Positions 1 to 64,000 of a stretch of DNA of 64,000 bases are shown here, piece after piece. The position numbers were made by a program, and so were the translations under genes. The DNA is from Desulfovibrio gilichinskyi (GTDB lineage: Bacteria > Desulfobacterota > Desulfovibrionia > Desulfovibrionales > Desulfovibrionaceae): positions 434,001 to 498,000 of the forward strand of contig NZ_FWZU01000003.1 of assembly GCF_900177375.1 (NCBI RefSeq), read 5' to 3'. The notes beneath the pieces were generated by a model, which saw nothing but the letters and a program-made list of their open reading frames with translations, was not told the origin of the DNA and did not search any database. How positions within the stretch are numbered: the first letter of the stretch is position 1; the number at the start of each line of letters is the position of its first letter.

Positions 1-14
1 TGGAGGGTATATCA

Positions 15-66
15 GATAAAAACCATTTTTGATTTCGTTTAAATAAAATCAAAAATGGTTTTTATC
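15..66. terminator. Bidirectional terminator closing the dpp operon
   Basis: A perfect 21-bp inverted repeat (15-35 against 46-66, 10-nt loop) has A-rich and T-rich flanks, so it can act on both strands. It lies just past the stop of the leftward dpp operon and probably ends that transcript. Confidence 0.75.
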
Positions 67-109
67 CAAAGTATTATAAGCAGGTTTATAAACTATGTCG
101 ATTAGAATG

Positions 110-1123
110 TTAAATTCTTCCTTCTTCAAAGGCGTGACATGCAACTAATCCTTCCGCACCGACTTGAACGGCTTGCGGTATTTCTTCACGACAGCGGTCA
201 TTAGCATGAGGGCATCTGCCGTTAAAGACACAGCCTGTTGGTAGATTAATCGGGGTCGGGACATCACCGGAAAGGTGAATATGCTTTTTACGCTTTCCGC
301 CAAGGGTCGGTATTGCTGAGAGGAGAGCTTGCGTATACGGATGTTTCGGTGATGAAAAAAGTTCTTTTGCAGGTGCAAGTTCACATAAGCATCCTAGGTA
401 CATAACAGCAACTCTTGTACTGATATGTTCAACAACAGAAAGGTCATGGCTGATGAACAGGTAGGTCAGATTGCGTTCTTCCTGTGCGTCCATCAGCAGG
501 TTCAGAACCTGAGCCTGGATAGAAACATCAAGAGCCGCAATCGGTTCGTCTGCTACGATGAATTCAGGGTCTACAGCCAGTGCACGGGCAATGCTGATAC
601 GCTGCCTCTGACCGCCTGAGAACTCATGCGGATAGTTATTTGCCCATTCGGGGTCCATGCCTACACTTTTCATTACATTATGAAGGCGTTCTTTAGCCTC
701 CCCGCGGGAGATTCCTTTATTGTGAAAGTAGATCGGTTCTTCAATGATCTGGCGAACTCTCATGCGAGGATTAAGGGATGCATAAGGATCCTGAAAAACC
801 ATCTGCATTTTTTTGCGGAACGGCAGCATTTTCGATGAGGACAGCTTATCGATGCGCTGTCCGTCGTAATAAATTTCACCGCTGTTAGGAGGGTACAGTC
901 CCATAACGGTTCTTGCCAGTGTTGATTTACCGCAACCGGATTCACCTACCACGCTCAAGGTTTCGCCTTTTTTTATTGCAAAGCTGACGTTATTTACAGC
1001 CTGAACAATTGTGTGCTGGCGAGTGATGCGCCCTTTTTCTATTGATAACTGATCAAGCAATCCTCCGGAAATATCAAAGTGCTTAACCAGATTTTTTACT
1101 TCTACAAGGGAGTCGGTCTTCAT
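110..1123 (-). CDS. dppF: Peptide/nickel ABC transporter ATP-binding protein (DppF/OppF type)
   Basis: This is one of the two ATPase subunits of a peptide-family (PepT) importer and works at the inner face of the cytoplasmic membrane. Visible motifs are Walker A GESGCGKST (residues 60-68), the signature SGGQRQR and Walker B VADEP. The C-terminal oligopeptide extension has spaced cysteines (GCVFNGRCPHANDRC and a later CH), the pattern that holds an iron-sulfur cluster in some Dpp ATPases. Length 337 aa is normal. It is the last gene of the operon, 12 bp after dppD, followed by a terminator. The substrate (di-/oligopeptide or other) cannot be decided from the ATPase. Confidence 0.9.
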   Translation of the reverse strand: MKTDSLVEVKNLVKHFDISGGLLDQLSIEKGRITRQHTIVQAVNNVSFAIKKGETLSVVGESGCGKSTLARTVMGLYPPNSGEIYYDGQRIDKLSSSKMLPFRKKMQMVFQDPYASLNPRMRVRQIIEEPIYFHNKGISRGEAKERLHNVMKSVGMDPEWANNYPHEFSGGQRQRISIARALAVDPEFIVADEPIAALDVSIQAQVLNLLMDAQEERNLTYLFISHDLSVVEHISTRVAVMYLGCLCELAPAKELFSSPKHPYTQALLSAIPTLGGKRKKHIHLSGDVPTPINLPTGCVFNGRCPHANDRCREEIPQAVQVGAEGLVACHAFEEGRI

Positions 1124-1135
1124 GACGATTCTCTA

Positions 1136-2101
1136 TTATTTATCGGCATGGTGGCAGGCCACCAGAATACCGGATTTATTTTCAATAAGTTTAGGAATTT
1201 CTATTTTACAAATATCTGTACAGATTGAGCACCTTGAGTGGAACGGACAACCTGAAGGCATGTGCAGTAAAGAAGGCATGGCTCCGGGAATCTGAGTCAA
1301 TCTGTCGCCGGAACCTCCGCTCTGCGGCAGAGCCGCAATAAGTCCCTTAGTATAAGGATGAGCAGGATTTCCTGTAACCTGACTGGTGAGACCTGTTTCA
1401 ACAATACTTCCTGCATACATAACGGCAATTCTCTGCGTGACTTCTGAAACAACGGCAAGGTCATGAGTAATAAGGATGAGTGCCATATCATCAGACTGGC
1501 AAAGCTCAAGGAGCAGGTCCATTATCTCAGCCTGAATAGTAACATCAAGAGCTGTTGTAGGTTCATCCGCAATAATCAAAGACGGCTCAGTGAGCAGTGA
1601 AATTGCAATTACAATGCGCTGCCGCATTCCGCCGGAAAACTCATGCGGGTACTGGCTGAGCCTTTTGCGTGGAGATGGGATATAAACTTTTTTAAGTTTT
1701 TCAAGAGCAATCTCTTCAGCTTCTTTGTGGCTGACATCCATATGGGCCAGAACTGTCTCGATCATCTGGGTGCCGATGGTCAGAACCGGATTAAGGGTCA
1801 TCATCGGGTCCTGAAAAATCATTGAAATTCTGTTGCCGCGAATCTGACGCATCTCTTCGTCAGGAAGTTTAGCCAGATTTTTACCTTCAAACAGAATTGA
1901 GCCTTTTGAGATATGGCCAGGCTGTGAAATAAGATTAATGATTGAAAAACCGGTAACGGATTTTCCTGCTCCGGATTCTCCCACCAGCCCCAGTCTTTCG
2001 CCTTTATCCAGATTAAAACTCACATTGCGCACAGCCGTTAAAGAGCCTGCCCGCAAAGCGAAGTCTACGCTTAAGTCTTTTACTTCGAGTAGATGTTGCA
2101 T
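1136..2101 (-). CDS. dppD: Peptide/nickel ABC transporter ATP-binding protein (DppD/OppD type)
   Basis: Partner ATPase of the importer. It shows Walker A GESGAGKS near residue 40, signature SGGMRQR, Walker B IADEP, and a cysteine-containing oligopeptide C-terminal extension (GCPFHSRCSICTDIC). 321 aa is the family length. The start lies 3 bp after the dppC stop, so the two are probably translationally coupled. Together with DppF it should form the ATPase heterodimer that drives the two permeases. Confidence 0.9.
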   Translation of the reverse strand: MQHLLEVKDLSVDFALRAGSLTAVRNVSFNLDKGERLGLVGESGAGKSVTGFSIINLISQPGHISKGSILFEGKNLAKLPDEEMRQIRGNRISMIFQDPMMTLNPVLTIGTQMIETVLAHMDVSHKEAEEIALEKLKKVYIPSPRKRLSQYPHEFSGGMRQRIVIAISLLTEPSLIIADEPTTALDVTIQAEIMDLLLELCQSDDMALILITHDLAVVSEVTQRIAVMYAGSIVETGLTSQVTGNPAHPYTKGLIAALPQSGGSGDRLTQIPGAMPSLLHMPSGCPFHSRCSICTDICKIEIPKLIENKSGILVACHHADK

Positions 2102-2104
2102 GCT

Positions 2105-3031
2105 TTATCCCTTATACAGCTTCGGGTTCAGATAATCGCGCAGCCAGTCCCCAAGCAGGTTTATGACCAGAATCAGGACTACAAGTATTATTCCGGGGAA
2201 CATGGTAATCCACCATGATCCGCTGAAAATATACTCAAACCCGACATTAATCAGCGATCCGAGAGAGGGCTTTGTTGCAGGCATGCCCAGTCCTACGAAG
2301 GAAAGAGCTGCTTCACTCATGATAGCATTTGCAACCTGAATGGTGGAAATAACGAATACAGGTGAAAGGGTGTTAGGGAGAATATGTCTCCACATAATAC
2401 GTTTTTGGGAAAGGCCGATAACCTTCGCAGCTTCAACGTATTCTTTTTTCTTTTCAGCCAGCACGGAAGCCCTGACAGTTCGGGCATACTGAGGCCATTC
2501 CGCAAATCCGATAATCAGAATAAGGAGCGGTACAGCAATTTCTTCATACTGGGCTACGCCGAAAGCGGCCTGAAAGATTGCAGAAATAAAAATAGCTACC
2601 ATATAAGTTGAAAATGATAGCTGAATATCTGCAACACGCATTAAAATTGATTCTGTTTTCTTGCCCATGAATCCGGCAATAAGCCCGACCAGAATTCCAA
2701 GAAAAGCCTGGAGTGCAACTGCGCCGAAACCGATAATAAGCGAGACTCGCATGCCGTAAAGCATTGTGGAAAAAAGGTCTCTTCCCTGCCCATCCGTACC
2801 AAGCAGAAAAGCCGAATGTCCGCCGGCGAGCCATGCTGGCGGAATTTCCGCATTCATGATGTTTATGTTTGCGGAATCATATGGATTAAAGGGTGCAACA
2901 AGCGGAGCCGCAAAACCCAAAAATACGAGCACGACCAAAATACAGAAGCTTGTAATAGCAACGGGGTCGCGCAGGAAATCATGCAGAAAATATGATTCTT
3001 TGAATCTCTGCCAGCGAGATCTGGTTATCAT
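2105..3031 (-). CDS. dppC: Peptide ABC transporter permease (DppC type)
   Basis: Inner-membrane permease of the peptide importer, 308 aa, with an N-terminal membrane segment after a short cytoplasmic lead (residues about 25-47) and five further hydrophobic segments. The cytoplasmic EAA loop that docks the ATPase is visible as EAAKVIGLSQKRIMWRHILP near residue 200. Its start overlaps the dppB stop by 4 nt (ATGA type), showing coupled translation. Confidence 0.9.
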   Translation of the reverse strand: MITRSRWQRFKESYFLHDFLRDPVAITSFCILVVLVFLGFAAPLVAPFNPYDSANINIMNAEIPPAWLAGGHSAFLLGTDGQGRDLFSTMLYGMRVSLIIGFGAVALQAFLGILVGLIAGFMGKKTESILMRVADIQLSFSTYMVAIFISAIFQAAFGVAQYEEIAVPLLILIIGFAEWPQYARTVRASVLAEKKKEYVEAAKVIGLSQKRIMWRHILPNTLSPVFVISTIQVANAIMSEAALSFVGLGMPATKPSLGSLINVGFEYIFSGSWWITMFPGIILVVLILVINLLGDWLRDYLNPKLYKG

Positions 3032-4008
3032 TTTTGCCCCGTAATTCTGACTTGTGGATTGACCAGTCCGTAAATGACGTCAACCAGAGTGTTAACAATA
3101 ACGAATATAAATCCGACAACTACCAGATAGGCTACCATCAATGGAGCATCACCTCGTTCAACGGCTTCAATAAACATGAAACCCATGCCCTGCCACTGAA
3201 ATACAGTTTCAGTCAGGATGGTGAACGCAATCATTGTTCCAAGCTGTACACCGCCGACGGTGATGACCGGAAGCAGAGTGTTCTTGAAAGCGTGAACGAT
3301 CCACACGCGGCGAGGAGTAAGTCCTTTCGCCCATGCGTATTTGATGTAATCGTTCTGCAGAACTTCCATCATTTCAGAGCGGATGAGGCGAATAAACAGA
3401 GGGAGCATGATAGAGGACAAGGCGATTGACGGCATAATTAAATGCTTGAGACCGTCAAGAGTCAGAAGCCCTGTACGCCATCCGCCAAGGTTTATAGTTT
3501 CACCGCGTCCGTAAGAAGGGAGCCAGTGTAATTCAACCGAAAAAATGTAAATCATCAAAATCGCGGTCAGGAATACCGGGATAGAAACACCCAGAGTCGA
3601 ACCGCTCATGATAATTCGCGAGAGTATCGATCGCGGCTTGATGGCTGAATATATCCCGAGGGGGATAGAAAAAAGCACAATTATTATAGCAGAGCAGAAA
3701 ACAAGCTCTAAAGTCGCAGGGGCTTTTGTAAGAATGACATCCAGAGCAGATTTTTTATAGAAAAAGGATCTGCCTATGTCGCCATGGACCGCTCCTTTCA
3801 TAAATCTGCCGAATTGGACTAGGAAAGGATCATTAAGCCCGAGCTCATTTCTGAGTTTTGTACGTTCTGCAACCGAAACCGTAACTCCGGTAATTTCCCT
3901 GATCGGATCACCGAAGCTTTGCTTTATTGCAAAGCCGATGAAGCTGATAACCAGCATAACTATTATCGCCTGCGCGATTCGTCGAACTATAAAAGCAAAC
4001 ATAGGCAC
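3028..4008 (-). CDS. dppB: Peptide ABC transporter permease (DppB type)
   Basis: Second membrane subunit, 326 aa, with the DppB/OppB layout: an N-terminal membrane helix, a periplasmic loop containing GDIGRSFFY (typical of this family), then a helical bundle with the EAA-like loop YAWAKGLTPRRVWIVHAFKN. It forms the translocation path with DppC. It sits 63 bp downstream of the binding-protein gene, separated by a strong hairpin that may lower its expression relative to the binding protein. Confidence 0.9.
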   Translation of the reverse strand: MPMFAFIVRRIAQAIIVMLVISFIGFAIKQSFGDPIREITGVTVSVAERTKLRNELGLNDPFLVQFGRFMKGAVHGDIGRSFFYKKSALDVILTKAPATLELVFCSAIIIVLFSIPLGIYSAIKPRSILSRIIMSGSTLGVSIPVFLTAILMIYIFSVELHWLPSYGRGETINLGGWRTGLLTLDGLKHLIMPSIALSSIMLPLFIRLIRSEMMEVLQNDYIKYAWAKGLTPRRVWIVHAFKNTLLPVITVGGVQLGTMIAFTILTETVFQWQGMGFMFIEAVERGDAPLMVAYLVVVGFIFVIVNTLVDVIYGLVNPQVRITGQK

Positions 4009-4019
4009 TTCATTTCAAA

Positions 4020-4044
4020 GGGGAACTCCATTACGGGGTTCCCC
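4020..4044 (-). promoter_or_regulatory. Intercistronic hairpin between dppA and dppB
   Basis: GGGGAACTCC pairs with GGGGTTCCCC around a 5-nt loop (one G-T pair). No T-run follows on the minus strand, so it is not a classic terminator. Such hairpins after binding-protein genes often protect the 3' end of the upstream message and give more binding protein than permease. That role is inferred. Confidence 0.5.
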
Positions 4045-4071
4045 TCTGTTTCTAGTATAGGTTATGGTAGG

Positions 4072-5679
4072 CTATTTAATAACAAGGTCGCCGAAGTAAG
4101 GGAAGTTCTGAATATTCACGATTTCTTCAGTGTTCATATTGTTCTTGCTGGCCCATGAAAGGTTCTGCCAGTGAAGAGGTACGAATGCTGCGTCGTCGTA
4201 AAGGATCTTTTCAGTCTTCTGAAGGATAGCTTTACGTTTTGCAAGGTCGGTTTCAGTCTGGCTTTCAAGGGTCAGAGCATCAACTTCAGGGTTGCAGTAG
4301 TTACCGCTGTTGTACTGGCCGTAACCTGTTTTGGTATTCGGGCACATAAGCAGGAATTCTGTGTAGTTTGCAGAATCTTCTGTGTCTGCATGCCAACCGA
4401 TCATTTCAATATCAGCAACCTGTGCGTCAAACTGATCCCAGTACTGTGCTTTAGGCATAGTCTTGAGGTTAACTTTGATACCGATTTTGCCGAGCATGGA
4501 AACAAAAGCTTCACATATTTTTTCGTCGTTAACATAGCGGTTGTTAGGTGCAATCATAGTACATTCAAAACCGTCAGCGTAACCGGCTTCTTTCATAAGC
4601 TTTTTAGCTTTTTCGAGGTCGTAACGAGGAGTCAGTTCAGGATTGTAACCTGCATATCCTTTTGGACCCTGCTGACATGCAACTGTTGCAAAACCTTTCA
4701 TTACTTTTTCTACGATACCGGTATTGTCTGTTGCGTAACAGATAGCCTGACGTACTTTAAGATTTCTAAACGGTTCGAAACGTTTCTGATTAAGCTGGAA
4801 GGTGATGACACGTGAACCTGACATGGTTACAAGATGAAGGCCTTCTGTCTTGCCGATGCGATCCAGATCCTGGGGGGGGACGGGCATGATGAAATCAACA
4901 TCTCCGGAGAGAAGCGCTGCCACGCGTGTAGCATCGTTCTTGATTGGAGTAAGAATGATGGTGTCAACATTACCGGTGTTTTTGTCCCAGTACTGAGGGA
5001 AAGCTTTGAAAACGACACGGACACCCTGTTCGCGTTCAGCTACAATATATTTACCTGTTCCGGATTCGTGTGTGTTTGCAAAAGAGGGTCCGGTTTTTAC
5101 GATAGCATCTTTAGGCTGTCCGCTCTCGTCATTACCTGCATAGAATTTTTTATCCATGGGGCAGATATAAGTGGCCATGTTCAGTAGCAATCCGTAAGGC
5201 TTCTTAGTAACGAGATCTACAGTATGATCGTCAACTGCAACGGCCTGTCCGAAAGGTTCAAAGAGTCCTTTGAAGTCAGGGCTTTTTTGGAGGCGGTCGA
5301 GTGACCATACAACGTCTTCAGCTGTAAAGGGGTTTCCGCTGTGGAATTTTACATCTTTACGAAGGTGGAAACGCATGGTTGTAGGATTAATCTGCTCCCA
5401 TGATTCTGCGAGGCGAGGTTCAAATGAACCGTCTTTTTTCCAGCGTAGGAGTGGATCAAAAACCATGTGTGCGTACTGCATCATCCCACCGGAAAGCTGG
5501 ACCTGAGGGTCGAGAGATACCGGGTCGGCATCCATAGCAAGTTTAAGAGTTTTTCCGCCGGTTGCGCTTTCAGCGGTTTCCTGTTTAGCCTTGGTTTCTT
5601 CTTTCTTTTCTGAGCTACAGCCGATAAGGCCGAGAGCCAGAACGGCGACAATCACCAGAAATACTAATGAACGTTTCAT
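4072..5679 (-). CDS. dppA: Extracellular solute-binding lipoprotein, family 5 (DppA/OppA type)
   Basis: Substrate-binding protein of the importer, anchored outside the inner membrane. The chosen ATG at 5679 follows AAGGAG by about 8 nt; a GTG two codons upstream is less likely. The protein is 535 aa with a lipoprotein signal peptide: charged start, hydrophobic stretch, lipobox LIGC with Cys21. The mature part has the SBP_bac_5 pattern (LDPQVQLSGG, WEQINPTTMRFHLRKDVKFHSG, FTAEDVVWSLDR). It is the first gene of the five-gene operon. Oligopeptide or dipeptide uptake is likely, but heme, nickel and other ligands are known in this family. Confidence 0.88.
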   Translation of the reverse strand: MKRSLVFLVIVAVLALGLIGCSSEKKEETKAKQETAESATGGKTLKLAMDADPVSLDPQVQLSGGMMQYAHMVFDPLLRWKKDGSFEPRLAESWEQINPTTMRFHLRKDVKFHSGNPFTAEDVVWSLDRLQKSPDFKGLFEPFGQAVAVDDHTVDLVTKKPYGLLLNMATYICPMDKKFYAGNDESGQPKDAIVKTGPSFANTHESGTGKYIVAEREQGVRVVFKAFPQYWDKNTGNVDTIILTPIKNDATRVAALLSGDVDFIMPVPPQDLDRIGKTEGLHLVTMSGSRVITFQLNQKRFEPFRNLKVRQAICYATDNTGIVEKVMKGFATVACQQGPKGYAGYNPELTPRYDLEKAKKLMKEAGYADGFECTMIAPNNRYVNDEKICEAFVSMLGKIGIKVNLKTMPKAQYWDQFDAQVADIEMIGWHADTEDSANYTEFLLMCPNTKTGYGQYNSGNYCNPEVDALTLESQTETDLAKRKAILQKTEKILYDDAAFVPLHWQNLSWASKNNMNTEEIVNIQNFPYFGDLVIK

Positions 5680-5877
5680 CCCCACACTCCTTGATAATTA
5701 AAAAACGGTAATAAAAACAGGTAGACCTTTTACAAATGACGCTCGAAAAAGGTTACATCAAAACATTAAGATATTGCAAAAAAATGTAAACTGTACGGCT
5801 TCCCCTTGCCGTAAGTGCTCTATAGTATTACGCTCGAATTAATTTTTTCTCAAATCTTTAACATCTTGAAATTACTT

Positions 5878-6378
5878 ATGAAAAATAATTTATTCGAGAA
5901 TAGTTTTAAATTTGCCAATAAAAGTCAATGTTTGTTGCAATTTAGAGCTAAGAACAGGGCTGTATTTTTTTCAATATTAGTCCTGATTCTTGTAACTGCA
6001 GGTGGTTGCGCATCCATTAATCCATTTGCCTCTTCTGTTCCGGAGTATGATCTTGATGGAATGCATGAACTGTCATTGATTATGAAGCCTGGCGACTCCG
6101 TTCTCTTTGAAATGAGAAATCCCGGCTCAGGCGGGTATCTGTTTGACGGGGTTACGTTTGACCCTAAACTGGTCAAGCTTGAGAAATTTAAAATAGTAAA
6201 GCCTGATTCCGGCATGATGGGTGATTTCGGACGCTGGCGGTTTAAGTTTAATGTTTTGGCGATAGGAGAAGTTCCGATCGTTATAAATATTAAAAGGGCA
6301 AATGATACACAGCGTGATGCTTATAAAATTGTAAAGATAAATATTACAAAAGACGGTGAGCCGTTTTTAAAATGGTAG
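5878..6378 (+). CDS. Predicted lipoprotein with chagasin-like (I42) inhibitor domain
   Basis: About 166 aa from the ATG at 5878; there is no good ribosome site, and a start near 5932 would give a more usual signal peptide. A hydrophobic stretch ends in the lipobox TAGGC. The mature domain resembles chagasin cysteine-protease inhibitors (MEROPS I42): GDSVLFEM, then NPGSGGY where the family has NPTTGY, then GRWRFKF and a C-terminal beta strand. The usual RPW loop is replaced by KRAND. The assignment comes from motif order only. It is monocistronic, divergent from dppA, and ends in a strong bidirectional terminator. Confidence 0.6.
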   Translation: MKNNLFENSFKFANKSQCLLQFRAKNRAVFFSILVLILVTAGGCASINPFASSVPEYDLDGMHELSLIMKPGDSVLFEMRNPGSGGYLFDGVTFDPKLVKLEKFKIVKPDSGMMGDFGRWRFKFNVLAIGEVPIVINIKRANDTQRDAYKIVKINITKDGEPFLKW

Positions 6379-6395
6379 CTGATTTTTTCTCAAAT

Positions 6396-6435
6396 AAAAA
6401 GGGTGCATTTCATAATATGAAATGCACCCTTTTTT
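6396..6435. terminator. Bidirectional terminator between convergent genes
   Basis: GGGTGCATTTCAT (6401-6413) pairs with ATGAAATGCACCC (6417-6429), with A-run before and T-run after. It serves the lipoprotein gene on the plus strand and the radical SAM gene on the minus strand. Confidence 0.85.
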
Positions 6436-6453
6436 GATATTATCGGTTGTCAG

Positions 6454-8967
6454 CTAGAATCGTTGATCGGTTTTTATTAATGAGTAGTCCAGTAATGTTG
6501 TTTCCGGACAAATCGCTGCAATAATTTTGGTCGGGCTGATGTAAAGGTCAGTCCAGTCAAAAGTCATTTTTATTGTATTATGCCCTAGATCTTCGTAACT
6601 GCTTAGACATGCTCTGGCATTTTTCTCTTTAAATCCCTTTTTTACCTTGTGCTGAATGAGATATTCTTCAGACTCAAGATATTCACGCCATTTTGCAACT
6701 CTCTGGGCGGTTTTTTCATCATCACCTCTGAAAGAGATGATAAAATCTTCAACTTGAGGCTGCTCCTGTTTGTGAGAAAGAGAAAGCGTGTCCGCTTTAA
6801 TTATGACAATGCCGATGGGCATTTGCTTGTTTAGCTCTTTAACCAGTTCGCTCTCGTGAATTTCTGTACGGAACATTATGTTCATCCATTCAGCCTGACT
6901 TTCCACTGCGACAGGAAGTGCCCGTCCGAAGGAAATCCGCGGCATCGGGTGGAATCCTTGAGAGAAAGTAAGCGGAAGTTTGGCTCTGCGTATTGCCCGT
7001 TCAAAAACAGGTTGCAAATCGAGCTGGCTCAAATAAGCAGTTGTTCCGATTTTCGTATACCATACTCTGAAATGACTTCCTTTGAGTCCGAGGTCCGGTT
7101 TTTCTTTAGGAATATACGGAGGAATATCCTCATTAGCCTGATCTCTTTGAGTGAAGACCATTTTATGGCGTATGTCTTTTACTGCAGCCTGTTTGGTTAA
7201 CAGAGATTTGCGTCCGTCAAATTCGCAGATTCCGCAATTACGGCATTCTTCGTAACGGCAGTCTTGGGTGATTTTTCCTTTAAAACCGCGTTCTCTTTCG
7301 GTGAGCAGGAATTTTTTGCTCACACCGCTGGAAATATGATCCCAGGGGAGTCTGCTTTCAACAGGACGTTCTGCAAGAAATTCTTCGGGAGTGAGACCTT
7401 CTTCTTTCATCGCTTCAAGGTAAGGATCTAAATTCAAATGATCTTTCCAGCTTGAAAAAAGAGCACCGCGTTCGTACGCCTTTTGAATAACAGGTCCGAG
7501 ACGGCGGTCACCGCGTGAGAAAATGCCTTCAAGGAAGCTCATGCGCGGAATGTGGAATTTAAGTTTAATTCTTTTATATTTGCTGAATTTAGAGCGCAGA
7601 TAGTCAAGCCGCTCATTAATTTCAGCCAGTGAAATCTGCTGCTCCCACTGAAACGGAGTGTGCGGTTTCGGCACAAACGGAGAAATTGCCGCTGTTATCT
7701 GCATGAGTTTAACGTGCGGGCCTGCAATATCGCGGACTTTGAGGCAAAGATCCAACATTGCATCAAGGTCTTCGAAGGTTTCTGTGGGCAGTCCGATCAT
7801 GAAATAAAGTTTGATGCTCTGCCATCCGTTCTCGAAGAGCATTAACGAATGATCGAGTAAACCCTGTTCCGTGATTCCTTTGTTGATGACATCACGTAAA
7901 CGCTGGCTTCCCGCTTCCGGCGCAAGGGTTGCGCCTGTGCGTCTGATGGTTGCAATGCGTTCCATGATAGGCTGTGAAAGTGAGCCTACACGCAGAGAAG
8001 GAAGTGAAATTGAAATTTGTTCGGCTGCGCAGTGGTCGAAACTTTTTGCAAACAAAGTATCAAGAGCAGAGTAGTCGCCAGTACTTAGTGAAAGCAAAGA
8101 GGTTTCTTCGTACCCAGTTTCATCTAGCCCCTGCATCATTGTATTGTTTAAAACCTCAGGTGTACGCTCTCTTACCGGACGATAGATAATCCCTGCCTGA
8201 CAGAATCTGCAACCTCTTGTGCAACCTCTGGCAATTTCAAGAGTCAGTCTGTCGTGAATGGCGTTACCGTATGGAAGAACCTGATCTTTCGGGAAATCAA
8301 TGGGATTAAGATCGTCTACAATAGCTTTTTCAACCATGAAATCACCGGGGTTTTCCGGATCGAAAAAGGATGGGATATAAATACCGGGGAGTTTGGACAG
8401 CGCTGTCAGCTTGTCCGCTCTGGAAAGACCTTTTTCTTTACAGTCCGCAATAGTTTCAAGAACGGATATAATGGATTCTTCACCGTCTCCGATCATCATT
8501 ACGTCAAGAAAATCAGCCATCGGTTCAGCGTTGAAACAGGCCCCGCCGCCGGCAATGATGAGCGGGCAGTCTTCTGCTCTGTCAGCTGATTTAAGCGGTA
8601 TTCCTGCGAGATCCAGCATATAAAGTACATTTGTATAGCATAACTCATGCGTAAGACTTACACCGACCGCGTCAATCTCTTTGAGCGGCGTGTCGCTTTC
8701 CATGGTGCATAGCAATTCGCCATGTTCGCGCATTATTCCAGCTGTTTCTTCGCATGGCACGTAAGCACGTTCAGCGTAGAACTCAGGAATTTTGTTCACA
8801 ATTTCATAAAGAATTTTCTGACCGAGATATGACATTCCGATTTCATACAGGTCTGGAAATCCCAAAGCTATATGAGCTTTAACCGTGGTCAGGTCCTTGT
8901 GAACGGTGCCCCATTCAGAGCCGAGGTAACGGGTGGGGCGTGTAAGGAGGGGGAGTAGCTTTTTCAA
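6454..8967 (-). CDS. TIGR03960-type B12-binding-like radical SAM protein fused to a DUF2344 domain
   Basis: An 837-aa protein. Residues about 1-200 resemble the B12-binding-like region. The radical SAM core has the cluster motif CTRGCRFCQAG (CxxxCxxC). After a second cysteine patch (CRYEECRNCGIC), the last 200 residues match the TIGR03936/DUF2344 domain (VWYTKIGTTAYLSQLDLQ, LPLTFSQGFHPMPRISFG). This fusion is widespread in Desulfobacterota and is often near ribonuclease E/G genes. Its substrate is not established to my knowledge; tRNA or rRNA modification is a guess. It is transcribed alone here. Confidence 0.88.
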   Translation of the reverse strand: MKKLLPLLTRPTRYLGSEWGTVHKDLTTVKAHIALGFPDLYEIGMSYLGQKILYEIVNKIPEFYAERAYVPCEETAGIMREHGELLCTMESDTPLKEIDAVGVSLTHELCYTNVLYMLDLAGIPLKSADRAEDCPLIIAGGGACFNAEPMADFLDVMMIGDGEESIISVLETIADCKEKGLSRADKLTALSKLPGIYIPSFFDPENPGDFMVEKAIVDDLNPIDFPKDQVLPYGNAIHDRLTLEIARGCTRGCRFCQAGIIYRPVRERTPEVLNNTMMQGLDETGYEETSLLSLSTGDYSALDTLFAKSFDHCAAEQISISLPSLRVGSLSQPIMERIATIRRTGATLAPEAGSQRLRDVINKGITEQGLLDHSLMLFENGWQSIKLYFMIGLPTETFEDLDAMLDLCLKVRDIAGPHVKLMQITAAISPFVPKPHTPFQWEQQISLAEINERLDYLRSKFSKYKRIKLKFHIPRMSFLEGIFSRGDRRLGPVIQKAYERGALFSSWKDHLNLDPYLEAMKEEGLTPEEFLAERPVESRLPWDHISSGVSKKFLLTERERGFKGKITQDCRYEECRNCGICEFDGRKSLLTKQAAVKDIRHKMVFTQRDQANEDIPPYIPKEKPDLGLKGSHFRVWYTKIGTTAYLSQLDLQPVFERAIRRAKLPLTFSQGFHPMPRISFGRALPVAVESQAEWMNIMFRTEIHESELVKELNKQMPIGIVIIKADTLSLSHKQEQPQVEDFIISFRGDDEKTAQRVAKWREYLESEEYLIQHKVKKGFKEKNARACLSSYEDLGHNTIKMTFDWTDLYISPTKIIAAICPETTLLDYSLIKTDQRF

Positions 8968-9062
8968 ATGTATTGCCTGTAAAAAAAGATTTATGCGCGA
9001 CGTTGCGTAAAAGGGCGCGTTTAATAAAATACCATAGTATTTATATCGCGGGAAGTTTAAAG

Positions 9063-9087
9063 CGGGGAGCTTAGTAAAAACTCCCCG
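9063..9087 (-). terminator. Probable terminator after the Sm-like gene
   Basis: CGGGGAG (9063-9069) pairs with CTCCCCG (9081-9087) just downstream of the minus-strand gene that ends at 9097. The T-run on the minus strand is short (GCTTT), so efficiency is uncertain. Confidence 0.5.
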
Positions 9088-9096
9088 TCAGAATTG

Positions 9097-9423
9097 CTAT
9101 TTTATAAGTCCGGAAATGTCGGAAAGTTTTCCGCCGAGTCCGCCTGAAGAAAGGGTGATTTTGCTTACTGCTTCAAGATATTTGTTAGAAACATCTTCAG
9201 GGCAGTTTTTGTATTCAAACATAATATGTTTGCCGTCAATTTCGCCTTCAATTTCGTTGTCAAAGGGGTATCCGAACGGCAGAATCATCATCTGTACACC
9301 GCCCTGCTGTGAAGGAACAGTCTGAAGTACTGCAGGATCATTGATAAGATTTTTTTCAGCATCCCATTTTCCGATAACCATTTCGCCATTAATCAGTTTA
9401 AAAAGCTTTACATTGTAAGCCAC
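9097..9423 (-). CDS. Small Sm/Lsm-like protein of unknown role
   Basis: 108 aa. The N-terminal 75 residues have the strand pattern of a bacterial or phage Lsm-like fold: FKLINGEMVIGKWD, then INDPAVLQTV, then a strand ending in PFGYPF, then KHIMFEYK. The family hallmark of a glycine-containing strand 2 followed by an N-P turn is present. The C-terminal tail is glycine-rich and probably flexible. The start is supported by AAGGAG 7-9 nt upstream. If the fold is right, RNA or protein-ring binding is possible. It stands alone between two minus-strand transcription units. Confidence 0.55.
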   Translation of the reverse strand: MAYNVKLFKLINGEMVIGKWDAEKNLINDPAVLQTVPSQQGGVQMMILPFGYPFDNEIEGEIDGKHIMFEYKNCPEDVSNKYLEAVSKITLSSGGLGGKLSDISGLIK

Positions 9424-9462
9424 AGGAACTCTCCTTAAATTTGATTGTCATTATAAAAAAAG

Positions 9463-9487
9463 GCCGGAAATAAAAAGTTGTTCCGGC
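9463..9487 (-). terminator. Minus-strand terminator upstream of the Sm-like gene
   Basis: GCCGGAA (9463-9469) pairs with TTCCGGC (9481-9487), followed on the minus strand by seven Ts. It lies only 40 bp before the start at 9423, after the separate terminator of the permease gene. It could therefore end a short RNA or act as an attenuator for the Sm-like gene. Confidence 0.55.
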
Positions 9488-9604
9488 TTCTAATATTGCG
9501 CATTGCTGTAACTGATAAGAGTTAGTGACTGACATCATCCCTGTCAAGCTAAGGTTGGATGAAAAATGGTAATGAAAAATTTATTTTTAGCCGAAAGCAT
9601 ACAT

Positions 9605-9637
9605 AAAAAAGACCTCCATGTTTTCCATGAAGGTCTT
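9605..9637 (-). terminator. Terminator of the acetate permease gene
   Basis: AAGACCTCCATG (9609-9620) pairs with CATGAAGGTCTT (9626-9637) with one internal mismatch, followed on the minus strand by a T-run. It is placed just after the stop at 9656. Confidence 0.75.
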
Positions 9638-9655
9638 AATAAATAAACTGTAGAA

Positions 9656-10210
9656 TTAACCTATCGGCAGTACTGTACGGTCGTAAACTTCATTTATAAC
9701 TTCTGCCATAGCAAGATAGAAGGCTGAAGCTCCGCAGATAATGCCTTCATATCCGGCAAGAGTTCCTATTGCTTCATTGCCTGTAAAGTCACGGGCTGCA
9801 AGCATAAAAAATAAAATGGTAAGTGACAGGAAGATAAACTGCAAAACTTTGTTGCTTTTAAGTGTGCCTATGAACATGAATAATGTAAAAATTCCCCAAA
9901 CTACAAGATACCATGCCATAAATCCTGCCGGAGTCGGTTCCGCCCATCCTATTTTAGGTAAAACAATAAGAGCGACTAGGCTGAGCCAGAAAAAACCATA
10001 GGAAACAAATGCGGTCATGCCGAATGTATTTCCTTTTTTAAATTCCATTATTCCGGCAATGACCTGCGCTATTCCGCCATAACATATTCCCATAGCAAGA
10101 ATCATCGCACTGATAGGATAAAACCCCGCATTGTGAATGTTAAGCAAAATGGTTGTCATGCCGAATCCCATGAGCCCCAAAGGTGCCGGATTTGCTAATT
10201 TCTGTTCCAT
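9656..10210 (-). CDS. satP: Acetate/succinate permease of the GPR1/FUN34/YaaH (SatP) family
   Basis: 184 aa with six predicted membrane helices. The family signature NPAPLGLMGF lies at residues 7-16, and the narrow-pore phenylalanine/asparagine pattern follows. SatP proteins move acetate or succinate across the inner membrane with protons. The start ATG is preceded by GAGGAG at suitable distance. It lies near acetyl-CoA synthetase (12257-14242), so uptake and activation of acetate may be linked, although the genes are in separate transcription units. Confidence 0.85.
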   Translation of the reverse strand: MEQKLANPAPLGLMGFGMTTILLNIHNAGFYPISAMILAMGICYGGIAQVIAGIMEFKKGNTFGMTAFVSYGFFWLSLVALIVLPKIGWAEPTPAGFMAWYLVVWGIFTLFMFIGTLKSNKVLQFIFLSLTILFFMLAARDFTGNEAIGTLAGYEGIICGASAFYLAMAEVINEVYDRTVLPIG

Positions 10211-10576
10211 TTTAATTCTCCTCTTTTGGTTTCGTATTTTTACAGTTCAAGTGTTGTTGTTAGCCATTCCTTTTCCAGAGGTGTGTACAATCACTTTTTG
10301 CTGCAAAAGTCTCCTTATTTATGGAGTAAAGCACAGTAAAAAGACTTATGCATCTCTTTTTCGGTGAACGGGCAGGATAATCTGGAGGATGGCGGGGAGC
10401 ATATTTTGTATACCATCCATCGTAATATTAAAGCCGTTTACGGGGCCATGGACAGGTTTTATAATGAAAGGGAAAACAGTGGTAGGAATCTTTTATGATA
10501 AAGAGGTTGAAACTATTTTGCTTGTCTTAAAAAAGCGGCCCTGAATGTATCAGAGCCGCTTTAAAATGTGTGTTTG
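10211..10576. other. 366-bp intergenic region
   Basis: It holds the upstream region of the permease gene on the right side of 10210 and the nitroreductase terminator at 10533-10563. A 44-codon plus-strand GTG reading frame (10364-10498) is protein-like in composition but has no ribosome site. No promoter could be called with confidence. Confidence 0.5.
10533..10564 (-). terminator. Terminator of the nitroreductase gene
   Basis: AAAGCGGC and CTGA (10533-10545) pair with TCAG and GCCGCTTT (10551-10563), with A-run and T-run flanks, immediately after the minus-strand stop at 10577. Confidence 0.75.
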
Positions 10577-11203
10577 CTATTTTATAACCATTTCTTCGTA
10601 AGATTGCCGCCATGCTTTGGGATAAACTTCAATTCCCGGTTTCAAGTATCCAACGGCAATGAGCATAGGAATCCAGTAATTGTCAGGTATATTGAAGGCT
10701 TTTTTTACTCCGTCATGATCGAAACCATCCATGGGGTGAGTTTGCAGGCCATGTTCAGATGCCGCATACATAAGTGACATGCAGAATAACCCTGCATTTT
10801 TATTGGCAAAAGCCTGCGCAGCTTCATCGCTTCTTCCGTATAATCCCTGCGTTACTCCTGCGAACCATTCCTTTTGTTCCAGTTGCATTTTTCCGGAAGC
10901 AACAAGGTCTTTGAAGACAGCTTTCAGGGTGCTGCTTTCTTCTTTCCATCCGTCACGGTCAGCCAGAACAATAAGTGTGACTGGAGCTTCGCTCACTTTA
11001 GGCTGGTCAAAAGCAAGGGCTTGGAGCTTTGCTTTTTCGGCTTGGTCTCTTAGCACCATAAGCTTCCAAGGTTGGAGGTTATAACTTGAAGGCGCTTTGG
11101 CTGCATCTTCGATAACCGCTTTTAAGAGGGATTCTTCTACGTTGCGGTCAGGGTCAAAAAAGTTAACAGCTCTTCTTTTTATTAAAATATCCTTAAAATC
11201 CAT
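10577..11203 (-). CDS. Nitroreductase family NAD(P)H-dependent flavoprotein
   Basis: 208 aa, the normal size for this FMN-binding family. The N-terminus has the FMN phosphate-binding arginine pattern (IKRRAVNFFDP), followed by APSSYNLQPWKLMVL, the conserved AxSxxNxQPW motif. The C-terminus has IPMLIAVGYLKPG. It likely reduces nitro- or quinone-type compounds with NAD(P)H in the cytoplasm; the physiological substrate is unknown. It starts 13 bp after the pirin stop, so the two probably form an operon. Confidence 0.88.
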   Translation of the reverse strand: MDFKDILIKRRAVNFFDPDRNVEESLLKAVIEDAAKAPSSYNLQPWKLMVLRDQAEKAKLQALAFDQPKVSEAPVTLIVLADRDGWKEESSTLKAVFKDLVASGKMQLEQKEWFAGVTQGLYGRSDEAAQAFANKNAGLFCMSLMYAASEHGLQTHPMDGFDHDGVKKAFNIPDNYWIPMLIAVGYLKPGIEVYPKAWRQSYEEMVIK

Positions 11204-11216
11204 GATATTATCCTCC

Positions 11217-12062
11217 CTATGGGTTGTGTTTTATAAATGTTCCGTCCTTATACTCTTTAAATGCCAGATCCAACTCTTCCATGGAGTTCATAACTATAGG
11301 ACCGCGCCAGAAGATAGGTTCATTTAATGGTTTGCCGGAAATGAGCAGAAAGCGCAAACCTTCTTTGCCGGCGGTTACGGCCAGCTCATCACCTTTATCA
11401 AACAGAACAAGTGAGCGGTTTTTAACTTCGGAACCGTTTACGGTTCCCTGCCCATCTATTACATAAATAAAAACGGTGTATTCTCTGTTTGTCGGATGAA
11501 CAAATTCTAGTCCTGCCGGAACGCGGCAGTCAAGGTATTCAGGATCAATGGCAATATTGCGCGCCGGGCCTTTTATACCGTCAACAGTACCTGCAATAAT
11601 TTTTATTTTAGTACCGTTTTCTCGTACAATTTCCGGAACTTCATCTTTGCCTATTTCGCGGTAGCAGGGCTCAATCATCTTATGAGACGCAGGAAGATTT
11701 GCCCATAACTGAAATCCCAGCATGGAACCGTTTTCATCTCCCTTGGGCATTTCCTGATGAATAATTCCACTTCCGGCAGTCATCCATTGCACACTGCCTG
11801 ATGAAATTATCCCTTTATTACCGAGACTGTCGCCATGCTCTACATCACCACTGTGAATATAGGTTATGGTTTCTATTCCCCGATGAGGATGCCACGTGAA
11901 ACCTTTGATGTAATCTTCCGGATTATGCGAACGGAAATCATCCAGCATCAGAAATGGATCAAAAAGAGATGCTTCAAAATATCCGAAAGCACGATGCAGC
12001 TTTACACCTGCCCCTTCAGTAACAGGTTCCCCTTTAAAAATTTGACCTATCTCACGTCTCAC
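11217..12062 (-). CDS. Pirin family protein
   Basis: 281 aa with the double cupin layout. The metal-binding pattern HPHRGIETITYIHSGDVEHGDSLG lies near residues 57-80, followed by the pirin motif WMTAGSGIIHQEMP. Bacterial pirins are cupins with Fe or quercetinase-like activity and some act as redox regulators. It is the first gene of a two-gene unit with the nitroreductase, which suggests a redox-stress role (inference). Confidence 0.9.
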   Translation of the reverse strand: MRREIGQIFKGEPVTEGAGVKLHRAFGYFEASLFDPFLMLDDFRSHNPEDYIKGFTWHPHRGIETITYIHSGDVEHGDSLGNKGIISSGSVQWMTAGSGIIHQEMPKGDENGSMLGFQLWANLPASHKMIEPCYREIGKDEVPEIVRENGTKIKIIAGTVDGIKGPARNIAIDPEYLDCRVPAGLEFVHPTNREYTVFIYVIDGQGTVNGSEVKNRSLVLFDKGDELAVTAGKEGLRFLLISGKPLNEPIFWRGPIVMNSMEELDLAFKEYKDGTFIKHNP

Positions 12063-12166
12063 TGGGTACTCCTTATTTGTAAAAGTTCTATACCTATATA
12101 GTAGCAGTTAGAATAAGCTTTGCAAGTGTGAACATGATAATTTTGCATGATAATTACGCCGGGCAT

Positions 12167-12235
12167 AAAAAAGCCGGGGTTCATATTACTTTTGCTGCCA
12201 CCTTCCAATATGCAAAAGCCTTACGAACTCCCGGC
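12167..12235 (-). terminator. Long-loop terminator of acs
   Basis: GCCGGGGTTC (12173-12182) pairs with GAACTCCCGGC (12225-12235), with one bulge and a loop of about 42 nt, followed on the minus strand by six Ts. It follows the acs stop at 12257. The loop is longer than usual. Confidence 0.6.
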
Positions 12236-12256
12236 CTGATCCGGAATATTTAAGAT

Positions 12257-14242
12257 TTATTTAGAATTCATAATTTCATGGTAACCTTCGATAAGAGCTG
12301 TGACTACTGACGGATCAGCCAGTGTTGAAGTGTCACCGAGATTTGCAGTGTCACCTTCAACAATCTTACGAAGAATTCTGCGCATGATTTTACCGCTTCT
12401 GGTTTTAGGCAGTGACGGTGAGAACTGAATCACTTCCGGTGCGGCCAGAGGTCCGATTTCTTTGCGGACATGATTGCGCAGTTCCTTGGTGATATCTTCG
12501 CCTTCATCGAATTCAGCCTTGAGAGTCACGTAAGCATAAATAGATTGCCCTTTAATTTCATGCGGCATTCCGACAACTGCTGCTTCTGAAACAGCTGGAT
12601 GTGAAACCAGAGCCGATTCGATTTCGGCTGTTCCGAGCCTGTGACCTGATACATTGATAACGTCATCAACGCGACCCATGATCCAGAAATAGCCGTCTTC
12701 GTCTCTGCGTGCTCCGTCACCGGATTCATATACGCCGGGGAATCCCTGGAAGTATTGTTGCTTGAATCTTTCCTGATTGCCCCAGACACCCCGAAGCATT
12801 CCGGGCCACGGTTTTCTGATAACAAGGAATCCGCCTTCATTCGGTCCGACTTCATTGCCGTGTCTGTCCACAATCGCGGCATCAATACCGGGCAGCGGTA
12901 GTGTTGCGGACCCCGGTTTGAGTGGTGTGGCGTATGGCAGCGGAGAGAGAACATGCCCACCTGTTTCGGTCTGCCACCATGTGTCTACGATAGGGAGTTT
13001 TCCCCCGCCTATCTGGTTATGATACCACATCCATGCCTCAGGATTGATCGGTTCGCCGACTGTTCCCAGAATGCGCAGGCTGGAGAGATCATATTTTTCA
13101 GTCCATTGATCGCCTTCACGCATCAGTGCGCGAATGGCCGTAGGTGCTGTGTAGAAAATATTAACTCTGAATTTTTCACAGATCTGCCAGAATCTTGCCG
13201 GGTCAGGGTAGGTGGGTACAGATTCAAACATTACACTGGTCGCTCCGAGAGCGAGCGGGCCGTATACAATATATGAATGTCCGGTTACCCAGCCGATATC
13301 CGCTGTACACCAATGAACATCGTCGTCTTTAAGGTCGAAGACCCACTGGCAGGTGTGTGCTGCGTAAGTCATGTAACCGCCGGTTGTGTGGAAAACACCT
13401 TTCGGTTTTCCGGTACTGCCGGAAGTGTAGAGGATAAAGAGAGGATCTTCCGAATCCATCAGCTCATAAGGACAGTTGTCGGTTATATCCGGGTCGGACA
13501 TAAGATCTGCCCACAGGTGATCTCTCCCTTCAACCATGTTAACTTCATTGCCTGCTCTCGGGACAACAACACATTGTTCAACCGTGGGGCATTCTTTAAG
13601 AGCTTCATCTGAATTAGGTTTCAAAGGAATGACTCTGCCGCCTCTTAGAACTCCGTCACCTGTGATGTGAACTTTTACGCCGCAGTCATTGATGCGGTCA
13701 CGAAGGCTGTTGGAGCTGAAGCCTGCAAAAATGATTGTGTGAGGAGCTCCAATTCTGGTACAGGCCAGCATGGCAATGGCCAGTTCCGGAATCATGGGCA
13801 GATAGATTGAAACACGATCACCTTTTTCAACGCCAAGCTTTTTAAGCACATTTGCAAACCGGCAAACTTCACGATGAAGCATATCGTATGTGTAAACTTT
13901 TACCTCATTGTCCTGCTCACCCTGCCAGATAAGGGCTGCTTTGTTACGGCGTCCATTTTCCAGATGACGGTCAAGGCAGTTTGCAGAGGCATTGAGCTTT
14001 CCGCCTTCAAACCATTTGATTTCAGGTTTGTCGAAATCATATTCAAGGACAGTGTCCCATTTACGGTCCCATGTGAGGAGTTCCTCTGCGCGTTCAGCCC
14101 AGAATCCATCCATATCGTTGATGGAACGATCATAAATGGCTTTATATTCTTCAAGGCTTTTTACACATGCAGTCGGGTTGGTCGGAGGGTTAAAAATTCT
14201 GTGTTCAGTGGAAAGGCTTTCAATTTTATTTTCTTCATTCAT
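12257..14242 (-). CDS. acs: Acetyl-CoA synthetase (AMP-forming)
   Basis: 661 aa, full length. It activates acetate with ATP and CoA through acetyl-AMP. The P-loop [12 protein letters not shown], the WWQTETG motif, and the C-terminal [11 protein letters not shown] with the lysine that is acetylated in known Acs enzymes are all present. An AGGAGG site precedes the ATG. It is monocistronic, with its own terminator. With the nearby permease it suits acetate assimilation or recycling. Confidence 0.95.
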
Positions 14243-14555
14243 GTCCCGGACCTCCTGAGAGTTTTTGCAGATGCCTGTTTATGTAAAGAAGTTGTATTCG
14301 GTCAGCCGCCTGTATAACAGTTCTTTTGACCAGATGAGTTAGTTATATACGTTTTTCCAAGGTGATGCACACGCTTTTCGATAAACGGCATTATTAAAAT
14401 CAGGGGTTGAATGGAGTACCGTTTGGCGGAGTGAAAGGCCCGTTCACCTAAACAAGATGCCGTTAATGGAGACTTGTAACCCTTGCCCGAGTCTGTAGAC
14501 TGGTGTTATCAGAGTATAATAGTCTAAAAAAGATGAAAAAAGGAAGTTTTACCCG
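14243..14555. other. 313-bp divergent promoter region between acs and the glycosyltransferase
   Basis: It must hold promoters for both genes. A TATAAT at 14515-14520 is 36 bp before the glycosyltransferase ATG, but I see no good -35 at normal spacing. A short palindrome GTCTGTAGAC lies at 14491-14500. The acs side has only its ribosome site as a clear signal. Confidence 0.4.
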
Positions 14556-16115
14556 ATGAAAGCTCTTGTCATAAATCTTACGCGTTTCGGAGATTTACTC
14601 CAAACTCAACCTGTGGTTTCCGGCCTTGTGCAAAACGGATATGAGACCAGCATCATGTGTCTTGAAAATTTTGCCGGAACAACGGATCTTATGCGGGATG
14701 TTTCTTTAACTTTTGCCTTGCCGGGAGCTTCTGTTCTTGCCGCTCTTGACCGTGACTGGCGGGAATCCTTAAAGCTTTTTGAAATATTTTGCGCTGAAGT
14801 GCTGGAGCAGATTGATCCTGATCTAATAGTGAACTTAACCCCGTCACTTCCTGCACGTCTGCTGGCAATGCGGTTTAGCCGAATGGAGGGAAAGGTGCGG
14901 GAACTGCGCGGTTTTGCCGTGGACAGTTTCGGTTTTAACGCTGATACCACTCCGTGGGCAGGATTTCTTCAAGTCGCTTCGGCTAACAGAGGGGCCAGTC
15001 CCTTTAACGTTGTTGATCTTTTCAGCAGGGTAGCCGGACTCGGGAATACAGTTCCTTTTAAACTTGCTGATCCTTCACCTGAAATGAAGGTGGCATCTGA
15101 CATACTTTTTGCTGAAACTATAGACGGAGCAGAAGGATACGTAGGCTTTCAACCAGGAGCAAGTGAAGAACGCAGACGCTGGCCAGTTAAATATTTCAGA
15201 GAACTTGGCGAACGGTTATGGAAAGAACTGCGGAAGGTTCCTGTGCTTCTAGGAACCAAAGGAGAACGACATCTCGGAGACAGAATTCTTGAAGGAGCTT
15301 CTTTTCCGTCCGTAAATTTGATGGGTAAAACCGGCCTCCCTGAACTTGCTGCAGTGCTTGGCAAGCTTGATGTGCTTGTGACAAACGATACCGGAACAAT
15401 GCATCTTGCCGCCGGAGCTGGAACACCTGTTGCTGCGATTTTTCTGGCTACAGCTCAGCCTTGGGATACAGGACCGGCGGCAGTCAACTCGCTTTGTCTG
15501 GAACCCGATGTTGATTGTCATCCCTGCCCGTTTGGAGTCCCCTGTCCACATGATAATATGTGCCGGTATGAGGTTAGCGCAGATGCCGTTTTTGAGGCGG
15601 TCTCTAAGTTCATTACTAAAGGAGTATGGGAAGCTTCAACCTTGAAGGGAGCCCGTTTATATCTCACCGGACGGGATGAACTTGGTTTTATGTCCCTGAC
15701 GTCGCGTTCAGACCACAATGATACTGACCGCTATAAATGGATAATGCTTCAACGTGAACTATATCGTCGTTTTCTTGACGATGAAGATATTTCTGCACTG
15801 ACACTGCATGGCGAACCTCCTTCACTTGAATTTCGTTTAAGACTTGTAAGGCCGCTTTCAGAAGCACGGGATATTCTCTTTCTGCTGAGTAAACAAGCGC
15901 AGCTTTTGCAAGACAATCCTATGGAAAATCTTAAGGTTAAATTTTTGGCTAACTTTCAAAAAATACAGGATATTTTGTCTTCATGCCCTGAGCTTACAGT
16001 CCTTTCTTCTCTTTGGTATTTTGAGTCCAGAGCGAATGATACAATGGATGGACTTGCGCTTCTTTTAAGTCGTTACATGGGGCTTGTCTCTGCGCTTTAT
16101 GTCTCTTTTGAATAA
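14556..16115 (+). CDS. Glycosyltransferase family 9 (heptosyltransferase-like) with C-terminal extension
   Basis: 519 aa. Residues 1-350 follow the ADP-heptose:LPS heptosyltransferase fold: LTRFGDLLQTQPV at the start, GFQPGASEERRRWP (nucleotide-sugar site), then VTNDTGTMHLAAG. About 165 residues follow that I do not recognise; they are helix-rich. Family 9 enzymes usually add heptose to LPS core, but in this lineage relatives sit near flagellar genes and may modify flagellin. The following two genes lie behind their own promoter, so the link is uncertain. Confidence 0.8.
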   Translation: MKALVINLTRFGDLLQTQPVVSGLVQNGYETSIMCLENFAGTTDLMRDVSLTFALPGASVLAALDRDWRESLKLFEIFCAEVLEQIDPDLIVNLTPSLPARLLAMRFSRMEGKVRELRGFAVDSFGFNADTTPWAGFLQVASANRGASPFNVVDLFSRVAGLGNTVPFKLADPSPEMKVASDILFAETIDGAEGYVGFQPGASEERRRWPVKYFRELGERLWKELRKVPVLLGTKGERHLGDRILEGASFPSVNLMGKTGLPELAAVLGKLDVLVTNDTGTMHLAAGAGTPVAAIFLATAQPWDTGPAAVNSLCLEPDVDCHPCPFGVPCPHDNMCRYEVSADAVFEAVSKFITKGVWEASTLKGARLYLTGRDELGFMSLTSRSDHNDTDRYKWIMLQRELYRRFLDDEDISALTLHGEPPSLEFRLRLVRPLSEARDILFLLSKQAQLLQDNPMENLKVKFLANFQKIQDILSSCPELTVLSSLWYFESRANDTMDGLALLLSRYMGLVSALYVSFE

Positions 16116-16118
16116 AAT

Positions 16119-16134
16119 TGGCACAACTCTTGTA
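16119..16134 (+). promoter_or_regulatory. Sigma54-like -24/-12 promoter
   Basis: TGGCAC, 5 nt, TTGT: the GG and the second G are separated as in the TGGCAC-N5-TTGC consensus, with one change (GT for GC at -12). It begins 4 bp after the glycosyltransferase stop and 65-80 bp before the ATG at 16199. No enhancer site was identified. Confidence 0.5.
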
Positions 16135-16198
16135 TAATCTCCTGTGTACCGGACCAACCGGAAATAATTACGTACCTAATTTTAGAAGGAGATTAATC

Positions 16199-16804
16199 AT
16201 GATCGTCATCGATGGGCAGAAAAAGGACTTGGATGTTAGAAGTTTTGAAAATCTTGAGCAAGTTTTTGACAGTGTATTGGAACAGGGTTTTCTTGCTGAC
16301 CGCATTGTAACTGATGTTTTTGTAAATGATGAACCATTCAGCGAAATTTACCCCAACCAATCCGAGGATATTGAAACTACCGAAATTGAAAGCCTTGAAA
16401 TCAAGAGTGCTTCAACCGTTGAAATTGCAAGCAGCATTACCATTGAACTGTATAAAGTCGTTAACATTATGGCTGGCGGCGGTAAGCAGGTAGCAGAACT
16501 TTTCAGGCAGGCAGATGATGCAGAAGCTCTTGAATTATATCAGGATCTACTTGATGTAACCAGAGATTTTCTCAATATGCTGGGCAGCCTCAGAGATAAC
16601 TTTTCTCTTAAAGACAGCAATGGCTTCGGTGTTGTACTGGAAGAATTTTCCAGTCTTTTCACTGAAATGACTGAAGTACTTGAAAACGAAGACTGGATTT
16701 TACTTGCAGACCTACTTGAATATGAATTTCTGCCTTCAGTTGAAAAGTGGAAGAACGTTATTTCCGCAATTCGTGAAGATATCAGAGAGGCTGCAAAGAG
16801 GTAA
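16199..16804 (+). CDS. Conserved hypothetical protein, mostly helical
   Basis: 201 aa from the ATG at 16199, chosen because AGAAGGAG lies directly upstream; an in-frame start at 16118 overlaps the promoter. The N-terminal 70 residues are strand-rich and acidic (MIVIDGQKKDLDV), and the rest forms long helices without membrane segments. No family was recognised. The next gene follows after 5 bp and is a FlgN/FliT-like coiled coil, so a helper role in flagellar export or assembly is possible but not shown. Confidence 0.7.
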   Translation: MIVIDGQKKDLDVRSFENLEQVFDSVLEQGFLADRIVTDVFVNDEPFSEIYPNQSEDIETTEIESLEIKSASTVEIASSITIELYKVVNIMAGGGKQVAELFRQADDAEALELYQDLLDVTRDFLNMLGSLRDNFSLKDSNGFGVVLEEFSSLFTEMTEVLENEDWILLADLLEYEFLPSVEKWKNVISAIREDIREAAKR

Positions 16805-16809
16805 TTATT

Positions 16810-17163
16810 ATGGCTGACACACTACATCTTTTGGATCAGGCTTTGGATCTCGGCCATAAGGAACTCAAGCTCCTGCTGGCCGGAGACGTTGATGAAGCTT
16901 TTGAGGCTGCTGAAAAAAGAGGTCTTTACACCAGTCAGGCCCTTGAAACTAAAGCAAGCGTAAGTCTTAATGATGTACTCAGCAGGATCGAAAAGCTCAA
17001 GTCTCTTCAGGGACAGCTGACTACAGAAGCGAAGAAGCTGCATGCTTCACTTAAAGCTGATTTGGGCCGGACCAAGAAAGAAAATGTCAGGTTTAAGGGG
17101 TATCTCGGCGCTGCTAAGGGGACTCCTCGCATGACAAATATGTTTATCAATAAGGTTGGATAA
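16810..17163 (+). CDS. Small coiled-coil protein, FlgN/FliT-chaperone-like
   Basis: 117 aa, nearly all helical. Heptad-rich segments (LLDQALDLGHKELKLLLAGD, residues 6-25; IEKLKSLQGQLTTEAKKLH) resemble the small flagellar chaperones FlgN/FliT in size and layout, including a short basic tail. There is no diagnostic motif. It is cotranscribed with the 201-aa protein (5-bp gap) and both are followed by a terminator. Confidence 0.6.
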   Translation: MADTLHLLDQALDLGHKELKLLLAGDVDEAFEAAEKRGLYTSQALETKASVSLNDVLSRIEKLKSLQGQLTTEAKKLHASLKADLGRTKKENVRFKGYLGAAKGTPRMTNMFINKVG

Positions 17164-17223
17164 CTTCGCAAACAGGTTTTTAGTCTAATCTTTATGCGGT
17201 AGATGACGGTACGACATGATTAG

Positions 17224-17255
17224 CCCCGGCAGGAATTATATTCCGGTCGGGGTTT
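17224..17255. terminator. Probable terminator between convergent genes
   Basis: CCCCGGCAGGAA (17224-17235) pairs with TTCCGGTCGGGG (17241-17252) with one mismatch and one wobble, followed by TTTAT. It lies between the coiled-coil gene and the convergent PilZ gene. Confidence 0.55.
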
Positions 17256-17273
17256 ATCGTCTGGTGTAATGAA

Positions 17274-18218
17274 TTAAATTTTAACCCAATCAATAAATTG
17301 TTCATTTTCATCCCGTATGGTTCCACTCATGGTGAAACCCACACCAAGTCTGCATGATGCTCTGTTGATATTTTCAACCGTGCGTATTTTACCTGCATAC
17401 CAATAAGGTTTGAATATTTTTTGTCGAAAATTGAACATAAAAATATTGATAAGCACATCCGTATCCGTATCAAATTTATTTTCGCTTAAGATGAGAGGCG
17501 TGCTGATTGCTAGCCCACCGTTCGAAATATTAATAACTTCATTGTCTTCATGACCGCCGGATCTTGGGTCATACGAATTAACAGCCAGATCAGGAATGGA
17601 ATCCGCAAACGAAGCATCATCTGTATCCGGCTTTCCTAGCCATATTTTAACCCGTATGAATTGTTGATCGATAACTTTTTTGCGCTTATGACGGCGGCGG
17701 ATAACTGCTGAAAAAGCTTGTGGAAGAGTTGTGCTTAATCTGCTGCATCCTTCTTTTTTACATTGAAGAGTCGCTATTGTTACTTTGAAGCTGTTAACTG
17801 TTCCTGTTGCTGTTTTCTCCGGTGGGAACATCAGCAGTATCCGGCCGGATTCCTGTTGCTCCGACAGACCCATATCGTAAACTATTTCTAAGCTTAATCT
17901 GTCCTCTTTTATGTCCGTAATAACAGCTCTTGCCAGAACATTTTCATGCGCATCAGGAAGAGCAATGTCCAAGATTACGCCGTTATCTTTGAAACTTGAT
18001 ATCAACTTTTCTTTGCCGGAAGTTTCGCTGCTTTGTTTTTTTGAAGAAGGTCGGATTATGAGATAAGCAACAAGCGAAGCAAGTAAAGCTAAGGCTCCGG
18101 CAGCTGCAAGTATGATGGGTATAGACTCCGGAGGCATGGTCTTAAAAATTTTCATAACCGGGGCTACGATCACTGTATTTATTTTGTCTAACAAGAGCTG
18201 AAGGTTTAATTTATCCAT
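17274..18218 (-). CDS. Membrane-anchored PilZ-domain protein
   Basis: 314 aa. One membrane segment at residues about 32-54 follows a short amphipathic start. A beta-rich YcgR-like middle region precedes a C-terminal PilZ domain. The c-di-GMP motifs are present: RRRHKRK (RxxxR) near residue 180 and NISNGG (the D/NxSxxG element). It probably binds c-di-GMP at the inner membrane and affects motility or surface behaviour. It is monocistronic. Confidence 0.85.
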   Translation of the reverse strand: MDKLNLQLLLDKINTVIVAPVMKIFKTMPPESIPIILAAAGALALLASLVAYLIIRPSSKKQSSETSGKEKLISSFKDNGVILDIALPDAHENVLARAVITDIKEDRLSLEIVYDMGLSEQQESGRILLMFPPEKTATGTVNSFKVTIATLQCKKEGCSRLSTTLPQAFSAVIRRRHKRKKVIDQQFIRVKIWLGKPDTDDASFADSIPDLAVNSYDPRSGGHEDNEVINISNGGLAISTPLILSENKFDTDTDVLINIFMFNFRQKIFKPYWYAGKIRTVENINRASCRLGVGFTMSGTIRDENEQFIDWVKI

Positions 18219-18409
18219 TATTGATATCCTGTTGTGAATATATGAGTACGCTAAAATTTATACTTATTATGTATCTATGTAGTTGCCGGACCGTTAAATT
18301 GTCAATGTCGGTTTGCTCTGGACTATAATGGTCATTACGGCTATTCACCTCCAGAATAAATGGTTATTGTAACGTATGTGATAACATTGCTTAATAAAAG
18401 GTTTGTGAA

Positions 18410-19267
18410 ATGCTCGAAAGGACTTTTTGTCATCTTAAAGGAATCGGAGCCGCGTCCGAAGCAAAAATTTGGGAATCCGGAGTAAGTCATTGGAAGGATA
18501 TTCTTGCCGGAATTGAAATACCTTTTTCCTCTGCTAAGGTGAACGAGCTTGAGAAGGGGTGCAGTGAATCTCTGGACAGACTTGAAAAATGTGATCCCGT
18601 CTGGTTTGCGGAAAGGCTTCCTGCCTCGGATCAATGGCGTCTTTTTCCTCATTTTAGAAAGAACATTGCATATATAGATATAGAAACCACCGGAACAGAT
18701 TCTCATAGCTGTGATATTACAACTATCGCGTTATGGAACGGGCATGACGTTAAAACTTACGTTCAAGGGCGCAATCTTTATGATTTTGAAGATGAGATTG
18801 CCAAGTATTCGATGATAGTAAGTTTTAATGGAAAATGTTTTGATGTCCCGTTTATTGAAAAGTACTTCGGTATAAAGGTTAAAGCAGCCCATATTGATTT
18901 GCGATTTGTCTTCCGGTCGCTAGGGATTACCGGTGGTCTTAAGGGGATTGAACATTATTTCGGTATGGATCGCGGAGATGCGGAAGGGCTCGATGGGTAT
19001 TTTGCAGTTCTTTTATGGAATGAATATGAAATGTCCGGTAATGATAAAGCTCTCGAAACTTTGCTTGCGTACAATGTTCTGGACAGCGTCAACCTCGAAA
19101 ATTTAATGATTCGCGGGTATAATCTGCATATTGAAAGATTTCCGCAGCATGATCTTAAGCCGCTTCCTGAAGTTTTGGAACCGCTGAATCCTTTCAAGGC
19201 ACATCTTGATGTGGTGGATTCCATAAGACGCAGATATCCCTCAGGAGGGGCTTTCAGGAGTTTTTAA
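18410..19267 (+). CDS. YprB-like DEDDy 3'-5' exonuclease
   Basis: 285 aa, RNase H-like fold. The exonuclease residues are visible: D90 and E92 in IDIETTG, D145 in FNGKCFDVPF, and Y221xxxD225 in YNVLDSVNL, so it is a DEDDy-type enzyme. The N-terminus (LERTFCHLKGIGAASEAKIWESG) resembles a helix-hairpin-helix used for nucleic-acid binding. Likely a cytoplasmic DNA or RNA exonuclease; substrate unknown. The gene stands alone and ends in a terminator. Confidence 0.82.
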   Translation: MLERTFCHLKGIGAASEAKIWESGVSHWKDILAGIEIPFSSAKVNELEKGCSESLDRLEKCDPVWFAERLPASDQWRLFPHFRKNIAYIDIETTGTDSHSCDITTIALWNGHDVKTYVQGRNLYDFEDEIAKYSMIVSFNGKCFDVPFIEKYFGIKVKAAHIDLRFVFRSLGITGGLKGIEHYFGMDRGDAEGLDGYFAVLLWNEYEMSGNDKALETLLAYNVLDSVNLENLMIRGYNLHIERFPQHDLKPLPEVLEPLNPFKAHLDVVDSIRRRYPSGGAFRSF

Positions 19268-19328
19268 AAATAAGGCGAAATCTTTTCTCACAAGAAGAGC
19301 TGCTGTCAGGGTGAATTTATTTCCCATT

Positions 19329-19363
19329 AAGGTCGTTTTCAATTTTGAAGACGACCTTTTTTT
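19329..19363 (+). terminator. Terminator after the exonuclease gene
   Basis: AAGGTCGTTTTC (19329-19340) pairs with GAAGACGACCTT (19347-19358), followed by a T-run. Confidence 0.8.
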
Positions 19364-19536
19364 ATGAGAGTCTAAAATAAATTTAGACAAACAACATACC
19401 AAAATATAATGATAAATATATAAAATTTCGCTTTATGTAAATATCATAAAAGATTGGGTACGGTCTATGCAATGTGCGAAGAGGAAAGGCAAAGCCTGCC
19501 TGATTAACATATTGATGGTTGCAAGGGGAGATAGAT

Positions 19537-20526
19537 ATGCATGAACATATCGCCGCGGAAGTAGAGAAGGCTGGTCATCAGAATAAATTTATTCAGGATA
19601 TGGTCATCGATCCGTCATTTTATGCTGAAAGATCATTGCTGAAAGATGTAAGCATGATGAGTGATCCTTCTGTTGTTGTAACCGATCCCATGGTTATGGG
19701 AATGGTTCTCAAATTTTTTTATTGTTATGTTCATAAGGGCAGTTTTGATGAAGTTGTTCCGCTGGAAGAAGTAAGCTCTCTTTGCGAGATGTTCAGCCGG
19801 CATCGCAGTCTTAACGAACCTGATGATGACATTGAACTTATGAATTATCTGCGTCAGTGGTCATTTTCTCTCCGAATGCTCGCTGATATTCCAAAAACAA
19901 GTCATATTATACGTTCTATTATCACCCATAAAATTTCTCCGAATTTAATTGATTCAAATGAATATGTCGGGCTTGATATCGGGACCGGAACAGGAATTTT
20001 ACTCCTTGCACAGCATATCCATGCCCGCAGACTGGGGTTTGAAAATATTAATCTTTTCGGGATAGAATATGATAAAATGGTCGGATTGCAGAGTTATAAA
20101 ATTTTTAAAGAGCTGGGTATTGCCGAGATTATTCTTGCTGATGCCCGGGACAGTCGAAATTATGAATTTTTGAAGGACAAACAGATTACATTTGTCTCAA
20201 ATGAAAACGTTGCCGCAATGCATCAACCCTTGCGTCGTGAACATTTAGTAGCAATTTGCAGCACTCTCTTTAGAACTGTAGGTGAAAATATCAAAGATGC
20301 CGGATTTTTTCCGGAAGGATTGATAGCCTTTTGTTCTGAAATGAATGTTTCTGTGCTGCTTGCAAAAAACACGGCTTTTCTGGGGCCTAAAGAATACCAT
20401 GATATGCAGCTTCTGCCGCAGGGTATTATAATAGAAGGAAGTATTGTTCCTCTTCATCAGCTTGGCGAGGAACTGCTGCCGTATATGGCGGAATGGGCAC
20501 GCGAACGTCTGTCACGCAGGTGGTAA
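19537..20526 (+). CDS. Class I SAM-dependent methyltransferase, substrate unknown
   Basis: 329 aa from ATG 19537, which has AAGGGGAG upstream; a TTG at 19519 is less likely. A helical N-terminal domain of about 150 residues precedes a Rossmann methyltransferase core with motif I GLDIGTGTGILLL. The acidic residue after strand 2 (FGIEYD) should bind the SAM ribose. The following VSNENVA replaces the usual NPPY motif, so a nucleic-acid or protein N-methyltransferase is not evident. Confidence 0.72.
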   Translation: MHEHIAAEVEKAGHQNKFIQDMVIDPSFYAERSLLKDVSMMSDPSVVVTDPMVMGMVLKFFYCYVHKGSFDEVVPLEEVSSLCEMFSRHRSLNEPDDDIELMNYLRQWSFSLRMLADIPKTSHIIRSIITHKISPNLIDSNEYVGLDIGTGTGILLLAQHIHARRLGFENINLFGIEYDKMVGLQSYKIFKELGIAEIILADARDSRNYEFLKDKQITFVSNENVAAMHQPLRREHLVAICSTLFRTVGENIKDAGFFPEGLIAFCSEMNVSVLLAKNTAFLGPKEYHDMQLLPQGIIIEGSIVPLHQLGEELLPYMAEWARERLSRRW

Positions 20527-20586
20527 AAAATATCTGTTTCAGTTGTCAAAGTAACTTGCCTTAAATATTAATATTTACAAATTTTT

Positions 20587-20631
20587 GAATCTCCTCCTGC
20601 ATATTTTATGGTATGTCGGAGGAGATTCTTT
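20587..20631. terminator. Bidirectional terminator after the methyltransferase gene
   Basis: GAATCTCCTCC (20587-20597) pairs with GGAGGAGATTC (20618-20628). A-rich and T-rich flanks are on both sides. Confidence 0.75.
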
Positions 20632-20767
20632 ATATTTATAGCACTCCCATTTAGCTTTACAGTGTGCAATAAATATATGATAGTCCGCGCGCTCGCGTGA
20701 CTGAGCGTATAGCTGTTTGACACCGTGAAGGGCGCGCTGTAACTTTAATAAGATAACGGAGAAATAC

Positions 20768-22021
20768 TTGAATTTTGAATCGTTTTGCTTTGACTCCCGC
20801 ATAGCTTCAGGCATTCGTGCGACCGGTTACAGCTCTCCGACCTCTGTTCAGGTAAAAGCTATTCCCGCAATTTTGGAAGGCTATGATGTACTCGGGTTAA
20901 CTCAGTCCGGAACCGGAAAAACCTCTGCTTTTGTGCTGCCTGTTCTCCAGCGTTTAATCAATTCCGAAGCCCATACACGCGGTCCTGTGCGTGTTTTGGT
21001 GCTTGCTCCAGGCTCTGCACAGGTTATAAAAATTCATGAAAAGTTTATTTCACTCGGCAAGCAGACCGGAATACGCTGCGGCGCAGTTTTCAGCGCCGAT
21101 GATTCTGAATTAGTAAAGCAGACCAAACTGAAAGATCTTTTCCATGTGACCGTGCTTGTAGCCGGTCCTGACAGACTCATGGAACTGATTAACCGGGCCG
21201 AAGTTGATTTGTCGCAGGTTGATACCATTGTTCTTGACGATGTTGACTGCCTGCTTGAGCAGGGTTTTTCTTTCGAGATCAAGTCTATTCTCACTAAGCT
21301 TTCAAAGAATCGTCAGAATTTAATGTTTTCCGCAACACTGCCTTCAGGCGTGAGCAGCCTTTCTGCAGCGGTCCTAAAAGATCCGAAAATATTTCAAATA
21401 GCCAACACTGCGCCTGTTGAAACTGTAAAGCATATCTGCTGTCCTGTTCCCGTGCATCTTAAGCAGGAATTTTTAAAAGCCTTACTTGAAGATATTGAAT
21501 TTGAAAGTGTTCTTGTTTTCGTCAGAACAAGACGCTGGGCTGACCGGCTTGGAGCAAGGCTTATAAAAGCAGGGTTGAATGCGGTCTCGCTTCACGGTGA
21601 TTTGTCTCAAAGTAAGCGGAAGATTGTTTTAGACGGATTTAAATCCGGAGAATTTAAAATTATGGTCGCAACCGATCTCGCTGCCTGCAGTATCGAATGC
21701 TCATCCATTACGCATGTCATTAATTATGATATGCCGGATACTACTGAAATATATGAACATCGTATAGAAAAGGCTGATATTGACGGCAAAAAAGGTGTGA
21801 TCTTTCTTTTCGCGGCAGATGAAGACATTAAGCAGGTTGAAGAGATCGATAAATTAATCGGCGGGCATCTTTCCTTACATCATCTTGAAAATTTTGATTA
21901 TAAAATGGCTAAGCCTGAGCCTGTTCTACCTGAACCTGTTTTGAAGAAAGATCACGGCAAATCCTATCGCTTTAAGAAAGGCGTTAAAATCCAGAGTCAC
22001 GGTGCTAAGGGGCGGGTTTAA
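20768..22021 (+). CDS. Degenerate DEAD-box RNA helicase-like protein
   Basis: 417 aa with a TTG start (ACGGAG upstream). The two RecA-like domains of a DEAD-box helicase are intact in length. Q motif residue Q28, Walker A TQSGTGKT (45-52) and motif III SAT are normal. Motif II is DDVD (157-160) instead of DEAD. Motif V is ATDLAACSIE instead of ATDxAARGID. Motif VI is HRIEKAD (331-337) instead of HRIGRTGR, so the arginine finger is lost. ATP may bind, but coupled hydrolysis and unwinding look impaired. First gene of a rightward run; the tail is basic (FKKGVKIQSHGAKGR). Confidence 0.8.
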   Translation: MNFESFCFDSRIASGIRATGYSSPTSVQVKAIPAILEGYDVLGLTQSGTGKTSAFVLPVLQRLINSEAHTRGPVRVLVLAPGSAQVIKIHEKFISLGKQTGIRCGAVFSADDSELVKQTKLKDLFHVTVLVAGPDRLMELINRAEVDLSQVDTIVLDDVDCLLEQGFSFEIKSILTKLSKNRQNLMFSATLPSGVSSLSAAVLKDPKIFQIANTAPVETVKHICCPVPVHLKQEFLKALLEDIEFESVLVFVRTRRWADRLGARLIKAGLNAVSLHGDLSQSKRKIVLDGFKSGEFKIMVATDLAACSIECSSITHVINYDMPDTTEIYEHRIEKADIDGKKGVIFLFAADEDIKQVEEIDKLIGGHLSLHHLENFDYKMAKPEPVLPEPVLKKDHGKSYRFKKGVKIQSHGAKGRV

Positions 22022-22091
22022 CACTAAAAAGTAAACTTGTTTAATATCTTGGGCCTCCATGATATATGATTGAAATGGATCGGATATAAAT

Positions 22092-23393
22092 ATGAAAAAA
22101 TTTTGGATTACCACCCTTGGTTGCAAGATCAACCAATATGAAAGCGAATCAATTCGTCAGCGTTGGGAACAGATGGGTTTTGAGCTGGCTTTAAACGATG
22201 CGCAGGCTCACGAGGTCGTGATTAATTCGTGCGCTGTAACTGCTTCGGCCTTGAGTGATTTGCGACAGTTGGTTCGTAGAATAAATCGCCGTAATCCTGA
22301 AGCTGATATTATAATTACAGGATGCGCCGCGCAGGTTTTTGCCGAAGATTTAAAAAAACTTCCCGGTGTAAGTGAAGTTATTCCCCAAGATCGTAAAGCG
22401 GATATTTTAAGGCTCGGCGATAGGGATAAAGCTGAGATTAACGGCGAAGTTTCAGGCAGTACAACAATTTTTCAGCCGTTTGAGATTAAAGATTACCAAC
22501 GGGCAAGAGCTGTTGTTAAAGTTCAGGACGGCTGTTCGCACCGCTGTACCTATTGCATAGTTCCAATTACCCGCGGCCCCAGCGTCAGCAGGAAAATGGA
22601 AGATATCATAAGTGAGATTCAAAGACTTCTGGATGCCGGATTCAGAGAAATGGTGATCAGCGGTATCAACCTCAGTCATTATGGACGGGAATTCAAGGAT
22701 CACCTTGATTTCTGGGATCTCATGGAAAGGATTGAAAAAGAGTTCGGCGCAGAGTGGGGCACAAAAGCCAGACTGCGAATCAGCTCACTGGAACCGGGAC
22801 AGCTTAAAGATCGTGCCCTTGAAATTTTTTCCTCTTCTAAATTGATATGCCCGCAGCTGCATTTGTCTTTGCAGAGCGGAGATGATTCTGTTTTAAAAAG
22901 GATGGGAAGAGGACATTACAAAGCTGAAGATGCGCTTCTCTTTACCGAAGAACTTAGCAAAATATGGCCTGTTTTCGGTCTTGGAGCTGATATTTTAACT
23001 TGTTTCCCGGGGGAAACTGAGGATGAGTTCAATAATACTCTTGAATTCTGCCGAAAGCTTCCTTTAACGTACGCGCATGTTTTTCCGTATTCAATCAGAC
23101 CGGGAACAGCTGCGGCAAAGATGAAAGGGCAGCTTTCAAGCTCTGTTAAAAAAGAACGCGGGGCAAAACTTCGCGCACTTGTCGAAGAGAAAAAAAGTAA
23201 ATTTTTACACAAAATTTCCAAGTTTGATTCATTGAATGTTCTTTTTCAGGATAAGGATAAAGGAATTTGTGAGTTTTATTCTACATGCGAATTGGAAAAT
23301 AGTTTTGAAGGAATAGTTCCGCGTGAACTAGTGAAAGTGGTTCCTGTAAAAGTTTTGGAAGATAAGTTGCTGGTTCGGCTTTTAGAACCTTAA
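22092..23393 (+). CDS. mtaB: tRNA t6A37 methylthiotransferase MtaB
   Basis: 433 aa, MiaB/MtaB family. The N-terminal UPF0004 domain begins TLGCKINQYES (the GCKxNQYE form marks MtaB rather than MiaB or RimO). The radical SAM motif is CSHRCTYC with IVPITRGPS after it. A TRAM-like C-terminus is shortened. It adds a methylthio group to t6A at position 37 of tRNA that reads ANN codons. Ribosome site is weak (GGATATAAAT). Confidence 0.9.
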   Translation: MKKFWITTLGCKINQYESESIRQRWEQMGFELALNDAQAHEVVINSCAVTASALSDLRQLVRRINRRNPEADIIITGCAAQVFAEDLKKLPGVSEVIPQDRKADILRLGDRDKAEINGEVSGSTTIFQPFEIKDYQRARAVVKVQDGCSHRCTYCIVPITRGPSVSRKMEDIISEIQRLLDAGFREMVISGINLSHYGREFKDHLDFWDLMERIEKEFGAEWGTKARLRISSLEPGQLKDRALEIFSSSKLICPQLHLSLQSGDDSVLKRMGRGHYKAEDALLFTEELSKIWPVFGLGADILTCFPGETEDEFNNTLEFCRKLPLTYAHVFPYSIRPGTAAAKMKGQLSSSVKKERGAKLRALVEEKKSKFLHKISKFDSLNVLFQDKDKGICEFYSTCELENSFEGIVPRELVKVVPVKVLEDKLLVRLLEP

Positions 23394-23477
23394 TGTTATA
23401 GTGAATTTGTTCTTATAAAATTGATGCGCAGCCCGTACGTATACTGCTTGAATGATATTTAAACGAAGGAGGCACAA

Positions 23478-24359
23478 ATGCCTGTTAGCATGACTGGATT
23501 CGGACGTTTTGAGACTACTGAAGATAAATGGAGCCATTGCTGGGAAATACGCAGTGTAAATTCACGTTACCTTGATCTGAAATGGAGACTTCCCGGTTTT
23601 CTGCGCGGCTATGAAGCCCGCTGGGAAAAACTTGTCAGAAAATACGGTTCCCGCGGTAGAGTTGATATTTCTTTAAACCTTGAAGTTTTCAGCGCAGAAC
23701 TTATGGGAATAGGTTTGAATAAACTTCAGGCTGAAGCTATGATCAATCAGGTTCGTGAAATGGCCGAAGCTGACGGAGTTGCTTTCACTCCTGATTATAA
23801 TAAACTTTTCGGACTTTCTTCTTTGTGGAGAGATGCTTTGAGTGAGCCTGATCCAAAGCTTGCAGCAAGCATTACTGCCGGACTTGAAGGCGCCCTTGCC
23901 AACTGGCGGGAATCAAGAGAAGCTGAGGGAGCGGATCTTGTTAAAGATCTTGAAGAACGTTTTACTCTGCTCAAAGAATACGGTGAAAGCGTAAAAATTA
24001 AAGTTCCTGAAATACTTGAAGCAAGACGTGCCGCTCTTATTGAAAGAGTGGCCAGCATGATGGAAACTTTAGGAGCTGAATATTCAGAAGACAGAATGAT
24101 TCAGGAAGTTGCTATTCTTACTGATAAGCTTGATGTATCAGAAGAAGCAACCCGTCTCGATGCTCATCTTGACCGCATCTTTGAAGTCTTACGCAGTGAC
24201 AATGATGCGGGTAAGAGGCTTGATTTTCTGCTACAGGAAACATTCAGAGAAATTAACACCTGCGGTAACAAGTGTCAGGATGCAGAAGTCAGCCGTGTTG
24301 TTGTTGAATTTAAGGCTGAGCTTGAAAAATGCCGTGAGCAGGTTCAAAACATCGAATAA
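23478..24359 (+). CDS. yicC: YicC family endoribonuclease
   Basis: 293 aa, whole-family length. It begins with MTGFGRFE and the C-terminus has the YicC signature [24 protein letters not shown]. YicC proteins act as RNA-processing endoribonucleases in E. coli studies. GGAGG lies 7 nt before ATG. It lies just upstream of remA and gmk, the usual genomic order in many bacteria. Confidence 0.93.
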
Positions 24360-24370
24360 TTATATCTGAA

Positions 24371-24631
24371 ATGCAAAAGCAGACATTACTCAATATTGGT
24401 TTTGGTAATTACGTGGTTTCCAGCCGCGTAATTACCATTGTTAATCCTTCATCTTCTCCGATGCGTAGGCTTCGTGAAGATGCAAGGCAGGAAGGCCGTC
24501 TTGTCGATGCAACGCAGGGACGTAAAACTAGATCTATTATAGTTATGGATTCCAACCATGTAATCCTTTCAGCTATACAGGCGGAAACCATCGGACATCG
24601 TTATACATCTGGAGAAGCTGATAGTGAGTGA
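24371..24631 (+). CDS. remA: RemA/DUF370 family regulator
   Basis: 86 aa, DUF370 (RemA). The family motif [10 protein letters not shown] and the segment [19 protein letters not shown] are clear. In Bacillus, RemA is a DNA-binding activator of matrix genes; the function in Desulfobacterota has not been shown. It overlaps the GTG start of gmk by 8 nt, so the two are coupled. Sits between yicC and gmk, its standard place. Confidence 0.93.
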
Positions 24632-25256
24632 TAATCCTTTCCCCCCACGAAAAGGACAGGTTCTGGTGCTTTGCGCGCCATCAGGCACTGGTAAAAGCAC
24701 GCTTGTGAAGAGTCTTCGCAGTGATTTTCAGGAAGTCGGATTTTCTATCTCCTGCACCACGCGTGAACCCAGACCGGGCGAGGCGCATGGTAGAGAATAT
24801 TATTTTTTATCTGTTGAAGAATTTATGGCAAAACGCGATGGCGGAGAATTTGCTGAATGGGCCGAAGTTCATGGTAATTTCTATGGAACTCCGAAAAGAC
24901 CTGTTGAGAAAATGTTGTTTAAAGGAATGGATATTCTTTTTGACATTGATTTTCAGGGAGCCATGCAGCTCATGGAAACAATGCCGGATGCGATATTTGT
25001 CTTTTTGATGCCTCCGTCTTATGCTGAACTTAAAGCTCGTCTTGAAGGTCGGAATACCGATTCTGCAGAGGTTATCGGGCGCAGACTCAGAAATGCCATG
25101 AGTGAAATGGCCTCAGCTCCTCAATTTCAGTTCTGGATCGTCAATGATGATCTTGAAAAGGCTTATTTTGAGTTGAGATCAATTTATCTTGCCGGAAAAA
25201 ACCGTCCCTGTACAAATCCGGGACTTCTAGAAAGTATATTAAGCACCTGGGAGTAG
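24624..25256 (+). CDS. gmk: Guanylate kinase
   Basis: 210 aa with P-loop [10 protein letters not shown] and the GMP-binding stretch [19 protein letters not shown]. It phosphorylates GMP to GDP. GTG start at 24624 inside the remA end. Its stop (25254-25256) is followed by the pyrF ATG at 25258, so the two are nearly contiguous. Confidence 0.95.
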
Positions 25257-25257
25257 T

Positions 25258-25950
25258 ATGTCTGAATTGGTAGTCGCCTTAGATTTTAAAGATGCAAAAT
25301 CTGCCATAGCCATGGCCGAAAAAGTCCGCGGAGTTGCTCCATGGGTAAAAGTAGGTCTTGAACTTTTTTGTGCAGAAGGGCCTCATATCGTGACCACGTT
25401 TAAGGAAATGGGGTTTAAAGTTTTTATCGATCTTAAATTTTTTGATATCCCCAATACCGTAAAAGGTGCTGTTCGTTCAGCGACTCTTGCCGGAGCCGAC
25501 ATGCTCAGTCTGCATGCTATGGGCGGAGAGCGCATGGCCATTGCCGCACGTGAAGGCAGGGCTGAAGCTGCTGTCGGCGGCGAAGGGCCATTGCTTATGG
25601 CCATTACAGTGCTTACAAGTATGAGTGAAGAAGATCTGCCTTTTGCCGTTCCTAACGGAATCGGCGAAGTTGTGCTTGATTTAGCACTTGCTTCTTCGCA
25701 GGCTGGTCTTGACGGAGTTGTCTGTTCCGGACTTGAAGTTGAGTCTGTCAAAGAGAAGTGCGGAAGCGATTTCTTATGCTTGACCCCGGGAATCAGACCT
25801 GCGTCCGTCTCAGATGACCAGCGCAGAGTTGTTACCCCGGCTCAAGCAGTAAGTAGAGGGTCAAACTTTTTAGTTGTGGGCAGACCTATTACCGGCGCAG
25901 ATAATCCGGCCGAAGCTGCTCGCAGAATTGTTGCTGAAATGAACTCTTAG
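25258..25950 (+). CDS. pyrF: Orotidine 5'-phosphate decarboxylase
   Basis: 230 aa, type 1 OMP decarboxylase. The catalytic D-x-K-x-x-D pattern is in DLKFFDIPNTV, and the phosphate loop GIRP and VVGRPIT are at the C-terminus. Last step of UMP synthesis. Starts directly after gmk, giving a small nucleotide pair within the operon. Confidence 0.95.
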   Translation: MSELVVALDFKDAKSAIAMAEKVRGVAPWVKVGLELFCAEGPHIVTTFKEMGFKVFIDLKFFDIPNTVKGAVRSATLAGADMLSLHAMGGERMAIAAREGRAEAAVGGEGPLLMAITVLTSMSEEDLPFAVPNGIGEVVLDLALASSQAGLDGVVCSGLEVESVKEKCGSDFLCLTPGIRPASVSDDQRRVVTPAQAVSRGSNFLVVGRPITGADNPAEAARRIVAEMNS

Positions 25951-25969
25951 TTGGAGGTTGGACGGTAAA

Positions 25970-26806
25970 ATGTCTACCGGACATAAAAATGAAATTACTG
26001 GTGTTTTTTCTACTATGACTAGATCAAAAGTCGGAATAGGGACTACGACCAAAAAAATCATGCAAAAGACCTACTTGTTTGTAAAGGAACTTGCAGGGGA
26101 TGTCTTTGAGGTTCAGCCTTTAAACAGTAATGATGTTCCTTCGGGGATTAAACATACTGTGAGTAAAGCTGAATTTTGGGATAATTTTGAACCTGAGCCT
26201 GAATATTACGCTGATGTTGTTCTGCCTAAAATTATGGAACTTGAAGCCACAATCAAGCGTGGTGAGCACCACCGTGACCTTTCTGAAAATTACAGCGCGG
26301 AGTATGAATTCAATTCTGCTGTAAAAATTGATAAGTATAATATCAGGGCAAATTTTGGTTTGGGACTGACATATCTTGACCGCGGTGAAACTGAAAGAGC
26401 TGGAGCTCTTTTTAATCGTCTGATTAATCTTGAGGCGATATATGAACCGGAGCATAAACATTTATTCAATGAATTCGGGATGGGCCTTCGCAAAAACGGC
26501 ATGCTTGACCAGGCTTTGAAGTATTATCGCAAAGCTGAAAGTCTCTGCAAAAAAGATGATAATTTATGCCTCAATATTGCTCGTGCCTATTTTGAAAAAT
26601 CAGATATTGACGGCTGCCTGAAATACCTTAACAAAAGTCTTAAGATTAATCCTAACCATGAAGAAGCCGGTCTTTTTTTAAAGTATATGCAGGATATCGT
26701 CTACGGAAAGGACAAAGTCGTTCAATCTGAAAACGTTGTTAATCCTATTACAAAAAAGAAAAAAAGCATAAAAGGTCCAATCCCAGATTTGACGATTAGT
26801 TTTTAA
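25970..26806 (+). CDS. Tetratricopeptide-repeat protein
   Basis: 278 aa. The ATG at 25970 has TTGGAGG upstream; an in-frame TTG at 25958 is less suitable. Residues about 1-90 are not recognised. Residues about 100-230 hold three or more TPR units (ANFGLGLTYLDRGETERAGALF, HLFNEFGMGLRKNGMLDQALKYY, CLNIARAYFEKSDIDGCLKYL). Likely a cytoplasmic scaffold; role unknown. It sits between pyrF and recJ. Confidence 0.78.
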   Translation: MSTGHKNEITGVFSTMTRSKVGIGTTTKKIMQKTYLFVKELAGDVFEVQPLNSNDVPSGIKHTVSKAEFWDNFEPEPEYYADVVLPKIMELEATIKRGEHHRDLSENYSAEYEFNSAVKIDKYNIRANFGLGLTYLDRGETERAGALFNRLINLEAIYEPEHKHLFNEFGMGLRKNGMLDQALKYYRKAESLCKKDDNLCLNIARAYFEKSDIDGCLKYLNKSLKINPNHEEAGLFLKYMQDIVYGKDKVVQSENVVNPITKKKKSIKGPIPDLTISF

Positions 26807-26863
26807 CCGCAATAAACAGCCGCACCTTAAAGACTTACCTCACAAAGAATAACGGAGTTTGAT

Positions 26864-28597
26864 TTGCCATCCATCTGGAAGCTGAGAAGTGAAGAGGAAT
26901 TGCCTTCGTCATTAACATCATTGGCGGCGGAGTTAGGTATTACTGAACTTTTAGCTGAAATATTATGGAACAGAGGCTTTCATACTCGCAGCGAGATGGA
27001 TTTTTTTCTGTCTCCGGGGCTTAGAAACTTATGTAAACCTACAGAAGTACCCGGTATTGAAGAAGCCGCGAATGTACTGGTCAAGGGGCTTACTGATGGT
27101 AAAAAGTTTGCGGTGTGGGGCGACTATGATGTTGACGGCATAACCTCCACAGCTCTCGTAATATCTTTTCTTGAATCTCGCGGTTTTGAATGTGCTTATC
27201 ATCTACCGAATCGAATTGAAGAAGGATACGGGCTTAATATTCCTCAGCTTAAAAAGCTTAGTGATGAAGGGGTCGAGCTTCTGCTTACTGTCGACTGCGG
27301 CATAAGTAATAATGTGGAAATAGCTGCTGCAAATGAAATGGGAATGACTGTTGTTGTTTCTGATCATCATTTGCCGAGTGAAGTGTTACCTCCGGCTGCC
27401 GCTGTCTGCAATCCGCGTATCACTTCTATGAACGGTAAATCCTATGACTGTTCTTGTGCCACTTTGGCAGGGGTCGGCGTGGCCTTTATGCTTATGGCGC
27501 AGATGAACAGACTTCTTCCGGGTGAACCTGCCGATCTCAGGGAGTATCTTGATTTTGTAGCCCTTGGAACCATTGCCGATGTCGTGGAACTGCAAGGGCA
27601 CAACCGTATTTTGGTTAAAAACGGATTACTTCTTTTGAAAGAGGCAAAACGGCCCGGACTGGCAGCTCTCAAAGTTGTCAGCGGGTATGATATGTTTGCC
27701 GCAATCGGAGCCGGACAAGTCGGTTTCGGACTTGCTCCGCGCATAAATGCATCCGGCAGGATGGGTGACCCCGGTAAGGCTCTTAAGCTTTTGCTTGCAG
27801 TTGATATGGAAACAGCCCGTCCTATTGCAAAAGAACTTGATGCGTTAAATTCTGAGCGTCGTGCAGAAGAAGACAAGATCCTTAAAGAAGCTCTGGCTCA
27901 GGCTGAGACTCAATCAAAGCCGCCGCATAATCGCGCCGGTCTGGTATTATTTTCAAAGGATTGGCATCCGGGAATTATCGGAATTGTAGCATCGCGAGTT
28001 GTGGAGAAGTATTACCGCCCGACTGTAATGCTGTGTGAGGATGATGGAGTTATCAAAGGTTCCGCCCGTTCTATCCGTGAATTTCATATGCACGAAGCTC
28101 TGACCGGGATGTCTGAATTATTTACTAATTTCGGTGGGCATAAGCTTGCGGCAGGCATGTCTTTTCCGGCAGCAAATTTTAAATCATTTAATGAAAAATT
28201 TGATAAAGCGGTTGTAGATGTTGTCGGGACTGAGCCGCTTAAGCCTACGCTGAAAGTAGATAAGGAATTACCTCTGGAAAATATAGATTATGTTCTGCTC
28301 AAAGAGCTTGAACTTATGCAACCTTTCGGTATGGGAAATCCCGAGCCTGTTTTTACAACTCCCCCGGTAGAAGTTTTAGAACGCAGGCCAATGGGTAAAG
28401 AACACGTAAAACTTACCATAGCTGATTTAGACAGAACCCGCAGAATGCCTGCGAAAGCATGGCGTTTGGCTGAAAAGCTGGGGTCTGAGTTAATCGGCAA
28501 GAAAATGCGCTTCGCATTCTCTCCTAAAATAGACAAATTTAACGGTATCCCAACTATTGAACTTACTATTCGTGATTTTACGAGGAAGCTTAAATAG
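26864..28597 (+). CDS. recJ: Single-stranded-DNA-specific exonuclease RecJ
   Basis: 577 aa, full length, TTG start with a GGAG site. DHH family motifs are present: WGDYDVDGITST (motif I), VDCGISN (motif II), SDHHLP (motif III), then the DHHA1 part with GGHKLAAGMSF and an OB-like end. 5'-3' exonuclease in recombination and mismatch repair. Final gene of the run, ended by a strong terminator. Confidence 0.95.
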   Translation: MPSIWKLRSEEELPSSLTSLAAELGITELLAEILWNRGFHTRSEMDFFLSPGLRNLCKPTEVPGIEEAANVLVKGLTDGKKFAVWGDYDVDGITSTALVISFLESRGFECAYHLPNRIEEGYGLNIPQLKKLSDEGVELLLTVDCGISNNVEIAAANEMGMTVVVSDHHLPSEVLPPAAAVCNPRITSMNGKSYDCSCATLAGVGVAFMLMAQMNRLLPGEPADLREYLDFVALGTIADVVELQGHNRILVKNGLLLLKEAKRPGLAALKVVSGYDMFAAIGAGQVGFGLAPRINASGRMGDPGKALKLLLAVDMETARPIAKELDALNSERRAEEDKILKEALAQAETQSKPPHNRAGLVLFSKDWHPGIIGIVASRVVEKYYRPTVMLCEDDGVIKGSARSIREFHMHEALTGMSELFTNFGGHKLAAGMSFPAANFKSFNEKFDKAVVDVVGTEPLKPTLKVDKELPLENIDYVLLKELELMQPFGMGNPEPVFTTPPVEVLERRPMGKEHVKLTIADLDRTRRMPAKAWRLAEKLGSELIGKKMRFAFSPKIDKFNGIPTIELTIRDFTRKLK

Positions 28598-28943
28598 GTT
28601 TCACTCACTTAATATTTCTCAAGCTAACAAAAGAACCCCGCTCGGCATTAAGCTATAGCGGGGTTCTTTTTGTTTAATACATCGTGCTATTTTCCTATTT
28701 TCTAATTCTATGGAAAATCTTGTTTGCTATCCGCTTATATAATATCCAAAAATATTAGGAAATTAAGCTAATTTAATCTTAAGAAATATTAAGTATTGTC
28801 GATATAATAACTGTGAGTTTAGTGAAAGTATCATTTTAAACGGTTAGAATTTTATAACTCATTCGCTTTAAGAGCTTTATTTACCCCGTTCGGAGGATTC
28901 TCTCTTTTTCTACCACAAGTCAGTATGGTTTAGGAGATCTGAC
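28598..28943. other. 346-bp region: recJ terminator and leader of the repeat protein gene
   Basis: A strong terminator at 28630-28671 ends the recJ unit. The AT-rich remainder is upstream of the repeat protein gene and ends with TAGGAG before the ATG at 28944. I could not identify a convincing promoter. Confidence 0.5.
28630..28671 (+). terminator. Terminator of the recJ operon
   Basis: AAAGAACCCCGCT (28630-28642) pairs with AGCGGGGTTCTTT (28657-28669), followed by a T-run. Confidence 0.88.
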
Positions 28944-31157
28944 ATGACTAATGCAATTGGCGTAGATGGACAGGCTGTTACAGAGCAAATGGGAGTTGAT
29001 CAGTCTTTGACTGCAAAGCAGTTAGCTGCAGAGCAGGCACAAAAATCAAAGAATATAGAGCCCGTAGAAAATGAAGCTTCCGGTGATTCCTCAAATGGAA
29101 TTAATCTTAATTTTTCTGAAGAGGCTCGGTCATTGGCTAATACGCAGTCTGCTATGAGTGAAGCAGCAAAGGATACCGAAGGGGTTGTCGCTGTTGAGCC
29201 GGTGCGTGTCGCTATTCCCAAAAACGCTACTTACGAAGTGCTCGGCACTGCTACCACTAAAATGGGTAGAACAGTTAGCTTTGAGCGGGTAAGTCAGACA
29301 ATTGAGCCTAAGCTTGAAGGTCAAAAAGCATATACTAAAGAGTTGGGCTACATGGCTCGTGTTACCGGGATGGAAGGTGAAGAAGAGCAGCGGTATTTTG
29401 TCAGTAGCAGCATGTTTTTCTCTGAAGGAGCTGACGGAAAATTAAATGTCGCTAAGTATGCCAAGGGTATGGAAACAGATGGCGACGATATCATTATTGC
29501 AGGAGCCGAGGCTACCGAGATAAACGGCGGAGCCGGTAATGATACTATTTTTGATGCCGGAAGCAGTGCCGTTATAGATTCTGGAGATGGGGATGACACG
29601 GTTGTTTTAGGCAAAGATACGGATGTAACAGTTCGTACCGGCGCAGGGAATGATATTGTTCAGACTGATGGAACATTGCGTGGCACCATTGATACAGGTG
29701 ACGGCGATGATACTGTTAGTGCAAAAGATATTCGCGCCAATGTTAATACCGGCGATGGCAATGACTCTATCAATGCAGATCGTATTGATTATCGTAAAGG
29801 GGCCTACATCCTCGATACAGGAGCTGGCGACGATACGATTATCGCCAAGGATATTCGTGTTATGGATGGCAGTTCTATAAAGACTGGAAGTGGAAATGAT
29901 AAGATTAGCGCATCGCATAATATATATTTGAATAATGGGACTCTAAGTACAGGTGCAGGTGATGATGTTATAAACGGAGAAAACGGAGTTTATGCAACGA
30001 ATGGTAGTAAAATTACAACAGGTGCTGGAGATGACATAATTTACTCAGGAGTAACTGTTACTGCTTCAAATAAAAGTAGTATCAATACTGGAGATGGAAA
30101 TGATGTGATTAAGTCCGCAATGACTGTAGTAGCACATGATGGTGATATTATTACTGGTGCAGGAGATGATAGTATAGAAGCTGGAAAAGTGATTAGTGCA
30201 AATACGGGGGGATCAATTGTTACTGGGTCAGGTGATGATGTTTTAATCTCCGGTCAACATATTGGATCCTCTAGCCGTGGTACAATCTCTACAGGAAGCG
30301 GTGATGATAGTTTAAAATCCGGTCATTCTGTTGGCGTCCGCAACGGAACACTTTCCACTGGAAGCGGTGATGATAGTATAGATGCTGGTTTCTCTATTGG
30401 AGTGAGTGAAGTCGGTTCAATCTCTACAGGTGCAGGTGATGATAGTTTAAAATCCGGTCATTCTGTTGGCGTCCGCAACGGAACACTTTCCACAGGAAGC
30501 GGTGATGATAGTATAGATGCTGGTTTCTCTATTGGAGTGAGGGAAGGAGGTTCAATTTCCACTGGGGCAGATCATGATAGTATAAATGCTGGTTTCTCCA
30601 TCAATTTGTCTAATAACGGCACAATAGACACAGGTGCTGGTGATGATGAGATTCATTCAGGTGACAACATCTTTATGTATAACAATAGCTCCATCCGAAC
30701 CGGATCTGGTAATGATAGGGTGAGTGCCGAATTTGGAATACTCAGTTTTTCATCGGATAAATCCGCAATGTACCTTGGGTCCGGAGACGATAGTGTGAAG
30801 ACCGGATGGCTTTGGGGGGTGCGGGTTTATGCCGGAGACGGTAACGACAGGGTTGTTGCCAGTGATACCCGCACAACTTTGTACATGGGGAAAGGCGATG
30901 ATTATGTGTATTCTGATCGCTTTGTGGACAGTTTTGTGAATATGGGGGCTGGCAATGATACTGTTTCCGGTCTTTATGCATCTGATTCTGTTTTCAACCT
31001 AGGCGAAGGTAATGATAAAATTTCTTTAAAAGAGTTTATAAAGAGCACTCTCCTTACCGGAGCAGGTAAGGACAGTAATAAAATTGAAAAGGTCCTTTCA
31101 AGCTGTATTGACGGTGAATTTATTAAAAGTCAGGATGGCTACAGTTTGGATGAATGA
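28944..31157 (+). CDS. RTX-like calcium-binding repeat protein
   Basis: 737 aa. After about 190 residues of unrecognised sequence come about 25 copies of a motif close to TGxG[DN]D[ST][IV], spaced mostly 20-24 residues apart, from about residue 194 to 705. Each is the GxGxD part of a calcium-binding nonapeptide, but the copies are separated by longer linkers, suggesting a wide beta-solenoid rather than a tight RTX roll. No Sec signal, membrane segment or transporter gene is next to it. Secretion by a type I system from elsewhere, or a surface role, is possible. Middle coils are near-identical at DNA level. Confidence 0.78.
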   Translation: MTNAIGVDGQAVTEQMGVDQSLTAKQLAAEQAQKSKNIEPVENEASGDSSNGINLNFSEEARSLANTQSAMSEAAKDTEGVVAVEPVRVAIPKNATYEVLGTATTKMGRTVSFERVSQTIEPKLEGQKAYTKELGYMARVTGMEGEEEQRYFVSSSMFFSEGADGKLNVAKYAKGMETDGDDIIIAGAEATEINGGAGNDTIFDAGSSAVIDSGDGDDTVVLGKDTDVTVRTGAGNDIVQTDGTLRGTIDTGDGDDTVSAKDIRANVNTGDGNDSINADRIDYRKGAYILDTGAGDDTIIAKDIRVMDGSSIKTGSGNDKISASHNIYLNNGTLSTGAGDDVINGENGVYATNGSKITTGAGDDIIYSGVTVTASNKSSINTGDGNDVIKSAMTVVAHDGDIITGAGDDSIEAGKVISANTGGSIVTGSGDDVLISGQHIGSSSRGTISTGSGDDSLKSGHSVGVRNGTLSTGSGDDSIDAGFSIGVSEVGSISTGAGDDSLKSGHSVGVRNGTLSTGSGDDSIDAGFSIGVREGGSISTGADHDSINAGFSINLSNNGTIDTGAGDDEIHSGDNIFMYNNSSIRTGSGNDRVSAEFGILSFSSDKSAMYLGSGDDSVKTGWLWGVRVYAGDGNDRVVASDTRTTLYMGKGDDYVYSDRFVDSFVNMGAGNDTVSGLYASDSVFNLGEGNDKISLKEFIKSTLLTGAGKDSNKIEKVLSSCIDGEFIKSQDGYSLDE
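30301..30545 (+). repeat. Near-identical internal direct repeat in the RTX-like gene
   Basis: About 110 bp at 30301-30410 recurs at 30436-30545, an offset of 135 bp (45 codons), with only two or three differences, including at third codon positions. This points to recent duplication. Confidence 0.85.
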
Positions 31158-31201
31158 GACTGTGTGATATTTTGCAAATAGAATAATTTTTTGATTTTCA
31201 T

Positions 31202-31237
31202 AAAAAAGGTTAGCTAAAATTTTAGCTAACCTTTTTT
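31202..31237. terminator. Bidirectional terminator, perfect 36-bp palindrome
   Basis: The 18-nt arms (31202-31219 and 31220-31237), each with a run of six A or T at the outside, are exactly complementary. It ends the repeat protein gene and the convergent DUF4242 gene. Confidence 0.88.
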
Positions 31238-31244
31238 ATTCAAT

Positions 31245-31517
31245 TTATTCAGCGGTAGTCGGGTCTATAATAGATTTTACTTCAGATACTTTATTCGCAG
31301 GGAATCCGCCCATTTCGGCGTGTTTGCGAACAGAAGCTTCATCCGGTGCAATGTATACACAATAGATTTTATCATCTGTTACGTAGCTTTGAACCCATTG
31401 AACTTGCGGTCCAAGTTCTTTCAAAACTCCGCATGATGTTTGTGAAATTCCTTTCAACTCTTCGGGTTTAAGGGCTCCGGCGTTGGGGATTTCACGTTCA
31501 ATAACAAACTTTGGCAC
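31245..31517 (-). CDS. DUF4242 family small protein
   Basis: 90 aa from a GTG at 31517, chosen because AAGGAG lies 5-8 nt upstream and the predicted product then starts MPKFVIEREIPNAG, the family's usual start. A longer frame to 31562 lacks a ribosome site. Family members (ferredoxin-like dimeric fold, sometimes called nickel-binding or SCO4226-like) are of unclear role. The conserved SQTSCGVLKELG and YCVYIAPDEASVRKHAEMGGFP are typical. It stands alone. Confidence 0.82.
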   Translation of the reverse strand: MPKFVIEREIPNAGALKPEELKGISQTSCGVLKELGPQVQWVQSYVTDDKIYCVYIAPDEASVRKHAEMGGFPANKVSEVKSIIDPTTAE

Positions 31518-31695
31518 TTCCTTCTCCTTTTTTTTGAGGTGATTTTTGAGGGCATGCGGCAAGTCGTATATTCATGGTGTATTCAAACGATTAATAAGCT
31601 GTTGAATACTTCAACCTTCTATTGTTGCGTATGTCTTTGTATCTTCTTTTGTCAATATTAATTGATAAAGTAGAGACGTATTGTAAATTCATCGT

Positions 31696-32574
31696 TTACA
31701 ACTTATCAAAGGATTCCGCAGCGTTGTAGCTGCTACGAACCAATGGTGCACAGAACATATGTTTTATGCCCCGCGATTTTCCGTACTTGGCGTATTCATC
31801 GAAAACGTGTGGCTCAACGTATCTCTTTACGGCCGGATGTTCTGTTGAGGGACGCATGTATTGCCCGATAGTTACGATGTCGCAGTCGATTTCTGCCAGA
31901 TCATCAATGACCTTGTAGACTTGCTCATCAGTTTCACCAAGTCCCACCATCAATCCGGATTTGGCAGGGATGCCACCGCTTAAATCTTTTACTCTGCGTA
32001 GTAATTCCAAGCTTTGCTTATAATCAGCTTGCGGTCTGATTTCTGAGTAAAGATCCGGTGAAGTCTCAACGTTGTGATTAATAACGTTCGGTTTTGCTGC
32101 AATCACGGTTTTGAGTGCTTCTAAATTACCTTGAAAATCAGGAATGAGCACTTCGACAGCGCAGTCCGGGTGATCTGTGCGGATGCGGGTGATGGTTTCC
32201 GCGTAATGTGCGGCTCCGCCGTCCGGCAGATCGTCTCTGGTGACAGAGGTTATGACCGTATATTTGAGCTTCAGACGCGAGACCGCTTCGGATACGCGGC
32301 GCGGTTCGTCTATATCGAGCGGATCTATATCACCGGAGGTGATGTTGCAGAATGCACAGTTGCGGGTGCAGACGAATCCCATAATAAGAAAAGTGGCGAC
32401 TTTGCGCGAAAAGCAGTCCCATGTGTTGGGGCATTTTGCGTTCTGGCAGACTGTGTTCAGATTTAAGTCCGCAAGTAAGCTTGCTGTATCATTGAAAGTT
32501 CTTCCGGATGGAAGCTTAACTCTAAGCCACGGTGGAATCCGTAAATATTCTTCTGAACTCTTCTTTGAAGACAT
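31696..32574 (-). CDS. lipA: Lipoyl synthase
   Basis: 293 aa from ATG 32574 (AAGGAT upstream). An earlier in-frame start at 32640 would overlap lipB by 118 nt; the chosen one still overlaps by 53 nt. LipA has two clusters: the auxiliary CQNAKCPNTWDC and the radical SAM CTRNCAFC are both present, and the C-terminal RSSY serine that ligates the auxiliary cluster is seen. It inserts two sulfurs into octanoyl groups on lipoyl domains such as GcvH. Follows lipB in the same unit. Confidence 0.93.
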   Translation of the reverse strand: MSSKKSSEEYLRIPPWLRVKLPSGRTFNDTASLLADLNLNTVCQNAKCPNTWDCFSRKVATFLIMGFVCTRNCAFCNITSGDIDPLDIDEPRRVSEAVSRLKLKYTVITSVTRDDLPDGGAAHYAETITRIRTDHPDCAVEVLIPDFQGNLEALKTVIAAKPNVINHNVETSPDLYSEIRPQADYKQSLELLRRVKDLSGGIPAKSGLMVGLGETDEQVYKVIDDLAEIDCDIVTIGQYMRPSTEHPAVKRYVEPHVFDEYAKYGKSRGIKHMFCAPLVRSSYNAAESFDKL

Positions 32575-33163
32575 TTTTAACATCCTTGATGTCAATATCC
32601 CTGCCAGCTTCGACTGAAAGAGATGTAGGGTGCGCGCCATGTAATCCGCAAAGGGTGATGGCGTTGAAAAGTGTCATATCACGCGAAATATTAAATGAAA
32701 GTCCGTGGTAGGTTATCCATTTTTTTACGCCGATGCCGATTGAGCAGAGTTTGCCTTCTCCGACCCATACACCGGGTTTGCCTTCACTTCGTGCAGCTAT
32801 TACATTAAAACGGGCCGCTGTACGGATAGCAGTTTCTTCCATGTCATGAAAGAACTTCTTAATGCCTCCGGTCCGTTTTTCAATGCGCATAACGGGGTAG
32901 ACAACAAGCTGCCCGGGGTAGTGGCAGGTTATATTCCCGCCTCGCGCGGTGCGCACTATCTGTGCACCCATTTTACGTAAGGCTTCTTCACTTATAAGCA
33001 GATTATCCAGTCCGCCCTGTCTGCCGAGAGTTACTACGGGAGGATGCTCCAACAGATATAAAGTGTCAGGCGCAGCATATTGCATAACCAGATTTAATCT
33101 TTCAAGTTGAACCTTTTCAGCCTCGGCATGCGGAATAATTCCAAGATCAATAAAATCCATCAA
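32522..33163 (-). CDS. lipB: Octanoyl-[acyl-carrier-protein]:protein octanoyltransferase
   Basis: 213 aa. LipB signatures are present: LLEHPPVVTLGRQG, RGGNITCHYPGQLVVYP, the lysine in GIGVKKWITYHG, and the catalytic cysteine in TLCGLHG. It transfers octanoate from ACP to target proteins for LipA. First gene of lipBA. The start may be at 33163 or the next codon. Confidence 0.93.
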   Translation of the reverse strand: MMDFIDLGIIPHAEAEKVQLERLNLVMQYAAPDTLYLLEHPPVVTLGRQGGLDNLLISEEALRKMGAQIVRTARGGNITCHYPGQLVVYPVMRIEKRTGGIKKFFHDMEETAIRTAARFNVIAARSEGKPGVWVGEGKLCSIGIGVKKWITYHGLSFNISRDMTLFNAITLCGLHGAHPTSLSVEAGRDIDIKDVKNVFKEEFRRIFTDSTVA

Positions 33164-33274
33164 AATTATCCTTAAATATAAGGGGAGAAAATCTTATAAA
33201 ATTACCGAATTAATAATCTTCTCCGACTTTTCCAAAATTCTGTCGGTTTATAATAATAACCCATTAAAAAGTTT

Positions 33275-33322
33275 TGGGATTCTTAAACCCTTTTTCAAAA
33301 GGGTTTAAGCCGCCGGAGGCTT
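33275..33322. repeat. REP-like extragenic element, third copy type
   Basis: GGGATTC, a hairpin of 13-bp arms (33282-33294 with 33297-33309), then GCCGCCGGAGGC. The ends match the element copy at 49486-49556 near pdxA. It lies between the lipB start and the Rsm22 stop. Confidence 0.55.
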
Positions 33323-33324
33323 TC

Positions 33325-34500
33325 TTAATCTTTATCCTGATCTTTATCTTTATGAACTAGGCGTGTCGGCAGCTCAACAATTTTTGCGCCGGATTTCACA
33401 TCATCCGCCATTTCTTCAGGCTGCGGCATTCCGATAAGTCCACCGGGGAAAATAGAACGTGCTCCGCCTTTTGCGAGAAGCAGGATTAACCCTTGCGCCG
33501 CACATGCATACTGACCGAATCCGCCATCATCAATTCTGAAAGAATCGGAAATGGTGCGGATGAGCATTTCGCCTTCTCTCGGTTCCGTCACCGCAGTTCC
33601 GGGCTGAGCTATATAGAGAAAACTCATACTGACGTTGGTTTTTTCCAAACGACAGCGGGTGGAAAGTTTCTGTAACCACATGGGCGCATGGTCGGAGTCA
33701 AAGTTGAAATGGCACCATGATTTACCTTGATCACCGCTGAGAGGACACTCTTCATGATGCGGGCATGGAGCAAGAATTGAACAGCCGTGTTCAATGAACT
33801 CGTTGCGCATAACTGAAAGAACGCGTCCGGAACGGCGTATTCCCGGTTCGATAATAAGTATTTTGCCGTTCGGAGCAAGCATTCTGCTGAGTTGCTGACA
33901 GAATTTTGAAGCCCATACGGGAAGTGGTGTACGAGTACCGGAAGAGGCTTCGTTGACCATGTTTGCGGTAACAAGAAGATCGGCTTTTTCGCGGATTTTA
34001 GAAGAAGGGCCGCCTTTTACGTTAATATGCCGCCATTTACTGTTACCGGCTAAAGCTTCGAAAAGTTTGACACCTTCGCGCATCGGTTTAGGTGTGCGGT
34101 CTACGTTTACAAATGTGATTTTCTTTTCACGAAGATCCGGTCTGGCAATCCAGAGTGCCTGCGCTACGGTCAAAGGTCCTGCGCCTAGATCGATAACAAC
34201 GCCGTCGTCAGGAATATTAATTTCCAGTCCCTGAAAAAGGCGAGTCATGCGGTAAAGGTTCCAAGGCAGAAAATAGCGCAGATACGCGTTAAGGCTGCGC
34301 GGTTCACTCATATAATCTTTAGGCATGTTGGAACGTTCTTCGGTAAGCATATTTGAAAGATCCCGAATTGCGTAAGGAAGTTCGAGCTTATGCTTAGGGT
34401 GCAGCGGAGAAGCAATATCCAGAATATTTAAGTAGTTTTCCAGCTTCTTGGTCAACTTTTCTTGAGGAAGAGGAAATAGTGAAGTGACTCTAATAGACAT
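33325..34500 (-). CDS. Rsm22/METTL17-like methyltransferase-fold protein
   Basis: 391 aa. The SAM motif is VIDLGAGPLTVAQ (about residue 102). Four cysteines follow in HGCSILAPCPHHEECP and WCHF, which is the Rsm22/METTL17 cysteine pattern proposed to bind an iron-sulfur cluster. These proteins associate with the small ribosomal subunit in mitochondria; bacterial members are annotated by similarity only. The start overlaps the end of the upstream ferredoxin-type gene by 11 nt, so they are cotranscribed. Confidence 0.75.
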   Translation of the reverse strand: MSIRVTSLFPLPQEKLTKKLENYLNILDIASPLHPKHKLELPYAIRDLSNMLTEERSNMPKDYMSEPRSLNAYLRYFLPWNLYRMTRLFQGLEINIPDDGVVIDLGAGPLTVAQALWIARPDLREKKITFVNVDRTPKPMREGVKLFEALAGNSKWRHINVKGGPSSKIREKADLLVTANMVNEASSGTRTPLPVWASKFCQQLSRMLAPNGKILIIEPGIRRSGRVLSVMRNEFIEHGCSILAPCPHHEECPLSGDQGKSWCHFNFDSDHAPMWLQKLSTRCRLEKTNVSMSFLYIAQPGTAVTEPREGEMLIRTISDSFRIDDGGFGQYACAAQGLILLLAKGGARSIFPGGLIGMPQPEEMADDVKSGAKIVELPTRLVHKDKDQDKD

Positions 34501-36058
34501 ATTGAAATATCATCCTTTCGAGAAATTTTTGTCCAAAATCCTGACCGCCTGCTAACTCCAGAACTGAAGTAAGGGCGGGGAGAGATGAAGCAAAATCCCG
34601 AGCATTTTTATTATTTGTGAGAATTACAGCTCCGGCAAGGGAGGTGTTGCCTGCGGCGCGGGTTATAGGACCTGTTTCAGCAGGGATAAATCCGGTCGTT
34701 ACAAGATCATTAATATTTACGTGCTGCCCCATGGCTCCGCCCAGAATTACTGAATTCAGTGATGAAGGTGACAGGTCTGCTTTATCTAAAAGGGCTGTCA
34801 TGGCCAAATTGAAAGCAGCTTTTACTTTTAATATTTCTTCTATATCAGAAGCCGGCAGTAAAAGCTCGGAATTTAAGCCCAGATCAAGGGCCGGAGAACC
34901 TTTGTGCTGAGTGATATTGCGAGCCAGTCGCGCGGCAAGGGGGGTGTTTCCTCTTGAAAACTGTCCTTCCCGTGTAAGAACTCCTGATTTCAGTAAAAGG
35001 GAGCAGAGAGACAAATAGCCTGTTCCGGTAATACCGGGAACGGCTGTTTTGTCCGGTTCACTAATAAATGAGGGAGAAAGTCCGGCCGGAGTGAGGGTGA
35101 AAGATGAAATCGCACCGGGGCCGGCAGTTCGTCCGTTTGTCAGTCCCACACCTTCAAGGGCAGGACCCATCGGGACCGATGAAACAATGTATTCATCAGG
35201 TGAAAGGCAGAGGACAAATTCTCCGTTGGTTCCGAGGTCCGCGAAAAGATATGGCGACTCGGGAACATTTTTTGAAAAATTAAGAGCAACAATTCCGGCA
35301 GTTATATCAGCCCCTACAAACGGAGCAAGATGATTCGGGACGTAAGTTTGTGGAAGATTTTTTCCAAGACTGATAATTTCGCCGCCGCAGCTTGGGAGAG
35401 AATACGGTGCACTGCTAAGTCCTTCAACATTCTCCTGAGCAAGAATCGACATCATGGAAGGGTTTCCGGCAATGACCATTTCCTTAACCGGACCTGTCTG
35501 CTCAATAATAGATACAAGCCGCTTTGTTACTAAGTCTGATAAAATTTTACACTGCTTTGGTTTTTGGGCAAAGGCCAGTCTGGACATAACTTCGCTGCCC
35601 AGTCCGATTTGCGGATTCAGTTCTTGTCCTGATAATATGATTTCACCGCTTACCGTAAAAGCCCATTGCATTCCTGTGGTTCCGAGGTCTACGGCAAGGC
35701 AGATGTTTTCCGGCAGGTTGCTTGCAAATTTACCTATAATATTACCGGATATTTTAGGAACAACCCGCTCAGGTTCTGGAAGATAAACGTTTGCGGACCT
35801 TGCTTTATGCAGACAGGATAGTCGCCAGCCTGATTCTATTTCTGCGGCGGAAAATGTTCTAAGTTCTTCTTTGAGCGGAGCCGGAGCGTCAGATTCAAAC
35901 TGAACTTTGCAAAGACCGCACCTTCCCATTCCTGAACAGAGAGGTACTCCGGTGAAGGCTCCATTTAGAAATAAAAGTTGAGCAAGATTAAGCTCACTTG
36001 AGGGTGTGAGTTCAAGGACGGTTCCGTCATGAACTTTGATAGTCAGAATATTTTGCAT
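34490..36058 (-). CDS. Ferredoxin-ASKHA protein, corrinoid activation type (DUF4445)
   Basis: 522 aa. The N-terminus has a plant-type 2Fe-2S domain (CSGMGRCGLC and a later C, residues about 41-82). A linker leads to an ASKHA ATPase-like region with VDLGTTGMQW and DLGTNGEFVL, ending in GGAMGQHVNI. Related proteins (RamA-like/RACE) use ATP to reduce inactive Co(II) corrinoid proteins. No corrinoid methyltransferase gene lies in the window, so its partner is elsewhere. It precedes the Rsm22 gene with overlap. Confidence 0.82.
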   Translation of the reverse strand: MQNILTIKVHDGTVLELTPSSELNLAQLLFLNGAFTGVPLCSGMGRCGLCKVQFESDAPAPLKEELRTFSAAEIESGWRLSCLHKARSANVYLPEPERVVPKISGNIIGKFASNLPENICLAVDLGTTGMQWAFTVSGEIILSGQELNPQIGLGSEVMSRLAFAQKPKQCKILSDLVTKRLVSIIEQTGPVKEMVIAGNPSMMSILAQENVEGLSSAPYSLPSCGGEIISLGKNLPQTYVPNHLAPFVGADITAGIVALNFSKNVPESPYLFADLGTNGEFVLCLSPDEYIVSSVPMGPALEGVGLTNGRTAGPGAISSFTLTPAGLSPSFISEPDKTAVPGITGTGYLSLCSLLLKSGVLTREGQFSRGNTPLAARLARNITQHKGSPALDLGLNSELLLPASDIEEILKVKAAFNLAMTALLDKADLSPSSLNSVILGGAMGQHVNINDLVTTGFIPAETGPITRAAGNTSLAGAVILTNNKNARDFASSLPALTSVLELAGGQDFGQKFLERMIFQYVY

Positions 36059-36174
36059 CGCAATAGTTTTTCAGGAAAAGGTTATTTGTTCCCGCACAAC
36101 ATATATGCGAGGCACATCTTTAGCAAGAGCGGGAGCAGTGTCTGAATCGTATGAACTCTGAGCAGGGAGTGAGT

Positions 36175-36966
36175 TTAGTCGTCCAGTTCTTTAATGGCTA
36201 CACGCAGATTTTCCATCCAGCGGTCAGCAAAAATTCCGAACTCACCTATACCTTTAATTTCCGGAACGGATTCTATTCCGTTTGCTGAGACAATATTTTT
36301 CCATGAATCGTCAGATTCCCCGGCCATATCTTTTTGAACATGATTTCCTGCACCGAAAAGAAGGGGAAGAAGAAAGGCTCTTTTCAATCCTGCTTTTTTA
36401 ATTTTTTCGGATATTTCTACGATGTCAGTGGGGGAGCTGACTGCTCCTAAAAAGGCATGCTTATCTTTGCCTTCAAGTACGAGTTTAAATTTGTGGTAAA
36501 AAATGTTGCCGGAATGTTTTGACCCGTGAGCAACCAGAATCAGCGCATCTTTTTCCGGATCACGGTCTTGCAGAAGAGATAAGATCAAGTCTGAAACTTC
36601 GTCTACATCTTTATCATCACTAAGCAGAGGTTGACCGAACACTGCTTTTTTGAAAGGTGTTTCACCTTTTTCAATTGTATTAAGTATGCGAGTAATGTGA
36701 TGAAATTCAATGCCCGGAATAACGTGAAGAGATTGAATTACCACATGGGTAATTCCTTCTTCGTGCATAGATTTGAGTGTCTCGCCTACTGATGGAAGGT
36801 ACTGCCCCTGTTTCATCATCATTTTGCGGATATGATTGGATGTAAAAGCTGTTCTAATAAGGAGATCAGGATATTCAGCTTTAGTTAATCTGAGTATATT
36901 ACCGAGAGCAGAGTTTGCGGCGCGGTTATTCGATCCGTGCGCAGCGAGAAGAATGGCTTTTTTCAT
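36175..36966 (-). CDS. cbiK: Sirohydrochlorin cobaltochelatase CbiK, cytoplasmic type
   Basis: 263 aa from ATG 36966 (AGGAT upstream); a longer in-frame extension to 37050 is not needed for the fold. It begins KKAILLAAHGSNN, with the second half starting ILVAHGSKHSGN and metal-ligand histidines in GAGNHVQKDM. It puts cobalt (or iron) into sirohydrochlorin for B12 and siroheme synthesis. There is no signal peptide, in contrast to the periplasmic CbiK known from Desulfovibrio vulgaris. Stands alone. Confidence 0.88.
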   Translation of the reverse strand: MKKAILLAAHGSNNRAANSALGNILRLTKAEYPDLLIRTAFTSNHIRKMMMKQGQYLPSVGETLKSMHEEGITHVVIQSLHVIPGIEFHHITRILNTIEKGETPFKKAVFGQPLLSDDKDVDEVSDLILSLLQDRDPEKDALILVAHGSKHSGNIFYHKFKLVLEGKDKHAFLGAVSSPTDIVEISEKIKKAGLKRAFLLPLLFGAGNHVQKDMAGESDDSWKNIVSANGIESVPEIKGIGEFGIFADRWMENLRVAIKELDD

Positions 36967-37113
36967 GAAATGATATCCTGTGGAAGTTGGTCTGTATTTA
37001 TCGCGTCTTGTGTGAACAGGAGTGTATAGCAGACAAAAGTCATAGCGCAAAGTCTTTTGAATATGTCTGAAAAATTAGTATTTGATCTTAATTTTCGGGA
37101 ATAACTGTATTAT

Positions 37114-38847
37114 TTATTGTGTTTCTTTAATGCCGAGTTGTTTTGTAATAAGTACTTCTGTGTCGACTACCAAAGCATCTTTTTCACCCATCATTCCAAA
37201 ACCTAGAATCGGTAAATGGTAAATACTGTTCACAGGTAAAGTAAAACCAGTGACAACAGCCTTCTGCTGCCGCAGAACATCGTCAACAAGGATCGCGGCA
37301 CTGTACTGTCCCATTTTCACTAAAATTACCTTTGAAAGCTGTCCTTCAGGCGGCTGCGGAAAATCGAAAACAGTATGCATGCGGATAAGAGGATGGACTT
37401 TTCCTCTGATCGATACGGTCTCGCGTCCGTCCGGCAGTGTTGTGAATTCTTTAAGTACAGGTTCATATACTTCAAGAACCTCTCTGCTTGGGAATATGAA
37501 GGTTTCATTTCCGACTATGGTTATAAGTGCGTCGACAATGCCTTCATTAATGGATCTACTGAGCGGAATGGCAATTGTAAATGTAGAACCGTGTCCAAGT
37601 TCGCTTTTGATTGAAACTTTGCCGTCCAGAGTATTCTGGATGGAGCTGACAACCGCATCCATCCCTACGCCTCGTCCTGAAATATCTGTTACAGCTTCTG
37701 CCGTGGAAAATCCTGATTGCAGAATAAATTCAAAAATTTCTTCCTGCGTGTAATTCTTGTCAGGATCGGCAAGGCCGCGTTCCAGCGCTTTCGCAAGTAG
37801 CACTTCTGCGTCCAGACCTTTTCCGTCGTCAATAATTTCAATGTATGCGAATTCGCCTTTTCTGCTTGCACTAAGTGTTACGGAACCGTCTTTATCTTTA
37901 CCGAACATCTCACGGTCTTCAGGAGCTTCAATGCCGTGATCCAGTGCATTTCGAAGTAAATGAACAAGCGGTTCATTGAGGCATTCGACAATGGTTTTAT
38001 CAAGGGCCAGATCTTCACCGAGAATAGTAAATTTGATCCGCTTGTTAAGCTTTTGCGAAGTAGACTTAACCAGCCTGTGCATGGGCATGAAAATTTGTTT
38101 CAGCGGGACAAGTCTTATTTCATCCACTTCGGACTGCAAACTGCGGATAACTTTGTCCAGTTCGCCTAAGCTGACAGAAATTTTAGCAATATTCTCTGTT
38201 CCGGTTTGCGCAATAACGGCGTGCGTGACCATAAGTTTACCGACCAGTTCGATAATAGAATCAAGCTGCTGCGTAGATACTCTGATTGAAGATATCGCCT
38301 GTGATTTATCTTTTTTAGCAGGTGAATCAGGTGCTACTTTGTTTGAGATGTCTTCAGTTTTTAAGGTAGACGCGGCTGTAGCCTGTTCTGGCTGATCTTT
38401 GTCAGCAGGTACATTCGTATCTGTATCAGTCTCATCTTCTAGTTTAATTTCAACCGTTTTTTCTAAGCTTGGTTCTGCTGAAACCGGGATGCTAGAAGAA
38501 TCAGCTTCCAGCTCAATATCTTTTTGGATTATTTCCGGTAATTCTTCAATAGGTTCATCTTTAGCGCAATCTACGGGAGCAGCACCTTTATCCAGTACCC
38601 CGGCAATGCAGTAAAAGAATTTTTTTTGTGCTTCTGTAATTTCAAGCAGAGTTGTAATTAGGTCCTGAGTTATGGGGGTAATGCCGTCTGAAAGCATATC
38701 AAGCAGAGCTATAACCTGCGCAGAAGGCATTTTCACATGCTCAAGCCCAAGGGATTTCATGACATTGTTTATGTCACCTGTCCCTTGCTCTAAATCTATG
38801 ATTGTCTTCTGTATATCTTCAATACAGTTTGCAATACTGTCTTTCAT
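37114..38847 (-). CDS. CheA-type histidine kinase lacking the phospho-accepting histidine
   Basis: 577 aa. The ATPase boxes are complete: N box ECLNEPLVHLLRNALDHGIE, G1 DDGKGLD, G2 GRGVGMDAV, and GHGSTFTIAIP. A dimerization domain (VSTQQLDSIIELVGKLMVTH) precedes it, and a CheW-like domain ends it. The N-terminal 90 residues look like a P1 (HPt) domain without the HTxKG segment. A separate HPt-STAS protein is encoded directly upstream with a TAATG overlap. It likely phosphorylates that partner. Not CheA of the main chemotaxis cluster as far as can be seen, since no CheW, CheR or receptor is nearby. Confidence 0.85.
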   Translation of the reverse strand: MKDSIANCIEDIQKTIIDLEQGTGDINNVMKSLGLEHVKMPSAQVIALLDMLSDGITPITQDLITTLLEITEAQKKFFYCIAGVLDKGAAPVDCAKDEPIEELPEIIQKDIELEADSSSIPVSAEPSLEKTVEIKLEDETDTDTNVPADKDQPEQATAASTLKTEDISNKVAPDSPAKKDKSQAISSIRVSTQQLDSIIELVGKLMVTHAVIAQTGTENIAKISVSLGELDKVIRSLQSEVDEIRLVPLKQIFMPMHRLVKSTSQKLNKRIKFTILGEDLALDKTIVECLNEPLVHLLRNALDHGIEAPEDREMFGKDKDGSVTLSASRKGEFAYIEIIDDGKGLDAEVLLAKALERGLADPDKNYTQEEIFEFILQSGFSTAEAVTDISGRGVGMDAVVSSIQNTLDGKVSIKSELGHGSTFTIAIPLSRSINEGIVDALITIVGNETFIFPSREVLEVYEPVLKEFTTLPDGRETVSIRGKVHPLIRMHTVFDFPQPPEGQLSKVILVKMGQYSAAILVDDVLRQQKAVVTGFTLPVNSIYHLPILGFGMMGEKDALVVDTEVLITKQLGIKETQ

Positions 38848-39596
38848 TATCCGTTTGCTCCAGAAATATTGTCTGCAAGAAATGTTTCCCGGTTGTCATA
38901 TTCAGTAATATATCTGGAAAACCCCCAAGAATGAAATGTTGATGAACATAAGTTATTCATCCCGGTAATACTGATTTCAAGTCTGTCTGAAAAAGATACA
39001 ATAAGTTCGAAAAGCGATGAACCTACAGATAAAGTGTTAGTGAAATCAAATAAGACTCTGCTGTTGGTTGGTATATCATGTAAATTTTTTTTAACAGCTT
39101 CACGCTGTTCGTAAAGGTACAGTCTGTTGACAGAGATGGTAATAATTTTATTCTCATCAATGGATTCTATTTCAACGGGGGATAACCCGTTGCCGAGAGT
39201 GACTGCAGCCGGTTTACCTTCTCCTAAAAGTCTTTCTTCGATATCTGTTGTAAATTCTGTATCGTAAGTACCGGTATTTCTGAGTTGTTCAATAAGAATA
39301 AATATGGAGTTCACAGATTCAATAGCAAGGGCTATCTGCGGTAAGCTCCTCCCTATTTCGCCTGACTGCATTTTTCTCAGAAAACTTTCAACTTTATGAG
39401 TAAAGGTTGAGGCCGGTTCAAAGCCGGACATAAATCCCGTAACGCCTTTTATTGTGTGAAGAGGACGAGAGAGTATTTCAATACCTTCTTCAATCTGCTG
39501 CTCATCAAGAAGGTCTATACCCTCAAGAACTTGCGGGTAGTATTTATCATTAACTTCAGAAAAGAATTCTTCAATTAAAGAATCGTCTTCACTCAT
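38847..39596 (-). CDS. HPt domain fused to a STAS-like domain
   Basis: 249 aa. Residues 1-110 form an HPt domain with the phosphorylation motif LHTIKG (His47). Residues about 140-245 resemble a STAS domain (VLFDFTNTLSVGSSLFELIVSF). It probably supplies the phosphohistidine missing from the downstream CheA-like kinase. The STAS part could bind a partner or anti-sigma-like protein. It is 22 bp after the response regulator gene and shares TAATG with the kinase gene. Confidence 0.8.
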   Translation of the reverse strand: MSEDDSLIEEFFSEVNDKYYPQVLEGIDLLDEQQIEEGIEILSRPLHTIKGVTGFMSGFEPASTFTHKVESFLRKMQSGEIGRSLPQIALAIESVNSIFILIEQLRNTGTYDTEFTTDIEERLLGEGKPAAVTLGNGLSPVEIESIDENKIITISVNRLYLYEQREAVKKNLHDIPTNSRVLFDFTNTLSVGSSLFELIVSFSDRLEISITGMNNLCSSTFHSWGFSRYITEYDNRETFLADNISGANG

Positions 39597-39618
39597 TATC
39601 AGCTCCGTAAAATCAGAT

Positions 39619-40020
39619 TTATTTATTCAGTAAGCCCAGTTTTTCAAGCTCTTCGAAAAGTTTTTCTTTTAAAATAGGTTTTACTAGAAAAGCCGAAGCT
39701 TCAACATCATGAAATGAGCGGATGACAGTTTTAGGATCATTAAGTGCCGTAGTCATGAAAACTTTTACACACTTTTTACTTGGAACGGAGTTTTCTTTTT
39801 CAAAAGCCCGTATTGCTTCAAGAGATGTGATCCCATCCATTTCAGGCATCATTATATCCATACAGATGAGTGTGTACGGTTTTCCTTCGGCAAAGGCAAT
39901 TTTATATGCCTCAAAAGCCTCTTTTCCGTTTACCGCAATATCTATTTCAAAAATAGTGGATAAAAAAGTGGAGATAAACTTTCTGCTCACAAATTCATCT
40001 TCTGCTATAAGAGCACGCAT
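39619..40020 (-). CDS. CheY-like response regulator
   Basis: 133 aa, a single receiver domain. The acidic residues in AEDE, the phosphorylated Asp55 in MDIMMPEMDG, the Thr in MTTA and the Lys in VKPI are all present. No output domain. First gene of the three-gene phosphorelay unit, so it is the likely acceptor from the HPt protein. Confidence 0.9.
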   Translation of the reverse strand: MRALIAEDEFVSRKFISTFLSTIFEIDIAVNGKEAFEAYKIAFAEGKPYTLICMDIMMPEMDGITSLEAIRAFEKENSVPSKKCVKVFMTTALNDPKTVIRSFHDVEASAFLVKPILKEKLFEELEKLGLLNK

Positions 40021-40172
40021 TCATGCCTCCATTGGTGAAATAACTCTGACAATATTCTCACAACATGTTTTTTAAAGCAATATAATGTCAATAAATATTA
40101 CTCAATTATAGTTCACATTACCTTTTCAAGCTTTTCTTGCAAACTTTTTAAAGGTTGAGTACCTAAGACTCC

Positions 40173-40763
40173 ATGGAAAAAAAGAGAACACCCCAAAGAG
40201 AAGCAAGAATCAGGCAAGTGCTGGAAAAACGGCAGAAAGATCTAACACTAATTGTAGATAACGTTTGGGATCCACATAATGTTTCCGCCATTTTACGCAG
40301 TTGTGATGCTTTCGGTATCTACGGAATCCACTTGTATTATACTGATGCAGAGTGGCCGGATTTCGATAACAAATCTTCTGCATCAGGTAAAAAATGGGTT
40401 GAGCGCACTATGCACTCAGATGCTGCCGAAATGGTCGGATCTCTTCGTAATCAGGGATATCAGGTTTTAAGAACCGGTTTTTCAGCAAATGCACGTCCAC
40501 TTATGGATTTTGACCTTAGCAAACCTTCGGCTGTTATTCTCAGCAATGAACATAGCGGCACTGCTCCTGAGCTGGCGCAGCTTGTCCCTGATGAAGTTTA
40601 TATTCCGATGCAGGGGATGATACAAAGCTTTAATGTATCCGTTGCCGCCGGTCTCATTCTCTACCATGGCTTTACACAGCGACATGCCAAAGGAATGTAT
40701 GACACTCCGTCTTTCTCACAGGAAGAAATGGATGTTATTGTAGAGGACTGGCTTTCCCGTTAA
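40173..40763 (+). CDS. TrmH/SpoU family tRNA or rRNA 2'-O-methyltransferase
   Basis: 196 aa. The SPOUT-fold motifs are DNVWDPHNVSAILRSCDAFG (motif 1), VILSNEHSGTAPE (motif 2) and IPMQGMIQSFNVSVAAGLILY (motif 3), close to TrmH, which makes Gm18 in tRNA. The exact site is not certain. The stop overlaps the stop of the convergent gene. Confidence 0.88.
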   Translation: MEKKRTPQREARIRQVLEKRQKDLTLIVDNVWDPHNVSAILRSCDAFGIYGIHLYYTDAEWPDFDNKSSASGKKWVERTMHSDAAEMVGSLRNQGYQVLRTGFSANARPLMDFDLSKPSAVILSNEHSGTAPELAQLVPDEVYIPMQGMIQSFNVSVAAGLILYHGFTQRHAKGMYDTPSFSQEEMDVIVEDWLSR

Positions 40764-42436
40764 AACCTCTCTGCCAACTCTTTCCATTTTCTTTCAATAT
40801 CGGACCAGATAGAGAGCAAATCGCTTGAAAATATATTGTTTATATCTTGCTCGGAGAATTTGCTTTCCAGTTTGATTTTGTTTCCGAAGACTTGAGCCAT
40901 TCCTTTTATATTGCTGGCCTTTGCAAGGCTTGAATGCTGTATATGCCCTATACGTAGCTGGCCTGCATATATGTGGTTGCAGCCGCTGAGGTATGCTCTT
41001 AAATCCCGTTCAAGATCATCGAATTGAGTGGGATTAAAACGTACATCAAACGGTCCGCTTTTATTTATTGCTTCAAGGTTAAGCATATGACAGCATCCAG
41101 ACACATGCACCGCAGGACGGGTGTATGAAAACTGTCCGTAATCAAAGGCTGAGCGGCAGTTGTCGAAAACCATTATCCTTTCTGTTAATCCTTCTATCTG
41201 TGATGTTCCTGCTCCCGGCGGGAAGATATGATAATCCGCTGACTGTATGCTGGTCGGGACGGTGGTGGATGTTATCCGGCATCCCACGGCTCCGGGATTT
41301 TTGTACTGCTTTGCTGTGGCAAGCAATTCTTCAAGCCAGTTTTGCGGAAGCTCAACATCGTCATCTAAAAATACAGCCCATTTCCCCTTGCGGACTTCCG
41401 GCTGCGCAAGCAGCCAGTTGCGGGCCGCAGGAGCCCCGACGTTTACCGGAAGCTGAATGGAGTGGTATTGCCCTTTTGGAAAAAAATTTTCAGCTTCGTG
41501 AATCACTTGACCAGTGCTGTCGCTTGAGCCGTTGTTCAGCGCAAATATCTTTGCATTGCCGATTCTTGAATCAGCTACGTTTTTAAGAGTATTTTCGATT
41601 AATTTTGCGTTGTTCCAAGAGTATAACAGAATAGAAACTTCATCAGATGAATTTAAAATATTTTTTGTTTGAACAGGGTTTAAAAGGCTGTGCAACTTTT
41701 GGCCCCAATTCAGATTCCAGATATTTTCCTTCCAGAGGGCGGATAGTGTTGCAACTGCTCTTTCCTGTTCGCCGAGTTTCAAGAATAACTCACATTTCAT
41801 GAACTCTTTCCAAAATCCCCAGATTTTATCATCCAGTTTGGAAACAGCGTCTAAAGCTTCCTGATGGGGCAAGTATAAAAAACTGTACTGGGCAAATAAT
41901 CTTTGTTTTACAGGTAGTAACTCGTCATTCCACGGGGTAATATCTAAGGCTGTTTTCGGAAGTTCAGAGTTTCCGAGACGAAGTAGAGTCTCCCACGAGT
42001 GTGCCAGCCAAGTAATTCCATCAGGTCCGCGAAACAGAGGGAATAGATGCTTGATTATAAGCGTCTTATCGTTTGCATGAAGAAGGGTGTCTAAATCCTC
42101 AAGTGGAATATTGTGTGCAGGCCTGTTTGCAATGGAATTTACAATGTTTCCAAGTCCCTTAGGAAGATTGCTTTTATTTACTTCTAAAAGTTTACGTGCC
42201 GCAAAAACATCCAGTGGATTTTGTAACCACATCCACAGGGCAAGACCATGGCAGGGCAGCAGAAAAGACGGATTCTTTGCCGAAAAAGTCTGAAATGTAT
42301 TAATAAGACCGCGTTGATGTGATATTTCCTCTGTGCCGAATGCCCATAAGGGAACACTTTCTTTTATTTCTAAAAGAAAATTTTCAATATCAGAATTCGT
42401 AAAATTTATACTTTGCGGGGACATCCGTTTCTCCAT
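40760..42436 (-). CDS. Glycosyltransferase family 2 with large N-terminal helical region
   Basis: 558 aa. Residues about 275-400 are a GT-A domain: VSILLYSWNNAKLIENTL, LNNGSSDSTG, and FLDDDVELP, the metal-binding DxD. The first 270 residues are helical, TPR-like, and unrecognised. The donor and acceptor cannot be read from the sequence. The start may be at 42436 or 42424. Confidence 0.8.
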   Translation of the reverse strand: MEKRMSPQSINFTNSDIENFLLEIKESVPLWAFGTEEISHQRGLINTFQTFSAKNPSFLLPCHGLALWMWLQNPLDVFAARKLLEVNKSNLPKGLGNIVNSIANRPAHNIPLEDLDTLLHANDKTLIIKHLFPLFRGPDGITWLAHSWETLLRLGNSELPKTALDITPWNDELLPVKQRLFAQYSFLYLPHQEALDAVSKLDDKIWGFWKEFMKCELFLKLGEQERAVATLSALWKENIWNLNWGQKLHSLLNPVQTKNILNSSDEVSILLYSWNNAKLIENTLKNVADSRIGNAKIFALNNGSSDSTGQVIHEAENFFPKGQYHSIQLPVNVGAPAARNWLLAQPEVRKGKWAVFLDDDVELPQNWLEELLATAKQYKNPGAVGCRITSTTVPTSIQSADYHIFPPGAGTSQIEGLTERIMVFDNCRSAFDYGQFSYTRPAVHVSGCCHMLNLEAINKSGPFDVRFNPTQFDDLERDLRAYLSGCNHIYAGQLRIGHIQHSSLAKASNIKGMAQVFGNKIKLESKFSEQDINNIFSSDLLSIWSDIERKWKELAERF

Positions 42437-42570
42437 AATTGCGTTTCGTGTTTACAGTATGACTGCTTGATACTGTATTTCAGCCTATTGTAAAAGATGT
42501 TGGACATACGTTTTAAAACTGGTATGAATAATCGCTTCCTATTCACAATAAATTGAGCGGAGATTTTTTG

Positions 42571-43179
42571 ATGACCGAAGTTGATGCTGTAAAAATAATA
42601 AGATCAGGCGGGGTACTTATATATCCTACCGAAACGTTGTTTGCCATTGGGGCGGATGCAAGTGATGAGGGGGCTGCAAACCGTGTTGCTCTTGTGAAAG
42701 GACGCCCTGTTTCTAAGCCGTTACCCCTTATTATAGGTAGCATGGATCAACTCGAACTTGTTACTAAGTTTGCATCTCCTGAGGTTCTTAAACTTGCGAA
42801 AGCTTTTTGGCCGGGACCTCTTTCTATCTTGGTTAAAGGTAGAGATGAATTGCCTTACGCAGTAAAAGATTCATTCGGCTATACATCCGTGAGATGGACT
42901 GATCATCCTGTTGCTGCAAAAATATGCCTTGCGGCTCGTACTCCTCTTATTGCCACCAGTGCAAATATTAGCGGTAATAAAGCTGCGGAAAAAATTGAAG
43001 ACCTTGATGCAGAGTTGGTGAAGCTGGTCGAGGGTGTATTTGACGGTAAGCCTGCTCCGCGCGGCGGGAGTCCTTCAACTGTGATTGAACCGCTTAGCGA
43101 TGGAAGAGTGAAGGTTCTCAGGGATGGAGTAATCTCCAAAGAATCTTTGACTCAGGCTGGATTCGTAGTTGTAGACTAA
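42571..43179 (+). CDS. L-threonylcarbamoyladenylate synthase (Sua5/YrdC/YciO)
   Basis: 202 aa from ATG 42571, with GCGGAGA 8-12 nt upstream. The upstream in-frame TTG at 42553 is less likely. The motifs GGVLIYPTETLFAIGADA, KGRPVSKPLPLI and LIATSANISG are those of the YrdC fold that makes threonylcarbamoyl-AMP for t6A tRNA. The product would feed the substrate of MtaB at 22092. Size suits YrdC or YciO rather than full-length Sua5. Its terminator is at 43223. Confidence 0.88.
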   Translation: MTEVDAVKIIRSGGVLIYPTETLFAIGADASDEGAANRVALVKGRPVSKPLPLIIGSMDQLELVTKFASPEVLKLAKAFWPGPLSILVKGRDELPYAVKDSFGYTSVRWTDHPVAAKICLAARTPLIATSANISGNKAAEKIEDLDAELVKLVEGVFDGKPAPRGGSPSTVIEPLSDGRVKVLRDGVISKESLTQAGFVVVD

Positions 43180-43222
43180 TCGGTGTAAACTGATTTTATT
43201 ATTTAATAATGTGCTTTTGTGG

Positions 43223-43253
43223 CCTGCCCTTTTGTTTAAGGGCAGGTTTTTTT
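43223..43253 (+). terminator. Terminator of the Sua5-like gene
   Basis: CCTGCCCTT (43223-43231) pairs with AAGGGCAGG (43238-43246), followed by seven Ts. Confidence 0.88.
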
Positions 43254-43322
43254 AGTATAAAAAATTAAACCTCAATCGGGATGAATAGTCGAGATGTGAT
43301 AGTTCAGTATAAAATGTTGAAC
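43253..43322. promoter_or_regulatory. Paired upstream motif, cassette 1
   Basis: TAGTATAAAAAATTAAAC at 43253-43270 and CAGTATAAAATGTTGAAC at 43305-43322 share an 18-bp form. The ends are 52 bp apart and the second ends 89 bp before the promoter. Probable enhancer-binding-protein sites. Confidence 0.65.
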
Positions 43323-43410
43323 TTTTTGTCTGATTTCTGTGAAGTATATTTTTTGTATAAAACTTTTATATTACAGCATGTTAAGTTTGAATAAGTCTCT
43401 TTTTATTTTT

Positions 43411-43425
43411 TGGCACGCGAGTTGC
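43411..43425 (+). promoter_or_regulatory. Sigma54 promoter, cassette 1
   Basis: TGGCAC-GCGAG-TTGC matches the TGGCACG-N4-TTGC consensus with the exact GG-N10-GC spacing. Expected transcript start is about 43437. Confidence 0.88.
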
Positions 43426-43436
43426 TATATTAAAGT

Positions 43437-43504
43437 TACCTTCATTCTTTTGCTGAGATTAAATCGAAAACAGGCCCCGCCGGATACCACCGGCGGGGCT
43501 TTTT
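43437..43504 (+). ncRNA. Predicted sigma54-dependent sRNA, copy 1
   Basis: A transcript of about 68 nt, from the start predicted 12 nt after the -12 element to the terminator T-run. The 5' part (UUACCUUCAUUCUUUUGC and on to GAGAUUAAAU) is the same in copy 2. The terminator hairpin is GCCCCGCCGG/CCGGCGGGGC. No start codon with ribosome site or open frame exists, so it should be non-coding. The 60-bp block spanning promoter and 5' RNA (43405-43464) differs from copy 2 at one base. Function unknown; base-pairing regulation by the single-stranded 5' part is the simplest idea. Confidence 0.72.
43474..43504 (+). terminator. Terminator of sRNA copy 1
   Basis: 10-bp perfect GC stem (43474-43483 with 43490-43499), loop ATACCA, then TTTTT. 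Confidence 0.9.
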
Positions 43505-43642
43505 CGATTTTGTAGTAAAGTAGAACTTAATTGCGGGATAATTCAGAGTGAGGTTGTGGAACGTTATTTAAATTTTGAAAAATCAATTAAGCATAAATTT
43601 GTTAGTGATCGGATTCTGTATTCTTTAGAAATATCTCCTTAT

Positions 43643-43712
43643 CCGTTCAAAAAATTGAACTATGCCCCCCTGCTAACGTTGTAAACTTTAGAATGAGTAT
43701 AAAAAATTTAAC
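43643..43712. promoter_or_regulatory. Paired upstream motif, cassette 2
   Basis: CCGTTCAAAAAATTGAAC at 43643-43660 (a perfect palindrome GTTCAA-N4-TTGAAC) and GAGTATAAAAAATTTAAC at 43695-43712. The ends are 52 bp apart, as in cassette 1, and the second ends 88 bp before the promoter. Confidence 0.65.
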
Positions 43713-43799
43713 TTTCTGCTATGCAGTTAGTTTTGTTTATTTTGTTAAAAATGCATATATTTTAGTATGTTATATTTGTACTTGCTGAAATTGATTTTT

Positions 43800-43814
43800 T
43801 GGCACGCGAGTTGC
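43800..43814 (+). promoter_or_regulatory. Sigma54 promoter, cassette 2
   Basis: TGGCAC-GCGAG-TTGC, identical core to cassette 1. Expected start is about 43826. Confidence 0.88.
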
Positions 43815-43825
43815 TGTATTAAAGT

Positions 43826-43892
43826 TACCTTCATTCTTTTGCTGAGATTAAATGAAAAAGGCCCCGCCGGATACCACCGACGGGGCCTTTTT
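43826..43892 (+). ncRNA. Predicted sigma54-dependent sRNA, copy 2
   Basis: About 67 nt with the same 5' segment as copy 1. The two differ in the linker before the terminator (CGAAAACA in copy 1, GAAAAA in copy 2), and the copy 2 stem has one C-A mismatch with a longer A/T extension. Conservation of promoter, 5' segment and hairpin while the surrounding 300 bp differ is good evidence that both are functional siblings. Confidence 0.72.
43855..43892 (+). terminator. Terminator of sRNA copy 2
   Basis: GGCCCCGCCGG (43860-43870) pairs with CCGACGGGGCC (43877-43887) with one mismatch. AAAAA before and TTTTT after extend the stem. Confidence 0.88.
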
Positions 43893-43894
43893 CG

Positions 43895-43981
43895 TTTGAT
43901 GCGGTGACTTCAGATGCAAAAGAGCTGCTCAACCGTTGCGGCATAAAGGTTTTTAAGTCTGTTCAAGAATTTATACCGTAA
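43895..43981 (+). pseudogene. Possible 3' remnant of a protein gene
   Basis: A frame open from the sRNA terminator to TAA at 43979 reads FDAVTSDAKELLNRCGIKVF and on to SVQEFIP, which looks like the end of a real protein. It lacks a start and is probably a leftover of a gene truncated when the cassette arrived. The family is not identified; chance is possible. Confidence 0.3.
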
Positions 43982-44119
43982 TTTCATTTGTCTTGTTTTC
44001 TTTCTCAAAAATAAATCGTATTCTCTTGTCATAAAAAAACATATGCGTTAACAATCATAACGGATTACCGATTGTAAGAACTCTAATTTGTCGACTATAT
44101 AATTTAAGGTTGTACTTAG

Positions 44120-44593
44120 ATGATTGGCTCTAAACCATGTCCCCATTGCGGCAATGATATTGTCATTTATCGCAATCCGGTTCCCACTGTAGATATTGTT
44201 ATTTATGACCCCTGTCAGGGGGTTGTGTTGATCAAGAGGAATAATCCTCCGCTTGGGTGGGCTTTGCCTGGAGGGTTTGTTGATTACGGAGAAACTCTTG
44301 AACACGCTGCTGTCCGTGAAGCAAAAGAAGAGACAAATCTTGATGTTGTGCTGACAGGGCTGGTTGGGGTTTATTCCATGCCGTGCCGTGACGACAGGCA
44401 GCATACAATAAGCATTACCTACAGCTCTGTTGCCTGTGATACGCGAATTCTTAAAGCCGGTGATGATGCCGGAGGTGCCCGCTTTTTTAAACTGGGCGAT
44501 CTTCCTGACTTGGTGTTTGATCATCGGGATATTTTGCAGGACTTCTCAGCTAAAATACTTTCGTTAAAAACTTCGGCCTCGGTAGGGTCTTAA
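44120..44593 (+). CDS. Nudix hydrolase
   Basis: 157 aa. The Nudix box is [20 protein letters not shown] and continues with ETNLDV; it fits GX5EX7REUXEEXGU except that Asn stands where Gly is usual. The N-terminus has a CPHCG knuckle but only one cysteine pair. Similar proteins remove ADP-ribose or nucleotide-sugar diphosphates. It precedes glgA by 50 bp, so a link to nucleotide-sugar control is possible. Confidence 0.82.
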
Positions 44594-44643
44594 CTCTGCC
44601 GGAAATTCTGTTCGACAGGTATAAATAATAGGGAGTTTGGCCA

Positions 44644-46092
44644 GTGCATGACGTTTTATACGTAACTTCGGAAATGTATCCTTTTTCTAAGACAGGTGGG
44701 CTCGGCGACGTTATGGGAGCTTTGCCTCCTTGCGTTCATTATAAAGGTGTTAACGCTGCGGTGATTACTCCATTTTACGGGCGGATGAATCTGGCCGGAC
44801 ACAAACTTAGACTTGTATATTCTGACCTGCATGTAGGATATCCGTGGCCGTCTACCACCGCTGAAATATATCAGACAGACTATGACGGGATGCCTGTTTA
44901 TTTTGTAGCAAGGGGAGAGTATTTTGATCGTCGCCATTACTACAACACCCATAACGGAGATTATTTTGATAATTGCGAAAGATTTATCTTCTTTTGTAAA
45001 GCTGTTTTAAAGTGGGCGAGACTGCTGCCCAGTCCTCCGGCCGTAATCCATTCGCACGACTGGCAATCTTCGCTTGTTCCTCCGTATTTGTATTTTGAAC
45101 GAGCCAAAGATTCTTTCTGGAAAAACACCAAAACAGTCTCAACTATTCATAATCTTGCCTTTCAGGGGCGATTTTCTGAAAGGCTTTTTCATGAGTCAGG
45201 ACTTCCGGCCGAAGCATGGTCCATGCAAGGAGCAGAGTTTTATGGCGACTTTAATATGCTGAAATCCAGTATTGCGTACAGCGACGCTGTCACTGCCGTC
45301 AGTCCTACTTATGCACAAGAAATTTTAGGGCCGGAGTTCGGCTGTGGCCTTGAAGGTTTTTTAAAACTGCATAAAGATAAAATAGAAGGGATTTTGAACG
45401 GCGCAGACTATAATGTATGGGACCCGAGCGAAGATAAATTTTTGCCATGCAGATACACCGCTGAAGATATCAGCGGTAAGCAGAAATGTAAGCGGAGCAT
45501 GTTGCGCGAATTTAATATATCAGATCAATTTGCAGATAAACCTGTTTTCGGGTTCATAGGCCGCCTCAGGGATCAGAAGGGTGTTGACCTGCTGATTGAC
45601 ATTATTCCGAAGCTTATGAAAAAAGACATCGGTCTTATTGTGCTTGGTGAAGGGAATCTTGCCTACGAAGCGCAGCTTCTCGACCTGATGGAAGCGTATG
45701 CAGGTAAAATGAGTGTCCGGGTCGGATATACCGAAAACCTGGCTCATTCTATTCAGGCTGGGTCGGATATTTTCTTAATGCCGTCAAGGTATGAACCGTG
45801 CGGTCTGACGCAGATTTATGCTTTGAGGTTCGGAACCCCGCCTGTTGCGACAGCTGTGGGCGGATTACGTGATACTATCACTCCGTTTCCTGACGAAGCT
45901 GCAACCGGATTTACTTTTGCCGAGCCTGATTCCGATTTGTTTTTCGAGGCAATCGAGTCGGCTATTGCTGCCTGGCACGACAGAAAAGAGTGGAAGAAAA
46001 TGGTTAAACGGGCAATGCTGAAAGAGTTCACATGGGATCATTCAGCTGATGAGTATATTAAATTGTATCGCAAACTCGGCGCGAGAATTTAG
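44644..46092 (+). CDS. glgA: Glycogen synthase
   Basis: 482 aa, GT5. The start is GTG with AGGGAG about 12 nt upstream. The ADP-glucose site [13 protein letters not shown] is at the N-terminus, the C-terminal site is [15 protein letters not shown] with [12 protein letters not shown]. It extends alpha-1,4-glucan chains with ADP-glucose. Starts a glgA-small protein-glgB unit. Confidence 0.93.
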
Positions 46093-46100
46093 GGAATATT

Positions 46101-46304
46101 ATGTCACAGGAATTGATAGCGGATTTAGCTGAAAAGCTTAACGTGGAGATTAAAGGTTTAAGCCTTATTGAATCGGTTAGAATGCTTCAGAGAGTTGAAG
46201 GTAATTTTGACTGTTTTGCAAGGGCTGAAAGCGGTTTTTGCAATCAGAAAGAATGTTTATTTTATACTGAATGTCTTCAGAATTCTCAAAAAGCAAAGGA
46301 TTAA
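46101..46304 (+). CDS. Small four-cysteine protein, SAP-like
   Basis: 67 aa. The N-terminal half (LIADLAEKLNVEIKGLSLIE) resembles a SAP-type helix pair. The C-terminal half has C38-x8-C47-x4-C52-x5-C58 in FDCFARAESGFCNQKECLFY. Similar small proteins with the core EGNFDCF are common in Desulfobacterota. Zinc or Fe-S binding fits the cysteines. Placed between glgA and glgB with gaps of 8 and 6 bp, so it is made together with them. Confidence 0.75.
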   Translation: MSQELIADLAEKLNVEIKGLSLIESVRMLQRVEGNFDCFARAESGFCNQKECLFYTECLQNSQKAKD

Positions 46305-46310
46305 TGCTTT

Positions 46311-48209
46311 ATGCCTGAAACTTTACCTGTCTACATAGCCCCTTTTGATTTGTTTATGTTCGGGAAAGGTGAGCACTGGGATCTTTATCGTATCCTCGGG
46401 GCGCATTTTGATGTGCAGGATAAAAAGGAAGGATATCGTTTTGCCGTGTGGGCTCCTAATGCCCGTAATATTTATGTTGCCGGAGATTTCAACAGTTGGG
46501 ACAGCAGAACCAATCCGCTGTTCCCCGTCGGTGTGTCCGGTATCTGGGCAGGATTTGTACCTGATGTTGTCCCCGGGCAGATGTATAAATTTCAGGTAAT
46601 TCAAAGTGACGGACGTGAAGTAACAAAAACAGATCCTTTTGCATTCCGGTCAGAAATGAGACCCGGTCATGCCGCTGTTACATGGGGGCTTGAAAATCAT
46701 GAATGGGCGGATGAAGCGTGGATGACAGCCCGTCGAAGTGCCGGTATTCCTCTCAATAAGCCTATGTCCTGCTATGAAGTGCATTTAGGTTCATGGCGCA
46801 GAAATAACTGGGATTATCGTACTTATCGTCAGCTGACGGAAGAACTTATTCCTTATGCAAAAGATATGGGATTTACCCATATTGAGCTTATGCCTATTGC
46901 CGAGCATCCTTTGGACGAGTCGTGGGGGTATCAGACCAGTCATTATTTTTCTCCCACATCGCGTCACGGCACTCCTGATGATTTAAGATATTTTATTGAT
47001 AAATGTCATCAGGAAGGAATCGGAGTTATTCTTGACTGGGTTCCCGGTCATTTCCCGAAGGATGAGTGGGGGCTTGGACGTTTTGACGGGACCGCACTTT
47101 ATGAGCATGCAGACCCGCGTAAAGGTGAGCATCCTGACTGGGGTACATATATTTTTAATTTCGGCCGGCACGAAGTTTGTAACTTTCTGCTGACCAATGC
47201 CCTTTACTGGCTTAAAGAATTTCATATTGATGGGCTTCGCATTGATGCTGTGGCTTCCATGCTTTATCTTGATTATTCAAGAAAAGAGGGCGAATGGGTT
47301 GCAAATGATCATGGCGGCAACGAGAATGTAGAAGCCATTGAAATGTTTAAACAGCTCAACACTGTTGTTCATGACCAGTTTCCCGGCGCAATGATGATTG
47401 CTGAAGAATCGACTTCATGGCCGGGAGTTTCACGTCCAGTTTATACCGGCGGGCTTGGATTTACCTTCAAGTGGAATATGGGGTGGATGAATGACACGCT
47501 TGATTATGTCAGCAAAAGCCCTATACACCGCGCATATCATCATAATAGTTTAACTTTTTCTATGATTTATGCTTTCAGTGAGAACTTTGTTCTACCTATT
47601 TCGCATGATGAAGTTGTGCACGGTAAAGGTGCTCTTTTATCGAAAATGCCCGGCGATACTTGGCAGCAGATGGCTAATTTACGTCTGCTTTTCAGTTATC
47701 AGTGGGCTCATCCGGGCAAGAAATTATTATTCATGGGCTGCGAGTTCGGGCAGTGGAATGAATGGGATTGCCGCAAAGAATTAGATTGGGTATTGCTTGG
47801 TTTTCCTGCACATCAGGGGCTGCGTAGTACTGTGACTGATTTAAACAGAACAATGCGCGAGAACCCCGCCATGTACAAACGGGACAACGACTGGTCCGGT
47901 TTTGAGTGGGTAGATTTCAGCGATTACAAATCTTCTACCATAAGCTTTTTACGCAAGAGTTCCGGCGACAAGCCCATTCTCTGGGTTTTTAACTTCACAC
48001 CGGTGGTGCGGACAGGCTATTGTCTCGGATGTCCGCAAGGTGGCAGGTGGAAGGAAATATTTAATTCCGATTCAGAAATATACGGCGGGTCCAATGTCGG
48101 CAATGTAGGTGAAGTTGTTGCCAAGAAAGCCGGAGATATCGGATCTTTTCCATATTATCTGGAACTGACACTGCCGCCGCTCGGTGCTATAGCTTTGCGT
48201 CCTGAGTAA
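46311..48209 (+). CDS. glgB: 1,4-alpha-glucan branching enzyme
   Basis: 632 aa, GH13. An N-terminal CBM48 (FAVWAPNARNIYVAGDFN) precedes the barrel, with DWVPGHFPKD, the nucleophile in GLRIDAVASM, the acid in MIAEEST, and ISHDEVVHGK. It makes alpha-1,6 branches in glycogen. Shorter than E. coli GlgB because one N-terminal module is missing, which is common. Followed by a REP-like element and then a terminator. Confidence 0.95.
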   Translation: MPETLPVYIAPFDLFMFGKGEHWDLYRILGAHFDVQDKKEGYRFAVWAPNARNIYVAGDFNSWDSRTNPLFPVGVSGIWAGFVPDVVPGQMYKFQVIQSDGREVTKTDPFAFRSEMRPGHAAVTWGLENHEWADEAWMTARRSAGIPLNKPMSCYEVHLGSWRRNNWDYRTYRQLTEELIPYAKDMGFTHIELMPIAEHPLDESWGYQTSHYFSPTSRHGTPDDLRYFIDKCHQEGIGVILDWVPGHFPKDEWGLGRFDGTALYEHADPRKGEHPDWGTYIFNFGRHEVCNFLLTNALYWLKEFHIDGLRIDAVASMLYLDYSRKEGEWVANDHGGNENVEAIEMFKQLNTVVHDQFPGAMMIAEESTSWPGVSRPVYTGGLGFTFKWNMGWMNDTLDYVSKSPIHRAYHHNSLTFSMIYAFSENFVLPISHDEVVHGKGALLSKMPGDTWQQMANLRLLFSYQWAHPGKKLLFMGCEFGQWNEWDCRKELDWVLLGFPAHQGLRSTVTDLNRTMRENPAMYKRDNDWSGFEWVDFSDYKSSTISFLRKSSGDKPILWVFNFTPVVRTGYCLGCPQGGRWKEIFNSDSEIYGGSNVGNVGEVVAKKAGDIGSFPYYLELTLPPLGAIALRPE

Positions 48210-48217
48210 TTTTGTCT

Positions 48218-48281
48218 CCGACTGGCAGGGGCTTTGCCCCTTGCATCCCCACCAAAGGGGATAATCCCCTTTGGAATCCTT
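48218..48281. repeat. REP-like element, copy A
   Basis: It matches the reverse complement of copy B (49486-49556) over about 53 bp with one difference. The internal palindrome is CCAAAGGGGATAATCCCC and TTTGG (48252-48274). Confidence 0.75.
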
Positions 48282-48349
48282 ATTCGGGAGAGTTCGGTTA
48301 GGGGAGTCTTGTTATGTTAATTTATATGTTTTTATTGATGTTAAATTAT

Positions 48350-48383
48350 GGGAAGCTTTCTGTTTAGGAAGCTTCCCTTTTTT
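48350..48383 (+). terminator. Terminator of the glg unit
   Basis: GGGAAGCTT (48350-48358) pairs with AAGCTTCCC (48369-48377), followed by six Ts. Confidence 0.85.
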
Positions 48384-48462
48384 ATGCTCTTGCTAACGGT
48401 TTTGAAATAGTATTGGATAACACCTGTTAAGCGGTTTTTTATAGTCAAAAAAAGGTGACGAT

Positions 48463-49446
48463 ATGAAAAAAAATATATGTATAACTCTTGGTGATCCGAA
48501 TGGTCTTGGACCTGAGCTTGTTTGCAGATTATTAGCAGGGCGCAAACCTGATCGTGCGTTTTTGATGATAGGCCCTGCAAACAGTTTGGAATATCATTTG
48601 GAACGGCTCGGGCTGGATCTGTTTTATGAAGAAATTAACGACCCGAAACAGATTGTCGGCGCGAAGGCGGGATATTATCTTTATTGTCCTGAGAAACTTA
48701 AAAATTTTAAATTGAATATAGGTGTTGCGGAACCTGAAGGGGGGCGTGGCGCCGGGGAAGCTTTGGAAACGGCTGTTCAGTTGTTAAATGATAAAATTGT
48801 TTTCGGGCTTGTGACTTGCCCGCTGAACAAAGCTATGTTGCAACTGGCCGGATTCGATTTTCCGGGGCATACGGAGTTTCTGGCAGAAAGGTCCGGAGTA
48901 GGGCGTGATAATGTTTGTATGCATCTTGGCGGACCGAAACTTAAAGTAAGCCTTGTCAGCACTCATCCTAAGTTTAGAGATATTCCGGCTTTGGTCACCA
49001 AAGAAAGAATTTTGCGCTGTCTCGATCTGACTGATCAGCTTGTGAAGTCGCTTGGTCTAGAACAGCCTATTGCCGTGTGCGGTCTTAATCCTCATGCAGG
49101 TGAATCCGGGCGGATCGGGCACGAAGAGATTGATATTATTGAACCTGCAATTAAGGAAGCTAATGCAAAAGGGCTGAATGTTGAAGGTCCGTTCCCCGGC
49201 GATACTATTTTTTATTTTGCAGCGCAGGGCGCATACAGCGCAGTCCTTGCCATGTATCATGATCAGGGATTGGCTCCGCTTAAACTTTTGCATTTCAGTG
49301 AAGCTGTAAATATTACGCTTGGATTGCCGTTTCCGAGAACTTCACCGGATCACGGTACAGGCTATGACATTACCGGTACCGGAAAAGCGTCATTAGACAG
49401 CTTTAAAGCAGCACTTGAAACAGCCGAAAAAATGGTGGACGCATAG
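48463..49446 (+). CDS. pdxA: 4-hydroxythreonine-4-phosphate dehydrogenase
   Basis: 327 aa. PdxA signatures are TLGDPNGLGPEL, FPGHTEFLAE, CGLNPHAGESGRIGHEE and AMYHDQGLAPLKLL, with the three metal-binding histidines. It works in DXP-independent-looking pyridoxal phosphate synthesis. An AAAGGTGACG site lies before the ATG. Bordered by inverted copies A and B of the REP-like element. Confidence 0.93.
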   Translation: MKKNICITLGDPNGLGPELVCRLLAGRKPDRAFLMIGPANSLEYHLERLGLDLFYEEINDPKQIVGAKAGYYLYCPEKLKNFKLNIGVAEPEGGRGAGEALETAVQLLNDKIVFGLVTCPLNKAMLQLAGFDFPGHTEFLAERSGVGRDNVCMHLGGPKLKVSLVSTHPKFRDIPALVTKERILRCLDLTDQLVKSLGLEQPIAVCGLNPHAGESGRIGHEEIDIIEPAIKEANAKGLNVEGPFPGDTIFYFAAQGAYSAVLAMYHDQGLAPLKLLHFSEAVNITLGLPFPRTSPDHGTGYDITGTGKASLDSFKAALETAEKMVDA

Positions 49447-49485
49447 TTATTTAAAATACATTTTCCGATTAAAACGCCAATAATC

Positions 49486-49556
49486 AAGGATTCCAAAGGG
49501 GATTATCCCCTTTGGTGGGGATGAAAGGGGCAAAGCCCTTTGCCCGCCGGAGGCAT
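49486..49556. repeat. REP-like element, copy B
   Basis: Inverted relative to copy A. It contains the palindrome CCAAAGGGGATTATCCCC and TTTGG (49493-49515), GGGGCAAAGCCC, and ends with CCGCCGGAGGC, shared with the element at 33275-33322. Confidence 0.75.
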
Positions 49557-49568
49557 ACTAAAGTATAA

Positions 49569-50102
49569 TTAACTATTTATAATAAATTCAGCCGCATCAA
49601 GCAGATCGTCAGCAATGTATGTGGCTTTGCCTTTGCATTTGGGTTCTTCTTTAGCCCCTTTGCCTGTGCGGACTAGAATTGTGCCGGCCCCTTTGGCTAA
49701 GCCAAGTTCTATGTCACACAGCTTGTCGCCTATTACGTAGCAATTTGCTGGATCTAATTTAAATTCTTCAATAGCTCTGTCAAACATTTCCGGTGCAGGT
49801 TTGCGGCAGTTGCAATTTTGTTCCGGTGTATGTGGACAGTGATATATCGCTGTGAATTTGATTCCGCTTGGGGCTAACAGCTCTTCCATTTTGCTATTTA
49901 CTGCTTCCATGTCATGAGTGGAATAATATCCGCGGCCTATTCCGGATTGATTGGTAATGACGATCAGACCGAATCCTGCATCCTGAATCCGTTTAAGCCC
50001 TTCTTTCGCATTCGGCAGAATTTCAACTCCTGCAGGGTCGCTTAGATAGTGTTTGTCGGCGATTATAGTGCCGTCCCGATCAAGAAGAATATAGTTTTCC
50101 AT
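49569..50102 (-). CDS. gmhB: D-glycero-beta-D-manno-heptose 1,7-bisphosphate 7-phosphatase
   Basis: 177 aa from ATG 50102 with GGAAGGA upstream. HAD phosphatase motifs are LLDRDGTI, ITNQSGIGRG, and IGDKLCDIELG. The zinc site is CPHTPEQNCNCRKP, which marks the GmhB branch. It makes heptose phosphate for LPS core, as do other envelope genes nearby. Confidence 0.9.
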   Translation of the reverse strand: MENYILLDRDGTIIADKHYLSDPAGVEILPNAKEGLKRIQDAGFGLIVITNQSGIGRGYYSTHDMEAVNSKMEELLAPSGIKFTAIYHCPHTPEQNCNCRKPAPEMFDRAIEEFKLDPANCYVIGDKLCDIELGLAKGAGTILVRTGKGAKEEPKCKGKATYIADDLLDAAEFIINS

Positions 50103-50116
50103 TGTCCTTCCAAAAG

Positions 50117-50155
50117 AAAAGCTCAAATCTTCACGTATGAAAATTTGAGCTTTTT
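50117..50155. terminator. Bidirectional terminator between the TPR gene and gmhB
   Basis: AAAAGCTCAAAT (50117-50128) pairs with ATTTGAGCTTTT (50143-50154). A-run and T-run on both sides. It ends the leftward HD-to-TPR unit. Confidence 0.8.
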
Positions 50156-50232
50156 GATTTTATTTATAAAAATCCTAGCAGGTTAGTTACAGCTTGTGGA
50201 TCAAAATAAGCTCAGCCTGTTGGATGCAGTGA

Positions 50233-51033
50233 TCAGCCGATTTTTTTGTTGGCAAATTTAAGCATTTTTTCAGCTTCAGCAAAATTGGGATTGATTTTGA
50301 TCGCTTTTTTTGCGGCTTCGGCCATCTTATCCCATTTTTTCCAGTCGTAATAAAGACGTCCACAGTTAAAGAAGAGATATTCATCTTTGTCGTTTATCTG
50401 TAACGCCTTCAAGTAATACTTCTCTGCTGTGGCGAAGTCCTGCATTTTACGAAGAACTATTCCGATACGGTTGTACAGGAATATTGCATTCGGATCGTGA
50501 GCAAGTGCATCTTCAAGATAACTGAGAGCTTCTTTGTACAGACCTGCTTTAATGAATTTGTCAGCAATTTCGGCACGAAGTTCTGTGTCATCTTTAAAGT
50601 CACGGATAAGCTGGTTAAACATAAAGTGTGCTTCCGGAACATCGCCTTTTTCTATTAGCGCTTGTCCCTGCTCAAGACTGTCTTTCTTCCGTTTTTCCAT
50701 TGCTTTCAGGATACCCTGAGCATTGGCACTGACTTTTTCCTGCAACTCTTTTAAGAGTTCGCGCAGAACTTCCATCAGAACTTTTTCTTCACCGTGCGTA
50801 TAATTGATGATCAGCGGATAATCTTCCCGCAATTTTTTATCACCGTTTAAAATATGTACGGTACTGTCGAGCAGTTCCTGAAACTCTTCGCGTTCCGACT
50901 TCATAAGCGAACCACGAAGCATTATAACAACTGCATCGTATACAGCCTGAACAGCAGGCATGGCCTTTTTTTGTTTTAAAAGGCTTGATACTCCAGCCAG
51001 CTTTTTTCTGGCATTAGTAAGTTCACCGGACAT
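50233..51033 (-). CDS. Tetratricopeptide-repeat protein
   Basis: 266 aa. The first 150 residues are helical; the rest has at least three TPR units (ADKFIKAGLYKEALSYLEDA, LYNRIGIVLRKMQDFATAEKYY, FNCGRLYYDWKKWDKMAEAAK). No signal peptide or membrane segment. It is the last gene of the leftward run, 32 bp after carA. Role unknown. Confidence 0.8.
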   Translation of the reverse strand: MSGELTNARKKLAGVSSLLKQKKAMPAVQAVYDAVVIMLRGSLMKSEREEFQELLDSTVHILNGDKKLREDYPLIINYTHGEEKVLMEVLRELLKELQEKVSANAQGILKAMEKRKKDSLEQGQALIEKGDVPEAHFMFNQLIRDFKDDTELRAEIADKFIKAGLYKEALSYLEDALAHDPNAIFLYNRIGIVLRKMQDFATAEKYYLKALQINDKDEYLFFNCGRLYYDWKKWDKMAEAAKKAIKINPNFAEAEKMLKFANKKIG

Positions 51034-51065
51034 ATTGTTCTCCGAAGTAATGTTTTAGGAGAGAT

Positions 51066-52190
51066 TTATTTCCCGATAGCTTCTTTTACAAGATTACGGA
51101 ATCTTGCGAAGAAATACTCACTGTCACGCGGACCGGGAGCTGCTTCAGGGTGGAATTGGATTGCAATTATAGGTTTGGTCTTATGTGCGAATCCTTCCAA
51201 TGTCTCATCATTAAGGTTTTTGTGGGTCATCTGGAGGTCTGGACACTCGGAGATATCTACACAAAAACCGTGGTTTTGAGAAGATATTTCAATTTTTTGT
51301 GATTCCATATCCATTACAGGCTGGTTACAGCCATGGTGCCCGAATTTCAGTTTAAACGTTTTACCGCCGAGCGCAAGCCCAAGAAGCTGGTGGCCTAAAC
51401 ATATGCCGGCTGTAGGTAAATCCTTACAAAGTCCGCGTACTGTCTTGATTGCGTGTTCAAGAACTCCGGGATCACCGGGGCCGTTGGAAAGGAATATTGC
51501 TTCCGGACCGAGGTCGCGAATTTGTTTTTCGCTGTAGCTTGAAGGAACTGACAGGACTTCAAACCCCTGATCTTCAAGCAAACGTAAAATATTCCATTTA
51601 ACACCGTAGTCAATAAGTACTACTTTAGGACCCTTACCACTCCATTTATATCCGGCCGACACATCAACAGGAGCCGGCTTGTTATCTTTCCAAGCGTAGC
51701 ATGAGTTTGAAGTTACCTGATCCGCTAAATTGCGTCCTTCCATCAGAGGAAGATTTTTTGCTTTCTCCACAAGTTTGGCAGGATCCGTTTCTTCCGTTGA
51801 GATGATGCCGCGCATGGCTCCGTTAATACGCAGATGGCGTGTAAGGGCGCGAGTATCAATCCCTTCAATTCCGATAACTCCGGCTTCTTTCAGGTAGTCA
51901 GGCAAAGATATTACCGAACGCCAGTTTGAGGGCTTTTTGCAACATTCTTTAACAATAAAAGCACTGACATGTACTTTGGAAGATTCGTTGTCTTCTTTTG
52001 TTATGCCGTAGTTGCCGATGAGCGGATAGGTCATACAGACCATCTGTCCGGTGTATGAAGGGTCTGTGAGAACTTCCTGATATCCGGTCATGCCGGTGTT
52101 GAAGATGGCTTCACCGCCCGATTCGCCAGGCCCTGTGAAGGATGTTCCTTCAAACCATGTTCCGTCTTCAAGTGCCAGAATGGCTTTCAT
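51066..52190 (-). CDS. carA: Carbamoyl-phosphate synthase small subunit
   Basis: 374 aa. The glutaminase part has the nucleophile in [11 protein letters not shown] and the histidine in FHPEAAPGP. The N-terminal domain shows [20 protein letters not shown]. It supplies ammonia to CarB, which is not in the window. Its start overlaps the kdsB stop by 4 nt. Confidence 0.95.
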
Positions 52191-52930
52191 ATTTGTTCCC
52201 TCTCAAGAATCTTTATGGCTGTATCCAAATCTTCGGGACGGTCTACCCCGTGGCAGGAGTGACTTGTAACCGTGACATGGATGGATATTCCGTTGTCCAG
52301 TAACCTTAGCTGTTCAAGCCTTTCCCTTTGTTCAAGCGGAGATGCAGGCAGACTGGAAAATGTTTCAAGGGCTTCCATGCGGAAACCGTATAGGCCGATG
52401 TGTAACAAGTATTCTCCATTCCCGTCGTGTGAGAAGGGTATTGGAGAACGGGAAAAATATAGTGCTCTGTTATCTTTTGCAAGTGCGACTTTTACCCTGT
52501 CCGGGCAAAGAGCTTCAGCTGCTGTTATTGGTGAGGCAAGGGTGGTCACCCTTACATTTTTAGCGGTAAAGGGGCTTACCAGTTCAGAAAGCATTTCCGG
52601 AGCGAGGCAAGGTTCATCACCTTGAATATTCACTACTACCGCATCTTTCGGAATATTTAATTTTCTGGCTGCTTCCAGTACCCGGTCTGTTCCGCTGGTG
52701 TGTGTCTTTGCAGTCATAACTGCCGGGACTCCCAGCTTTTCGGCCGCATCCATTATGATACTGCTGTCAGTTGCTAAAACCACCTGTGCCATTTCCGGAC
52801 ATTTGCTCGCCCGGTTCCAGACATGCCAGAACATGGGCTTACCGCAGATTTCTGCAAGGGGTTTACCCGGAAAACGGCTGGATTCATAACGTGCCGGAAT
52901 AATTCCGAAACATCCAGATATTGTACTCAT
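52187..52930 (-). CDS. kdsB: 3-deoxy-manno-octulosonate cytidylyltransferase
   Basis: 247 aa. The nucleotidyltransferase start [19 protein letters not shown] and the VNIQGDEP motif define KdsB. It makes CMP-Kdo for lipid A/inner core. Starts 12 bp after waaA, which uses its product. Confidence 0.95.
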
Positions 52931-52942
52931 TTATTCAAAACC

Positions 52943-54220
52943 TTAGGATAAATTACGTTTTATGGCTTCGCAGGCCATTTTAGTTCCGCCACGCATATCT
53001 TTAAGAAATGTTTCAAATTCATTTTTAACTTTTTCAGGCTTAACAGGTCTTTTGCTTATATCCAGCAATTCTTTCAGAACTCCTTTCCAGTCTCCAGCCT
53101 GTCTGGCAATGTTGTTTTCAAAGATTTCATTACCGATCCATGCAAAATTTGACCAGAACGGACCTATTACAGGAGTTACGCCGTAAGCCAGCGGTTCCAT
53201 GAAATTTTGTCCTCCGACAGGAGCAAGACTTCCTCCGATAAAAGCAGCCCGTGCCAGTGCAAAGGCCGGGACCATTTCACCGAAGACATCCCAGAGCACA
53301 ATATGTCCGAAGGGAACAGTTGATGTTACTTCTGAACGGAGAATCCATGGAAGACCTTTATCCGTAAGCATTTTTTTCCATGCTTCGATGCGGTGCATGT
53401 GGCGTGGGAAAAGTCCTATTACTGTTTTTGGTCTTTCTTCTTTTAGGGCAACAGCAATATTTAACACCTGAGATTCTTCTTCTTTTCGGACAGAACCTAA
53501 TATTATAAAAGGTGTCTTCGGTCTGAAAATACTGGAAAGAGGATTTGAAGTGTATGGAATTGCTTCCGCAGTGGCTGTACTGTCGAATTTAATATTAGGC
53601 ATTAAACTGACTTTGTCTATTTCAAACAATGTTTTAAATCTGTTTGCATCATCCGGAGAAATAGCAAGGACTTCTTCGGGTCCGATTTTCTTAAAAAAAG
53701 AGGGGCATGTCATGTATCCGGCGAGGCTTTTTGTGGTCATCCTTGCGTTTATGAAAATAACTTTTATTCCGAGTTTTTTGCATGCCATGAGGAACCCGGG
53801 CCATATTTCTGTTTCTAAAAGTACCACTAATTTCGGATTAACCGCTTTCAATGCCTTAATTGCCAGACTTGGCATATCAAAAGGAAAATATGTTGCTGTA
53901 GCAGAAACATTGCGGGGATTGGGTGTTAATCTGTATGCGGTCCTCTCCAGCTCTGCAAGTCCTTGTGATGTGCTGGTGGTTAATAGAAATTTGGTCGGTC
54001 TGTCAGGTGAAATCTGATCCATAATCCGTGTTGCAAGCTTTGCTTCTCCTGCTGAGGCAGCTTGAATCCATACATCGGCCCGTGGTGGAAGGCTGTGATT
54101 TAAGGTCCTGCGGTCGAAACCTTCACGTAGTCTTTCGTTGCGGTGCAGAAAAGGTAAAGCTACTTTCCAGCCGAGATTGTAGACAAACGAGGCTGTCTTA
54201 AGCTTAAGCGATTGTGGCAT
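52943..54220 (-). CDS. waaA: 3-deoxy-D-manno-octulosonic acid transferase
   Basis: 425 aa. The KdtA/WaaA pattern is present: a hydrophobic N-terminal segment, WIQAASAGE, VLLETEIWPGFLMACKKLGI, and GGSLAPVGGQNFMEPLAYG. It adds Kdo from CMP-Kdo to lipid A precursor at the inner membrane. Next to kdsB. Confidence 0.93.
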   Translation of the reverse strand: MPQSLKLKTASFVYNLGWKVALPFLHRNERLREGFDRRTLNHSLPPRADVWIQAASAGEAKLATRIMDQISPDRPTKFLLTTSTSQGLAELERTAYRLTPNPRNVSATATYFPFDMPSLAIKALKAVNPKLVVLLETEIWPGFLMACKKLGIKVIFINARMTTKSLAGYMTCPSFFKKIGPEEVLAISPDDANRFKTLFEIDKVSLMPNIKFDSTATAEAIPYTSNPLSSIFRPKTPFIILGSVRKEEESQVLNIAVALKEERPKTVIGLFPRHMHRIEAWKKMLTDKGLPWILRSEVTSTVPFGHIVLWDVFGEMVPAFALARAAFIGGSLAPVGGQNFMEPLAYGVTPVIGPFWSNFAWIGNEIFENNIARQAGDWKGVLKELLDISKRPVKPEKVKNEFETFLKDMRGGTKMACEAIKRNLS

Positions 54221-54286
54221 GTGGTGATCCTGACTTTTCGTTTCCTGAGCTTCCCTTACGGGTGTACCTGTTTAAATAAAAATCTT

Positions 54287-55189
54287 TTATCTGTTTTTTC
54301 CAAGTTCAATAAGTTTTTCAATCAGCATGTTGAATGAGTAACCCGCCGTTTTAGCAGCTCTCGGAACGAGACTTGTCGGAGTCATACCCGGAAGGGTGTT
54401 CACTTCCAAAATATAAGGAACGGTTTCTGAAATTATAAAGTCCGCTCTGCTGTATCCGGAAAGGCCCAGAAGCTTATGTGCTTTCAGTGTGATTTCCTGA
54501 ATTTGCTTTGTGAGTTTTTCTTCAATCGGTGCAGGGCAGATTTCTTCCGCTCCGTCGATGGCATATTTGCTGTTGTAGTCAAAGAACTGTGCTTTTTCAG
54601 GAGGAGTAATCAGAATAAGCGGTAGAGGTTCGTCACCTAGAATTCCGCATGTTACTTCAATTCCTCTAGTGTATTCTTCCACCAAAGCGCTGTCGCCCAT
54701 GCTGAAGACTTTTTCAATTCCGTACTGCATTTCCTGTTCAGTTTTCGCAAAGGTCATACCAAGGCTTGATCCGCCTGAATTCGGTTTAATGAAAACCGGT
54801 GGTTTCAGATTTTGGATTCCTTTGCATCCGTCTATAGAGCAGATCAGTTCCCATTTTGGAGTTAGAATAGAGTTATGATCAAAAATTGTTTTGGTGGCAG
54901 CTTTGTTCAGCGATAAAAAAGAACTTTCCGGTCCAGACCCCTGATACGGGCAGGATGTGCGGTTCAGTATTGCCTGAATAAGTCCGTCTTCTCCCGGAGA
55001 ACCGTGAAGATTAATAAACGCAAAGTCAGCCTGACTCGCGCGGCTCATCAGATTACCGAAGTCTTGCGCAGGGTCCAGCATGTCAACTTCGTGCCCTAGT
55101 TCAAGCAGAGCCGAATGAATGCCTTTTGCTCCGCTGAGGGATACTTCCCGTTCGTCAGACCAGCCGCCCGCTATCAAAAGAACACGCAT
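54287..55189 (-). CDS. ddl: D-alanine--D-alanine ligase
   Basis: 300 aa, ATP-grasp. Motifs are LHGSPGEDGLIQ, FIKPNSGGSSLGM and LEVNTLPGMTPTSL. Makes D-Ala-D-Ala for peptidoglycan. The start overlaps the HD gene by 35 nt, so translation is coupled. Confidence 0.93.
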   Translation of the reverse strand: MRVLLIAGGWSDEREVSLSGAKGIHSALLELGHEVDMLDPAQDFGNLMSRASQADFAFINLHGSPGEDGLIQAILNRTSCPYQGSGPESSFLSLNKAATKTIFDHNSILTPKWELICSIDGCKGIQNLKPPVFIKPNSGGSSLGMTFAKTEQEMQYGIEKVFSMGDSALVEEYTRGIEVTCGILGDEPLPLILITPPEKAQFFDYNSKYAIDGAEEICPAPIEEKLTKQIQEITLKAHKLLGLSGYSRADFIISETVPYILEVNTLPGMTPTSLVPRAAKTAGYSFNMLIEKLIELGKNR

Positions 55190-55814
55190 TTAGATCAACT
55201 CCAAGTAGGTTTTCAAGCCGTTGTTCAAGAACTAAGGCCTGTTCATAAGTTTGGTGAATTCTTTGTTTTATTTTTTCTGTTTTACCATATCTGACAGCCA
55301 GATCACTAAATCTTTTTTCAAGAGAAGTCAGAGTATCGTGCATAACACGCTTGTCACTGTAGCTTATGACAAGCGGGAGGAAATATTTTTCAGCATCCGG
55401 TTCAAACGGCCAGAATACGTGGTGCAATACGCCCATAGCAATAACCGGATTACCGGTAAGTCGCAGGGTCCACGCAGCACCGAGCTGGCTGTGATTGCCA
55501 CCGTGCTGGATTGAGTATGTTTTAGCAATATCATGCATCAGTGCAGATGCCTGAATGGTTGGAACATGTACCGGGATTTCTGCCTGCTGCGCTATCAAAG
55601 CAATGGATACAGCTACTTTTGCGACCTGTGTGCTGTGCGCTTTGATGTTATCAAACATTTTAAAATCTTCCCAATGTTGCAAACATTCTGAAGCTGTCGG
55701 AACATACCATGAAGGGTCGGACTTTACCGGCAATGGCGGCATTAAACATGATTCCATTGGCGGATACCCGGGGGATGTTTTCTTTGTTGATTTTATCTTA
55801 CTGATATTATTCAT
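55155..55814 (-). CDS. HD-domain phosphohydrolase
   Basis: 219 aa. The HD motif is in ALMHDIAKTY, with the first histidine in NIKAHSTQVAKVA and further ones in GGNHSQLGA and LHHVFWPF. Metal-dependent phosphohydrolase fold; substrate unknown (nucleotides or a lipid phosphate are possible). First gene of the envelope run; its end overlaps ddl. Confidence 0.82.
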   Translation of the reverse strand: MNNISKIKSTKKTSPGYPPMESCLMPPLPVKSDPSWYVPTASECLQHWEDFKMFDNIKAHSTQVAKVAVSIALIAQQAEIPVHVPTIQASALMHDIAKTYSIQHGGNHSQLGAAWTLRLTGNPVIAMGVLHHVFWPFEPDAEKYFLPLVISYSDKRVMHDTLTSLEKRFSDLAVRYGKTEKIKQRIHQTYEQALVLEQRLENLLGVDLNACSFDSGRLV

Positions 55815-55872
55815 AGAATTTGTGTATGACCTTTTAAAGGCTGAAACTTCCCTCCATTACCATTTTGCATTG

Positions 55873-55915
55873 AAAAAGGCAAAGCCCCGATTTGCAGTAA
55901 ATCGAGGCTTTGCCT
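55873..55915 (-). terminator. Strong minus-strand terminator
   Basis: AGGCAAAGCCCCGATTT (55877-55893) pairs with AAATCGAGGCTTTGCCT (55899-55915) with one mismatch, followed on the minus strand by five Ts. It probably ends the 95-aa gene. A smaller hairpin (ATACGG/CCGTAT, 55932-55952) precedes it. Confidence 0.75.
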
Positions 55916-56036
55916 GAAAATAACCTATAATACGGCATGAAAGACCGTATTTATGTGGAAAATTTTATTCAAGCGGCTAAATATTTTTTGTCAGCTTGTT
56001 TTTAGGATTATTTTTCTGTTCGAGACGCTTTGTCTG

Positions 56037-56324
56037 CTAAATGTCATTTTGAAGAAGAGGATCAGAAAGAAGTTTCATCACTCTTGCAAGGTCAAAATCA
56101 TGGGCATCATTTATTTCTGTGCCATGTGCGCTTGCTTCAACAGTCTGTTCAAGCAGCTGCTCCGGATTGACATCCTGAGCTTTAATACCGGATCTTATGT
56201 TCGAAGAAATGGTATCAATCTTTTGTTCACGTGTTTGGATTTGAGCAGAATTATTGTTCTTTGAAGTGATATTTTCATTTCTAATCGGCGCTTTTAAGGA
56301 CTCTGTTCCAAAACTGATTTCCAT
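56037..56324 (-). CDS. Small hypothetical protein
   Basis: 95 aa, polar and acidic, with no membrane part or known motif. GGAGGG lies upstream of the ATG, which supports a real gene. The middle region is rich in Asn, Gln, Ser and looks disordered; the end (FDLARVMKLLSDPLLQNDI) forms an amphipathic helix. No family recognised. Monocistronic. Confidence 0.65.
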   Translation of the reverse strand: MEISFGTESLKAPIRNENITSKNNNSAQIQTREQKIDTISSNIRSGIKAQDVNPEQLLEQTVEASAHGTEINDAHDFDLARVMKLLSDPLLQNDI

Positions 56325-56654
56325 TTTTTTACCCTCCTGATTATACTCTCACTTTAAGCAAAATTTGATCCCGTTGTTATATGTTATGTTATTACAGTAT
56401 GTTGTGTTTGAGAAGTGTGTTTAAGAGGGGGGATATTTTTCCTACTTGAGCAAATTTAGTAGGAAAAAAGGAGTTAATTTTGATAGAAAGATGAACTGTT
56501 ATGAAATTTCTCTTGAATTTTTTTTTCCTAGGTTTTATTTGGTAGACAGGTACTTGATGCAGGGGCTGCAAATTTTTTAATTTGAAGAAGTGCATTATAT
56601 CCTGAAAGTTTAAGCAATTATCTGCTTTCACTATTTAATTTTATGGAGGTATAC
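56325..56654. other. 330-bp AT-rich region upstream of dsrC
   Basis: It holds the divergent regions of the 95-aa gene and dsrC. dsrC should have a strong promoter, but I see only weak candidates (TTGATG, 17 nt, TTAATT near 56550-56578). Minus-strand open frame at 56392-56631 is compositionally AT-rich and not convincing. Confidence 0.4.
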
Positions 56655-56972
56655 ATGGCAAACGTTGAATTCGAAGGTAAAAGTTTTGAAGTCGATGAAG
56701 ATGGTTTTCTGCTTAAGTTTGAAGAGTGGGCTCCTGAATGGGTAGACTACTGTAAAGCTGGCGAAGGCATTAAAGAATTGAATGAAGAACATCAGAAGGT
56801 TCTTGATTTCTTGCAGGACTACTACAAGAAAAACGGAATTGCTCCTATGGTTCGCATTCTTTCAAAAGTTACTGGTTATAAACTTAAACACATTTATGAA
56901 TTGTTTCCTTCCGGTCCTGGTAAGGGAGCTTGTAAAATGGCTGGCCTTCCAAAGCCGACTGGTTGCGTTTAG
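56655..56972 (+). CDS. dsrC: Dissimilatory sulfite reductase sulfur carrier DsrC
   Basis: 105 aa from ATG 56655; ATGGAGG at 56643-56649 provides the ribosome site rather than the start. The C-terminal arm GACKMAGLPKPTGCV has the two conserved cysteines spaced by ten residues, the form that carries sulfite-derived sulfur as a trisulfide between DsrAB and the membrane complex. This is the clearest sulfate-reducer marker in the window. It is free-standing, away from dsrAB, as in most sulfate reducers, and has two hairpins in its 3' region. Confidence 0.95.
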   Translation: MANVEFEGKSFEVDEDGFLLKFEEWAPEWVDYCKAGEGIKELNEEHQKVLDFLQDYYKKNGIAPMVRILSKVTGYKLKHIYELFPSGPGKGACKMAGLPKPTGCV

Positions 56973-56999
56973 TACAACAGTAAATTTGGTTTGTGAGTT

Positions 57000-57026
57000 G
57001 CGAAACAATCATGTTGGTTGTTTCGC
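57000..57026 (+). promoter_or_regulatory. Hairpin in the dsrC 3' region
   Basis: GCGAAACAA (57000-57008) pairs with TTGTTTCGC (57018-57026). No T-run, so it may stabilise the abundant message. Confidence 0.5.
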
Positions 57027-57042
57027 GTTGTTCCAAAGTCAG

Positions 57043-57077
57043 AAAACCCCTCGGGCACTGGGTCCGAGGGGTTTTTT
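57043..57077 (+). terminator. Terminator of dsrC
   Basis: AAAACCCCTCGG (57043-57054) pairs with CCGAGGGGTTTT (57064-57075), followed by Ts. It may also work on the opposite strand for lpxB. Confidence 0.88.
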
Positions 57078-57098
57078 ATTTAGGGATGGAATAATTTT

Positions 57099-58226
57099 TT
57101 ACAGAGAATTCAAATCATCTTGAATTATTTGAGCAACTCTGTCCGCAACACCCGGTTCCCCTATCATTTTACGTAAATCGCTTAAATTGCACCTGACTGT
57201 CTCCGCTGAAGCAGGGTTTTTAATCCACTCATGTAAATATGGATAAAAAAACTTGGCAGATGCTTTTTCAAGAATACATTCAGGAAGGAGAGATTTGTCA
57301 GGAATCAGGTTCGCAAGACTGATATATTTTACTGATATAATTTTGCGTGCAATGAATGCAGAAAGCGCAGATATTTTGTATGCAACAAGTGTCGGCGTGC
57401 CTATGAGAGCGCATTCGAGTGTTGCCGTTCCTGATGCTGCCATAATGACGTTTGAGCTGCGCATCAAGCGGTACCGGTTATCCGGTTGATTGATAGTAAC
57501 CGGAATATTTGAATGCCAGTAGCTGCGCAGTTTTTCTTCGGTTATTCCAGGGGCTCTGGCAATTGAGAATTTAAGTTCAGGAAAATCTGCAAGCAGCATC
57601 TCTGCTGTCTTAGCAAATTCCGGTAAGAGCGAAGATATTTCTTTGCTTCTGCTGCCCGGAAGAATCCCCACGAGATTCGGATCAGGAGTTATGGCATCGA
57701 GTTCTGCAAGCGGCAGGAGGTCGAGCAGCGGGTGGCCTACATACTGAGCGTCGACTCCGCGGTCTTTAAAAAACTGCTGTTCGAAGGGTAGAATACATAA
57801 TATTTTACGAACATACTTTTGCAGGAATTTAGCTCTGCCCTGACGCCATGCCCAAATTTGCGGAGTGATATAATAATATACCGGAATGCCTAGCTTGTGT
57901 GCGATTTTAGCTATTCTGAAATTAAAATCAGGGCAGTCAATCAACACGACTGCTTTTGGCCGTTCCGCTTTTAAGATATCACCGATTTGTCCGAATAATT
58001 TTAGCAGGCGCGGCAGTTTGGGAAAAACTTCCGTAAAACCTACAAGGGAAATCAGCTGCATAGGGTAGCGGATATCACAACCCGCTTTTTCCATAGCAGA
58101 CCCCCCCATGCCTAAAATTTTAAGCTCAGGGTCTGCATTCATCAGTTTTGAAGCAAGCAGTGCGCCGTGCATGTCTCCGGAAGCTTCCCCTGCGTTAATC
58201 CAAATGCTGTTGTTAATTTTATCCAT
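57099..58226 (-). CDS. lpxB: Lipid-A-disaccharide synthase
   Basis: 375 aa, GT19. The N-terminal INAGEASGDMHGALLASKL and the C-terminal part with LVAYKISALSAFIARKII are typical. Joins UDP-diacylglucosamine and lipid X at the inner membrane. Transcribed alone, opposite to dsrC. Confidence 0.94.
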   Translation of the reverse strand: MDKINNSIWINAGEASGDMHGALLASKLMNADPELKILGMGGSAMEKAGCDIRYPMQLISLVGFTEVFPKLPRLLKLFGQIGDILKAERPKAVVLIDCPDFNFRIAKIAHKLGIPVYYYITPQIWAWRQGRAKFLQKYVRKILCILPFEQQFFKDRGVDAQYVGHPLLDLLPLAELDAITPDPNLVGILPGSRSKEISSLLPEFAKTAEMLLADFPELKFSIARAPGITEEKLRSYWHSNIPVTINQPDNRYRLMRSSNVIMAASGTATLECALIGTPTLVAYKISALSAFIARKIISVKYISLANLIPDKSLLPECILEKASAKFFYPYLHEWIKNPASAETVRCNLSDLRKMIGEPGVADRVAQIIQDDLNSL

Positions 58227-58430
58227 GTGTCTGTTTATTTAATAAGTTATAAAAGATGATAGTACGTTCGGTGCTGAAAAAACGCAACGGGTGCTACGCG
58301 CCGGATGTTACAGGTGTTTTGTACCTTTATTTATTAGAGTTTGCTGCTGAATTACTTGCAATTATGAATTAAATAGTGTTAATGCATTACAGCTAACAAG
58401 GGGTTTATTAACTTTTTTAAGGAGTGAGAA

Positions 58431-58691
58431 ATGGCTCAGAAGAATGTAAAAATGATGATGGGCGTATTGTCCGGAGTCTTTGTCCATACTGGCAATCTTA
58501 CCAAAGAAGAAGCCATGAAAATGGCAGACATGAATGAAGATGAATTTAAAACTGTTTATGAAAAAGCAGCACATGTTGTTAAAAAGCTCGAAAGCTATGA
58601 TACAGCTGCTGAGAAATATGACAAATTTTCTGAACACCTTTGGGAAGAACTTCAGGAATATGTTAGAAAGTTCGGTCCCTTCGGAGTTTAA
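58431..58691 (+). CDS. Small helical hypothetical protein
   Basis: 86 aa. A clear AAGGAG lies before the ATG. Two helical parts: a short hydrophobic start (MMMGVLSGVFVHTG) and an EEAMKMADMNEDEFKTVYEK region, similar in feel to small DNA-binding helix-turn-helix proteins but without a recognised family. Ends with a weak terminator. Likely a real gene because of the ribosome site and codon quality. Confidence 0.65.
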   Translation: MAQKNVKMMMGVLSGVFVHTGNLTKEEAMKMADMNEDEFKTVYEKAAHVVKKLESYDTAAEKYDKFSEHLWEELQEYVRKFGPFGV

Positions 58692-58710
58692 TATCTTTCT
58701 CAGATTTGAA

Positions 58711-58739
58711 AAGAGGAAGTCTGTGAAGGCTTCCCCTTT
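58711..58739. terminator. Weak terminator between convergent genes
   Basis: AAGAGGAAG pairs with CTTCCCCTT with one mismatch; only three Ts follow. Confidence 0.45.
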
Positions 58740-58757
58740 CATAAATTTTTGCTGCAT

Positions 58758-59558
58758 TTACCCCTGCAAATACCATATCCAGAAAGTATCTGAGTAAAGG
58801 ATGCTGAGCATCGCCCCCAGAGCGAGAAAAGGTCCGAAAGGAATCATACTCCCGTATTCTCTTTTTTTATCCACCATCATCATGATCGCACTTGCGAGCA
58901 GTCCTGAAAAAGCTGCGACAGTAATAACAAGCGGAATATTTTGCGGTCCGGCCAATGCTCCGATCATGAACATAATTTTCACGTCACCAAGCCCTAGTCC
59001 TTCGATTCCCCTGAGTCCGCGATAAAGAAGCCGCAGCGACCAGAACAGTCCTCCGCCAAGCCCCGCGCCGATTAATGCGCCTTCCCAACCGATATTGGTA
59101 AGCATAGCCGCGCATGGAATAGCTGCGATTGAACCGGGAATTGTTATGATGTCAGGTAAAATAAATGTTTTAAGGTCAATAAAAGACGCTACAATCAAAA
59201 GTCCGCCGAAAAACATATACATAAGCCATAACGGCGATGGTCCATACATAATCATAAGCAGCACTGCCCACAGTACGGAAACGGATTCTATCAGCGGGTA
59301 CATAAGGCTGATCGGTTTATGGCAGGATGCGCATTTCCCTTTCAGAAAAAAATAACTCAGCAGCGGAATATTCTCATACCACGCGATCATATGTCCGCAT
59401 TCAGGGCACATGGAACGCGGCGGATTTGTTAGTGTCTGTCCTGCTATGTAGCGATATACTGCGCAGGCATAAAAACTGCCGAGAACTGCTCCGATGAGAG
59501 CTGCGGAAGCAATGGCTGCCGGGGATATATTTATAAAATTTATTGTGGCTGATGTCAT
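58758..59558 (-). CDS. pilD: Type IV prepilin peptidase (A24 family)
   Basis: 266 aa with 7-8 membrane segments. The cytoplasmic loop has two zinc cysteine pairs (CPECG and CASCH, near residues 50 and 75). The catalytic aspartates are in FIDLKTFILPD and GLGDVK. It cleaves and N-methylates prepilins and pseudopilins. No pilin gene is nearby. Monocistronic. Confidence 0.92.
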   Translation of the reverse strand: MTSATINFINISPAAIASAALIGAVLGSFYACAVYRYIAGQTLTNPPRSMCPECGHMIAWYENIPLLSYFFLKGKCASCHKPISLMYPLIESVSVLWAVLLMIMYGPSPLWLMYMFFGGLLIVASFIDLKTFILPDIITIPGSIAAIPCAAMLTNIGWEGALIGAGLGGGLFWSLRLLYRGLRGIEGLGLGDVKIMFMIGALAGPQNIPLVITVAAFSGLLASAIMMMVDKKREYGSMIPFGPFLALGAMLSILYSDTFWIWYLQG

Positions 59559-59677
59559 ATTGATTTGGTTTTACACATAGATTTATAGTTTTCCTGCAAA
59601 AAAAATTAGTTTAACAAAGTCATGCAAATGTGATTACGACAGTTATCAGGATAGAACAAGTTTTCAAGGAGACTCCA

Positions 59678-60967
59678 ATGAGCGGCAAATATAGATTTAT
59701 TCCAGATCTTGAACCTGAAGAAATAGCACAGAAACAACTTGATGGTCTTAAGTGGACGGTTTCTCATACCGCGGAAAATAGTCCTTTCTATGCTCTCAGG
59801 TACAAAGAAAAATCTATTGAACCCGGAGATATCAGATCGTTGGATGATATCAGAAAACTTCCTTTTACCACTGCAGATGATTTGAAAGACGGTTATCCGT
59901 TACCTCTTTTATCTGTTCCTGAAGAACAGGTTGTCAGAATTCATGGCTCAAGCGGAACAACCGGTAAACGTAAAATCTTATCATATACCAAAAAAGATCT
60001 TGAAACTTGGAAAAATATGTTTGCCCGCTGTTATGAATTAACCGGCATGACAACGCTTGACCGGGTGCAGGTCTGTGTCGGTTACGGCCTTTGGACTGCG
60101 GGGGCAGGGTTCCAGCTAGGTTCGGAGCATTTCGGCGCAATGACTTTGCCTGTAGGGCCGGGGATGCTGGAGATTCAACTTCAAATTCTGGTTGATCTTG
60201 AGGCTACCTGCCTTTGCTCGACCGCCTCCATGGCTCTGCTGCTCGGTGAAGAAGCTCATAAAGCAGGTCTGACAGATAAGCTTAAACTCAAACGGTGTAT
60301 TTTCGGAGGAGAGGCTCACTCTCCTAAAATGCGTAAACAGTTTGAAGAGGCTCTCGGACTTGAATCAAGTCATGACATTTCCGGTATGACTGAATTGTAC
60401 GGCCCCGGGGCCGGTATTGAATGTAAAGCCAGAGACGGCATTCATTACTGGGGCGATGAATATATTGCTGAAATTATCGATCCCGTCACTCTTGAACCTG
60501 TTGCGGACGGGGAGATCGGGGAACTGGTTGTTACTACCCTCAATAAAGAGGCTTCACCGCTCGTTCGTTACCGTACACGTGATTTGACACGGATTATTCC
60601 CGGAAAATGCTCATGCGGATGTTCTATGCCGCGTCATGATCATATCCTAGGTCGAAGCGATGATATGTTTATCTTCCGCGGAGTGAATGTTTATCCGGGC
60701 CAGATTGGGTCTGTACTGGAATTTTTCCCGGAAGCCAGCTCAGAGTATCAGATTTTTCTTGAAAGGCGTGAGGGGCTCGATCACATGGTGGTCAAGGTGG
60801 AGCGTAAACTCGGTGTCAGTGCTGATAATGATACAAATCTTGCTGAGGCCATTGCCGACAGAATTCGTAAATTTATTTTAGTCAGAGTAAAAGTTGAAAT
60901 TTTGAAACCTGGTTACCTGCCTAGAAGCTTCGCAAAAACAAAACGTGTTTTTGATGAAAGGTCGTAG
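59678..60967 (+). CDS. Phenylacetate-CoA ligase family protein (PaaK-like)
   Basis: 429 aa from ATG 59678 (AAGGAG 7-10 nt upstream); an earlier in-frame start at 59630 adds a segment with no site. The adenylation loop is HGSSGTTGKRKI; YGPGAGIECKARDG and RSDDMFIFRGVNVYPGQI are typical of PaaK. In sulfate reducers such genes often act on aryl or indole acetates; substrate unresolved. Has its own terminator. Confidence 0.88.
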   Translation: MSGKYRFIPDLEPEEIAQKQLDGLKWTVSHTAENSPFYALRYKEKSIEPGDIRSLDDIRKLPFTTADDLKDGYPLPLLSVPEEQVVRIHGSSGTTGKRKILSYTKKDLETWKNMFARCYELTGMTTLDRVQVCVGYGLWTAGAGFQLGSEHFGAMTLPVGPGMLEIQLQILVDLEATCLCSTASMALLLGEEAHKAGLTDKLKLKRCIFGGEAHSPKMRKQFEEALGLESSHDISGMTELYGPGAGIECKARDGIHYWGDEYIAEIIDPVTLEPVADGEIGELVVTTLNKEASPLVRYRTRDLTRIIPGKCSCGCSMPRHDHILGRSDDMFIFRGVNVYPGQIGSVLEFFPEASSEYQIFLERREGLDHMVVKVERKLGVSADNDTNLAEAIADRIRKFILVRVKVEILKPGYLPRSFAKTKRVFDERS

Positions 60968-61004
60968 TTAGTATAACGTATTTATATAATTAAAGTTGCT
61001 TACT

Positions 61005-61055
61005 AAAGCCGCTCTCGTTGCACTGTTAATACGGTCTAACGAGAGCGGCTTTTCT
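61005..61055 (+). terminator. Terminator of the PaaK-like gene
   Basis: AAAGCCGCTCTCGTT (61005-61019) pairs with AACGAGAGCGGCTTT (61038-61052), then TTCTT. Confidence 0.88.
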
Positions 61056-61257
61056 TATAGCAAAAAAAGTGGTGAATTTTCAGAGGTAAAAATTGTGAAA
61101 TGGATAAGAGAGGGCGTGTGCAAGCTTATAAATTTGCCTTTAGCTGAAAATGTGGTAAGTTTGCATATACAGATCGTGCACAATTTAGTCGCACAAGATT
61201 AATAACTGATGGCGAGCAGGAAAATGTTAATTAGTCCTGAGCCAAAGGAAAAATAAT

Positions 61258-62085
61258 ATGAGCAAAGTAACAACTCCCGATGGCACAAATGTTTTTTATA
61301 AAGATTGGGGACCGCGTAACGGGCAGACAATTTTGTTTGCACATGGCTGGCCGCTATCGGCCGATGCATGGGATGCACAGATGATCTTTTTCGGCCACAA
61401 GGGCTACCGCGTGATAGCACATGACCGCCGTGGCCACGGTCGTTCTGACCAACCTTGGGACGGCAATAACATAGACCAGTATGCCGACGATCTCGCATTT
61501 CTCATCGACTCACTGGATCTTAACAATTTGGTGCTGGTCGGTCACTCCGCAGGTGGTGGCGAAGTTGTTCACTATATCGGTCGGCATGGGAATGCTCGCG
61601 TCGCCAAGATTGTTCTGGTCGGTGCCGTTCCTCCGCTTATGCTGAAGACGGCTGCCAATCCGGAAGGTGTACCGATGGAGGTGTTTGATGATATCCGCGC
61701 CGGTACAGCCTCGAACCGTTCGCAATTTTACTATGACCTTACAGCTTCCTTTTACGGTTTTAACAGGGATGGCGTAACCGAAAACGCCGGTTTCCGCGAA
61801 AGCTTCCGTCTTCAGGGGCTCGCTGGTAGCGTTAAGGGACAGTATGACTGCATCCATGAGTTCTCCGAGGTTGATTATACTGATGACCTGAAGAAAATTG
61901 ACCGCCCGACACTCATCATTCATGGCGATGATGACCAGATTGTACCGTTGGCAGCCACGGGTGAGAAGACGGCAAAGCTCGTGAAAGATTCAGTCCTGAA
62001 AGTTTATAAGGGCGGTTCTCACGGTCTTGCCCAGACGGAATCCGCGAAGTTTAATGCCGATCTACTGACATTTATTCAGAGCTGA
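61258..62085 (+). CDS. Alpha/beta hydrolase (non-heme chloroperoxidase-like)
   Basis: 275 aa. The oxyanion-loop [11 protein letters not shown], the nucleophile elbow VGHSAGGG (Ser), the aspartate region HGDDDQIVP and the histidine GGSHGLAQ complete the triad. Closest by feel to the cofactor-free haloperoxidase or esterase group. Codons are richer in GC than in neighbours, which hints at transfer. Standing alone, ends in a strong bidirectional terminator. Confidence 0.88.
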
Positions 62086-62173
62086 CTTTCCTCATGAAAT
62101 ATTCGCATACAGCTCTATAACTCTTTCGCATTAGTTCGTGGCGGAATTATTTAGCTTTCGAATTCAAAAAGTT

Positions 62174-62213
62174 AAAGCCTCTCTTAGAAGATGATTCTAA
62201 GAGAGGCTTTTAT
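62174..62213. terminator. Bidirectional terminator between hydrolase and pnp
   Basis: AAAGCCTCTCTTAGAA (62174-62189) pairs with TTCTAAGAGAGGCTTT (62195-62210), with T-run after. Serves both convergent genes. Confidence 0.9.
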
Positions 62214-62239
62214 ATTTTAGTTTTTTGTAAGTCTAAGAC

Positions 62240-64000
62240 TTATCTGCGTGGACGACTGTCACGGCTGTCGCGACGGCCACCGTCACGGCTTCCTTCTCTG
62301 CGAGGTCCACCGCTAGGCATTTTGAATCTGTCAAGATCAACATCCTGTCCAGCCTGCTCCATGAGCCATGCTTTACGGGAAAGTCTGATGCGGCCGTTAG
62401 GCTGTACTTCAACTACCTTAACTGTGATCTCCTGACCGAGTTGAACAACGTCAGTTACATTTTCGATGCGTTCAACATCAATCTGTGAAACATGCAGAAG
62501 TCCTTCGAGTCCGGGCAGAATTTCAACAATTGCGCCGATTTCGAGGATCTTTTTAACAGTACCGACGTAGTTTTTACCGAGTTCAGCAGTCTGGTCGTAG
62601 TATTGAACCATTTCCACAGTTTTCTTGAGTGATTCAAGAGTAGGTGCGAAGATGGAAACTTTACCTGAATCTTCAATATCGATATCAGCTGAAGTTTCAG
62701 CAGTGATAGCTTTGATATTTTTACCGCCGGGTCCGATAAGATCTCTGATTTTTTCAGGGTTGATGTGCAGAACTTCCATCTGAGGAGCACGGTTTGAAAG
62801 CTGAGCTCTTGGAGCAGCAATGACCTTTGTCATGTCTTCAAGAATAAGCAGTCTTGCGTCTTTAGCCTGAGAAAGAGCTTTGCGAAGAACATCAGCAGGA
62901 ATACCGCTGATTTTGATATCCATCTGGATAGCGGTGATGCCTTCAGCTGTTCCGGCAACTTTAAAGTCCATATCGCCGAGAGCATCTTCATCGCCGAGAA
63001 TATCGGTCAGAACGAAGTATTCGTCGCCTTCTTTACAAAGACCCATTGCAATACCTGCAACAGGAGCTGAGATCGGAACACCTGCATCCATGAGAGAAAG
63101 TGTTGTTCCGCAAACAGTAGCCATTGAAGATGAACCGTTTGAGTCCATAACTTCAGAAACAACACGCATGGTGAACGGAAATGCATCAGGAGAAGGCAGA
63201 ACAGGAGTAAGAGCGCGTTCTGCGAGGGTTCCATGTCCGATTTCACGACGTGAAGGAGCACGAAGGAATTTAGCTTCACCGACACAATATGGAGGGAAGT
63301 TGTAGTGGAGCATGAAACGTTTGGAATCTTCACCGGTAAGGGTTTCGAACCTCTGTTCGTCGCGTGAACTACCTAGAGTACAAACTGCCAACGCTGCTGT
63401 TTCACCTCTGCGGAACAGGGCTGAACCGTGAGTCATAGGCAATGTGCCGACTTCCATAGAAAGATTACGGACTGTAGTAAGGTCACGTCCGTCAATACGG
63501 AGACCTTTTTCGACAATGCGTTTACGAACTATTTTCTTTTCAAGAGCAGACATGGCATCGCCGACAGCTTTTGCTCTTTTAGGATCTTCAGGGAATGTTT
63601 CATCAATGAATTTAACAGCCTGTCCTTTAATGTCTGACTTTGCAGCTCTGCGGATCAGTTTTTCAGGAATAGTAAGAGCTGCATCAAGATCAGCAGTGAA
63701 TTTTTCAGTGACTAAAGTGATGACTTCTTCGTCTTTAACAGCTTCAGCTACTTCAATTTTAGGTTTGCCTACTTTTTCTCTGAGTGCGTCCTGAATATCG
63801 AACATCGGAGCAAGCTGCTCATGTCCCCATTCAAGGGCTTCAGCGATTGTGTTTTCAGCAAGGAACTGTGAACTTCCTTCAACCATGATAACTGCGTCGC
63901 GGGTAGCGGCAAAAACAAGGTTGAGGGTGCTGTCTTCTTCTGCACCTTTATAAGTAGGGTAAAGAACAAACTGATTGTTGACCATGCCGATTCTGGCCGC
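62240..64000 (-). CDS. pnp: Polyribonucleotide nucleotidyltransferase, 5' end outside the window
   Basis: At least 586 aa; the frame is open at 64000, so the true start lies beyond the edge (family 690-760 aa). Visible: the first RNase PH repeat end, the helical linker, the second RNase PH repeat with FPPYCVGEAKFLRAPSRREI, a KH domain (IGPGGKNIKAITAETSADI) and an S1 domain (KNYVGTVKKILEIGAIVEIL). A short Arg/Gly/Ser tail ends it. 3'-5' phosphorolytic RNA exonuclease in the degradosome. A methionine near 63985 is internal. Confidence 0.95.
   Translation of the reverse strand, partial: AARIGMVNNQFVLYPTYKGAEEDSTLNLVFAATRDAVIMVEGSSQFLAENTIAEALEWGHEQLAPMFDIQDALREKVGKPKIEVAEAVKDEEVITLVTEKFTADLDAALTIPEKLIRRAAKSDIKGQAVKFIDETFPEDPKRAKAVGDAMSALEKKIVRKRIVEKGLRIDGRDLTTVRNLSMEVGTLPMTHGSALFRRGETAALAVCTLGSSRDEQRFETLTGEDSKRFMLHYNFPPYCVGEAKFLRAPSRREIGHGTLAERALTPVLPSPDAFPFTMRVVSEVMDSNGSSSMATVCGTTLSLMDAGVPISAPVAGIAMGLCKEGDEYFVLTDILGDEDALGDMDFKVAGTAEGITAIQMDIKISGIPADVLRKALSQAKDARLLILEDMTKVIAAPRAQLSNRAPQMEVLHINPEKIRDLIGPGGKNIKAITAETSADIDIEDSGKVSIFAPTLESLKKTVEMVQYYDQTAELGKNYVGTVKKILEIGAIVEILPGLEGLLHVSQIDVERIENVTDVVQLGQEITVKVVEVQPNGRIRLSRKAWLMEQAGQDVDLDRFKMPSGGPRREGSRDGGRRDSRDSRPRR

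Follow-up and report, generated by a model that had tools for sequence, protein, structure and literature searches.

The Qrr RNAs of Vibrio are several sibling small RNAs made from sigma-54 promoters under the control of the NtrC-type regulator LuxO, and they act by base-pairing with mRNAs. Other small RNAs that depend on sigma-54 are GlmY (activated by GlrR), CrcZ/CrcY (activated by CbrB), and NrsZ (activated by NtrC). Tandem sibling RNAs with anti-Shine-Dalgarno motifs are represented by NmsR/RcoF of Neisseria and by the alphaproteobacterial AbcR and CcsR; we know of no sigma-54 dependence in these. Closest in lineage are the sigma-54 ncRNAs of Desulfovibrio vulgaris Hildenborough, with Dv_sRNA2 under DVU0679 and others under DVU0653, DVU2359, and DVU1419, three of the four being located near their own activator gene (PMC3333781, PMC4641369).

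We analyzed a 64-kb stretch of Desulfovibrio gilichinskyi DNA (the window), for which a sequence-only reading had proposed two sibling sigma-54-dependent small RNAs. This remains the best-supported reading of the locus at the level of DNA sequence: promoter, predicted start, 5' segment, terminator, and paired upstream sites are conserved jointly in many genomes, so that the sigma-54 promoter and the predicted RNA are strongly supported.

Two tandem cassettes and their predicted RNAs

By their gene sequences, the neighbors of the two cassettes are a Sua5/YrdC-type gene on one side and a nudix gene followed by glgA and glgB on the other. The 60-bp blocks at 43405-43464 and 43794-43853 differ at 1 of 60 positions, just as the earlier reading had stated. 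The sequence TGGCACGCGAGTTGC occurs exactly at 43411 and 43800, and these are the only two exact matches to TGGCAC-N5-TTGC in the window, with ~0.08 expected from base composition. Both cassettes thus have the -24/-12 promoter that marks a sigma-54-dependent gene, and the two exact promoters claimed before hold up. The element, TTGGCACGCGAGTTGCT on the plus strand at 43410-43426 in cassette 1 and at 43799-43815 in cassette 2, recurs in the family and is an excellent match to the published Desulfovibrio sigma-54 consensus tGGcacg/tTGCt (PMC4641369). With the C of TTGC placed at -12, transcription is predicted to start at 43437 and 43826, the positions named by the sequence-only reading. The conserved block opens at this predicted +1 and conservation is lower at -11 to -1, a contrast that is partly a search effect, as promoter and initial RNA bases were prescribed by the search pattern. 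One species of the genus has three cassettes spread over ~13 kb, one of them inverted (G003:C2:249000-266500), and the -12 element of these cassettes reads ATGC, not TTGC.

Promoter, terminator, and conservation together define a predicted small RNA of ~68 nt at 43437-43505 and a second one of ~67 nt at 43826-43893, both on the plus strand and with the same 5' segment. The first would end at an intrinsic terminator hairpin (43472-43501, plus strand) indicated by folding, terminator scan, and covariation, the second at a hairpin (43854-43893, plus strand) indicated by folding and terminator scan. The scan lists the latter on the minus strand, its stem being flanked by an A-run and a T-run. Both hairpins appear in the scan, their fold z-scores are -5.3 and -5.7, and none of 200 shuffles is equally stable, which bears out the GC-rich terminators claimed previously. 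Within the genus, the terminator stem covaries, with compensatory changes in 7 of 11 pairs. Neither RNA contains a start codon with a ribosome site, in agreement with the earlier statement that no coding frame with such a site lies inside; the sole ATG, at the base of the cassette 2 terminator stem, is absent from cassette 1. A small ORF was rejected as an explanation, as we found no conserved one in the cassettes.

The 5' end of the RNA, UACCUUC...CUUUUGC, is pyrimidine-rich, conserved, and located outside the terminator stem. Nucleotides 1-20 of small RNA 1 (UACCUUCAUUCUUUUGCUGA) form a conserved, mostly unpaired, pyrimidine-rich segment; folding leaves the first nine bases mostly unpaired in both window RNAs, and the first 16 bases have a mean pyrimidine content of 84%. 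ACCUUCA and CUUUUGCUGA are near-invariant within the genus. The RNAs hence combine a covarying terminator with a conserved unpaired 5' segment, as expected of intrinsically terminated trans-acting small RNAs. They might also sequester a protein in the manner of a CsrA/RsmA sponge instead of pairing with mRNAs, since several copies have a GGA atop the terminator stem. Other copies (L036 and L041 among them) and the folded RNA of genus g40 lack the GGA, however, and the constant part of the molecule is the 5' pyrimidine segment. We rejected the sponge because the GGA is not conserved, and we consider it very unlikely.

Conservation of the cassettes across the order

Cassettes are present in all 17 genomes of the genus, with two or three in each and usually in tandem. 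Conservation in other Desulfovibrionaceae had been named as a check by the sequence-only reading and was indeed found: a pattern restricted to the promoter plus the initial seven or eight bases of the RNA matches 86 of 288 genomes of the family, which represent 15 of its 44 genera, and the reversed pattern matches none. These matches share features that lie outside the pattern, namely a terminator, the upstream palindromes described below, and, in the majority, the CUUUUGC stretch. Two matches (L051/L081 in G046 and L079 in G140) were treated as chance, as the rest of the family's features is absent there. At E<=0.01, profile R1 has matches in 193 of the 247 genomes that represent the order, with several families among them; the weakest matches are uncertain and may be other sigma-54 promoters. 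Profile loci from several families that we read in detail are nearly all convincing cassettes, and named matches include Nitratidesulfovibrio liaohensis, N. oxamicus, Desulfovibrio sp. A2, and two Desulfohalobiaceae assemblies.

The strong likeness of the two window copies would also be expected if one or both were non-functional products of a recent duplication. Related genomes, however, keep two or three copies complete with activator sites, promoter, and terminator, which makes this the least credible of the explanations considered here. By eye, the promoter-to-start spacer looks more alike within a genome than between species (window 43411 and 43800, L032, L040, L041, and L042), while the flanks of the same cassettes look orthologous, which suggests gene conversion among the siblings.

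A genome that apparently belongs to Nitratidesulfovibrio (G053, genus g38) has one cassette between a Sua5-type gene and nudix-glgA-glgB. These are the same neighbors as in the window, and the locus thus looks old. In G028, from another genus, cassettes are found at two loci, L044 and L249, one of which has two copies and the other only one. The location of the genus cassettes upstream of nudix-glgA-glgB could mean that the elements are regulatory DNA or leaders of these downstream genes, with the hairpins acting as attenuators rather than ending free RNAs. Against this, the same kind of cassette is found beside other genes in other genera, the hairpins have no coupled start codon, and the first terminator is followed by a second complete cassette. 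We consider it highly improbable that the cassettes are such regulatory DNA or leaders.

Upstream palindromes and the candidate activator

The earlier reading contained no activator sites and described the sequence between the cassettes as not conserved. The latter holds only in part, as two conserved palindromes precede each promoter. In the genus, each cassette has two copies of the palindrome GTWNAAAANNTTNWAC, located 155-158 and 103-106 bp upstream of the -24 element; the copies are thus 52 bp apart, corresponding to five helical turns. For cassette 1, the putative distal activator site GTATAAAAAATTAAAC (43255-43270, plus strand) is an exact match to GTNNAAAANNTTNNAC, with its position relative to the promoter kept in relatives, and the putative proximal site GTATAAAATGTTGAAC (43307-43322, plus strand) follows 52 bp from it. 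For cassette 2, the putative distal and proximal sites GTTCAAAAAATTGAAC (43645-43660) and GTATAAAAAATTTAAC (43697-43712), again on the plus strand, match the palindrome and are conserved in placement. We compared 63 distinct cassettes from across the order: a site that agrees at 10 or more of 12 positions is present in 97% of them and in 8% of shuffles, and a pair spacing of 51-53 bp predominates; other genera often have one good palindrome, located closer to the promoter. The upstream activator sites expected for sigma-54 promoters are thus present as putative sequence elements, and their conservation strongly supports the assignment of the palindromes as activator sites.

A double site with fewer than three mismatches was not found elsewhere in the D. 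gilichinskyi genome, beyond these two genes. The combination of site and promoter has 34 matches in the 17 genus genomes, 33 of which are at cassette loci, and the control gives 0; the single match outside the cassettes was judged to be chance. As this layout is essentially confined to the cassettes, the activator seems to be dedicated to the sibling RNAs, at least with this arrangement of sites. One additional activator-like palindrome with one mismatch (GTTCAAGAATTTATAC, 43961-43976) is located downstream of cassette 2 and is not followed by a sigma-54 promoter. As there are relatives with three cassettes, it may be what is left of a third one here.

We found no gene for an enhancer-binding protein in the several kb of cassette flanks examined and thus rejected an adjacent gene as the source of the activator. 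The D. gilichinskyi genome encodes 26 clear sigma-54 activators. Two reduced genomes that keep the RNA encode far fewer, two in G196 (1.41 Mb, one contig) and three in G131 (1.6 Mb), and the only kind common to both is one response regulator of ~457 amino acids that combines a receiver, a sigma-54, and a Fis-type domain and contains the motif GSFTGA. It is encoded in D. gilichinskyi at G000:C4:61090-62463, where it adjoins a histidine kinase gene and follows aminotransferase-like, pgi-like, and histidine kinase-like genes, with a glutamine synthetase gene nearby. This gene order is, we presume, that of DVU3223-DVU3220 in D. vulgaris, and the kinase and regulator are probably orthologues of DVU3221 and DVU3220. 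No kinase gene was seen beside the regulator in G196 and G131. PMC3333781 counts DVU3220 as one of just two response regulators that all Desulfovibrio share, and no binding motif was assigned to it in PMC4641369. A DVU3220 gel shift on the ammonium-transporter operon (PMC3333781), together with the nearby glutamine synthetase gene, hints at a nitrogen signal, but is a hint, no more.

Since the two reduced genomes have a single kind of activator in common, we infer by elimination that the order-wide DVU3220-type response regulator is most likely the activator. With copies found in 244 of the order's 247 genomes, it is too widespread for its presence to be very informative by itself. Its C-terminal recognition helix is nearly invariant across the order, as expected if the site that it binds is unchanged too. 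In a g40 clade (G161, G163, G157, G165, G153, G190, G130, G148, G195, and G123; loci L276-L281, L283, L284, L287, and L288) the regulator is more diverged, with 57-62% identity, and profile R1 gives no match or marginal ones only, which counts against the proposed link. The RNA may have been lost or altered in this clade; an altered recognition helix was rejected as the cause, as the helix is unchanged where read.

The cassettes could be genuine sigma-54 siblings and yet respond to another activator, FlrA-like, of the DVU1419 type, or differing by lineage. The absence of an activator gene next to any cassette examined and the large set of activators in D. gilichinskyi are compatible with this, and the three genomes lacking the favored regulator are drafts, two of which (G147 and G167) carry the RNA. 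On the other hand, different families have the same activator site, and only the DVU3220 type is shared by the two reduced, RNA-bearing genomes. The FlrA-like candidate is missing from G196, and the motif published for the probable counterpart of this candidate in D. vulgaris, yGTCA-N6-TGACr (PMC4641369), is a different one. Another activator therefore appears unlikely, though it deserves more weight than the sponge, leader, or duplicate explanations, and we retain the DVU3220-type regulator as the favored candidate.

Proposed mechanism and relation to known systems

We envisage each cassette as a sigma-54-dependent gene for a trans-acting small RNA of ~68 nt. An NtrC-class response regulator would bind the two palindromes 52 bp apart, whose first bases lie ~130 and 182 bp upstream of the transcription start, and would activate RpoN polymerase at the -24/-12 promoter. 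The resulting RNA would start at UACCUUC and end at the terminator, and its mostly unpaired, pyrimidine-rich 5' segment would probably pair with purine-rich ribosome-binding sites of target mRNAs, thereby repressing translation. As with sibling RNAs elsewhere, having two or three copies may provide dosage or redundancy. We infer transcription, the identity of the activator, and the mode of pairing from sequence comparison, and we regard the entire chain, from response regulator via sigma-54 and sibling RNAs to masked ribosome-binding sites, as probable. The g40 RNA reads UACCUUCCUUUCUUUUGC...CCUCCUCC and is complementary to Shine-Dalgarno sequences. For generic Shine-Dalgarno sequences the energy gain over shuffles is modest, and pairing with ribosome sites is thus only presumed.

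We searched for targets with the reverse complement of both conserved RNA segments. The D. gilichinskyi genome contains an excess of matches over the control, mostly away from gene starts in the stretches read, and we found no conserved gene-start site complementary to both segments in this genome and in distant species. The clearest gene-start match lies in codons 2-6 of an infA-like (IF-1) gene (L334, G000:C1:434700-436800, around base 1037), which could form ~14 pairs with the RNA, with one bulge. The matches read in three more distant species fall in other genes, so we do not claim infA as a target, and the pairing may be coincidental, owing to the codons for AKEEG. We rejected feedback of the RNA on the mRNA of the regulator itself, as the two pair weakly.

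A wider proposal, which we offer tentatively and hold to be possible rather than probable, is that of a core small-RNA regulon of the order. Here, a near-universal regulator would have a dedicated output of one to several sibling RNAs whose 5' end resembles the anti-Shine-Dalgarno tail of 16S rRNA and which would thus broadly lower the translation of a set of mRNAs. If this were true, the regulator would act through RNA, not on protein genes. Through the analysis, what were two nameless repeats between genes become members of an RNA family that most of this order of sulfate reducers shares, and the RNAs are a candidate output, open to test, for a near-ubiquitous response regulator to whose probable D. 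vulgaris orthologue published work could not assign a motif.

The family was not found in Rfam or in the literature accessible to the search, and the earlier suggestion that it may be undescribed thus survives. Like the D. vulgaris ncRNAs, the RNAs come from the same order and combine sigma-54 promoters with small RNAs of no known function. The DVU0653, DVU0679, and DVU2359 ncRNAs are near their own activator gene, whereas the flanks examined here contain none; the published locations set our RNAs apart from these three, the fourth (upstream of DVU3282, DVU1419) being outside the comparison. With GlmY, CrcZ/CrcY, and NrsZ they would share activation through sigma-54 and an enhancer-binding protein, but they are shorter, pyrimidine-rich at the 5' end, and match no Rfam family. 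NmsR/RcoF, AbcR, and CcsR resemble them in their near-identical copies and short unpaired anti-ribosome-site motifs; again, no Rfam match links the RNAs described here to them.

The Vibrio Qrr analogy drawn by the sequence-only reading stands for architecture, with a sigma-54 promoter, several siblings, an NtrC-type regulator as the likely activator, and probable pairing with mRNAs. It does not extend to sequence or homology: Rfam scans gave nothing at curated cut-offs and only chance-level matches, with Qrr absent even at E<=10, and the candidate regulator scores 401 bits against a LuxO cut-off of 800 and thus is not classified as LuxO. The cassettes also differ from qrr genes in being tandem at one locus. 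On comparison with Rfam and with three of the D. vulgaris ncRNAs, we file the RNAs as a new family within a known class, that of sibling small RNAs that depend on sigma-54; they resemble Qrr in their presumed working but are not Qrr members. If the link to the regulator is true, a two-component regulator present almost throughout the order would gain a defined RNA regulon, and the design of LuxO and Qrr would have a counterpart in distant bacteria.
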